DNA of 38,538 bases from the IMG/VR virus record IMGVR_UViG_3300050821_002954, positions 1 to 38,538 of that record; one strand, given 5' to 3'. Shown here one piece after another: positions 1 to 38,538 of this stretch. Every line of letters begins with the position of its first letter. The first letter of the stretch is position 1. The position numbers were made by a program, and so were the translations under genes. The DNA is from a virus. The notes under the pieces were generated by a model, which did not search any database, was not told the origin of the DNA, and saw only the letters and a program-made list of their open reading frames with translations.

Positions 1-1
1 G

Positions 2-283
2 TGCGCGCTGGACGGTGACCTATACGCAAGTGCCCCAATAGGTACCAACCCGTGGACAGACGAAGCATCAGCGGGGAAAGTGGGAACCGGAATATACAAC
101 ATCATCATGCAAGCCAGCTTTTTCAACGTGATCTCGATAGCGAAGGATCTATTCGCCCCGATAGGCACCGTCGAAGAGATCATCAACGGGATCGGTTTCG
201 CCGCAAAGGGAATGAACGCGCCACACTGGCAGTACGAACCGTTCGTACCGGCGATGGTCAATTATTTGTTGAGCAAAATTTAG
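2..283 (+). CDS. lysB: LysB-like mycolylarabinogalactan esterase, C-terminal part (5' end outside window)
   Basis: The reading frame is open from the window edge and ends at TAG 281-283, giving 93 residues of a longer protein. Seen: a GDLYA motif near the start, a run of hydrophobic helices, and a PHWQY motif near the end. In the LysB family (serine esterases that cut the ester between mycolic acids and arabinogalactan at host lysis) the C-terminal third carries a similar GD-[LI]-YA segment and a late PH-x-x-Y motif with the catalytic His. The Ser nucleophile would lie upstream of the window. The small proteins that follow fit the end of a lysis cassette. Identification is by motif memory only; another cutinase-like hydrolase is the main alternative. 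Confidence 0.7.
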   Translation, partial: CALDGDLYASAPIGTNPWTDEASAGKVGTGIYNIIMQASFFNVISIAKDLFAPIGTVEEIINGIGFAAKGMNAPHWQYEPFVPAMVNYLLSKI

Positions 284-299
284 GGAGATGTTATGTATC

Positions 300-497
300 A
301 TGCCCGATGTCACCACGCAACCGTGGACACTTAACCGCCCATGGAATCCCACACAGGGACAACATCATACGCATTGCCCCAACATCGGCAGCTACCGCTA
401 CCTGTGCCGCACCGGCAACAGCCCGACCTACGATTTCACCTACTCGCATGTAGGTTTCGGGAAAGTGGTGTGGCACAAAGGTAACCGCGATGGTTAG
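300..497 (+). CDS. hypothetical small protein (65 aa)
   Basis: Not recognised. The ATG at 300 lies 12 nt after GGAG at 284-287; an in-frame ATG at 288 is too close to that site, so 300 is preferred. The protein has two Cys and many His, Trp and Tyr residues and no membrane segment. Its end overlaps the next gene by 8 nt, suggesting translational coupling within the lysis cassette. Confidence 0.55.
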   Translation: MPDVTTQPWTLNRPWNPTQGQHHTHCPNIGSYRYLCRTGNSPTYDFTYSHVGFGKVVWHKGNRDG

Positions 498-1104
498 CGA
501 ACAAGAGAACTTCGATCAGCGAAGCCAAGAGGGGCGCGGTTCAACCCCCAAACCTGACCCCACCGTGCTCACCACCGAGGCGCTGCTACGTGAAATCTCT
601 GCTTTGCGAACGCTTATCGATCAGCGGATCAGCGCAACCGAGTCCCTATTCGAAACCAAAATCCTGTTGGGCCGCGAGGGCGGCGCGGGCCTTAAAGAGT
701 TGCTGACATCCAAGATTGACGACTTGGAGAAGATGCTGGGCGAACGCTACGCCACCCAGACCAAAGCCCTCGACGCGGCGTTCGTGGCCCAACAGACCGC
801 CGTCGCAACGCAATTCGAAGCGTCCGAAAAGGCCATCGAAAAGGCGAACGCGGCCACCGAGAAACGTTTTGACTCCATGAGTGAGCTTCTCTCGCAACAG
901 AGTTTGTCTCTTGATCGTCGTATCACCGAGATCAAAACCATTGTGGACAAAGGATTTACCGGCGTAGAGACAAGACAGGTTGGCATCGGTGAGAAGCGCG
1001 AGGATTCGCGCGCCAACGTCGCGATAATGATTTCGGTGGGCGTCGGCGTCCTGTCCATCATTGCGATGTTCGTCACCACCATGATTATTGTGGCGCACCA
1101 CTGA
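490..1104 (+). CDS. coiled-coil protein with C-terminal membrane anchor
   Basis: A 204-residue protein. Residues about 25-165 are charged, Ala/Glu/Lys-rich and heptad-like, typical of a long coiled coil; residues about 176-201 form one hydrophobic transmembrane helix ending in a His pair. Such tail-anchored coiled-coil proteins are common next to lysis genes in actinophages and some have been considered holin-like or lysis-regulating; that role here is inference from position. Start chosen because AAAGG at 477-481 is 8 nt upstream. The stop overlaps the next start (TGATG). Confidence 0.75.
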   Translation: MVSEQENFDQRSQEGRGSTPKPDPTVLTTEALLREISALRTLIDQRISATESLFETKILLGREGGAGLKELLTSKIDDLEKMLGERYATQTKALDAAFVAQQTAVATQFEASEKAIEKANAATEKRFDSMSELLSQQSLSLDRRITEIKTIVDKGFTGVETRQVGIGEKREDSRANVAIMISVGVGVLSIIAMFVTTMIIVAHH

Positions 1105-1661
1105 TGAAACGCTTTGCCGCACTTGGCATTCTAGGTTTGGTCCTTATCATTCTGTTCAATGCGCCTGCCGCACAAGCGGATGTCGGCGGCGCGGTACCCG
1201 CACCCGGTCTCTGCGAATACCCCGGCGTGTGCGGCAGCGGCATGATAATGAACGCCTACTACTACTGGTCCGACTTCCCCACGGAAATCAATGGGGCACA
1301 CTGGCATTGCCAATGGGGCGGCGCATCGATAGACGCGGCAGCCGGGATCTCGATAATGATGTTCACCGCTGGAATCTCGGGACACATCGGCGCACTTAAC
1401 GGCACCTGTACCTGGCGGTGTCCTGACATGTCGCTGGCCGAACCCCCGAATCCGCCGGGCGCTTGGAAAGACCCGATACGACCTTCGAAATGTAAGACGG
1501 TCGGCCCTGACCCGAACGCACCGCCCGCCGAAGTTGCTGCGCCAGTGGCAGATCCGATACCTCCACCCGCGCCGATCCCCCCGCCGATTCTGCCCGCCGT
1601 GACAGACCCGGCTTGTCCTAACCCTGACGCTACGGTGAACAAAGCATGTGGCGCTGGCTGA
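1104..1661 (+). CDS. exported cysteine-containing protein with proline-rich tail
   Basis: A 185-residue protein with a classic Sec signal peptide: MKR, a hydrophobic core (residues 4-20) and a likely cleavage after AQA at about residue 25. The mature part has several Cys (likely disulfides), Trp/Tyr-rich segments and a Pro/Ala-rich C-terminal region. It looks like small secreted mycobacterial proteins rather than a virion part. Its start overlaps the preceding stop (TGATG). A role at the host envelope, for example lysogenic conversion or lysis support, is inference. Confidence 0.75.
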   Translation: MKRFAALGILGLVLIILFNAPAAQADVGGAVPAPGLCEYPGVCGSGMIMNAYYYWSDFPTEINGAHWHCQWGGASIDAAAGISIMMFTAGISGHIGALNGTCTWRCPDMSLAEPPNPPGAWKDPIRPSKCKTVGPDPNAPPAEVAAPVADPIPPPAPIPPPILPAVTDPACPNPDATVNKACGAG

Positions 1662-1873
1662 GGGATCGGCTGCCGTACCGGTCGCATCACCGCGCGAGCT
1701 GGCATGACCAGTTGCACCGGCCCGAACCGCAGACCCGGCACAACCCTGACACACAGCACAGCCTCGACGCCGGGCAGACGTGGCGCGACGGCTGGCCCCC
1801 GCAGTGGCAGGTCGAACCCGACGACGATGAACCGCCGCAAGTTCCTGGCGATGCTGGCGATGCTGGCCGCTGA
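1646..1873 (+). CDS. hypothetical hydrophilic protein (75 aa)
   Basis: Not recognised. Begins MWRWLRDRL and is rich in His, Arg, Trp, Pro and Asp with no membrane helix. It overlaps the end of the exported-protein gene by 16 nt and the next candidate by 47 nt in a different frame. No clear ribosome site is visible, so it may be translated by coupling or may be spurious. Confidence 0.35.
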   Translation: MWRWLRDRLPYRSHHRASWHDQLHRPEPQTRHNPDTQHSLDAGQTWRDGWPPQWQVEPDDDEPPQVPGDAGDAGR

Positions 1874-2012
1874 CGGCTGCGGGGCGCACCGCCCGGTGGT
1901 CCCGCTGGACGAATCCGTGTACCGCTACGGTGTCAGCCCGCCCGTGTACGGGCGCAGGCGCAGTGAGCCCTTGCGTATCGTCCACAGACCTGATTTCGTC
2001 ACTGTGACGTAA
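1827..2012 (+). CDS. short exported protein, Tat/lipoprotein-like N-terminus (61 aa)
   Basis: Starts MNRRKFLAML: a twin-arginine-like n-region followed by a hydrophobic stretch and a Cys at residue 19 in an A-D-G-C context, which only loosely fits a lipobox. The rest is Pro/Arg-rich. Last gene of the rightward lysis-proximal group. The AT-rich gap after it (2013-2030) leads straight into the first repeated promoter. Export is inferred; the ribosome site is weak. Confidence 0.45.
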   Translation: MNRRKFLAMLAMLAADGCGAHRPVVPLDESVYRYGVSPPVYGRRRSEPLRIVHRPDFVTVT

Positions 2013-2030
2013 AGCACCTTTTTATTTACC

Positions 2031-2059
2031 TTGACGTGTCCCCACAATGGGCGTACAGT
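2031..2059 (+). promoter_or_regulatory. repeated leaderless promoter, copy 1
   Basis: -35 TTGACG (2031-2036), 17-nt spacer, -10 TACAGT (2054-2059), then 7 nt and ATG at 2067. The spacer carries CCCA-CAA-TGGG inside a looser TGT...ACA dyad, a possible operator. One of six near-identical copies in the window. The distance predicts that transcription starts at or next to the A of the start codon. Confidence 0.85.
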
Positions 2060-2066
2060 CCTGGGT

Positions 2067-2267
2067 ATGAAGTTCACCAGGATCGCCCCCGGTCGCTACA
2101 CCGGTACCGATGGCACCCACACTGTCACCATCAATCGCGTTCGTGAAGGTGTCCTACGCTTTGCCGAATGGATGTGGGTTGCCAGGGTGGACGGCGAATG
2201 GATCACCAATGCTGACACTCTGGCAGACGCGAAAGCAGCGGTAATCGCAAAGGTTGCCAACCCTTGA
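2067..2267 (+). CDS. small protein behind repeated promoter 1 (66 aa)
   Basis: Not recognised. Starts MKFTRIAPGRYTG; mixed alpha/beta-looking sequence with Trp pairs and a C-terminal helix around TLADAKAAV. No Shine-Dalgarno sequence precedes the ATG, which sits 7 nt after the -10 box, consistent with a leaderless mRNA. Its TGA stop (2265-2267) lies inside the -35 box of the next promoter copy, so gene and promoter behave as one module. Confidence 0.7.
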   Translation: MKFTRIAPGRYTGTDGTHTVTINRVREGVLRFAEWMWVARVDGEWITNADTLADAKAAVIAKVANP

Positions 2268-2292
2268 CATGTCCCCACAATGGGCGTACAGT
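2264..2292 (+). promoter_or_regulatory. repeated promoter, copy 2 (start codon downstream lost)
   Basis: TTGACA (2264-2269), 17 nt, TACAGT (2287-2292). The same 7-nt spacer as copies 4 and 5 (CAGTGTT) follows, but the next triplet is ATC instead of ATG. The transcript would therefore not begin with a usable ATG; the gene it serves starts at 2372 with a conventional ribosome site. The leader (about 2300-2371) can form GCGGG-AAAT-CCCGC and ACCCTTG-AAAGGG type hairpins. Confidence 0.8.
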
Positions 2293-2371
2293 CAGTGTTA
2301 TCAGGCCGAGACAGGCACCCAAGCTAGCGGGAAATCCCCGCGCTTCTACCCTTGAAAGGGGGTGCGTTCCT

Positions 2372-2524
2372 ATGAACGCAATCATCGTCCCGGCCACCGG
2401 CCACTGCTCGCAGTGCGGGCGTCAGGTTCGCGTCAGCGAGCCGTTCGCCTTTCGGGGCATGGACCGGCTTCGCGCCACGCTTGCCTGCGGGCACGTCGTT
2501 CTCCGAGAGGAGGCCGGGCTGTGA
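2372..2524 (+). CDS. zinc-ribbon microprotein (50 aa)
   Basis: Contains C-S-Q-C near residue 12 and a later C-G-H, a likely zinc-binding knuckle. Start ATG 2372 is preceded by AAGGGGG (2356-2362) at 9 nt. The same frame stays open back to 2300, where related genes have their leaderless ATG. The TGA overlaps the next GTG start (GTGA). Function unknown. Confidence 0.65.
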   Translation: MNAIIVPATGHCSQCGRQVRVSEPFAFRGMDRLRATLACGHVVLREEAGL

Positions 2525-2724
2525 CCCGCATGAGCACCACCCAGATCCACGCCGACCGCGTTGGCGACGTGCTGGTGTCGACTGTGCTGATTGAGCCGTT
2601 CGGCTATTACGAAACGGCCATCGTCCGGCGCAGCCAGCCGGTCGAACTGGTCGAGTCGAACATTGCTGATGCTGGCGCGGCTGCCGAGTTGCACCGCGCC
2701 ACGGTCGAGCAATTAACCCCTTGA
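2521..2724 (+). CDS. hypothetical small protein (67 aa), GTG start
   Basis: GTG at 2521 overlaps the preceding TGA and is 7 nt after AGAGGAGG (2506-2513); the ATG at 2530 would be 16 nt away, so GTG is preferred. Acidic and amphipathic, no membrane segment or Cys cluster. Unknown role; second gene of the transcript from promoter copy 2. Its stop overlaps the -35 of copy 3. Confidence 0.6.
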   Translation: MTRMSTTQIHADRVGDVLVSTVLIEPFGYYETAIVRRSQPVELVESNIADAGAAAELHRATVEQLTP

Positions 2725-2749
2725 CGTGTCCCCACAATGGGCGTACAGT
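2721..2749 (+). promoter_or_regulatory. repeated leaderless promoter, copy 3
   Basis: TTGACG (2721-2726), 17-nt spacer identical to copy 1, TACAGT (2744-2749), then CACGGGT and ATG at 2757. The -35 begins within the stop codon of the upstream gene. Confidence 0.85.
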
Positions 2750-2756
2750 CACGGGT

Positions 2757-2963
2757 ATGAGCACACCACAGAAGCTAGCCATCGAAATGGGCGAGGGCCG
2801 CAGCTACGGATCGATCCACGCTGCCGGTTGCCGCGACCTACGCGACCCCGAGTCATTGGGGTCGGCCAGCACCAAAACCGAGGCTAGCGCATTAGCGGAG
2901 GATCTGACCGGCTGGGATGAGGACGAATACCACTTCGCACCATGCGTGAAGCTGCCGAAATGA
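2757..2963 (+). CDS. small protein behind repeated promoter 3 (68 aa)
   Basis: Not recognised. MSTPQKLAIEMGEG start, acidic, with isolated Cys at about residues 25 and 63 and a GWDEDEYHFAPC segment. The ATG follows the -10 box by exactly 7 nt with no ribosome site, so leaderless translation is expected. Confidence 0.7.
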   Translation: MSTPQKLAIEMGEGRSYGSIHAAGCRDLRDPESLGSASTKTEASALAEDLTGWDEDEYHFAPCVKLPK

Positions 2964-2968
2964 ACCCC

Positions 2969-2997
2969 TTGACATGTCCCCACACTGGGTGTACAGT
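2969..2997 (+). promoter_or_regulatory. repeated leaderless promoter, copy 4
   Basis: TTGACA (2969-2974), spacer with two changes from the common form (CACACTGGGTG), TACAGT (2992-2997), CAGTGTT, ATG 3005. The spacer changes weaken the right half of the putative operator. Confidence 0.83.
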
Positions 2998-3004
2998 CAG
3001 TGTT

Positions 3005-3211
3005 ATGAGCAAAGAAACCCTCACCCCCGGCACCGAAGTTATCAAGAGCGGCTACCCCGGCGTCGTCCTCTGCGAGTACCTGCCCGGCATGTACGAAGTC
3101 CGGCTGGCCAGCGGCGTCGTCGTCGTACCCATCGAAGAACTTTCCTACATCCGGCGCGACCCGAAAGCGCCGCGCGGCATCGTCTACGTCAGCACCAAAG
3201 CACCCCGTTAA
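3005..3211 (+). CDS. small protein behind repeated promoter 4 (68 aa)
   Basis: MSKETLTPGTEVIKSGYPG followed by alternating hydrophobic strands ending in Arg/Lys-rich segments: a small beta-barrel (SH3/KOW-like) look, similar in style to the leftward 69-residue protein at 6530-6739. Leaderless start 7 nt after the -10. Function unknown. Confidence 0.7.
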   Translation: MSKETLTPGTEVIKSGYPGVVLCEYLPGMYEVRLASGVVVVPIEELSYIRRDPKAPRGIVYVSTKAPR

Positions 3212-3238
3212 ACACCACCCGAAAGGCAAGTGATCACC

Positions 3239-3739
3239 ATGAGCATGACCCGCAAGCACTACACCGAAGCCGCCGCCGTCATCAACGAGGCACGCGACAA
3301 ATCCTACGAAAACGAGGCCAAAGGGCTTACGGTTAACGTCTACCGCACCAACGCTTTTGGTGGCGTTGACTGCACTAATAAGGGTGCGTCGGCTAAGGCT
3401 GACGAGTTCACCGTGATCGGTGTCGTGCGCGAGCCACGCAGCAAAGAGGTATTGATTCAGCCCATGCCGCGCGACTCGCGGGTGTTCCCGCCAACCGACA
3501 AGGCACCGGCAGCGGTGCTGGTTCAAAGCCAATTAGCCGGTGCGACACCGCATCTGGTACCGCTCGACGTGTGGCTGTCGGGCCGGTGGTCGATGGATGG
3601 CGGCAACCTAGCCGACAGCAGCGACTCACGCTGGACCGCCGTCGTGTCGAGTTTCCTGCCCGCTGGCCTGTATGTGTCAGCGGTCAGCATCCACGACCGT
3701 GTTGAAACCGCCGAACAATCACGACAACTCAGCATCTAA
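3239..3739 (+). CDS. hypothetical protein (166 aa)
   Basis: Starts MSMTRKHYTEAAAVINEARD; an N-terminal helix pair is followed by a beta-rich region. No recognised domain. GAAAGG (3221-3226) is 12 nt upstream of ATG 3239; a GTG at 3230 is in frame but too close to that site. Lies between promoter-module genes and the small-gene cluster, so an immunity-region accessory role is possible. Confidence 0.65.
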   Translation: MSMTRKHYTEAAAVINEARDKSYENEAKGLTVNVYRTNAFGGVDCTNKGASAKADEFTVIGVVREPRSKEVLIQPMPRDSRVFPPTDKAPAAVLVQSQLAGATPHLVPLDVWLSGRWSMDGGNLADSSDSRWTAVVSSFLPAGLYVSAVSIHDRVETAEQSRQLSI

Positions 3740-3763
3740 TACCACAAACGGAAAGGTCACGAA

Positions 3764-3943
3764 ATGAATCCGCCAACCTACTACCGGACACGCGCGGCGC
3801 GGCAAGCGTATACCAGCCATGGCGAACGGTACGCGCAATATATCGAGAATCACACGCTGTCGCTTATCAAGCGCGGAAAGCTACCGGAGTCCGCGATAGA
3901 CCAGAACCTAGGCGAACGTCTCGCCGGAAACGATGCCCGATGA
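3764..3943 (+). CDS. hypothetical small basic protein (59 aa)
   Basis: GGAAAGG (3750-3756) is 7 nt before ATG 3764. The protein begins MNPPTYYRTRAARQAY and is helical, rich in Arg and Tyr. Its TGA overlaps the next ATG (ATGA). Not recognised. Confidence 0.6.
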   Translation: MNPPTYYRTRAARQAYTSHGERYAQYIENHTLSLIKRGKLPESAIDQNLGERLAGNDAR

Positions 3944-4017
3944 GCATATGCCCGAAGTGCGGATACGAACACAACATCGATGACCCGCACACTTGCCCCA
4001 ACTACGACGAGGAGTGA
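3940..4017 (+). CDS. 25-residue zinc-knuckle microprotein
   Basis: Reads MSICPKCGYEHNIDDPHTCP...: C-x2-C and a later H-x-C, enough for one zinc site. ATGA overlap with the upstream gene; the GAGGAG near its end serves the following gene. Its size makes it uncertain, but the Cys spacing and coupling support it. Confidence 0.5.
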   Translation: MSICPKCGYEHNIDDPHTCPNYDEE

Positions 4018-4018
4018 C

Positions 4019-4213
4019 ATGACAACTAAGCACCGGCATGTCCGCATAGACGACACCACTTGGGACAAGGGCCAACAGCGCGCCGCGCGGGAGGGTACCA
4101 CCCTTTCGGCAGTGATCCGTGAATTCGTCGTCGCCTACGCAGCCGGTCAACTCACCCGCAATTGGATCAAAAGACTGAAGCCCATCGATGAAAACGCCGG
4201 GCTGGAAACATGA
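4019..4213 (+). CDS. ribbon-helix-helix DNA-binding protein (64 aa)
   Basis: MTTKHRHVRIDDTTWDKGQQ...: a short strand (HVRID), then two helices with the pattern AAREGTTLSAVIREFV, typical of Arc/CopG-type RHH regulators, which dimerise and bind operators with the paired strands. GGAG of the preceding gene lies 4 nt upstream. It heads a string of ATGA-coupled genes (4210, 4425, 4502) and may regulate them; the target is inference. Confidence 0.72.
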   Translation: MTTKHRHVRIDDTTWDKGQQRAAREGTTLSAVIREFVVAYAAGQLTRNWIKRLKPIDENAGLET

Positions 4214-4428
4214 CCGCTCGACGGAAAATCATTCTCTACCTGAGAGGCATCGTCACCGGACTCCTGACCGCCACCGCCGTCGGCGGCGCACCGGCAGGCC
4301 ACGCCGACCCCACCCCGCCACCCGCACCGCCGCACATCACGATCCTGCCGCCCTGGTGCTTCCCAGACCCCACAGTGTGCGGCTGGAAATACGACCCACA
4401 ACAACACGGAGGCTGGTACCAACCATGA
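4210..4428 (+). CDS. small exported protein (72 aa)
   Basis: Positively charged start MTARRK, a hydrophobic core and a likely signal-peptidase site after GHA (about residue 32), then a Pro-rich mature part with two Cys. It ends in WYQP, as does the next microprotein. ATGA overlaps at both ends. Probably secreted; function unknown. Confidence 0.65.
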   Translation: MTARRKIILYLRGIVTGLLTATAVGGAPAGHADPTPPPAPPHITILPPWCFPDPTVCGWKYDPQQHGGWYQP

Positions 4429-4505
4429 GTAATGCAGAACTGGAACGCATCTTGAACTACCTACGAGACACCGGGCAACTTGATCCGAAATGGTACCAGC
4501 CATGA
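4425..4505 (+). CDS. 26-residue coupled microprotein
   Basis: MSNAELERILNYLRDTG... ending KWYQP. ATGA overlaps with both neighbours. The gene is bracketed by two near-identical 15-bp stretches (4414-4428 and 4491-4505, one difference), each encoding WYQP plus the ATGA junction, so the unit looks like an insertion or duplication that kept the coupling intact. Confidence 0.5.
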   Translation: MSNAELERILNYLRDTGQLDPKWYQP

Positions 4506-5155
4506 AACTTGAAGACACCGCTGTCGGGGTAGCGCCCGACTGCCCAACAATATCCGCGCTAGCACCGCAGCCCGAAAGGGCGAGGAGCGAACAAGCATGG
4601 GGCGACGAAACCCCCACCGCCCCAACGCAACCCCGCCCGATACCCTACGCGCTGACCGGCCTACTGGGCACCGTCATGCTCTCCGCTATCGGCCTGGCAT
4701 CCTACATGCTGGTAACCGGGCACGCCCCACAACCCCCACCCATCGCTGCGCCCCCCACAACGACAACCGTTGTGCCGCTACCGAAGCCACCGCCCGGCGA
4801 CATCCACGACGGCCTGCCACCACTACCGGTCACGATCACCCCGCCACCGGTCACGGTCACCGCCCCCGCACCGACCCCTGTGGTAGTGCCGCCGCCGACG
4901 CCGGTACAGAGTCAGCAGGACCGCGAGTATCTGCGGATGCTGGCCGCTGACTGGAAGCGTGACGGCTGGGATATCGATGACCCGGCCAAGGCAATCGAAA
5001 ACGCGCACCACATCTGCCGCGACATGGCCGGACCTAGCCACCCGACCCGGCTACAGATGGCGCACGCAATACATTTCGACGACAACCCGCCCTATGCGCT
5101 CGTCTACGACATGGTGCTCGACGCGAACACCGTCTACTGCCCGCAACTAGACTAA
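4502..5155 (+). CDS. membrane-anchored DUF732-like protein
   Basis: A 217-residue protein: cytoplasmic N-terminus (about 44 residues), one transmembrane helix (about 45-68, TGLLGTVMLSAIGLASYMLV), a Pro/Thr-rich wall-spanning linker, and a C-terminal extracytoplasmic domain beginning DREYLRMLAADW, with two Cys (HHICRD, VYCPQ). The D-x-x-[FY]-L...W..D...A...C pattern matches DUF732, a domain common in exported mycobacterial proteins. Start ATG 4502 overlaps the upstream stop. A host-surface or superinfection role is possible but not shown. The dispersed 29-nt DNA element at 4562-4590 lies inside this gene. Confidence 0.7.
   Translation: MKLEDTAVGVAPDCPTISALAPQPERARSEQAWGDETPTAPTQPRPIPYALTGLLGTVMLSAIGLASYMLVTGHAPQPPPIAAPPTTTTVVPLPKPPPGDIHDGLPPLPVTITPPPVTVTAPAPTPVVVPPPTPVQSQQDREYLRMLAADWKRDGWDIDDPAKAIENAHHICRDMAGPSHPTRLQMAHAIHFDDNPPYALVYDMVLDANTVYCPQLD
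4562..4590 (+). repeat. dispersed DNA element, copy A
   Basis: Shares about 28 nt with 10897-10925 and 20037-20065 (core CAGCCCGAA..GGGCGAGGAGC). This copy has one extra A, so the encoded residues shift from QPEGRGA to QPERARS while the DNA stays alike. Contains a GCCC-GAAA-GGGC hairpin. Confidence 0.65.
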
Positions 5156-5159
5156 GGTG

Positions 5160-5188
5160 TTGACATGTCCCCACAATGGGCGTACAGT
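5160..5188 (+). promoter_or_regulatory. repeated leaderless promoter, copy 5
   Basis: TTGACA (5160-5165), common spacer, TACAGT (5183-5188), CAGTGTT, ATG 5196. Identical to copy 2 through the spacer region, about 2.2 kb from copy 4, directly after the DUF732-like gene. Confidence 0.85.
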
Positions 5189-5195
5189 CAGTGTT

Positions 5196-5369
5196 ATGAA
5201 GGTCAAAGTCAGTTTCACGGTGGATGTCGACTATGCCGAATGGTCACAGCAGGCCATTGCAGCCGGTAATGAAGTGTCACCGTCACAATGCCGCGATAAC
5301 TTAAATGCACTCGCGGAAGAATCGTTTGCTTACACTATGGAAAATTACGTCAAGATAGAATTCGTTTAG
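5196..5369 (+). CDS. small protein behind repeated promoter 5 (57 aa)
   Basis: MKVKVSFTVDVDYAEW...: an N-terminal beta strand, an acidic helix, and a final strand (YVKIEFV), suggesting a compact alpha/beta fold. Leaderless start. It is convergent with the integrase gene and overlaps its stop by 4 nt, with no terminator between them. Function unknown. Confidence 0.7.
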   Translation: MKVKVSFTVDVDYAEWSQQAIAAGNEVSPSQCRDNLNALAEESFAYTMENYVKIEFV

Positions 5370-6223
5370 CTTGCCGCTTCGGATACCGCGCGGATCTCCG
5401 CTGACGACACCGCCGTATAACGCTGAGTCGTCGCCACCGACGCATGGCCAAGAGCCTCTTGCACCGCTCTCAGGTTATGCGTCCCGGCGTAGCCCCTCGT
5501 CGCGAAGCGGTGCCGCAGTTTGTGCATGGACCACCCTTTCGGCATCACCCGGCTTACCAAATGCCCGACCCGATCCGCGCTCATGTGCCCGTTGATCTTG
5601 CCGGGGAACAGGAACCCGCCGAACGGTTGCGCGGCGCTGATCGTATCCGCCAGCGTGACGGTCACCGGCACCACCCGCTGCTTAGACCCCTTACCGTGCA
5701 CGATCAACGCGGCCCCGTCGACACCATGCACCAAATCATCGGTATGCACAGCGGCGACCTCCGCGCGGCGCAACCCCGCCTCACACGCAAGCCGCGCCAT
5801 CAGCACCGTCCGCGCGTCGGCCACGTCCAACAGGTGCCGCCAGATCTCGTCGGTGGCCGGTTTCGGCATCCCCAGCGGGGCGCGCACCTTCGGCAACTCC
5901 AATGTCGGATCAGCCTCTACGATGCCCGCTGCGGCGGCCCACCGGTAGAACGATGCCAGGCTGGCGCGGGTGCCCCGACGATGCTCCATGGAGAACCCTG
6001 GACGCCCCAAAACACCCACCAGGGCCGCGCTGGTTATGTCGCGCGGATCAGCCGCGTCGAGCATGCGGGCCACGCAACGAACATGCGCGCGCCGGACACG
6101 CCGGGTCGCCGGGGACGCCCCGGCAGCGACCAGCCAAGTCATCCAACCGTCAACGGCGGCATCCCAGCGGCCCGGCAGCGGATAAGACAGTATGTGTATG
6201 CGATGTGAACCCCCGATGTCCAT
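5366..6223 (-). CDS. int: tyrosine integrase
   Basis: A 285-residue tyrosine recombinase for attP x attB integration. Seen: N-terminal SAM-like core-binding region (about 20-105); catalytic R152 (AGLRRAEV), K178 (HGKGSKQR), H234-x-x-R237 (HKLRHR), H260 (LGHAS) and the nucleophile Y269 (TTQRYT). It has no long arm-binding domain, so it is on the short side for phage integrases. ATG 6223 follows AAGGA by 9 nt. The C-terminus SEAAS ends in small residues, which may act as a degradation tag as in integration-dependent immunity phages (inference). Last gene of the leftward block; attP candidate lies 1.25 kb upstream. Confidence 0.92.
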   Translation of the reverse strand: MDIGGSHRIHILSYPLPGRWDAAVDGWMTWLVAAGASPATRRVRRAHVRCVARMLDAADPRDITSAALVGVLGRPGFSMEHRRGTRASLASFYRWAAAAGIVEADPTLELPKVRAPLGMPKPATDEIWRHLLDVADARTVLMARLACEAGLRRAEVAAVHTDDLVHGVDGAALIVHGKGSKQRVVPVTVTLADTISAAQPFGGFLFPGKINGHMSADRVGHLVSRVMPKGWSMHKLRHRFATRGYAGTHNLRAVQEALGHASVATTQRYTAVSSAEIRAVSEAAS

Positions 6224-6389
6224 GACCGGTAATCCTTACTCCATCGTCAATTGATCCGCCACATTCCTGTGAAGTCAACGCCTGTTTTGACAGGAACATT
6301 GTCAGCTATGCATGTGCTCAATCATTTCCGCATGTGCGTACTCACCACTGTATCCATCTCCGCATGTGCGCTCGTCGTCAACCACGAGG
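6224..6389. promoter_or_regulatory. upstream region of int with inverted and direct repeats
   Basis: No gene seen. Contains an inverted repeat ACATTCCTGT (6261-6270) / ACAGGAACAT (6290-6299, 9 of 10 matching) around CCTGT-TTTG-ACAGG, plus CATGTGC at 6311, 6331 and 6363; two of these extend to TCCGCATGTGCG (6327-6338, 6359-6370). These may be sites for a regulator of int or integrase arm sites, although they are over 1.1 kb from the attP core. A weak leftward -35 TTGACT lies near 6275-6280. Confidence 0.45.
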
Positions 6390-12754: not shown

Positions 12755-12998
12755 AGGACTGATCGTCTACACCAACGGCAAAGACGAACACGGCAACGAC
12801 ATATGCCAGGCATGCCGCCTGACCAAAACCATGATCGAATCAAAACGGTTGCCGTACACCGAGATCGACATCAGCGCCGACCACAAATCCGCCGACCTAC
12901 TACGAGCTGCCGGGCACCTTGAACTCCCGGTGGTTGTCACCGGCAACGACGTATGGACCGGGTTCAGGCCCGACAAGATCCGAGGACTACATGGGTAA
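12747..12998 (+). CDS. NrdH/glutaredoxin-like redoxin
   Basis: An 83-residue thioredoxin-fold protein: first strand LIVYTN, redox motif C20-Q-A-C23, helix, YTEIDISAD, and ELPVVV with the expected cis-Pro, then VWTGFRPDKI. NrdH-type redoxins reduce class Ib ribonucleotide reductase; this suggests a role in dNTP supply during replication. The 9-residue insert before the CxxC (GKDEHGNDI) is longer than in typical NrdH. ATGA overlap with the previous gene. Confidence 0.78.
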   Translation: MTKGLIVYTNGKDEHGNDICQACRLTKTMIESKRLPYTEIDISADHKSADLLRAAGHLELPVVVTGNDVWTGFRPDKIRGLHG

Positions 12999-13239
12999 AC
13001 ATGAAACAGGTAGTAGGCCAGGCCCATTGGGTCGGCCTGGGGTAGCTCGCCTGTGTTTCAAAAACGATACAGCGATATACCCGCGCGGGGTTACGCGAGC
13101 GCACGGCGACACCGAACAATGGCAACGCGAAAACAGCGGCGAAATCACCTACACCCTACGGCTTTTAGCACCCTCACCGGACCAACCGATATTAGGCGAA
13201 TGGTACCGCATCGGCCCTAGCATCTGGGAGCCGATATGA
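12991..13239 (+). CDS. hypothetical protein (82 aa)
   Basis: MGKHETGSRPGPLG...: beta-rich with ITYTLRLLAP and EWYRIGPSIWEPI. The early coding region contains a perfect 7-bp hairpin CCAGGCC/GGCCTGG (13018-13040). Overlaps the redoxin end and the WhiB start. Not recognised. Confidence 0.55.
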   Translation: MGKHETGSRPGPLGRPGVARLCFKNDTAIYPRGVTRAHGDTEQWQRENSGEITYTLRLLAPSPDQPILGEWYRIGPSIWEPI

Positions 13240-13502
13240 AACCCCTTGTCCCACTAGAAAAAGCGGCATGCACCGGACATGCCACCACCATGGACGGCCA
13301 AACCATGGAAGACATCGTGACCGCGCTGCGGCTCTGCTCCGAATGCCCCGTCATTGTGGAATGCCGCGCATGGGTACACAACAACGCCAGAGGATACCAC
13401 GGAGGCCAGGGATTCCAAGGGGTCATCGGCGGGCGGATCTACGGCGATGCGCGGAAAGTGCTGCACCGCAGCATCAAAAAACCACGAAAGCGAGCCGCAT
13501 GA
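13236..13502 (+). CDS. whiB-like: WhiB-like iron-sulfur regulator
   Basis: An 88-residue Wbl protein: four Cys (C12, C34, C37, C43 in LCSECPVIVEC) that ligate a [4Fe-4S] cluster, then GFQGVIGG (the family G-V/I-W-G-G turn with Ile for Trp) and a basic C-terminal tail. Phage WhiB proteins such as TM4 gp49 can repress host whiB2 and alter septation and superinfection; that effect here is inference. ATGA start overlap. Confidence 0.85.
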   Translation: MKPLVPLEKAACTGHATTMDGQTMEDIVTALRLCSECPVIVECRAWVHNNARGYHGGQGFQGVIGGRIYGDARKVLHRSIKKPRKRAA

Positions 13503-13503
13503 A

Positions 13504-13782
13504 ATGACCGATCAAGATGACGTAGACCGAGAGCTGGCCGAGCTGACAGTGAACGAGGCGTTGGCGCAACACTGGGCCTGCAGCGTAGAAGTGCATCCGC
13601 TGTGCGTCGGCGAAACCATTGAAGACTTCAACTGGGTAGTGAAAGTGACCACAACATGCGGCTCGGATTCACTCCATAAGGATCTGCTGTCAGAGACATA
13701 CATGGTGCCCGGCGAGCCCGGTGGCCCCTTCCAAGCGATACAGCGTGCCATTGACAAGCACGCCTTCGGGATCGAGCTATGA
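13504..13782 (+). CDS. hypothetical acidic protein (92 aa)
   Basis: MTDQDDVDRELAELTVNEALAQHWACSV...; alpha/beta, three Cys not clustered. ATGA overlap with the nuclease gene that follows. Not recognised. Confidence 0.6.
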   Translation: MTDQDDVDRELAELTVNEALAQHWACSVEVHPLCVGETIEDFNWVVKVTTTCGSDSLHKDLLSETYMVPGEPGGPFQAIQRAIDKHAFGIEL

Positions 13783-14669
13783 CCACCAACGTGTCCGAAG
13801 CATTCTTCGCGCCGTCGCCACGCGACCCCGACCCGCTGCTCGACGACCTCAAAAACATGGTCCGCCAGCACGCCTACAGCCACCCACGCCACGCCCAAAT
13901 CGCGCTAGGCCCATCGCAAGTCGGGCACCCGTGCGCCCGCAACGTCATCCAAGGCCTACTCGCAGGCAAAGAACACGCCGTCAACCCGCAGTTCGACCCG
14001 CTCCCATCCTATCTCGGCGTGGCCGGACACCGCGCGATGGAAGACGCTGCCGCACTAGACAATGACCGACTAGCAAAAGAAGCGTGGGACAAACAAAGCG
14101 CGGATTCCGATATCGCAATCTTTGAGCTGCCGCCGCCGCGCTGGCTACCGGAAAGGAAAGTGCATGTCCGCGAAGGACTCTCAGGAACATGCGACCTCTA
14201 CGACACATGGACTCACACCGTTATCGACTACAAATTTCCCGGCACTACTCAAATGGCTCGCTACCGGAAAGACGGCCCCTCGCAGCTCTACCGGACACAG
14301 GCTCATCTATACGGGCGCGGCTACGCGAATGAGGGTTGCCCCGTTGAGAGAGTGGGCATTTGGTTCCTACCGCGTAGTGGTCTCCTCTCAACGTCACTGC
14401 TATGGATGGAACCATACTCGGACGACCTCGTGAATGATGTACTCGCCAAGCTGGATTCGCTTATCGTCCTGATGGACGAACTCGACTTAGAGCGCTGCCC
14501 CGACCGGCTCGCGATGATACCGACACACCCGTATGAATGCTCCTGGTGCCCCTACTTCGACGTGACCGGCAAGCACGCCGTAAATCCCTACGCATGCCCC
14601 GGTGGACCCGACTGGCAACCTAAAATCACCGACCACTCAGGAATGACACCACCGATAGGAATACCATGA
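13779..14669 (+). CDS. Cas4/RecB-like PD-(D/E)XK exonuclease
   Basis: A 296-residue nuclease. Seen: SQVGHPCAR with C52 near the start; H84-x3-E88; D139 (TCDLYD), D150-Y-K152 (VIDYKF) and a downstream SQLYRTQAHLYG with the conserved Q-x6-Y-type motif IV; C-terminal YECSWCPYF and a further Cys. The distribution of four Cys around the nuclease core matches the [4Fe-4S] Cas4 type. Likely end-resecting exonuclease in phage recombination or replication. Confidence 0.8.
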   Translation: MTTNVSEAFFAPSPRDPDPLLDDLKNMVRQHAYSHPRHAQIALGPSQVGHPCARNVIQGLLAGKEHAVNPQFDPLPSYLGVAGHRAMEDAAALDNDRLAKEAWDKQSADSDIAIFELPPPRWLPERKVHVREGLSGTCDLYDTWTHTVIDYKFPGTTQMARYRKDGPSQLYRTQAHLYGRGYANEGCPVERVGIWFLPRSGLLSTSLLWMEPYSDDLVNDVLAKLDSLIVLMDELDLERCPDRLAMIPTHPYECSWCPYFDVTGKHAVNPYACPGGPDWQPKITDHSGMTPPIGIP

Positions 14670-14911
14670 GACTACGGCCACGGGAAACGCCAGCGCCACC
14701 GCCGAAGCGCTACCGGCTCAATCTGGTTCAGGTAAACAAAGCAGCCGAACGCGGGGCCAGAGATGCCGTCAACAAAGAAATCGAACGGCAACTACTCAGC
14801 CAGGGAGTAGGCGCAAATGTCAACTGCCGCATGAAGATTGACATCGACAACGCCAACGTGAAAGTCAACGGCACACCGGTAGAATGGGTAATCGAAAATG
14901 AAACGCAGTGA
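14666..14911 (+). CDS. hypothetical protein (81 aa)
   Basis: A basic N-terminus (MRLRPRETPAPPPKRYRLN), a helix, then beta strands with MKIDIDNANVKVNG. ATGA start. Not recognised. Confidence 0.55.
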   Translation: MRLRPRETPAPPPKRYRLNLVQVNKAAERGARDAVNKEIERQLLSQGVGANVNCRMKIDIDNANVKVNGTPVEWVIENETQ

Positions 14912-15026
14912 CCGCCGCGTCGGCCTCTACTGGAAAATCATGCTCGCCGTCATGCTCATCGCCGGGGCCATCGTCATCGGCTACGGCACCTACGAACTCG
15001 TCATCCACCTGGACCGCATACCATGA
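14898..15026 (+). CDS. membrane microprotein (42 aa)
   Basis: Basic MKRSDRR, then a single helix (WKIMLAVMLIAGAIVIGYG) and a short tail. Overlaps both neighbours (14 nt and ATGA). Function unknown. Confidence 0.55.
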   Translation: MKRSDRRVGLYWKIMLAVMLIAGAIVIGYGTYELVIHLDRIP

Positions 15027-15163
15027 CCGAAATCAGTTATGCCCCATGCTTATGCGGCTGCCCCGAATCGCAACACTGGATCTACAAAATCGGCGGCATC
15101 ACCACCCGCCCATGCTCATGCGGCTGCCCAGAATACCGCCCCGACTATTCAAAGAGGATCTGA
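15023..15163 (+). CDS. tandem CxCxCP zinc microprotein (46 aa)
   Basis: Two copies of PC[LS]CGCPE[SY] separated by 22 residues. The DNA of the two motifs (15043-15068 and 15109-15134) matches at 24 of 26 positions, so it is a recent internal duplication. Probably binds two metal ions or one shared site. Confidence 0.55.
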   Translation: MTEISYAPCLCGCPESQHWIYKIGGITTRPCSCGCPEYRPDYSKRI

Positions 15164-15164
15164 A

Positions 15165-15314
15165 ATGCCAACGCAGACAGTACGATTCACCATCCCCGCA
15201 GGCATACAAGTCGCCATCACCAACCAAACCGTCGTCGGCAAACCGAAAAACGTGACCATCACCGGCATGGCATGGCCCGCGTTCGTCAAACTCATCGTAG
15301 ACGCGGCGCAATGA
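15165..15314 (+). CDS. hypothetical small protein (49 aa)
   Basis: AGAGGA is about 7 nt before ATG. Beta-hairpin-like (TVRFTIPAGIQVAITNQT) plus C-terminal helix. ATGA to the next gene. Not recognised. Confidence 0.55.
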   Translation: MPTQTVRFTIPAGIQVAITNQTVVGKPKNVTITGMAWPAFVKLIVDAAQ

Positions 15315-15541
15315 GCCGCATATCAGCAATCCAAGTCCACGCCATCGACAAACAAGTCGTGGTCAGACTGTTCGACGGCGAAACCATGGGCGACACAAGC
15401 AATCTCGCCGTCGAATTCCGGCTCAACCCGGTACCCGACGCTATCAGCTTCGCGCAAGCACTCATCCAGAAATCCGACGAAGCCCGGCTGCTGATCAACA
15501 CCAACGACCCCCGCACCATCGGCATGAACGGAAGCAACTGA
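15311..15541 (+). CDS. hypothetical protein (76 aa)
   Basis: MSRISAIQVHAIDKQVVVRLFDGE: beta strands then an amphipathic helix. ATGA before, TGATG after. Not recognised. Confidence 0.55.
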   Translation: MSRISAIQVHAIDKQVVVRLFDGETMGDTSNLAVEFRLNPVPDAISFAQALIQKSDEARLLINTNDPRTIGMNGSN

Positions 15542-15750
15542 TGTTCAAGGCAATTCGCGAGTTTATCACCGGTCGGTATGAATCCGCGCCGATCCGACTG
15601 ATGGACGAAGACGACTGTCGACAGTGGGTAATCGAGCACCCATTTTGTTCACACTGCCGCCGCCCTATTTACCCAGATCGCGACAACTACAGGCTGGTAA
15701 ATTCCAGCACAGCCGGTATCAGCGCACACCACATAAGTTGCCCACGATGA
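15541..15750 (+). CDS. zinc-binding small protein (69 aa)
   Basis: C at about 26, then FCSHCRRPIYP and HHISCP: a C-x2-C...H-H..C ribbon. TGATG start overlap and ATGA end. Unknown role. Confidence 0.55.
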   Translation: MFKAIREFITGRYESAPIRLMDEDDCRQWVIEHPFCSHCRRPIYPDRDNYRLVNSSTAGISAHHISCPR

Positions 15751-16076
15751 AAATCACTGAGCCGCAACAGGTCATCGCCTACACCGACACAGGCGTGATG
15801 ATCCCCTGCGCCCTGCGCTTCGAATGCATGACCAACGCGCGCATACAGACACCACTCGGCGTCACCGAGCAACGCTACCGCAAATACCGTGTCGTCTGCG
15901 AAATCCCCTGGGAGCGAATCAACGTGGTCCGCTTCGACATCATCGGCTGGCCCGACGACGTGACGTTCGCGTTCGACGTGCCCGGCATGACCCGAGCCGA
16001 TTCGATGGCGTGGGCCGCGCGAATCCCCATGAACGAACTACCATTCCGCCGGAGGGAGCCACATGCCCAAGCATAG
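15747..16076 (+). CDS. hypothetical protein (109 aa)
   Basis: Beta-rich (VIAYTDTGVMIPCALRFEC; VVRFDIIGWPDDVTFAFDVPG) with a C-terminal Arg-rich helix. Overlaps the next gene by 14 nt. Not recognised. Confidence 0.55.
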   Translation: MKITEPQQVIAYTDTGVMIPCALRFECMTNARIQTPLGVTEQRYRKYRVVCEIPWERINVVRFDIIGWPDDVTFAFDVPGMTRADSMAWAARIPMNELPFRRREPHAQA

Positions 16077-16227
16077 CCTCTACGCAGCGCGCAAGCGCGG
16101 CATCTCCTACCACGATCAACGCGGTGTCGTGTTTTACGTTGCGGCGCTGGAATGTTGGATGCGCTTGACATGGGCCAAATTCGGCAGCGACCCCATCGGC
16201 GCACCACATATGAGCACGGTGCCGTGA
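16063..16227 (+). CDS. hypothetical small basic protein (54 aa)
   Basis: GGAGGGAG lies 5 nt before the ATG. MPKHSLYAARKRGISYHDQ..., one central hydrophobic helix too short to be sure of membrane insertion. TGATG to the next gene. Confidence 0.55.
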   Translation: MPKHSLYAARKRGISYHDQRGVVFYVAALECWMRLTWAKFGSDPIGAPHMSTVP

Positions 16228-16400
16228 TGACACTGTGTGACGAGTGCGGCGGCAACATCAAAGTCCGCATAGACGTAGACGGCGGTCCAGCGCTGTGCAG
16301 GGTGTGCCGCCTCGAAGCACGCGGACTGTCCAGCTTCCCGGCCCGCCAGATAGACGACGACCATTTCACGAAAACACATGGGGGGCAACAGTTCCGATGA
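16227..16400 (+). CDS. zinc-ribbon protein (57 aa)
   Basis: LCDECGGN and LCRVCRLE form a clean C-x2-C...C-x2-C ribbon around a beta hairpin. TGATG start; ATGA end. Probably a nucleic-acid or protein adaptor. Confidence 0.6.
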   Translation: MTLCDECGGNIKVRIDVDGGPALCRVCRLEARGLSSFPARQIDDDHFTKTHGGQQFR

Positions 16401-16609
16401 AACGCTCACCAGCACGCACCCACACCTACCCGGTATGCCGGACACCTATACACAAAGCCTGCCAGCACCGACGACTCTGGGCATACCACCACAGCAGGCT
16501 TACAGACACCGACATCCGCGTCGTTGCAACAGCATTGGGCGTCACCGAAAACGCGCTCATAGAAACTTGTCTGCGGGGGCGCGCAAAAGACAGCAATTTA
16601 CTTAGATAG
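16397..16609 (+). CDS. small HTH-like protein (70 aa)
   Basis: An N-terminal YPVCRTPIHKAC motif followed by TDIRVVATALGVTENALIETCL, which has the spacing of a helix-turn-helix. ATGA start. Possible DNA-binding protein; low certainty. Confidence 0.5.
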   Translation: MKRSPARTHTYPVCRTPIHKACQHRRLWAYHHSRLTDTDIRVVATALGVTENALIETCLRGRAKDSNLLR

Positions 16610-16615
16610 TATAAT
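16610..16615 (+). promoter_or_regulatory. TATAAT-like -10 before an AT-rich gene
   Basis: A perfect TATAAT 11 nt before ATG 16627, directly after the stop of the previous gene. No good -35 is visible at the usual distance, so an internal promoter is only possible. Confidence 0.3.
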
Positions 16616-16626
16616 TAGAGAAAGTA

Positions 16627-16929
16627 ATGAGTATGGCGAAAATTGGCAGACCGCGTAATTCGGGAATCCCGACATACGCGGCTATCCATGCTCGAATCAA
16701 TGTTTTACTCGGCCCGGCGCTATTATATAGATGCGTTAAATGCGCTGCGAGAGCTTCAGAATGGGCATATGACGGTACTGACTCTGACGAAATAGAGGGT
16801 TTGGATTCTTGCGGCTATGGCCCGTTTGCGTACTCGCTAGATCCTGAATTTTACTATCCGATGTGCCGAAAGTGTCACAGACGCAAGGATTCTGGCTTGC
16901 GAGTAGTCCGCCGTAAGAATGTAATCTAA
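16627..16929 (+). CDS. HNH-like zinc protein (100 aa), compositionally distinct
   Basis: MSMAKIGRPRNSGIPTYAAI..., RCVKCAARASEWAYDG, then YYPMCRKCHRRKD: paired C-x2-C knuckles around the region where HNH nucleases have their active site, ending CRKCH-x-x-K-D. The third codon positions are much AT-richer than in neighbours and the gene has its own RBS-like GAGAAAG, so it was probably acquired separately. Nuclease activity is not established. Confidence 0.6.
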   Translation: MSMAKIGRPRNSGIPTYAAIHARINVLLGPALLYRCVKCAARASEWAYDGTDSDEIEGLDSCGYGPFAYSLDPEFYYPMCRKCHRRKDSGLRVVRRKNVI

Positions 16930-16938
16930 GGAATAGAG

Positions 16939-17142
16939 ATGGCCGATAAACCACAGTCCGACAACTACATTGAGCGCGTCATACGCGACAAGCTGGTTGA
17001 TGTACGAAAGAGCATCCAATGGAAACGTGAAGCGCTGAACCAAGCGCGCGAAGCGGTAGCTAACGCCGTAGCCGATCTTTCCAAGCTGGAAGACAAAGAG
17101 CGCGAACTGGTTTCGTGGCTCGACTACAGCAAAGCACGCTGA
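16939..17142 (+). CDS. coiled-coil protein (67 aa)
   Basis: Highly charged heptad-like helix throughout (WKREALNQAREAVANAVADL). AAGGA about 9 nt upstream. TGATG to the next gene. Not recognised. Confidence 0.6.
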   Translation: MADKPQSDNYIERVIRDKLVDVRKSIQWKREALNQAREAVANAVADLSKLEDKERELVSWLDYSKAR

Positions 17143-17297
17143 TGATGCCCTACGAGCTGGAATCCGAAGACTACTGGCAACACGTCCAGCAAGTAACCGA
17201 AACCCTCTACCCCGTAGGCGTTCACGCGACACGGGAAATGGTTCAAGTGCTGCCCGACAACGACCAGTGGAACGGGCCATGGCGGTGGATACCATGA
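17142..17297 (+). CDS. hypothetical small protein (51 aa)
   Basis: MMPYELESEDYWQHV...; acidic helix then a Trp/Pro-rich end. The second ATG (17145) is equally possible. ATGA to the next gene. Confidence 0.5.
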   Translation: MMPYELESEDYWQHVQQVTETLYPVGVHATREMVQVLPDNDQWNGPWRWIP

Positions 17298-17449
17298 CCT
17301 GGAATTTCTGCCCCAACTGCGGGCACCGCATCTACATGCACGGCGACAACGGCTGCGGCCACGTCGACGAATACAACGACGGCGAATACCACCGCATACT
17401 GTGCGACTGCACCCGCCCGCACCCGCTGCTAGTGAGCGAACATGCCTAA
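17294..17449 (+). CDS. zinc-ribbon protein (51 aa)
   Basis: FCPNCGHRIYMHGDNGCGH...LCDCTRPH: C-x2-C...C-x-H/C-x-C ribbon. ATGA start. The following 66 nt (17450-17515) hold only a leader with AGGAGA for the next gene. Confidence 0.6.
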   Translation: MTWNFCPNCGHRIYMHGDNGCGHVDEYNDGEYHRILCDCTRPHPLLVSEHA

Positions 17450-17515
17450 ACGTCCACCGCTCCTGCCGGTGACACCAAACAGCAAGCAGGACAACAGGAA
17501 ACAGGAGAAAACAAA

Positions 17516-18055
17516 ATGGGTAACGCATCAACCGACTTCTTCACCGGAGGAGTCAAGCCAGCACAGTTCCCGCAATTAGGGGCCACCGCCAGCGGGAAAA
17601 TCCTCGACATGGTGCAGACACAGCAGACCACGCCGCAAGGTGAGCTGAAAACCTGGCAAGACGGCTCACCCGCAATGCAGCTCGTCATCACCATCCAAAC
17701 CACCGAACGCGACGACGCCGACGACGACGGGAAACGCACCCTCTATGTGAAAGGACAGATGAAAGCCGTGTTCGGTGACGCATTGAAAAGAGGTGCCGTA
17801 AAACAGCTCGACATCGGCGGCACCGTCACCGTCACCTACGTCGCGGACGGCGAACGCACCAACCCCGCATTCTCCCCGCCGAAACAGTACGCGGTGCAAT
17901 ACGTTCCACCCAACGCGAGCGCCGGGTTTCTGGGTGGCGGGAATGGAGTGGCCACCGCCACCGCTGAACCCGTACCCGCTGGCGTGAGCGCCGAAGTGTG
18001 GGCCACCCTGTCACCCGAAGCGAAAGCCGCATTCGCCAACATCAACGCCAAGTAG
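17516..18055 (+). CDS. possible OB-fold ssDNA-binding protein (179 aa)
   Basis: AGGAGA precedes ATG 17516. The central part (about 20-130) alternates strands in a beta-barrel-like pattern (SGKILDMVQTQQ, MQLVITIQTT, KRTLYVKGQM, GGTVTVTYVADG); the tail is Ala/Pro/Glu-rich and ends SPEAKAAFANINAK. Size, position in the replication block and the flexible acidic tail fit an SSB-type protein, but I recognise no signature. Followed by the structured RNA candidate. Confidence 0.55.
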   Translation: MGNASTDFFTGGVKPAQFPQLGATASGKILDMVQTQQTTPQGELKTWQDGSPAMQLVITIQTTERDDADDDGKRTLYVKGQMKAVFGDALKRGAVKQLDIGGTVTVTYVADGERTNPAFSPPKQYAVQYVPPNASAGFLGGGNGVATATAEPVPAGVSAEVWATLSPEAKAAFANINAK

Positions 18056-18067
18056 GTAACCCCGACC

Positions 18068-18198
18068 GGGAGTCGGGTTGCGCCACAACAGAATACGGCC
18101 AAGGGCATTCCACGGCTCAACCCCCGCCTTGGCCCAGCACCGGGAGAGATAGTTTCCAGGGCTCCCGCTTCCGGTAGCGAGTGCGCAACCCGACTCCC
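18068..18198 (+). ncRNA. structured intergenic RNA candidate (three-helix element)
   Basis: A perfect 16-bp inverted repeat closes the element: 18068-18083 (GGGAGTCGGGTTGCGC) with 18183-18198. Inside are GGCCAAGG (18097-18104) with CCTTGGCC (18127-18134), a perfect 8-bp stem, and CGGGAG (18141-18146) with CTCCCG (18162-18167), which can be extended by CC/GG pairs to 18173. Together they form a closed multi-branch structure of about 131 nt. No open frame. It ends 17 nt before the methyltransferase ATG, so it could be a cis-element, a processed small RNA or a MITE-like insertion. No known RNA family recognised. Confidence 0.6.
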
Positions 18199-18215
18199 CC
18201 ACAAAGGAATTCACC

Positions 18216-18800
18216 ATGACCATTCTTGACGAGCTGGCCTGCAAATACGGCACCGACAAGGGCTCGACCGAACACAACTACTGCGCCACCGTATATGAAC
18301 CACTCTTCGCGCACCTACGCCATCAGCCGATAGTGCTTGTGGAACTTGGCATTTGGGAAGGTGCCAGCCTGAAAATGTGGTCCGAATACTTCACCCACCC
18401 CGACAGGGTGATCGTCGGCGTCGACAACGTAGACCGATTCGACGCCGCCGTATGGCGCAACACCTACACCTACATCGCAGACCAGGCCGACGCCGACCTG
18501 CCCGTCGCGAAACTGCTGCCCAACATCATCATTGACGACGCATCACACATCAGCACCAAAACCATCGCCAGCTTCCAGAACTGGTTCCCCCACCTGAAAC
18601 CGGGTGGGCTCTACATCGTGGAAGACATCGTGACCTCCTACTACTACCCCGAAGACATTGAGCACCCCTGTAATACGGCGATGGAATTTTTCAAACGGCT
18701 GGCTGATCAGGTCAACAGATGGGGTGAACATGCACGGGATGACATTGCCTCAATATGCTTCCACCCCAACATGGTCATCATCAAAAAAGCAGGCACATGA
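18216..18800 (+). CDS. class I SAM-dependent methyltransferase
   Basis: A 194-residue protein. KYGTDKGSTEHNY near residues 10-22, VELGIWEGASLKMW as the SAM-binding motif I (about 42-55), VIVGVDN as motif II, IIIDDASH and PGGLYIVEDI downstream. This order matches small CmcI/TylF-like or sugar O-methyltransferases found in phages. AAAGGAA lies 8 nt before the ATG. Substrate unknown; sugars attached by the glycosyltransferase cassette are one option. Confidence 0.75.
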   Translation: MTILDELACKYGTDKGSTEHNYCATVYEPLFAHLRHQPIVLVELGIWEGASLKMWSEYFTHPDRVIVGVDNVDRFDAAVWRNTYTYIADQADADLPVAKLLPNIIIDDASHISTKTIASFQNWFPHLKPGGLYIVEDIVTSYYYPEDIEHPCNTAMEFFKRLADQVNRWGEHARDDIASICFHPNMVIIKKAGT

Positions 18801-18922
18801 CGGACCCCGACTGGCCCATGTTCTGGGCGCTGCTCATCCTCTACTCGCCGCTGCTGAGCATCGCTGCCACCGTGGCCGTGGCGTCCGCGTGCCAGTCGAT
18901 ATGGAAGCGGATACGGCGATGA
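18797..18922 (+). CDS. membrane microprotein (41 aa)
   Basis: MTDPDWPMFWALLILYSPLL...: a single long hydrophobic helix ending in SIWKRIRR (positive inside end). ATGA start, overlap with the next gene. Function unknown. Confidence 0.55.
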   Translation: MTDPDWPMFWALLILYSPLLSIAATVAVASACQSIWKRIRR

Positions 18923-19074
18923 TGAACACAGTAATCCAAACATGCATCACCACAGGCCCGCTGGAAGGTAGGCACCGCTGGTACTGCCGCGCCTGCCGTG
19001 CCCGTGGACCGGCAGAGGTAGACGGGCGAGTGGCCAAAGAGCAAGGCGCACGACACGTTTGCGAACCTAAGTGA
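18919..19074 (+). CDS. zinc-ribbon microprotein (51 aa)
   Basis: C at residue 9, then YCRACRARG and HVCEP: a C-x2-C...C site. Starts ATGATG; its TGA overlaps the GTG of the primase gene. Confidence 0.55.
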   Translation: MMNTVIQTCITTGPLEGRHRWYCRACRARGPAEVDGRVAKEQGARHVCEPK

Positions 19075-21209
19075 TCATTCCCCGGCTGCCCGACGACGCT
19101 GACAACCTCAGCGCCGCAATGCTTTACGCGCAAGCCGGGCTCTACCTGCTACCCGTCGAACCAGGCACCAAAAACCCCGGCAGCCGCGTCGGTTTGCAGT
19201 GGCAAGACAAATCATCCCGCGACCCCGAAACCCTCGCCGCCTGGTACGCCGGAACCAGCGACGGCATCGCCATAGACCTCGGCAGAAGCGGCCTCGTCGT
19301 CATAGACGTTGACAAACCCGACATGCTACCCGAATGGCTTGCCACCATGCTTCATTGGACACTGGCCGCGCCGTTCCAATCCACCCGGCCCGACAGTAAC
19401 CGTGGCCACTACATCTTCGCGCAGCCGCCGCAACGCCGAATAGGTTGCGGCAAAGGCGCACTCGCAGGCATGGGATTGGATGTCAAAGGTGCCGGTGGCG
19501 TCATCATCGCCCAACCCTCCGTCCATCCTGAAGGTGGCGAATACCGGTGGGTCGGCATCGCACCCCAAGGTTCTGAAATCCCGATACTGCCAAAACCACT
19601 CGACGAAATGCTGTACGACACAACACAAGCCGAATCCGCCGCCACCGACCAGGAAGTCAGCACGTTCACCACCGAACACACCGGATCAGCCCGACCCGCA
19701 CTCATCGGCAACTGGTACCGCAAATTCAAGCACGAAGTGCTACAAGGCAACTCTCGGCACGACACAATGGTGTCACTACTCACCGCCGCCTTAGAGGAGG
19801 CCCGCGCCGGATACTACCCGGCCCGCGACGTGATCGACGTGCTACGCGAAGCATTCATCGAATCATTCATCGACACCGGCACCGGGCGGCAGCTCACCGA
19901 AACACGCGCCCGCGCCGAATTCCAAGACATGCTGCCATGGTCCGTAGCACAAGCCAAACACACCCCACTAGCCGACATACGGACCAAGACAGAACACAAC
20001 ATCGGCAACGATTTTAGCGGCCTGTGGACGCCACCAGCACCGCAGCCCGAAGGGCGAGGAGCGACCCAAGCAGCTTCCCCGGTAGCACCTAGCCCGCCAC
20101 AGCCCGAAAAGCCGCCAGCGGGCCAGCCAGACCCGCTTATGAACGGTCACAGCCGCGTCCACTTCACCCGTGCCAGCGAAATCCGCTCCGACGTGCCGAC
20201 GTGGGCGTGGGAATACGACGGGCGCGGCAGAATCCAACGCGGAACCATGGCCATCCTCGCCGGACGGCCCGGCGCAGGCAAAAGCAACGCCGCAAGGTGG
20301 TTCGCAGCGGGATTCAGCAACGGCACCATGGCCGGATGCTGGCACGGCACACCCGTCTACGTCGCCTACATATCACCCGGCGAAGAATCACACCAATACG
20401 TCATCAAACCCGGCCTCGACGCCATCGGAGCCGACACCAACCGCGTCGTATTCCCCCACATCAGCGACGACGAAGGAAACGAAGCCCGGCTGATGTCAGC
20501 GGCACACCGAGATTTCCTCATCGAATCCTTCAAGACAGCAGGCATACGAGTGGTCATCGTGGACCCCATCATGTCCACCATCCCCGGTGCCACCAACATC
20601 AACCAGAACAACGAGACACGGGTCCACGTCGAACCATGGGCGCAGATAGCCGAAGCCATCGACGGAATCGTCCTAGGCGTATGCCATTTCACGAAGTTCC
20701 CCGGCAACGACCTGGTAGCCGCCATCAACGGATCGTCGGCATTCGGCGAAGTCGCACGGTCCATCTTCGGATTCGTCCGCGAAAAGAAAAGCGGCATAAG
20801 AGTATTCAGCCAGGTCAAAAACTCCACCGGCGTCGAGGATCTATCGCTGCAATACAAGATCGAAACCGCGCAAGTCCCAACCGATTCGGGCGGTGTCGCC
20901 GAAGTCGCCGCATTCAATATCATCGGGCGCAGCCAATTGAGCGCCGCCGACGTATTGGACGCGAACACCGAAGGTGAATTCGAAATCGGCGGCCCTGGAT
21001 ATGCAATGCAATGGCTCAGTGAGTATTTGACACAAGAGGGAGGAGCACCGGCTAAAAAGGTTATCGCACATGCCAAATCAGATCAGGACATTTCGCGGGC
21101 CACACTATACCGGGCCATGAAAGAGCTTGGCGTGGTGAGTTTTCGGGAGGGCTACCCCTGCACCGCGTACTGGCGGCTGCCGACCATCGAAGACCAGGCT
21201 GAGACATGA
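19071..21209 (+). CDS. bifunctional PrimPol and RecA-fold helicase
   Basis: A 712-residue replication protein. The N-terminal PrimPol domain (about 15-190) has VVIDVDKPD with the metal-binding D79-x-D81 and SNRGHYIF with H113. A Pro-rich linker (about 325-360, containing dispersed DNA element C) leads to a RecA/DnaB-like ATPase: Walker A G398-RPGAGKS-405, a Walker B-like strand VVIVDPIMS, and HFTKFPG as a possible motif III. The C-terminus resembles a winged helix. It would synthesise primers and unwind DNA at the phage origin. GTG start overlaps the previous TGA. The iteron region follows directly. Confidence 0.85.
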   Translation: MIIPRLPDDADNLSAAMLYAQAGLYLLPVEPGTKNPGSRVGLQWQDKSSRDPETLAAWYAGTSDGIAIDLGRSGLVVIDVDKPDMLPEWLATMLHWTLAAPFQSTRPDSNRGHYIFAQPPQRRIGCGKGALAGMGLDVKGAGGVIIAQPSVHPEGGEYRWVGIAPQGSEIPILPKPLDEMLYDTTQAESAATDQEVSTFTTEHTGSARPALIGNWYRKFKHEVLQGNSRHDTMVSLLTAALEEARAGYYPARDVIDVLREAFIESFIDTGTGRQLTETRARAEFQDMLPWSVAQAKHTPLADIRTKTEHNIGNDFSGLWTPPAPQPEGRGATQAASPVAPSPPQPEKPPAGQPDPLMNGHSRVHFTRASEIRSDVPTWAWEYDGRGRIQRGTMAILAGRPGAGKSNAARWFAAGFSNGTMAGCWHGTPVYVAYISPGEESHQYVIKPGLDAIGADTNRVVFPHISDDEGNEARLMSAAHRDFLIESFKTAGIRVVIVDPIMSTIPGATNINQNNETRVHVEPWAQIAEAIDGIVLGVCHFTKFPGNDLVAAINGSSAFGEVARSIFGFVREKKSGIRVFSQVKNSTGVEDLSLQYKIETAQVPTDSGGVAEVAAFNIIGRSQLSAADVLDANTEGEFEIGGPGYAMQWLSEYLTQEGGAPAKKVIAHAKSDQDISRATLYRAMKELGVVSFREGYPCTAYWRLPTIEDQAET
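20037..20065 (+). repeat. dispersed DNA element, copy C
   Basis: Same 29-nt element as copy B with one difference, in the linker between the primase and helicase domains. Encodes APQPEGRGAT-type residues. Confidence 0.65.
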
Positions 21210-21428
21210 TCGGGACAACCGGGAGACAACAGGCCTCGCGCGGGAAGAGAGATTGAGATAAGTAAGACAACTATCCTTACCAGTAGAAATGAGTGAGACA
21301 ACAGTGAGACAACAGAGTGAGACAACACAGCGTGAGACACACAGTTGTCCAGTCGTATCACTGTCTCACCGTGTTCCCCCGCATGACGTGTCGCATACTC
21401 GCGCACGCGCAAGAGATAGGAGAATCGA
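21210..21428. other. candidate replication origin with iterons
   Basis: Noncoding gap after the PrimPol-helicase gene. AGTGAGACAAC occurs three times exactly (21292-21302, 21303-21313, 21316-21326), with degenerate forms at 21221-21230, 21261-21271 and 21332-21340, and inverted forms at 21344-21349 (GTTGTC) and 21361-21370 (CTGTCTCACC). Iterons beside a replication gene are typical of initiator-binding origins. No CRISPR features and no open frame. Confidence 0.65.
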
Positions 21429-21551
21429 ATGAGGGTCCGTCCACCACCAGAAATCAAATCGCTACCCGAGGGTGGAAGATACTGGGTCAGTGGAACTTTC
21501 ACGGTGGCCCAAATACCTGATCTGATCAAAGAATTGGAAAAGCTGAAATGA
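21429..21551 (+). CDS. hypothetical microprotein (40 aa)
   Basis: TAGGAGAA is about 6 nt before the ATG. MRVRPPPEIKSLPEGGRYWV...: a beta hairpin then a Lys/Leu helix. First gene past the origin candidate; ATGA to the next. Confidence 0.55.
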   Translation: MRVRPPPEIKSLPEGGRYWVSGTFTVAQIPDLIKELEKLK

Positions 21552-21721
21552 CGCCCATCGGCTGGCCCGCTAGAGCGGTGGCCGAATACGAGCGGCGGAA
21601 CTACCAGGCCGCGCAAGCGGCGGCAACAATCGCCACAATGATGATGATTCATCGGCGCATTAGAAGCGGTGGTGAATCACGTTGGGAGCTAAACGAACCC
21701 GCCCCGTACCCCGGCACTTGA
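21548..21721 (+). CDS. hypothetical helical protein (57 aa)
   Basis: MTPIGWPARAVAEYERRNYQAAQAA...: Ala/Arg-rich helix with three consecutive Met. ATGA start. Overlaps the next candidate by 40 nt. Confidence 0.5.
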   Translation: MTPIGWPARAVAEYERRNYQAAQAAATIATMMMIHRRIRSGGESRWELNEPAPYPGT

Positions 21722-22053
21722 TATGCACCCGGCCTACCAATATCACCTGCATGAAATGCCATCGGCCCGTGCTGTACGCCATTGTGTACGGCGAACACGT
21801 CCGAATGGACCCCACACACCTATCACTGAAAGGCGAAGCGCTGGCATTGATTTCCGGCGCGTCAACATATCAAACCGGGGACACCCGCGACGGCGCGGTC
21901 AGATTACGAAGTGTGGAGATGATTTCGCGCGGACTACCCGCGACGGCGTACATTCACCCCAGCCACCAATGCGGCATGAACTGGCAAGATTACAGCGATG
22001 GCCGCTCAGCGGCGGCACCCGTTTTGTTCAGCGGCGCGGCACCGCCATTCTGA
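21682..22053 (+). CDS. zinc-binding hypothetical protein (123 aa)
   Basis: ICTRPTNITCMKCHRPV at the N-terminus and HPSHQCGM near the end form a split zinc ribbon. The best start is a TTG at 21682; the first ATG in frame falls inside the Cys motif and would delete it. Not recognised. Confidence 0.5.
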   Translation: MGAKRTRPVPRHLICTRPTNITCMKCHRPVLYAIVYGEHVRMDPTHLSLKGEALALISGASTYQTGDTRDGAVRLRSVEMISRGLPATAYIHPSHQCGMNWQDYSDGRSAAAPVLFSGAAPPF

Positions 22054-22067
22054 GAGGCGCAACCCCC

Positions 22068-22682
22068 ATGACCGGCACAACCACCCGCCACGGCCCCGAA
22101 AAGCCGTCAGCGGAGCTGTCAGCGGTCAAAGAACCCCGTCCGGAGTCGAACGTGATCGCCCGCATTGACGAGCTGATCACCGAATCACTGGAACGCGGAC
22201 CCTACGGCCAATACGGATACGGCTCATGCAGAACGTTCGAACCGTGCGAAGAATGCGGCCATGACTTTCACGGGCTGCCCTGCGTGCAATGCGCGTGCGG
22301 CCACGACAAACAACCCTACGTCGACCAAATCAAAAGCGTGACATGGACGCATGATGTGTCCGCGGAATCCTTCGATGGGCCGTTTTACCTACCCACCGAC
22401 CCTGACACCGTGATCGGTTGGGAGTCAGGCGGAATCACCTGGACCGCGCGTGTCGGTGACAGTCGCGAGGATGTAGTTGCCAGATTCAATGCGATGCTGG
22501 AAACCATCACCGAAATATATTTCCAGATACTAGGATTGGGTGGCATCAATGTCAGTAGCGAAATCCTGCAAGGACTGTGCGACACAGGGGATCACGACGA
22601 AACGCGCTTGCCCGCACCCCGGCCCGAGATGTGCGACCCACCATCGTGCACATGTGAGGGCTACCAGGAGCCGGGCACATGA
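22068..22682 (+). CDS. Cys-rich hypothetical protein (204 aa)
   Basis: A helix (ARIDELITESLERG), then a dense Cys/His cluster CEECGHDFHGLPCVQCACGH (about residues 58-77), a beta-rich middle and a second Cys cluster near the end. The last 134 nt are also used in another frame by the endonuclease VII-like gene. Function unknown, probably metal binding. Confidence 0.6.
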   Translation: MTGTTTRHGPEKPSAELSAVKEPRPESNVIARIDELITESLERGPYGQYGYGSCRTFEPCEECGHDFHGLPCVQCACGHDKQPYVDQIKSVTWTHDVSAESFDGPFYLPTDPDTVIGWESGGITWTARVGDSREDVVARFNAMLETITEIYFQILGLGGINVSSEILQGLCDTGDHDETRLPAPRPEMCDPPSCTCEGYQEPGT

Positions 22683-22989
22683 GTTGCGTATCGAAAAGTG
22701 TTACGGCATAACGAAAGCAGAATATGATGCCATCTACGAAGCCCAAGGCGGAATGTGCGCAGTGTGCGGGCCGAAAGCCAAAGGGAAATCGAAAATGCTT
22801 GCCGTCGACCACGAACACGGAAAATGCGACAACCACCCGCCTGATATCGGCTGCCGGAACTGTGTACGCTGCCTTGCCTGCACCACTTGCAATCGGATTG
22901 TGCTTGGCCGCTACAGTATTGACTCACTGTTACGGGCTGTCGAAGTTCTACTACACCCGCCTGCTCAAAAGGTGCTGAACCATGGATGA
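22549..22989 (+). CDS. endonuclease VII-like HNH nuclease
   Basis: A 146-residue protein of the recombination endonuclease VII type: N-terminal CKDC and GPRCATHHR zinc ligands, YGITKAEYDAIYEAQGGMC with C70-x2-C73, the active-site stretch AVDHEHG (D87-H90), and RCLACTTCNRIVLG with C111-x2-C114-N. Such enzymes cut branched DNA (Holliday junctions), clearing the genome before packaging. ATG 22549 preferred; a GTG at 22540 is in frame. The N-terminal third overlaps the previous gene by 134 nt out of frame, yet carries family-type residues. Confidence 0.8.
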   Translation: MSVAKSCKDCATQGITTKRACPHPGPRCATHHRAHVRATRSRAHELRIEKCYGITKAEYDAIYEAQGGMCAVCGPKAKGKSKMLAVDHEHGKCDNHPPDIGCRNCVRCLACTTCNRIVLGRYSIDSLLRAVEVLLHPPAQKVLNHG

Positions 22990-23092
22990 CATACCTTTAC
23001 GGCGGCTGATTCTCATCGGCCTGTATGTGTGGCTGATGTGCGTCGGCACCGGACTGTCACTGCACACGCTACTGGAATCGATGATGCGATGA
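22982..23092 (+). CDS. membrane microprotein (36 aa)
   Basis: MDDIPLRRLILIGLYVWLMC...: one transmembrane helix with an RR flank. Overlaps both neighbours (8 nt; ATGA). Unknown role. Confidence 0.55.
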   Translation: MDDIPLRRLILIGLYVWLMCVGTGLSLHTLLESMMR

Positions 23093-23997
23093 CCGACCAT
23101 CTATGCGCTGCCCAAAACCGTTGCCGTGGCTGGTACCTCAACGACGGCATCCGCGCACCGGCTATCATCGAAGACTCGCACGGGCTGTGCCGACGCTGCT
23201 ACACCAGCGTCAAGCACGCGGTGGCCGCACTAGACACCGACTGGCAGCGGCTCTCGACGGCCATCGGCGAGCGTGCGCAGACCGGGCAACAATTCGTCAC
23301 CGGCACAAGGGAACTCCCCATGCCATTGAATGGGACCGTGATCGCGCTGCGTAGTTCGCTGTCCGAATGGGCCGAAGCCGCGATGTGGATGATCGCCGAA
23401 GCCCTCGGCATCGACGTGAAGATACGGCACAAGGCCAAAGGCTGGCCGGTGCACGACCGGCCCGTCATCGAACAAGCGGCGGCAGCACTGCCCGAAAACC
23501 TCAAGCTGCTGCTGCAAGCGCCGGAACAGTCGGTGTCGGTGTGGAGTAAAAACGGATTCGGCTGGATCACCAGCGAACTCGACGGCATCGCGGTAGCACT
23601 CAAACTGGCCGACCTGCACCACGAAGTGAATTCCGTGCTGGGGGAGACCAACCCGCGCACCCGGTTATGCATGCCCTGCCCGCACTGCGGCGCGAAAGCC
23701 ACACTCGGTGTCGACAATGGCCAGACCGACGTGACCTGCACCGCGTGCGGCGGGCAGTGGAACCAGCGTCAATACGACTGGCTCGCTAAGCTATTGATTA
23801 CTGAGCATGACGAGAAGGAAACGGAAATGTTGAAATGGTGTCTCGCAGAAGCGAACTGGAAGCTAGCGAGAGCGGAATGTCAGCTTGGCCAGGTACGGCG
23901 GATCTGTCGGCTGACAGAGCTGGACATGGCGGGTATCGACGGTTTCGCGGTGATCGAACTGCTACGCGAAACCATACAGGAAAAGACACTGGTCTAA
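23089..23997 (+). CDS. zinc-ribbon protein of actinophage type (302 aa)
   Basis: N-terminal C-x5-C...LCRRCYT, a long helical middle (about 40-200), then MPCPHCGAKATLGVDNGQTD followed by CTACGGQW: a clear C4 ribbon, and a C-terminal winged-helix-like region (EMLKWCLAEAN...). Proteins with this layout are frequent in actinophage early regions and are presumed DNA-binding. ATGA start; TAATG end. Confidence 0.65.
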   Translation: MTDHLCAAQNRCRGWYLNDGIRAPAIIEDSHGLCRRCYTSVKHAVAALDTDWQRLSTAIGERAQTGQQFVTGTRELPMPLNGTVIALRSSLSEWAEAAMWMIAEALGIDVKIRHKAKGWPVHDRPVIEQAAAALPENLKLLLQAPEQSVSVWSKNGFGWITSELDGIAVALKLADLHHEVNSVLGETNPRTRLCMPCPHCGAKATLGVDNGQTDVTCTACGGQWNQRQYDWLAKLLITEHDEKETEMLKWCLAEANWKLARAECQLGQVRRICRLTELDMAGIDGFAVIELLRETIQEKTLV

Positions 23998-24098
23998 TGG
24001 ACTGGGGGAGTGACTATCTGGGGCCGCTGTGGATTTTCGTGGCCACCATCCCACTGCGGCTGGCGTGGGCCGCTGTCAAGTTTGTGCTTTGTAGGTGA
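23997..24098 (+). CDS. membrane microprotein (33 aa)
   Basis: MDWGSDYLGPLWIFVATIPL...: one hydrophobic helix, last gene of the long rightward early operon. It overlaps the convergent regulator gene by 23 nt. Confidence 0.5.
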   Translation: MDWGSDYLGPLWIFVATIPLRLAWAAVKFVLCR

Positions 24099-24411
24099 GA
24101 CCAATGCTGGTGCGTTCCTGCACCCGCGCGGCGATGGCCCGGTAGTAGCGCGGCGGGAAAGTGTCATCACCATTGCTGCCGGGTGGTACCGGGAGTTTTT
24201 CGCCGCGCTGCGGCCACTCTAGGGTTAACCGCCCGACCGCCTGTTGCGCGGCTGCCAGCATTTCGGCCATGAAATCAGCGGCATACGGTGGCACTTTGGT
24301 ACTCTGCCAGGTATGCACAGTCGGTACGGTGACTTTCAGTTTGACCGCGATCCAATTGGTCGACAGGCCGAGAAATTCACGGGCGCAAAGAAACTCTGCC
24401 GGTGTCATCAT
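24076..24411 (-). CDS. leftward HTH regulator (111 aa)
   Basis: MMTPAEFLCAREFLGLSTNWI...: helix, then AVKLKVTVPTVHTWQSTKV, an XRE-like helix-turn-helix, and an unstructured middle with a basic C-terminal part. Only leftward gene outside the immunity block. ATG 24411 or 24408; no ribosome site. Divergent from 24441 across a short palindrome-bearing gap, so autoregulation is likely. Confidence 0.65.
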   Translation of the reverse strand: MMTPAEFLCAREFLGLSTNWIAVKLKVTVPTVHTWQSTKVPPYAADFMAEMLAAAQQAVGRLTLEWPQRGEKLPVPPGSNGDDTFPPRYYRAIAARVQERTSIGLTYKAQT

Positions 24412-24440
24412 AGATCTAAATTTTAGATTAGAGATTAGAG
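24412..24440. promoter_or_regulatory. divergent regulator gap with palindrome
   Basis: Perfect dyad ATCTAAA-T-TTTAGAT (24414-24428) followed by the direct repeat ATTAGAG-ATTAGAG. The gap is only 29 bp, so the promoters for the two divergent genes must overlap each other or the coding starts. TAGATT at 24424-24429 could be a rightward -10. Confidence 0.6.
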
Positions 24441-24854
24441 ATGGTCAATTGGCCATGGTCTACCGATACCCGAGAAGACAAAGCCCGGCGTGTCGCACTG
24501 TCTTACCGGCGACTCATCGAACTCGCCCTACAAGGCCAGATAGACGACCTCGCAATAGCCCTGGCGGCACTGGACACCAAATGGCTTGAGTTGGGCCAAG
24601 GTTGGATCAAACCGGTCGGTAGCGCCCCGCTGCGGTTGGACGACTGGCTGCCACCCGGTGAATTGTCCGAAATGTTCAATGTGGATATGCGCGCTTTTCG
24701 TGATTGGGCGCGGCGCGGCCATATCCGCGTGATGCGCGATCCGGCGCAATACGGCACACCCGGTTACACCCGCTACTGTGTCGGAGACATCGTTTCCTAT
24801 TGGCGTAAACGCAGCGCACGCGCTACCCTTGTGCTAGGACAACTCTGCCCTTAA
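24441..24854 (+). CDS. MerR-like winged HTH protein (137 aa)
   Basis: A helical N-terminal half (ALSYRRLIELALQGQIDDLA) is followed by PGELSEMFNVDMRAFRDWAR-RGHIRV and GYTRYCVGDIVSYW, the pattern of MerR/excisionase-type winged helices. Probably pairs with the leftward HTH gene as a second switch placed before the decoration cassette. Confidence 0.65.
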   Translation: MVNWPWSTDTREDKARRVALSYRRLIELALQGQIDDLAIALAALDTKWLELGQGWIKPVGSAPLRLDDWLPPGELSEMFNVDMRAFRDWARRGHIRVMRDPAQYGTPGYTRYCVGDIVSYWRKRSARATLVLGQLCP

Positions 24855-24870
24855 ATCGGTTGGGGGACAA

Positions 24871-25326
24871 ATGACCTCACCAACACTCCAATACTTTCTG
24901 GTCATCAACACCGAATACGAGGGTGTCGAGACCGATCAAGTGGATCTCGTCGGCAGTCAGCCAACCGTGATACCCATAAGCGGCACAGCAACATTCACCC
25001 CGTGCGATCAGGTTGGCAATGTGATCACCGAAGTAGACAGCGTGATCTTGGACGCCACCATACTGCTCGATCCGATACAAGGCAGGTTCAGCGTCGACTA
25101 CACCAGCGGCGCACCAGACGGCGCATTACGCACCCTGAACGGCTCCTACGGTGTGCAACTGGTGGACAACGTAAATCTTGGTTTGGTCGATGGCGGTTTG
25201 ACGTACCGCGTCGATTACACCAATGTTGTTTTCGACGGTATCGGCAACCGGCATATCAACAGTTTTCGGTTCTTCGCGCCCGGCAACGGCGCGACCGTCG
25301 ACCTCAACACCGTGCAAAGACTTTAA
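24871..25326 (+). CDS. beta-rich protein, possible virion component (151 aa)
   Basis: MTSPTLQYFLVINTEYEG...: strand-rich with ISGTATFTPCDQVGNV, GRFSVDYTSGAPDG, SYGVQLVDNVNLGL; a repeated-strand look as in tail-fibre or capsid decoration proteins. GGGGGA lies near the ATG. It opens the glycosylation cassette, so it may be the acceptor or a virion partner; inference only. Confidence 0.5.
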   Translation: MTSPTLQYFLVINTEYEGVETDQVDLVGSQPTVIPISGTATFTPCDQVGNVITEVDSVILDATILLDPIQGRFSVDYTSGAPDGALRTLNGSYGVQLVDNVNLGLVDGGLTYRVDYTNVVFDGIGNRHINSFRFFAPGNGATVDLNTVQRL

Positions 25327-25868
25327 TGCCCGAGTGGATGACCATCCCCGACCTGCCTGACGATCAGCAGGAACGGCGGATGCACATAGAACGCTACGAA
25401 TACGCGGCCAGCGTGCTAAAAGGCAAACGGGTGCTGGACTGTGCGTGCGGAATGGGTTACGGCACAGACATTATGCGTTGTGCTGGTGTTCTGGTATCTG
25501 GTATCGATAAAGACAAAGAAGCAATCACCTTGGCGCGCAAGAGATATCCAGACTGTGTTTATACGACGGCTGATGTGGATGCTATTTCCTTCAAAGGGCT
25601 CGACGCGCTGGTAGCTTTCGAATTTTTAGAACATCTGGACAGGCCGGAACTGATTATCGACCGATGTGGACGTGCTTGCGTGTCAGAGATTATCGCCAGT
25701 GTGCCTATCCGGCCAACAGTGCATGTAAACCATTGGCACAGAACAGATTTCACACCGGACTCGTTTCGTAAGCTGATCGAATCTAGATATCGTATCGTGC
25801 ATGAGCAAGAGCAGATATGGTCTGACGGTGAACCGATGTACCTAATGCTTCACGGTCAAAAGCTATGA
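25326..25868 (+). CDS. class I SAM methyltransferase (180 aa)
   Basis: VLDCACGMGYGTDIM (D38-G44) is motif I, GIDKDKEAI motif II, VYTTADVD motif III and LVAFEFLEHLDRP the post-I catalytic-side strand. This is the UbiE/COQ5-like fold used on small molecules and sugars. Part of the codon usage is AT-richer than in neighbours. Overlaps the next gene by ATGA. Confidence 0.78.
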   Translation: MPEWMTIPDLPDDQQERRMHIERYEYAASVLKGKRVLDCACGMGYGTDIMRCAGVLVSGIDKDKEAITLARKRYPDCVYTTADVDAISFKGLDALVAFEFLEHLDRPELIIDRCGRACVSEIIASVPIRPTVHVNHWHRTDFTPDSFRKLIESRYRIVHEQEQIWSDGEPMYLMLHGQKL

Positions 25869-26482
25869 CGCGCTTGCTGATCGGCACCTACCGTCAGCGG
25901 CAGCACATTGAAGACTGCCTACGCTCCATGGACGAGCACCTAAAAGGCGTCACCGACATCGTGATCGTGGACGACTCAGGAGACACCGATCATTGCGCGT
26001 GGCTCGCGCAGTACGGCAAGGTCATTCAAGTCGGCAGGCAAGGCTACACCGTGGCGATGAGACACCTGTCCGAAGCTGCCGAAAGAGAAGCCGCGTTCAT
26101 CTTGGAAGAGGACTTCACATTCACCCAAGACATGCATATCGATGAGCTGGTCGAAATTCTTTGGCACAGACCATACCTCGCACAGATAGCGTTGCTGCGA
26201 GGCCCGCACTTCCCGATAGAACACCAGTTCGGCGGACTGATCGAAGCGTTGCAATACAAGGGCAACGAATTCAAAACCGTTGCAGGAGTCATCGAACACG
26301 TCGCGACGTTCACCATGAACCCGGCGCTGATACGCGGGGAAGTGTGGGCGGCTGGCTGGCCGATAGGACGGCTGTCCGAAGAACGCAAACGAGACCAATT
26401 GCGCGGCAAGGGATACCGTTTCGGATTCCTGCCAGGTATCCGCGTCGAGCACCACGGAACACGGCAAGGCCACGGATACTGA
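25865..26482 (+). CDS. glycosyltransferase, GT2-like (205 aa)
   Basis: LLIGTYRQRQHIEDCLRSMD is the GT-A nucleotide-binding start, DIVIVDDSGDT the first acidic strand and FILEEDFTF (E81-E82-D83) sits where GT-A enzymes place the metal-binding DXD. Ends with a REERKRDQLRGKGY-like region and HHGTRQGHGY. Would transfer a sugar from a nucleotide donor; acceptor unknown. Confidence 0.75.
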   Translation: MTRLLIGTYRQRQHIEDCLRSMDEHLKGVTDIVIVDDSGDTDHCAWLAQYGKVIQVGRQGYTVAMRHLSEAAEREAAFILEEDFTFTQDMHIDELVEILWHRPYLAQIALLRGPHFPIEHQFGGLIEALQYKGNEFKTVAGVIEHVATFTMNPALIRGEVWAAGWPIGRLSEERKRDQLRGKGYRFGFLPGIRVEHHGTRQGHGY

Positions 26483-26483
26483 C

Positions 26484-26582
26484 ATGTGCAAATGGAAAAT
26501 TCCCGGTAGCAACCCGCCCGTCTATCTATCGCCCTGGCAGTGGATTAAAGAATTCGTCAAAACTTTCAGCGGGCCAGAATGA
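26484..26582 (+). CDS. microprotein (32 aa)
   Basis: MCKWKIPGSNPPVYLSPWQW...: Trp/Pro-rich, weakly amphipathic. Follows the previous stop by one base and overlaps the next ATG (ATGA). Uncertain but position-supported. Confidence 0.45.
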   Translation: MCKWKIPGSNPPVYLSPWQWIKEFVKTFSGPE

Positions 26583-27226
26583 GCGCTGTCACAGTGTGCA
26601 TGCCGTGGCGGCCCACCGACGACAGGCTGTCCGCGCATGACCGAATCCGAAGATTCTGGGACCACTTCGGCTTCAATGTCGTCGAAGCGGACAGTGATCC
26701 GGCACAGCCGTTCCACCGGGCGCAGGCACGCAACAGGGCTATTGAGCAATCACCCACTGACACAGTGATTTTCAGCGATGCCGACACACTGCCCGATATC
26801 GGAGTCGTCTACGATGCGCTCGATTTGCTCGACACCGATGGCGGGGGAGTCGTCTACCCGCACAACTGGTACCGGCACATCCCCGCTGAGTATGTGTGGA
26901 AAATGGATCTGATGCTGGCCCCGCCCGTCGACCGCGAATACCGCAACTCAGATGGTGGGGTGTTTCTCACCACTAAGCAGACGTACTGGGATGTCGGTGG
27001 CATGGATGAGAAGCTGAAACCTGTTTGGGGATACGAGGATTCATGCTTTTCGGTGGCGGCCCGCACCCTGTCGACAGTCACAAGGCTTGTGGGAGTGATG
27101 ATCTCGTTCAACCATTACGTCGAGGGCAATCGCAACATCAATGCCAGCGAGAATCAGGCCAGGGCGGCCCTGTACGCCGCATGTGACGGCAGGCCGGATC
27201 TCATGCGGGAACTGATCAGACGATGA
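26579..27226 (+). CDS. glycosyltransferase, galactosyltransferase-type GT-A (215 aa)
   Basis: VTVCMPWRPTDDRLSAHDRI start, FSDADTLP (D67-A-D69) as the DXD metal site, and GGMDEKLKPVWGYEDSCF, the signature of Glyco_transf_7-type C-terminal domains that binds the acceptor. ATGA start. Likely decorates a virion protein or another cassette product. Confidence 0.78.
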   Translation: MSAVTVCMPWRPTDDRLSAHDRIRRFWDHFGFNVVEADSDPAQPFHRAQARNRAIEQSPTDTVIFSDADTLPDIGVVYDALDLLDTDGGGVVYPHNWYRHIPAEYVWKMDLMLAPPVDREYRNSDGGVFLTTKQTYWDVGGMDEKLKPVWGYEDSCFSVAARTLSTVTRLVGVMISFNHYVEGNRNINASENQARAALYAACDGRPDLMRELIRR

Positions 27227-27402
27227 AAACTAAGAAACCGCCTACACCGAAGCTGTTGTATACCGCTAATTGCCGGGTGTGCAATCCGCATCCGTATTGT
27301 GAGCCGGTGGTCTATGATGATCCGTTCAAGCGTGATTTCGAATGTCAGCAGCACGCCAACGACACCGGTCACACCATGGATACCGGATTCGTGTTTGTGT
27401 GA
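27223..27402 (+). CDS. Cys-containing small protein (59 aa)
   Basis: NCRVCNPHPYC and FECQQH: C-x2-C-x5-C...C-x2-H zinc-type arrangement. ATGA start; its stop overlaps the next GTG. Unknown function. Confidence 0.55.
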   Translation: MKTKKPPTPKLLYTANCRVCNPHPYCEPVVYDDPFKRDFECQQHANDTGHTMDTGFVFV

Positions 27403-28043
27403 AGATCGGTATTGTCGCGCACGAATCACGCATACAGGCCGCGCACCAGCTCGTCAAAGATGTTCACGCGGACTACATTTCAGTGGACCGGCATCACATG
27501 CTCGGCCCCAACAGAAACCACCGGCATGTGTGGGAACACGTCATGGGTATCAGCGCAGGCGATGAATGGTGCATCGTGCTTGAAGATGATGCAAAGGCCT
27601 GCAACAACTTTCGTGACCAGGCCGCGCGTGTGATCAGCAAGCGTCCGCATGAGGTTGAGGTCATATCGTTCTACCTTGGGCGTATGCGCCCGCCGCAATG
27701 GCAGGACCGGGTAAGGCTCGCAGTCACCAGGGCGACCGCGACTGATGCCACCTGGATAGTCGGTAATGTCGCGTTGCATGCCGTAGGGCTGGCGATGATC
27801 GGTGATAACGTGGCGAAGATGTTGTGGGCCACCAGAACCAATCCGCGCCCACCTGATGAGTCGATCACCATGTGGTGCCGCAGCTATGGCCATAAGGTCG
27901 GCTACTGTTTCCCGTCGATAGTAGAACACGGCGACATGCCCACACTGATCACACATCCTGACGGACAGGAACGTGAAAGTGGACGTGTCGCATGGAGTTT
28001 CGGAATGAGGGAACAATGGGCTACCAACGCAATCATGCTCTGA
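27399..28043 (+). CDS. glycosyltransferase, GT25-like (214 aa)
   Basis: KIGIVAHESRIQAAHQLVKDV start, NRNHRHVWEHVMGI and CIVLEDDAKACNNF (E62-D63-D64): the E-D-D strand and order match LPS-type GT25 enzymes. GTG start overlaps the previous TGA. Overlaps the next gene by 28 nt. Confidence 0.7.
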   Translation: MKIGIVAHESRIQAAHQLVKDVHADYISVDRHHMLGPNRNHRHVWEHVMGISAGDEWCIVLEDDAKACNNFRDQAARVISKRPHEVEVISFYLGRMRPPQWQDRVRLAVTRATATDATWIVGNVALHAVGLAMIGDNVAKMLWATRTNPRPPDESITMWCRSYGHKVGYCFPSIVEHGDMPTLITHPDGQERESGRVAWSFGMREQWATNAIML

Positions 28044-28228
28044 CCCGCGAGGACTACTCAATCATCATGCTAGCTTTCGGGTTTGACAACGTGGACGAAT
28101 TCATGCGATTTGTTGATTATCACGACAAGCACCATAAGGTGTTTCGCGATAAGGTTAACCAGCAAGCCCAACTGGTAACGCAACAGATCAACGACCGGCC
28201 TATCATGCTCAGCGGCGGGCTAGTGTGA
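28016..28228 (+). CDS. hypothetical helical protein (70 aa)
   Basis: GAGGGA is a few bases before ATG 28016. MGYQRNHALTREDYSIIMLAFGF...: charged helices with a His-rich centre. Not recognised. Confidence 0.55.
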   Translation: MGYQRNHALTREDYSIIMLAFGFDNVDEFMRFVDYHDKHHKVFRDKVNQQAQLVTQQINDRPIMLSGGLV

Positions 28229-28356
28229 AGTGCTGCATGTGCATCAAGGCCCGGCGCAAACGGAAACGTAAAGCACGGACCATCTTTAACGGCTATGCGC
28301 TATGCGTCAAACACTGCAAAAGCGATGTCACCGAATCATTCGGCGGCACAGCATGA
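28225..28356 (+). CDS. very basic zinc microprotein (43 aa), GTG start
   Basis: KCCMCIKARRKRKRKARTIF...LCVKHC: C-C-x-C, an 8-residue basic run and C-x3-C. GTG overlaps the previous stop; ATGA to the next gene. Possibly nucleic-acid binding. Confidence 0.5.
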   Translation: MKCCMCIKARRKRKRKARTIFNGYALCVKHCKSDVTESFGGTA

Positions 28357-29663
28357 TCGACCTGTCAGTGCTGATCTGCTCGACGCACACCCGGTACACG
28401 ACATTCGGCAAAGCAATCCAAGACCAGATCTGGTCTCAATTCGACGCTCTCCCAGATGATTACAAAGAGCGCGTCGAAATCATCATGCTGACCGACAATA
28501 AATCGATGATGCTCGGCCAGAAGCGAAATGTCATGGTGGACATGGCACAAGGCAAATACGTCCAGTTCATCGATGACGACGACCGCATAGAATCCGACAT
28601 GCTGAAAACCGTCCTCGACGCCACGATCAGCGATGCCGACGTGATCACATTCCTGGTGTCAGTCACCTTGGATGGTGGCGAACCCCAAATATGCAGGTAC
28701 TCAAAGGATTTCGGATGGGACCACAACACAGAGACCGAGTATCGGCGGTTGCCAAACCATATCTGCGTAGTGAAACGCGAAGTGGCGCAACGTGTATCGT
28801 TTCCGAACCTGTTGTATGGCGAAGATTCGATGTACTCGAAACTGCTGAAACAACACCTGAAGACACAGTATGCAATCGACCGGGTGTTGTACCACTACGA
28901 TTCCAACAACGACACCACCGAAGCGCAGGAACATAAGCGAGGGGTGATCCGTATCCGGCCTAACGCGATTCCCGTAGTCGACGTGGTGATGATGTCTCAC
29001 GGTAGCCTGCCACACTTACGCGGTATGACACAGCGGGCCATCAACACATGCATCGCGGGTGCAAACTCTTTGCCGCTGAATATCGTTGTGGTAGAACAGA
29101 ATCCATCAGTGGTGTACGGCAACGCTAAAACCGTGCATGAGACAGGCCGGTTCAACTACAATAAGTTCGCCAACATAGGTGCGAAACATGGTAGTGCGCA
29201 ATGGATTTGCGTATGCAACAACGACCTCATCTTCTACGACGCATGGCTGCACTGGCTGCTGGCGTCCAACCATCCGGTTGTGTCACCCAAGTGCCCCATC
29301 GATTCACGCCAAGCCGAGATCGAAGAGAACACGACAGGCACCAAAAACGGTGTCCACTTTTCGGGCTGGTGTTTTATGATCAAGCGCTCGCTGTGGGAAC
29401 AGCTCGGCGGATTCGATGAATGTGTTGAGTTTTGGTGTTCGGATGATGTTGTGCTGGAACAACTTAAAGCAATCGGTGTCGAGCCCATGATGGTACCGCA
29501 GGCCAAGGTTGAGCATGGTGTATCCCAGACGATGAAACGATCACCTGAGATGGTTGACCTGAAGTGGTTGTCGCTGTTCAACTTTGAGCGCAAGTACGGT
29601 CGGCATGATTTCTCCGACGAGCCCGAATACCTCGAATGGAAAGAACATGCCTCGCGCACCTAA
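28353..29663 (+). CDS. two-domain GT2 glycosyltransferase (436 aa)
   Basis: Two GT-A units in one chain. Unit 1 (about 1-200): LSVLICSTHTRYTTFGKAI start, acidic IDDDDRI (residues 73-79) and a later YGEDSMYSKLL. Unit 2 (about 207-430): VVDVVMMSHG..., CVCNNDLIFYD as the metal-site strand and LGGFDECVEFWCSDD, the GT2 catalytic acidic region. Double GT2 proteins often add two sugars in turn. Last enzyme of the cassette. Confidence 0.78.
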   Translation: MIDLSVLICSTHTRYTTFGKAIQDQIWSQFDALPDDYKERVEIIMLTDNKSMMLGQKRNVMVDMAQGKYVQFIDDDDRIESDMLKTVLDATISDADVITFLVSVTLDGGEPQICRYSKDFGWDHNTETEYRRLPNHICVVKREVAQRVSFPNLLYGEDSMYSKLLKQHLKTQYAIDRVLYHYDSNNDTTEAQEHKRGVIRIRPNAIPVVDVVMMSHGSLPHLRGMTQRAINTCIAGANSLPLNIVVVEQNPSVVYGNAKTVHETGRFNYNKFANIGAKHGSAQWICVCNNDLIFYDAWLHWLLASNHPVVSPKCPIDSRQAEIEENTTGTKNGVHFSGWCFMIKRSLWEQLGGFDECVEFWCSDDVVLEQLKAIGVEPMMVPQAKVEHGVSQTMKRSPEMVDLKWLSLFNFERKYGRHDFSDEPEYLEWKEHASRT

Positions 29664-30003
29664 GATCTGTTGCGAGGCAACATGTTTCAACCTCGTCTAC
29701 GATGGCGGCAAGCGATGCGACGAACACCACCAGGCATGGGCCAACAAAGGTCGTGTCAGGGAGCGGACAACCGCTGCGCATCAACGGTTTACGGCTGAAG
29801 TGTTGCGGAGAGCCCATCACCGTTGCCAGATAGGCAAGCTTGATCGATGTGTAGTAATGGCAAGTGATGTTGACCGGATCGACAACACACAAGGCTACAC
29901 ATACGACAACTGTCAGGCCGCGTGCGGGCCGTGCCATGCATGGAAGTCCAGCATGGAGGGTCACGCCGCGCAAGGCCATCGCATTGGTGGGCAGAACCCC
30001 TGA
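29647..30003 (+). CDS. HNH-like endonuclease next to packaging site
   Basis: A 118-residue protein: N-terminal C-C-x3-C...RCDEHH zinc knuckle, middle helix, then ASDVDRIDNTQGYTYDNCQA and CGPCHAWKS (N88, C93-x2-C96-H97, K100). Position before the noncoding gap and terminase matches phage HNH proteins that assist terminase at cos. Oddity: the usual catalytic VDH is VDR here (Arg at residue 77), so nuclease activity may be reduced or lost. Confidence 0.7.
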   Translation: MPRAPKICCEATCFNLVYDGGKRCDEHHQAWANKGRVRERTTAAHQRFTAEVLRRAHHRCQIGKLDRCVVMASDVDRIDNTQGYTYDNCQAACGPCHAWKSSMEGHAAQGHRIGGQNP

Positions 30004-30531
30004 GTAATGGTATGTAGCACCCCCTTCGATGGTATGAATCATGTTGGTACACAGCACAATTGAGCATCCAATGGAGGGTAGCCCAATCCCCTGCCAGCAT
30101 AAGGGATGGATGGTGAAACGTGGTGTGGCACTGCATGATTGGATGGTTCAATGCTGTTGCAGCACATGCCATTACACACACCATCCAGCACCATCCGCAT
30201 CATCGTATACTGTGGTGAAACATGCTGCGGCACAACATGATTCGATGCGCCCAATGTTGTTGCAGCACACCAACAATCATGCCGCGCTGCCATGGGCACC
30301 GGTCATACCCCGGCAGTATCCATCCGCGCTAACCCCACCGGCACCACCCCCACCACCCCACAACGCCATACCGGCCAAGACAGCCGATTAGGAGCCGTAC
30401 GGGTTGCCAGCACGCGGGGAGATCCGCATCGTTGCAGGTCAGCCGCCGTCCGGTGGTGTCGCGGTGACGTTTCAGCCGCCGTAAAGACTTTCGAGCACGT
30501 CACTGACGTTATCGGAGAGAGGACAGTTCCA
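30004..30531. other. noncoding repeat region, probable cos/packaging site
   Basis: 528 bp without a convincing gene, between HNH and the first late gene. Two copies of a roughly 54-bp imperfect repeat (30113-30166 and 30215-30269; period 102 bp) share GTGAAAC, GGCAC, CATGATT, GATG and TGTTGCAGCACA blocks. A third, degenerate copy lies near 30010-30055. A C-rich tract follows (30335-30361). Cos and terminase-binding sites usually lie between the last right-arm gene and the first late gene; the exact cut site is not visible. Confidence 0.55.
30113..30269 (+). repeat. 102-bp-period imperfect direct repeats
   Basis: Copy 1 at 30113-30166, copy 2 at 30215-30269, roughly 75% alike by eye, each ending TGTTGCAGCACA. 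The first contains TGCTG-TTG-CAGCA. They are likely binding sites for a packaging protein such as the small terminase; inference. Confidence 0.65.
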
Positions 30532-30783
30532 ATGAGTGATGGTAATCGCACCGCTAGTGGCGGTGTTTCGCAGACCGCCCGCGACAAGTACGGCATGGGC
30601 GGTAAGGGTAAGTTCCCGGTGTTCGATCATACGTCGGCTATGTCCGCGATTTCGTTGCGCGGTCATGGTGATACGGACCCGGCAGCGGTGTTGGCGAAGG
30701 TGTCGAACTACGCGAACACACATAACGACGCTCAGGCGAAAGCCGCTGTAGCGGCGGCACGTTCGAAGGATGCAAAGAAATGA
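30532..30783 (+). CDS. first late gene, hypothetical (83 aa)
   Basis: GAGAGG is about 10 nt before ATG 30532. MSDGNRTASGGVSQTARDKYGMGG...: Gly/Ser-rich then an Ala/Lys helix. ATGA to the next gene. Likely a virion-associated or packaging accessory protein; function unknown. Confidence 0.6.
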   Translation: MSDGNRTASGGVSQTARDKYGMGGKGKFPVFDHTSAMSAISLRGHGDTDPAAVLAKVSNYANTHNDAQAKAAVAAARSKDAKK

Positions 30784-31301
30784 GCGTAATAAGGCGGGAC
30801 CATTCTGGCCGGTCAATCTTAGGGCCGGTCAACCCTTTTGACGACAAGATGGATGAAGTTACCGAGACACACAGCGGTGTGCCGGAACCGGGTGCTAACA
30901 CCAGCGGCGGCTTGGATACGCATTTGTCCCGTGATCGTGGTGAGGCCAACGCTTTTCGGGCCGCTCAAAAGGTGGCGACCGGTGAGAAGCCTGTTGCCGG
31001 TTCAGGGTTTGCGTTGACATCGAATATGGACAGCGGGTTTTCCACGATGCCCGGTGACGGCGGTCCCACTGACCACGATGCCGACACCGGCAGCGACACA
31101 AGCGGTTACGGCAAAGGCATCGCCGGATCGTTCCCGATGTCGAGCGCGGAGCATCACAGCTCCGACACCGGCAGTAACACAAGTGGTTACGGCAAAGGCC
31201 TTGGCGGCGCTGTCGATAACACGTTGGTACGCAAAGACAATGACGGTGGTATAGGTGCCACCGTTCCGATTCGAAGGGCAGGACAGGGCGATGGCGTTTA
31301 A
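30780..31301 (+). CDS. Gly/Ser/Asp-rich protein with SGYGKG repeats (173 aa)
   Basis: Low-complexity, acidic, with two copies of DTGS[DN]TSGYGKG[IL][AG]G (about residues 101-117 and 124-140). The following gene has a third copy. No membrane segment. Genes of this kind before terminase are often virion or DNA-packaging accessories; that is inference. Confidence 0.6.
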   Translation: MSVIRRDHSGRSILGPVNPFDDKMDEVTETHSGVPEPGANTSGGLDTHLSRDRGEANAFRAAQKVATGEKPVAGSGFALTSNMDSGFSTMPGDGGPTDHDADTGSDTSGYGKGIAGSFPMSSAEHHSSDTGSNTSGYGKGLGGAVDNTLVRKDNDGGIGATVPIRRAGQGDGV

Positions 31302-31635
31302 AACGTTTGGTGGAGATGCGCTCCACTCGAATAGGCATGGCGCACACGGTGATCTGACTACCGCATACCAGCAGAGCTACGCGAAGTATTCCGGTGTGGT
31401 CAATGGTACGCAGCAGGCGGCGGCTGGTGTCGGGTTGGGCCACGATGTGGACACCGACTTTTCGACCAGCACAGAAGCCGGACCCTACGACGAGTGCTCA
31501 AGCGACACCGGCAGCAACTCAAGCGGTTACGGCAAAGGCATCGCCGGGGAGTTTCCGATGGTGCAGCGCAGCGCTGGCGGGGATGCTACGTCGAATTCGA
31601 ATGAGACCGCAGGCGGAAAGCCGGTCGGACTGTAA
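31291..31635 (+). CDS. Gly/Ser-rich protein with SGYGKG motif (114 aa)
   Basis: MAFKTFGGDALHSNRHGAHG..., then SDTGSNSSGYGKGIAGEFPM, the same motif as in the previous protein, in the same relative place before a FPM end. The two genes appear to share a domain by duplication. Ends TAATG at the small terminase start. Confidence 0.55.
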   Translation: MAFKTFGGDALHSNRHGAHGDLTTAYQQSYAKYSGVVNGTQQAAAGVGLGHDVDTDFSTSTEAGPYDECSSDTGSNSSGYGKGIAGEFPMVQRSAGGDATSNSNETAGGKPVGL

Positions 31636-32114
31636 TGTCCGGTCCGCCCCCGAAGCATGTCAGCGTTAAGGCCCGCAGGAATAAGGCTTCCACGCGGGCC
31701 GAGTTGACAGAACCGGAGGGTGAGGTTGAGATTCCGCCGCTGCCACCGCATTTCGAAGAGGTCAACGGCAAGTTTGTCGAAATAGGTTGGCATCCGCTGA
31801 CTGTCGGTTGGTGGGACGCTATCTGGCCGTCACCAATGGCGCAAGAGTGGCACAGCTCCGACATCTATGGGCTGTATGCGGTGGCGTTTCTGTATGACAA
31901 GTTTTTCCGGCACCCGAATGAGAAGACTCACGGTGAGTTGCGGCTTGCCAGACAGCCTTTCGGTTTGACTCCGATAGATCGTCGTAAGCTGGAATGGACT
32001 ATTGGGGGTGTCGAAAAGGTGACGCGCGAGAATCGCCGTGCGGCACAGCAGGTTGCGGCATCCACGACGCCGACACCTTCAACTGATACTGATTTGCGCT
32101 TGCGTGTGGTGTAG
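31635..32114 (+). CDS. terS: terminase small subunit
   Basis: A 159-residue protein with LTVGWWDAIWPSPMAQEWHS-SDIYGL and FGLTPIDRRKLEWTI, the conserved blocks of actinophage P27-like small terminases. The small subunit recognises the packaging site and loads the large subunit; the repeats at 30113-30269 are candidate targets. TAATG start overlap; large subunit follows. Confidence 0.8.
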   Translation: MSGPPPKHVSVKARRNKASTRAELTEPEGEVEIPPLPPHFEEVNGKFVEIGWHPLTVGWWDAIWPSPMAQEWHSSDIYGLYAVAFLYDKFFRHPNEKTHGELRLARQPFGLTPIDRRKLEWTIGGVEKVTRENRRAAQQVAASTTPTPSTDTDLRLRVV

Positions 32115-32116
32115 AC

Positions 32117-32239
32117 ATGCCGCCGATTAATTGGGTACAGCGATGGATAGATGGGGCTGTTCCTGAATGGATGGTAGCCGATCAGCTTCCATACGATCCC
32201 GAGGTCGATGATGGCCACGCTGATAGTCCCACGCGCTGA
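32117..32239 (+). CDS. hypothetical microprotein (40 aa) overlapping terL start
   Basis: MPPINWVQRWIDGAVPEWMV...: begins 2 nt after the terS stop and overlaps the terL start by 32 nt in another frame. Its last codons contain the terL ribosome site. May be translated only for coupling. Confidence 0.4.
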   Translation: MPPINWVQRWIDGAVPEWMVADQLPYDPEVDDGHADSPTR

Positions 32240-33854
32240 ACGGCTTACGCTCAACCCAACGCTGGGCTGGCAGGTCATCGCAGACATCGAACGCTACTGC
32301 GTCTTCGGACCCGGCAGCCTACAGGAACAGTCCGCCAGACTGGACGATGAGAAGAAAATGCTCATCGCCCGATTTTACGAGGTTTACCCGATAACACACC
32401 CGCTGGCCGGGGTCCGCGTATTCGACCGCTGCGCAATCGAATTGCGTAAGGGTGTCGCGAAAACTGAACTGGCAGCATGGGTTGCGTTCATGGAGCTGCA
32501 CCCGCTGAGCCGGGTACGGTTCGCCGGATTCAAAGACAACGGAGAACTGTTGGACGGCAGGCCCGTTCGCTCACCGTTCATCCCCATGCTGGCCACCGCC
32601 GAGGAACAGGTATCGGAGCTGGCGTTCGGTGTTCTCAAGTTCATTGTCGAACATTCCGACACCGCAGACCTTTTCGATTGCAGCCTGGAACGCATCGTGC
32701 GTCTGTCCGAGGGCGGGCTGAATGATGGTGAGGCGCGGCCATGTTCGAACGCACCCAGTACCCGTGACGGTTCGCGCACCACGTTCCAGCATTTCGATGA
32801 GCCGCACTGGCTGACGCTACCTTTGCAACGCGGCGCTGTCGAAACGATGATCGAGAATCTTGCTAAGCGGCAACTCGAAACCCCTTGGGCGCTTTACACT
32901 TCGACGGCGGGCATGCCGGGCATGGGCAGTGTGGAAGAGGATGTACGGCAAGAGGCTGAGCTGATAGACGAAGGGAAAGCGCCGAATTCGTCGCTGTTCT
33001 TTTTCGGGCGCTGGGCCAGCGACCGCCACGACGACCTCACGACAGTCGAAAAGCGTGTCGACGCAATCAAAGAGGCCACCGGACCCATAGGGGAGTGGGG
33101 CAAGGGACAGTTCGAACGCATCGCGAAGGACTACGACCGTGTTGGTTGCGACCGAATGTATTGGGAGAGGGTGTATCTCAACCGTTGGCGCAAATCTAAT
33201 GCTGGTGCCTATGACATGGAAAAGGTGAAAAACCTTGTCCGACAAGATGAATCAATTCCGCGAGATGGTTTCGTTACTGTGGGCTTCGACGGCGCGCGGC
33301 GCAAAGACTCAACCGCCATCGTTCTCACCGAAATCCCAACGGGCAGACAGGAAATCATCGGCCTGTGGGAGCGTCCAACGGATGCTGTCGATTGGGAATG
33401 TGATGTCCAAGATGTCAACGACGTCATGGAACAAGTCTTCAAAGACTACGACGTGTGGCGAGCCTACTGCGACCCACCATATTGGGTTGAGCAAGTAGCT
33501 ATCTGGTCCGGTAAGTGGCCTGACCGGGTAGTCGAGTGGTGGACGAACCAGCAACGCAAAGCGGCCTATATGGCGAGGGCTTACGGCGAAGCCATTGACG
33601 GGCAACAGATCTCGTTCGTCGGTGCGAAGTATGTAGCTGACTTCAAGCGGCACATCAGCCACGCCGGTCGCAAGGATTTGAAGATCACAGACGATCAGGG
33701 GCAACCACTGTGGCATTTGCAGAAATTGAATGGGTTGCCGCAGAACAAGTTCGATGCTTGCATGGCCGGAAACCTGAGCTGGCAAGCACGTTTGGATGCT
33801 ATCACGGCGGGTGCAAGGCCACGCCGGGGCGGTATGCCGAAGAGACTGTACTGA
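32208..33854 (+). CDS. terL: terminase large subunit
   Basis: A 548-residue packaging motor. ATPase: R80-KGVAKTE-87 in place of the classic P-loop (a known variant), and FDEPH (196-200) as Walker B plus catalytic Glu. RNase H-like nuclease: VGFDGARRKDSTA (D361), YCDPPYW (D422) and NKFDACMAGNLSW near the end supply the acidic metal ligands. Converts ATP to DNA translocation and makes the genome cut. ATG 32211 has better spacing to GAGG (32201-32204) than 32208. Confidence 0.9.
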   Translation: MMATLIVPRAERLTLNPTLGWQVIADIERYCVFGPGSLQEQSARLDDEKKMLIARFYEVYPITHPLAGVRVFDRCAIELRKGVAKTELAAWVAFMELHPLSRVRFAGFKDNGELLDGRPVRSPFIPMLATAEEQVSELAFGVLKFIVEHSDTADLFDCSLERIVRLSEGGLNDGEARPCSNAPSTRDGSRTTFQHFDEPHWLTLPLQRGAVETMIENLAKRQLETPWALYTSTAGMPGMGSVEEDVRQEAELIDEGKAPNSSLFFFGRWASDRHDDLTTVEKRVDAIKEATGPIGEWGKGQFERIAKDYDRVGCDRMYWERVYLNRWRKSNAGAYDMEKVKNLVRQDESIPRDGFVTVGFDGARRKDSTAIVLTEIPTGRQEIIGLWERPTDAVDWECDVQDVNDVMEQVFKDYDVWRAYCDPPYWVEQVAIWSGKWPDRVVEWWTNQQRKAAYMARAYGEAIDGQQISFVGAKYVADFKRHISHAGRKDLKITDDQGQPLWHLQKLNGLPQNKFDACMAGNLSWQARLDAITAGARPRRGGMPKRLY

Positions 33855-33867
33855 AAGGGATTTCAAA

Positions 33868-34065
33868 ATGGTTGTTCTCGGGGTTATTCTTCTCATCCTC
33901 TGCTGGGCACTCCCACAGATATTCCCTGATGCCCCACCACCCCTCCCGGCATTAGAACACATCGGTTGGGTTGTCGGCTGGATTCTCATCGTTGTCGGCA
34001 TCATCCTGTGGGCGCTAGGTCATTTCACCAGCGTTCGCTACGGCGGGCGCAGGCACCTGTACTGA
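33868..34065 (+). CDS. small membrane protein with two helices (65 aa)
   Basis: Two hydrophobic segments (VVLGVILLILCWAL and IGWVVGWILIVVGIILWAL) joined by a Pro-rich loop. AAGGGA is about 8 nt upstream. Located between terminase and portal; role unknown. Confidence 0.65.
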   Translation: MVVLGVILLILCWALPQIFPDAPPPLPALEHIGWVVGWILIVVGIILWALGHFTSVRYGGRRHLY

Positions 34066-34066
34066 A

Positions 34067-34249
34067 ATGCATTTCGAGGACGAGGAATCGCTAGAGCGGT
34101 GGCAAGAGTTGAGAAGACTTGCTGCTGCTGAACGAGGTCCGTATCCGTGGCAGCGCGAATACTGGTGGTTCGAGATGTGGGGCATGTGGGACTACATTGT
34201 CCATGGCGTAATCCTCGGTGGCATAGCGGCTTTCGTGTGGTGGCTGTGA
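34067..34249 (+). CDS. single-helix membrane protein (60 aa)
   Basis: Charged N-terminal helix (MHFEDEESLERWQELRRL), Trp-rich middle and a C-terminal transmembrane segment (IVHGVILGGIAAFVWWL). Nearly contiguous with the previous gene; GTGA to the next. Confidence 0.6.
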   Translation: MHFEDEESLERWQELRRLAAAERGPYPWQREYWWFEMWGMWDYIVHGVILGGIAAFVWWL

Positions 34250-34413
34250 CGATTATCGGTAAGAGTCGGCTCAACCGGCACCGCTGCGAGAACTGCGGCC
34301 ATCCCATAGTGCGCGGAAAGCCCTGCCGCCTAACAGGAGTCGTCATGGACGACTGTGTTGACAAGGCTGTGCATTACAAGCGCCTGTTCGAATGGTTGAA
34401 GGGCACCAGATGA
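34246..34413 (+). CDS. zinc-ribbon protein (55 aa), GTG start
   Basis: HRCENCGHPIVRGKPC...DDC: C-x2-C...C...C. GTG overlaps the upstream stop and the TGA overlaps the portal ATG. Unknown function. Confidence 0.55.
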   Translation: MTIIGKSRLNRHRCENCGHPIVRGKPCRLTGVVMDDCVDKAVHYKRLFEWLKGTR

Positions 34414-36002
34414 CTCTGCCGATGAACACCAGCGGTATCGCGCCGATCCCGCCGAAGACAAACGACGAATGGCTGCGGGTGCTGACCAGGCGGATGGATC
34501 TGCGGCGGCTCGGTGTCCTCATGCTACGCAGTTATTGCGACGGCAACGCTCCGTTACCTGAAATGTCGAGGGAGACAAGACAATCCTGGGCGTTTTTCCA
34601 GCGCCGGTCGCGCACCAACTGGGGCAAACTGGTCATCGACAGCGTGGTCAACCGTGTCAAACCCAACGGAATCACCGTAGACGGCAGCAACGACTCAGCG
34701 GATGCCAAACAGGCGCAAGGGATTTGGCGTGACAGCCGAATGAACAGCGTCTTTAAGGAATGGATACGCTACGGCACCATTTTCGGCCAGTCATACCTCA
34801 CCGTGTGGGACAAACAAGGCAAAACGATCATCACCGCTGACAGTCCCGAGACAATGATCGTCGTCACCGACCCGTTGCAGCACTGGCAACCTGTTGCGGC
34901 GCTGAAGGTTTGGCGAAATCTGGACGAGGCCCGCGACTACGCCATCGTGTGGACCCCCGGTGCCTGGCAGCAGTACGTCAGGTCGACCTACACCCGCATT
35001 GAGCTGAAAATCATTCCCAGCAAATGGCTTATCAACCTCGCGGAAGGTGCGTGGACCGCCGAAGGGCAACCTGGTGGCACGTCTAACATTGCGACGGCAC
35101 CGATCCCGGTTGTTGTTTACAACAATCCCGGTGGCGCAGGCGATTACGAGCTGCACATCGACCTGATCAACCGTATCAACGCGGGAATCCTTGAGCGACT
35201 TGTGGTTTCGGCTATCCAGGCATTCCGGCAGCGGGCCATCACAGGCGGCCAGCTACCCGAAAAGGATGAGAACGGTCGGCGTATACCTTATGAGGAGATA
35301 TTCGCCAATGCTCCCGGCGCGTTGTGGAATCTGCCTGAGGGGCTTGAACTTTGGGAATCCGAGGTTGTCGACCTTTCCGGTCTGCTCAATTCGAGCAAAG
35401 AGGATATACGCCAATTGTCCGCTGCCACATCCACTCCGCTGCCGATGTTGATGCCGGACAACACCAACACATCAGCGGAAGGTGCGAAAGCCACCGAGGC
35501 AGCCTACCTGTTCCGGTGCATGGACCGTTTGGAAGAGGCCAAATTCGGGATAGAGAGCTGTATGGACTTGGCGATGAAAGTGGACGGCGCGACATTAGGC
35601 GAAGGGGAGTTTGTTGAAGTCCAGTTCAAAGATCCGCAGCTTATCACCCTTGTCGAAAAGTACCAGGCCGCATTGGGCGCCCACAACTCCGGTGAGTCGT
35701 GGCATTCCATTGAGCGAAACATCTTGGGCTACAGTCCCGATCAGATCGCACAGGACGACATCGACCGGGCGCATGAGGCTCTTATGGCTGCAACGATGCC
35801 ACCGCTACCAACCACGGTGCAGGAGAGGCTGACCGGGCAGGCACCCGGCGCTGGCCCGGTGACTGGTGGACCGGCAGCACCGGGGCCGAAGCCGAATGGT
35901 CAACAGCCGCAACCGAAACCGTCAGGACCGGCGCAGAACACCAAAACCCCCGCCACGAACAGCGGCGGTACCCAACCCGGTGGACGAAATGGAAGACGCT
36001 GA
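34410..36002 (+). CDS. portal protein
   Basis: A 530-residue protein of the SPP1/gp6-type portal family: NWGKLVIDSVVNRVKPNGI, YGTIFGQSYLTVWD, a conserved long helix (DYELHIDLINRINAGILERL), LSGLLNSSKEDIRQLSAATSTPLPMLMPDN and a Pro/Gln-rich tail. Forms the dodecameric channel through which DNA is packaged and ejected. ATGA start; the MuF-like and scaffold genes follow, as expected in head operons. Confidence 0.88.
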   Translation: MTLPMNTSGIAPIPPKTNDEWLRVLTRRMDLRRLGVLMLRSYCDGNAPLPEMSRETRQSWAFFQRRSRTNWGKLVIDSVVNRVKPNGITVDGSNDSADAKQAQGIWRDSRMNSVFKEWIRYGTIFGQSYLTVWDKQGKTIITADSPETMIVVTDPLQHWQPVAALKVWRNLDEARDYAIVWTPGAWQQYVRSTYTRIELKIIPSKWLINLAEGAWTAEGQPGGTSNIATAPIPVVVYNNPGGAGDYELHIDLINRINAGILERLVVSAIQAFRQRAITGGQLPEKDENGRRIPYEEIFANAPGALWNLPEGLELWESEVVDLSGLLNSSKEDIRQLSAATSTPLPMLMPDNTNTSAEGAKATEAAYLFRCMDRLEEAKFGIESCMDLAMKVDGATLGEGEFVEVQFKDPQLITLVEKYQAALGAHNSGESWHSIERNILGYSPDQIAQDDIDRAHEALMAATMPPLPTTVQERLTGQAPGAGPVTGGPAAPGPKPNGQQPQPKPSGPAQNTKTPATNSGGTQPGGRNGRR

Positions 36003-36264
36003 CATTGCCTGGGCCGCACTCATTGTCGGCGCGGTCGCCTACGAGCTGATGGCCAAAGACTTACTGAGCGATTCAGCGGATCGTTATAGGGCGCAACACA
36101 ATCCATGGATACTCAGGCTTCTACTCATAGCATTGGCAGGACATCTCGGCGGCATGCTGCCAGCATGGGCCGACCTGTTCAACGCCGGAAATCTGTTGCA
36201 CCGCTTCGCCCGTTGGGTGGTGGGGGTTGATGAGCGCGTTCTCACAAGTGTACCAACGGCTTAG
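35989..36264 (+). CDS. small membrane protein (91 aa)
   Basis: MEDADIAWAALIVGAVAYELM and WILRLLLIALAGHLGGMLP: two hydrophobic segments. Overlaps the portal end by 14 nt and the next gene by 35 nt in another frame. Similar short membrane proteins occur at this place in actinophages. Confidence 0.6.
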   Translation: MEDADIAWAALIVGAVAYELMAKDLLSDSADRYRAQHNPWILRLLLIALAGHLGGMLPAWADLFNAGNLLHRFARWVVGVDERVLTSVPTA

Positions 36265-37018
36265 AAACACTACCGACCAGCGGACACGACAACTTTTCCT
36301 TAACGGTGCCGACATAGCGTCAGCGCTGGCATGGACACCGGAATACGTCGAAGGACAAGCCAACATCCTCGGTATCGTAGTACAGGCCGCACAAATGTTG
36401 GTCGGCAACCTGACCACCGTTGACATCAGCCATAAGTTCGGCGGCAAGCCGGTACCGGTAGATCCAGCTATTGCCATACGCGACACCGGGATTCAGAAAA
36501 GCCAAGAGTACCAGCGACCTTTCTGGGAAACCGTTAAGGCTGTCCGCAACGGTAAGGATGATGTTACCGCGCTACAGGCCGGGGTGATACGGCTGCACCA
36601 GCTCACCGACACCGACCTACAGATGGCGAAAGTGCGGCAAGCCCAAATCGCTTTGCGCGCGAACGGAGTCAAGACATACCGCCGCGTGACTACCAGTGAC
36701 AACCCTTGTGACTTATGTGAAATGGCTGCCACCCAAATCTATTACACCGATAATCTCATGCCGATACACACCAATTGTTCGTGTGACATCGTGCCGGACG
36801 ATACCGACGAAACTCCTTCGGCCACACCGGAACCGATTACTGTGCGTACACACGGCGAGGTTGGGCCGCTGTTGACCAACACGGGTGACCATTTTATGGG
36901 GCCGCAGCAATTGCCTGATCCCCCAACGGAATTGGAACTTAGTAAGCAACGCCAGCTCGCCATGATGCGCAAGCAGTTAGCTCGCGCCAATGAGCAGAGT
37001 GGCCGCTTCGGAAGATAA
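36230..37018 (+). CDS. MuF-like head morphogenesis protein (262 aa)
   Basis: Long helices in the first 145 residues, then NPCDLCEMAATQIYYTDNLM and HTNCSCDIVPD (C160, C163, H180, C183, C185), the metal-type motif of Mu gpF-like minor head proteins. Some family members are fused to or act as capsid proteases; no protease triad is visible here. Likely bound to the portal inside the capsid. ATG 36230; an in-frame TTG precedes it. Confidence 0.78.
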   Translation: MSAFSQVYQRLRNTTDQRTRQLFLNGADIASALAWTPEYVEGQANILGIVVQAAQMLVGNLTTVDISHKFGGKPVPVDPAIAIRDTGIQKSQEYQRPFWETVKAVRNGKDDVTALQAGVIRLHQLTDTDLQMAKVRQAQIALRANGVKTYRRVTTSDNPCDLCEMAATQIYYTDNLMPIHTNCSCDIVPDDTDETPSATPEPITVRTHGEVGPLLTNTGDHFMGPQQLPDPPTELELSKQRQLAMMRKQLARANEQSGRFGR

Positions 37019-37024
37019 AAGACT

Positions 37025-37059
37025 TCTCGGGTAATCCGAGACTAGGTAGCGCAACGCTA
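37025..37059 (+). promoter_or_regulatory. paired hairpins before scaffold gene
   Basis: TCTCGG-GTAAT-CCGAGA (37025-37041) and TAGCG-CAA-CGCTA (37047-37059), ending just before AGGAG of the scaffold gene. No U-tract, so they look like mRNA processing or stability elements that let scaffold and capsid be made at a different level. Confidence 0.5.
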
Positions 37060-37072
37060 ATAGGAGAATGAA

Positions 37073-37768
37073 ATGTCAAGCCCAACAGAGGGAAACACGA
37101 CCGTTACCGGTCCTCCCACCACTGTTACCCCGTCACCGCTCGACATGCCGGGTGCGAAAGCAATAATGAACCCGCCTGTCGAAAACATGAAGCCGCCTAT
37201 CAGTATGCCGGTAGCGCCGAAGTCGGAAACCAAGCCGCCCGAGGGCGACCCGACCCCACCTATCGACGTGGACGAACTGCAAGCGAAATACAAAGGTGTT
37301 CAAGAGATTGCCCGCAAGTTCGAAAAGGCAGCTAAAGAGAACACCGACGACGCAGAACGTTATCGCCAACTGGTGCAGACGATTTCAGGCCAGGGCAACA
37401 CCCCTCCTGATCCGATTGCCGAGATCCAGCGGCTACGCCAGGACATCGAAACCGAACGGACAGAACGGGTGCGCGCCGATATCGCGCGTATAACCGGCGT
37501 TCCACCTGGCCAGATTCATGGCACCGACGAGGCATCCATGAGATCGTCTGCGGAACAGGCGCTTTCGTGGGCGCAGAGCTTGGCACAGCAGGCCGGTAGG
37601 CCCGTAGTGGCACCGGCTGAAACAGTCAACAGTAATACGCCGACACACCAGACCGGTGTGACGCAGATCAGATCCAAAGATGAGCTGAACGGTATGTCTT
37701 CGAAGGACATTATGCAGGCATACAAAGAGGGTCGTCTGGACTATCTGCAAGGCAAGACATCGCAATAA
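37073..37768 (+). CDS. capsid scaffolding protein
   Basis: A 231-residue protein with a Pro/Thr-rich N-terminal part, central coiled coil (VDELQAKYKGVQEIARKFEK ... ETERTERVRADIARITG) and a C-terminal helix-turn-helix-like end (SSKDIMQAYKEGRLDYLQGK), the portion that binds coat protein in scaffold families. Position directly before the major capsid gene supports this. TAGGAGAATGAA precedes ATG. Confidence 0.82.
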   Translation: MSSPTEGNTTVTGPPTTVTPSPLDMPGAKAIMNPPVENMKPPISMPVAPKSETKPPEGDPTPPIDVDELQAKYKGVQEIARKFEKAAKENTDDAERYRQLVQTISGQGNTPPDPIAEIQRLRQDIETERTERVRADIARITGVPPGQIHGTDEASMRSSAEQALSWAQSLAQQAGRPVVAPAETVNSNTPTHQTGVTQIRSKDELNGMSSKDIMQAYKEGRLDYLQGKTSQ

Positions 37769-37783
37769 GTTAGGAGCGCCATC

Positions 37784-38538
37784 ATGGCGATTACCCATTT
37801 TATCCCGCAGCTTTGGTCTGCGGCGATGCTCGAATTGTGGGTTGCCCAAAATGTTTTCCCGAGTCTGGTCAACCGGGAGTACGAGGGGTTGGCAACTCAC
37901 GGCAACACCGTGAACATCACCGGCGTTGTGATGCCGATTGTTCACAACTATCTGGCAAACGGCAAGCAGACCACACCAGATGCCATCTCGGACACCACGT
38001 TACAGCTCTTGATCAACCAGATGAAGTCAACCGACTTTCTGGTTGACGATGTTGACCGGGCACAGTCTGCCGGTTCGCTGACCCCGTACACCGACGCGGC
38101 GGCATACGCGATGGTCGCTGACACCGACCAGTTCATCGCAAATATGCTGGTTGCTAACGGAACTCCGTTGATCCCGACGGGTGTCACCGACACATGGGCA
38201 CCGGGCGGTATCGGCACCCTGACCGGTAACGACGCTTTCAACTTGGTGAAAGATGCTCGCAAGCAACTGAATAAGGCGAATGTGCCACCGGACAATCGTG
38301 TTTGTGTGGTCAACGCCGAATTCGAAGGTCTGTTGCTCGGCGCGGATTCCAAGCTGACAGCGTTCAACACGTCCGGCGACACCGAAGGATTGCGCAACGC
38401 AACCATCGGCCAACTGCTGGCGATGAGAGTAGTCGTGTCCAACCACCTTCCGGCTGTCGGCGAGCCGCAGTTCGTCGCGTACAACATGCGCGGCGCTGCG
38501 TTCGTCAGCCAGATCGATGAGGTTGAGGCACTGCGCGA
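37784..38538 (+). CDS. major capsid protein, N-terminal part (3' end outside window)
   Basis: TAGGAG is 9-10 nt before ATG 37784; 251 codons are open to the window edge. MAITHFIPQLWSAAMLELWV and NVFPSLVNREYEGLATHGNT, MKSTDFLVDDVDRAQSAGSL, DRVCVVN-like strands and an EFEGLLLGADSK loop match HK97-fold capsid proteins of the P22-coat/gp5-like branch. High-copy virion protein. Confidence 0.85.
   Translation, partial: MAITHFIPQLWSAAMLELWVAQNVFPSLVNREYEGLATHGNTVNITGVVMPIVHNYLANGKQTTPDAISDTTLQLLINQMKSTDFLVDDVDRAQSAGSLTPYTDAAAYAMVADTDQFIANMLVANGTPLIPTGVTDTWAPGGIGTLTGNDAFNLVKDARKQLNKANVPPDNRVCVVNAEFEGLLLGADSKLTAFNTSGDTEGLRNATIGQLLAMRVVVSNHLPAVGEPQFVAYNMRGAAFVSQIDEVEALR

What the first reader, a model, noticed from the sequence alone, without database searches (positions are those of the whole stretch)
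18068..18198. 131-nt structured RNA candidate closed by a perfect 16-bp stem
A 16-bp perfect inverted repeat encloses two further stems (8 bp and 6+ bp), in one of the few sizeable gaps of an otherwise overlapping operon. Chance occurrence of 16+8 bp nested pairing is very unlikely. It could be a cis-regulatory leader of the methyltransferase, a processed small RNA, or a MITE-like element.
Basis: seen in the sequence. Interest (0 to 1): 0.8.

Follow-up and report, generated by a model that had tools for sequence, protein, structure and literature searches.

The report
Phage operon-boundary RNA hairpin
Between two genes of a bacteriophage related to those of mycobacteria lies a strong folded RNA, most likely an unusually large version of a hairpin that many related phages carry at this spot and that probably lowers expression of the DNA-copying genes that follow.

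Summary
A perfect 16-bp inverted repeat (18068-18083 / 18183-18198) closes a 131-nt element with two inner stems. It is the strongest stem in the window, and such a repeat appeared in 2 of 400 shuffled windows. The window is an actinophage fragment related to Cluster K mycobacteriophages. The element starts 13 nt after the stop codon of an OB-fold, SSB-like gene (PHROG 1911).

Relatives show what this place is for. Directly after that gene, 53 of 67 distinct viral contigs carry a GC-rich 11-20 bp hairpin stronger than any of 402 control stretches. The stem sequence differs between lineages. In phage Adephagia this is the strongest stem of the right arm, and published RNA-seq reports high transcript levels for genes 44-65 and low levels for 66-83, a drop at the same gap.

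I therefore read the element as a lineage-specific version of a conserved hairpin that lowers expression downstream, by partial termination or RNA processing. What is unusual is its 99-nt branched loop. One relative (L060) shares that architecture, with 1 compensated and 1 broken pair among 16; another may. It lacks a U-tract, matches no Rfam family, is single-copy, and is neither an ESAS nor a mobile element. No transcript data exist for this phage.

The parts
17516..18055 (+). Upstream gene, PHROG 1911 family, predicted OB-fold protein (SSB-like by fold and context; function inferred)
   Evidence: PHROG match E 2e-47; model pLDDT 88 with five strands and one helix in the core; Foldseek and VIA matches are OB-folds including SSB and RPA, none at E<=0.001, best Z 6.6
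18068..18198 (+). 131-nt structured element, predicted three-way junction
18068..18083 (+). P1, 5' arm (GGGAGUCGGGUUGCGC)
   Evidence: 28 nt from 18068 are 89% identical to L060 5664-5691
18084..18095 (+). CACAACAGAATA, unpaired linker between P1 and P2; resembles a start-associated motif of related phages
18097..18134 (+). P2 hairpin, 8-bp stem
18137..18178 (+). P3 hairpin
18183..18198 (+). P1, 3' arm (GCGCAACCCGACUCCC); no U-tract follows
18057..18080 (+). Alternative small hairpin in which the upstream flank AACCCCGAC pairs with the P1 5' arm, exclusive with P1; not seen in L060
   Evidence: 18055-18083 folds to -13.3 kcal/mol
18203..18208 (+). Shine-Dalgarno-like AAAGGA of the methyltransferase gene, outside the structure
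18216..18800 (+). Methyltransferase gene (Methyltransf_24)
19071..21209 (+). Primase-polymerase of the replication module downstream

Best explanation
The element is the operon-boundary hairpin that follows the OB-fold (SSB-like) gene in this group of actinophages, in a variant whose loop has grown into a branched 99-nt structure. When the early operon is transcribed, P1 forms directly after the SSB-like message. It either makes part of the polymerases stop or marks the transcript for cleavage and protects the upstream 3' end. The SSB-like protein is then made in excess, and the replication genes behind it (here methyltransferase and primase-polymerase) are made at a lower level. Shown: the structure's sequence, the conserved position, and a published transcript drop at the same gene boundary in Adephagia. 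Inferred: that the window's version does the same, and by which mechanism.
For: Strong stem at the site. In 53 of 67 distinct regions after the PHROG 1911 stop, the stem score exceeds the maximum of 402 control regions from the same loci. The window's score (44) and offset (+13 nt) fall inside that set. Hairpins are present in Clusters K1-K8 and in Gordonia and Arthrobacter phages, with stem sequences that differ by lineage. In L325 it is a textbook terminator with a TTTTCATTTC tail. In Adephagia the gene 65-66 gap holds the strongest stem of the 26.6-kb right arm. Its RNA-seq reports genes 44-65 high and 66-83 lower or near undetectable (PMC11373665). Gene 65 is the PHROG 1911 homologue.
Against: All other clear hairpins directly after this gene have loops of about 3-32 nt, against 99 nt here, and the window has no T in the 8 nt after the stem. 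L060 carries an ordinary hairpin first and the long-loop element second, so the long-loop element may be an addition with its own role. The hairpin set mixes members with and without T-rich tails, so termination is not shown for the class. Some relatives lack the hairpin, and Hibiscus and Firecracker have almost no gap. The controls were random stretches, mostly coding; a control limited to other intergenic gaps was made only in Adephagia. No transcript data exist for this phage or its host.
Confidence: 0.58

Rival explanations
1. A dedicated regulatory RNA: the three-way junction itself (P2, P3 and the conserved linker CACAACnGAAUA) binds a protein, ribosome or ligand and conditionally controls the methyltransferase and replication genes, for example by shifting between the small upstream hairpin (18057-18080) and P1.
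For: The L060 homologue can form the same junction shape although its P2 and P3 sequences differ. The linker is nearly identical in both. An exclusive alternative hairpin is possible in the window. The model built from the two sequences ranks the element of L214 first in 627 kb (E 0.004).
Against: Only two clear members exist. The three-way fold of L060 is not its MFE (-48.5 against -49.6). P1 shows 1 compensated and 1 broken pair, no better than shuffles. The alternative hairpin is absent from L060. The second model hit (L216, E 0.007) is probably an unrelated GC hairpin, which weakens the L214 hit.
Confidence: 0.15
2. An endonuclease processing site (RNase III-like), as at the gene boundaries of phage T7 early mRNA, possibly releasing a stable 131-nt small RNA.
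For: Long perfect stem in a gene gap; many hairpins at this place lack U-tracts; the Adephagia authors themselves propose termination or RNA processing for another long stem (PMC11373665).
Against: Nothing specific to cleavage can be tested here. It would also fit the best explanation, which does not choose between termination and processing.
Confidence: 0.15
3. A leftover of module exchange: a start-associated motif and one hairpin arm remain from a lost gene (NrdH in relatives), and the methyltransferase was inserted; the inner fold has no function.
For: The ACAACnGAATA motif sits 18-36 nt before gene starts in Rando14 (8 of 9 sites) but precedes no start codon closely in the window. NrdH occupies this place in many relatives. 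In L060 the motif is followed by AGGA and an ATG in frame with the methyltransferase.
Against: A chance 16-bp perfect stem is unlikely, and P1 is kept in L060 at 15 of 16 pairs. This could explain the loop, but not the stem.
Confidence: 0.1
4. A mobile repeat (MITE-like) with 16-bp terminal inverted repeats.
For: Shape only.
Against: Single copy in the genome; no match in phages or plasmids; no partner arm in 58 contigs that share one arm.
Confidence: 0.02

Closest known systems
Hairpin in the gene 65-66 gap of Adephagia and its counterparts in Cluster K1-K8 phages
   Same: Directly after the PHROG 1911 gene, strong GC stem, upstream of the replication module; transcript level drops at this boundary in Adephagia
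   Different: Short loops (3 nt in Adephagia) and often a partly U-rich tail; the window has a 99-nt branched loop and no U-tract
Intrinsic (Rho-independent) transcription terminator
   Same: GC-rich stem soon after a stop codon
   Different: No U-tract, very long loop, SD and start codon only a few nt downstream
Cluster K Extended Start-Associated Sequence (ESAS; Pope 2011, PMC3203893)
   Same: About 17-bp inverted repeat in an early-region gene gap
   Different: ESAS are repeated, have spacers of mostly 4-13 bp, contain a SigA-like promoter and usually precede a SAS; this element has none of these
RNase III processing hairpins between T7 early genes (from general knowledge)
   Same: Long stems in gene gaps of an early phage operon
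   Different: Cleavage not tested here; no sequence relation tested

Membership tests
Conserved hairpin after the PHROG 1911 gene | Strong stem starting within about 5-30 nt of the PHROG 1911 stop | tested here: met
   Stem score 44, offset +13; class range 32-46.5
Conserved hairpin after the PHROG 1911 gene | Short loop (about 3-32 nt) | tested here: not met
   99-nt loop; hence 'variant of', not typical member
Conserved hairpin after the PHROG 1911 gene | Drop of transcript level across the hairpin | not testable with these tools
   Published for Adephagia only (PMC11373665)
Intrinsic transcription terminator | GC-rich stem | tested here: met
   16 bp, 12 of them G-C
Intrinsic transcription terminator | U-tract directly after the stem | tested here: not met
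   0 T in 8 nt; no hit in the terminator scan at this site on the + strand
Cluster K ESAS | Repeated copies, short spacer, internal SigA-like promoter, SAS downstream | tested here: not met
   Single copy, 99-nt spacer, no + strand promoter-like site in the element, no SAS-like site here
Any Rfam 15 family | Score against the family covariance model | tested here: not met
   No match even at E<=10
   No match with default filters; 5.4 bits with filters off, against 91-115 for members
MITE or other mobile repeat | Further copies in the same or other genomes | tested here: not met

The most novel reading that the evidence does not exclude
The three-way junction is a lineage-specific regulatory RNA that senses something during infection (for instance free SSB-like protein or ribosome loading at the CACAACnGAAUA linker) and so sets how much replication machinery is made.
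Probability: 0.1. Interest if true: 0.65.

Novelty: new variant of a known kind. Interest (0 to 1): 0.36.

Why it matters
If right, a single conserved hairpin sets the ratio of an SSB-like protein to replication enzymes across many actinophages, which is directly testable with existing phages such as Adephagia and TM4. I did not meet it as a named feature in the papers read here. The window's large loop shows how far such a site can be remodelled.

Tried and rejected
Rfam at the gathering and permissive thresholds: nothing. DNA search of phages and plasmids: nothing. The 14-mer arm pattern in viral contigs gave 58 chance hits without partner arms. The linker pattern in viral and genome contigs gave mostly chance hits; only L060 had the stem. 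ESAS identity was rejected. Origin of replication at this site is not favoured: iteron-like repeats and the cumulative GC-skew minimum lie near 21.2-24 kb instead. Similar-looking long-loop stems in Adephagia (L335 14164-14294) and Rando14 (L221 33653-33803) share no sequence with the element; the former is made of inverted iteron-like repeats. Membership in the R1 RNA was rejected. A whole-window z-score scan timed out; a coarser one did not sample the element in frame. Covariation is not demonstrated: two sequences, 220 of 500 shuffles equal the observed value. A search of three actinobacterial genomes for PHROG 1911 found nothing. The PDB fold comparison gave no family above E 0.001, so 'SSB-like' rests on fold type and context.

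Full report
1. What is there. The gap 18056-18215 separates a 179-aa gene from a methyltransferase gene. It holds a perfect 16-bp inverted repeat at 18068-18083 / 18183-18198. On the + strand, the strand of the genes, the RNA folds to -68.8 kcal/mol with z = -6.3; the other strand gives z = -2.1. The fold is a three-way junction with P1, P2 (8 bp) and P3. A perfect repeat this long within 140 nt occurred in 2 of 400 dinucleotide shuffles of the window. It is the top-scoring stem of the window. The ribosome-binding site AAAGGA (18203-18208) lies outside the structure, so the fold does not simply hide it.

2. Where it is. The window is an IMG/VR virus record, and the recognised genes around the element read rightward. 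The order is Cas4-like exonuclease, small genes, PHROG 1911 protein, gap, methyltransferase, primase-polymerase. Cluster K mycobacteriophages have the same order, usually with NrdH and HNH genes where the window has the methyltransferase. The PHROG 1911 protein is predicted as an OB-fold (pLDDT 88). Its structural neighbours are OB-folds such as SSB, RPA and the RuvBL DII domain, all weak (best Foldseek E 0.02, best Z 6.6). Context and fold suggest an SSB; this is an inference. For the Adephagia homologue gp65 the literature lists only weak matches (PMC11373665).

3. The decisive comparison. In 67 distinct viral-contig regions that follow a PHROG 1911 gene, the best stem within 200 nt beats the maximum of 402 control regions in 53 cases. 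The hairpin is present in Clusters K1 to K8 and in Gordonia and Arthrobacter phages. Its sequence differs by lineage; its place does not. The window's stem has the score (44) and offset (+13 nt) of this class. Its loop, 99 nt, does not fit: others have about 3-32 nt. The controls were random stretches of the same loci and hence mostly coding. Within Adephagia, where all gene gaps were compared, this gap still ranks first, although ESAS repeats in other gaps come close.

4. Link to expression. In Adephagia, gene 65 is the PHROG 1911 homologue. The gap to gene 66 holds the strongest stem of the right arm (43417-43457). The published RNA-seq states that genes 44-65 are at higher and genes 66-83 at lower or near undetectable level early in infection. 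The drop is thus reported at this gene boundary. The text does not give base-level positions, and the authors do not attribute it to a hairpin, so that link is mine. In L325 the counterpart has a classic T-rich tail. Many others, including the window, do not, so I do not call the window's element an intrinsic terminator. I say that it probably acts at an expression boundary, by termination or by processing.

5. What is special in the window. One viral contig, L060, has a homologous element between the same two genes. The first 28 nt are 89% identical, and the stem keeps 15 of 16 pairs with one compensated change and one mismatch. P2 and P3 have different sequences there. The junction fold is near, but not at, the minimum (-48.5 against -49.6 kcal/mol). 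L060 has an ordinary hairpin first and the long-loop element second. L214 has two hairpins followed by a shorter candidate, which a model of the two sequences found first among 627 kb (E 0.004). A probably unrelated hairpin scored E 0.007, so this support is weak. The linker CACAACnGAATA resembles a motif that in Rando14 stands 18-36 nt before annotated starts at 8 of 9 sites on the coding strand, against one site on the other strand. In the window no start codon follows it closely. It may be a remnant of an exchanged gene or a reused ribosome contact.

6. What it is not. No Rfam family. Not ESAS. Not a repeated or mobile element. Not a member of the covarying RNA that I met in Adephagia, Horchata and an M. 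abscessus prophage.

7. Verdict. Real feature, most likely a remodelled version of a conserved operon-boundary hairpin. The general hairpin is well supported by position statistics and by one published transcript profile. The mechanism and any function of the branched loop are open.

Noticed in passing
L335 3018-3127 (Adephagia record 36017-36126); L336 693-802 (Horchata, Cluster B); L337 656-764 (prophiGD03-1): A structured RNA, about 108 nt, closed by a 13-bp stem, shared by unrelated mycobacteriophages; 9 pairs with changes on both sides, no Rfam match in the Adephagia stretch. Blast with the Horchata copy matched 358 phage records. Its R1 model scores 91-115 bits on these.
   Followed up: partly
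window 2021, 2254, 2711, 2959, 5150: Five copies of a promoter-like repeat TTGACRTGTCCCCACAATGGGCGTACAGT, with an inverted CCCCAcaaTGGG between the hexamers; in most copies an ATG lies about 7 nt after the -10, suggesting leaderless, repressor-controlled starts.
   Followed up: no
L221 (Rando14) 4016-24400: Motif ACAACnGAATA stands 18-36 nt before annotated starts at 8 of 9 forward sites, against 1 reverse site; it overlaps the known SAS in part. A literature search for the motif letters found no description.
   Followed up: partly
window 21202-21370; L060 8729-8930; L335 14080-14290: Iteron-like repeats (GTGAGACAAC; GGCACAGAT in Adephagia) just after the primase-polymerase gene, near the cumulative GC-skew minimum of the window: candidate replication origin.
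   Followed up: partly
L221 33653-33803 (Rando14): A 19-bp perfect stem closing a further folded 113-nt loop in a large gap near the right end, z = -10.5; function unknown.
   Followed up: no
L060 5704: An ATG inside the homologous element, preceded by CACAACTGAATAGGA, in frame with the methyltransferase (33 codons upstream of its SD-proximal ATG).
   Followed up: no
window 18181-18219: A 12-codon GTG frame whose TGA overlaps the methyltransferase ATG (ATGA); may be chance.
   Followed up: no
window 4400, 380, 2600: Other 146-nt stretches with low folding z-scores (-4.65 to -4.96) in a coarse + strand scan.
   Followed up: no
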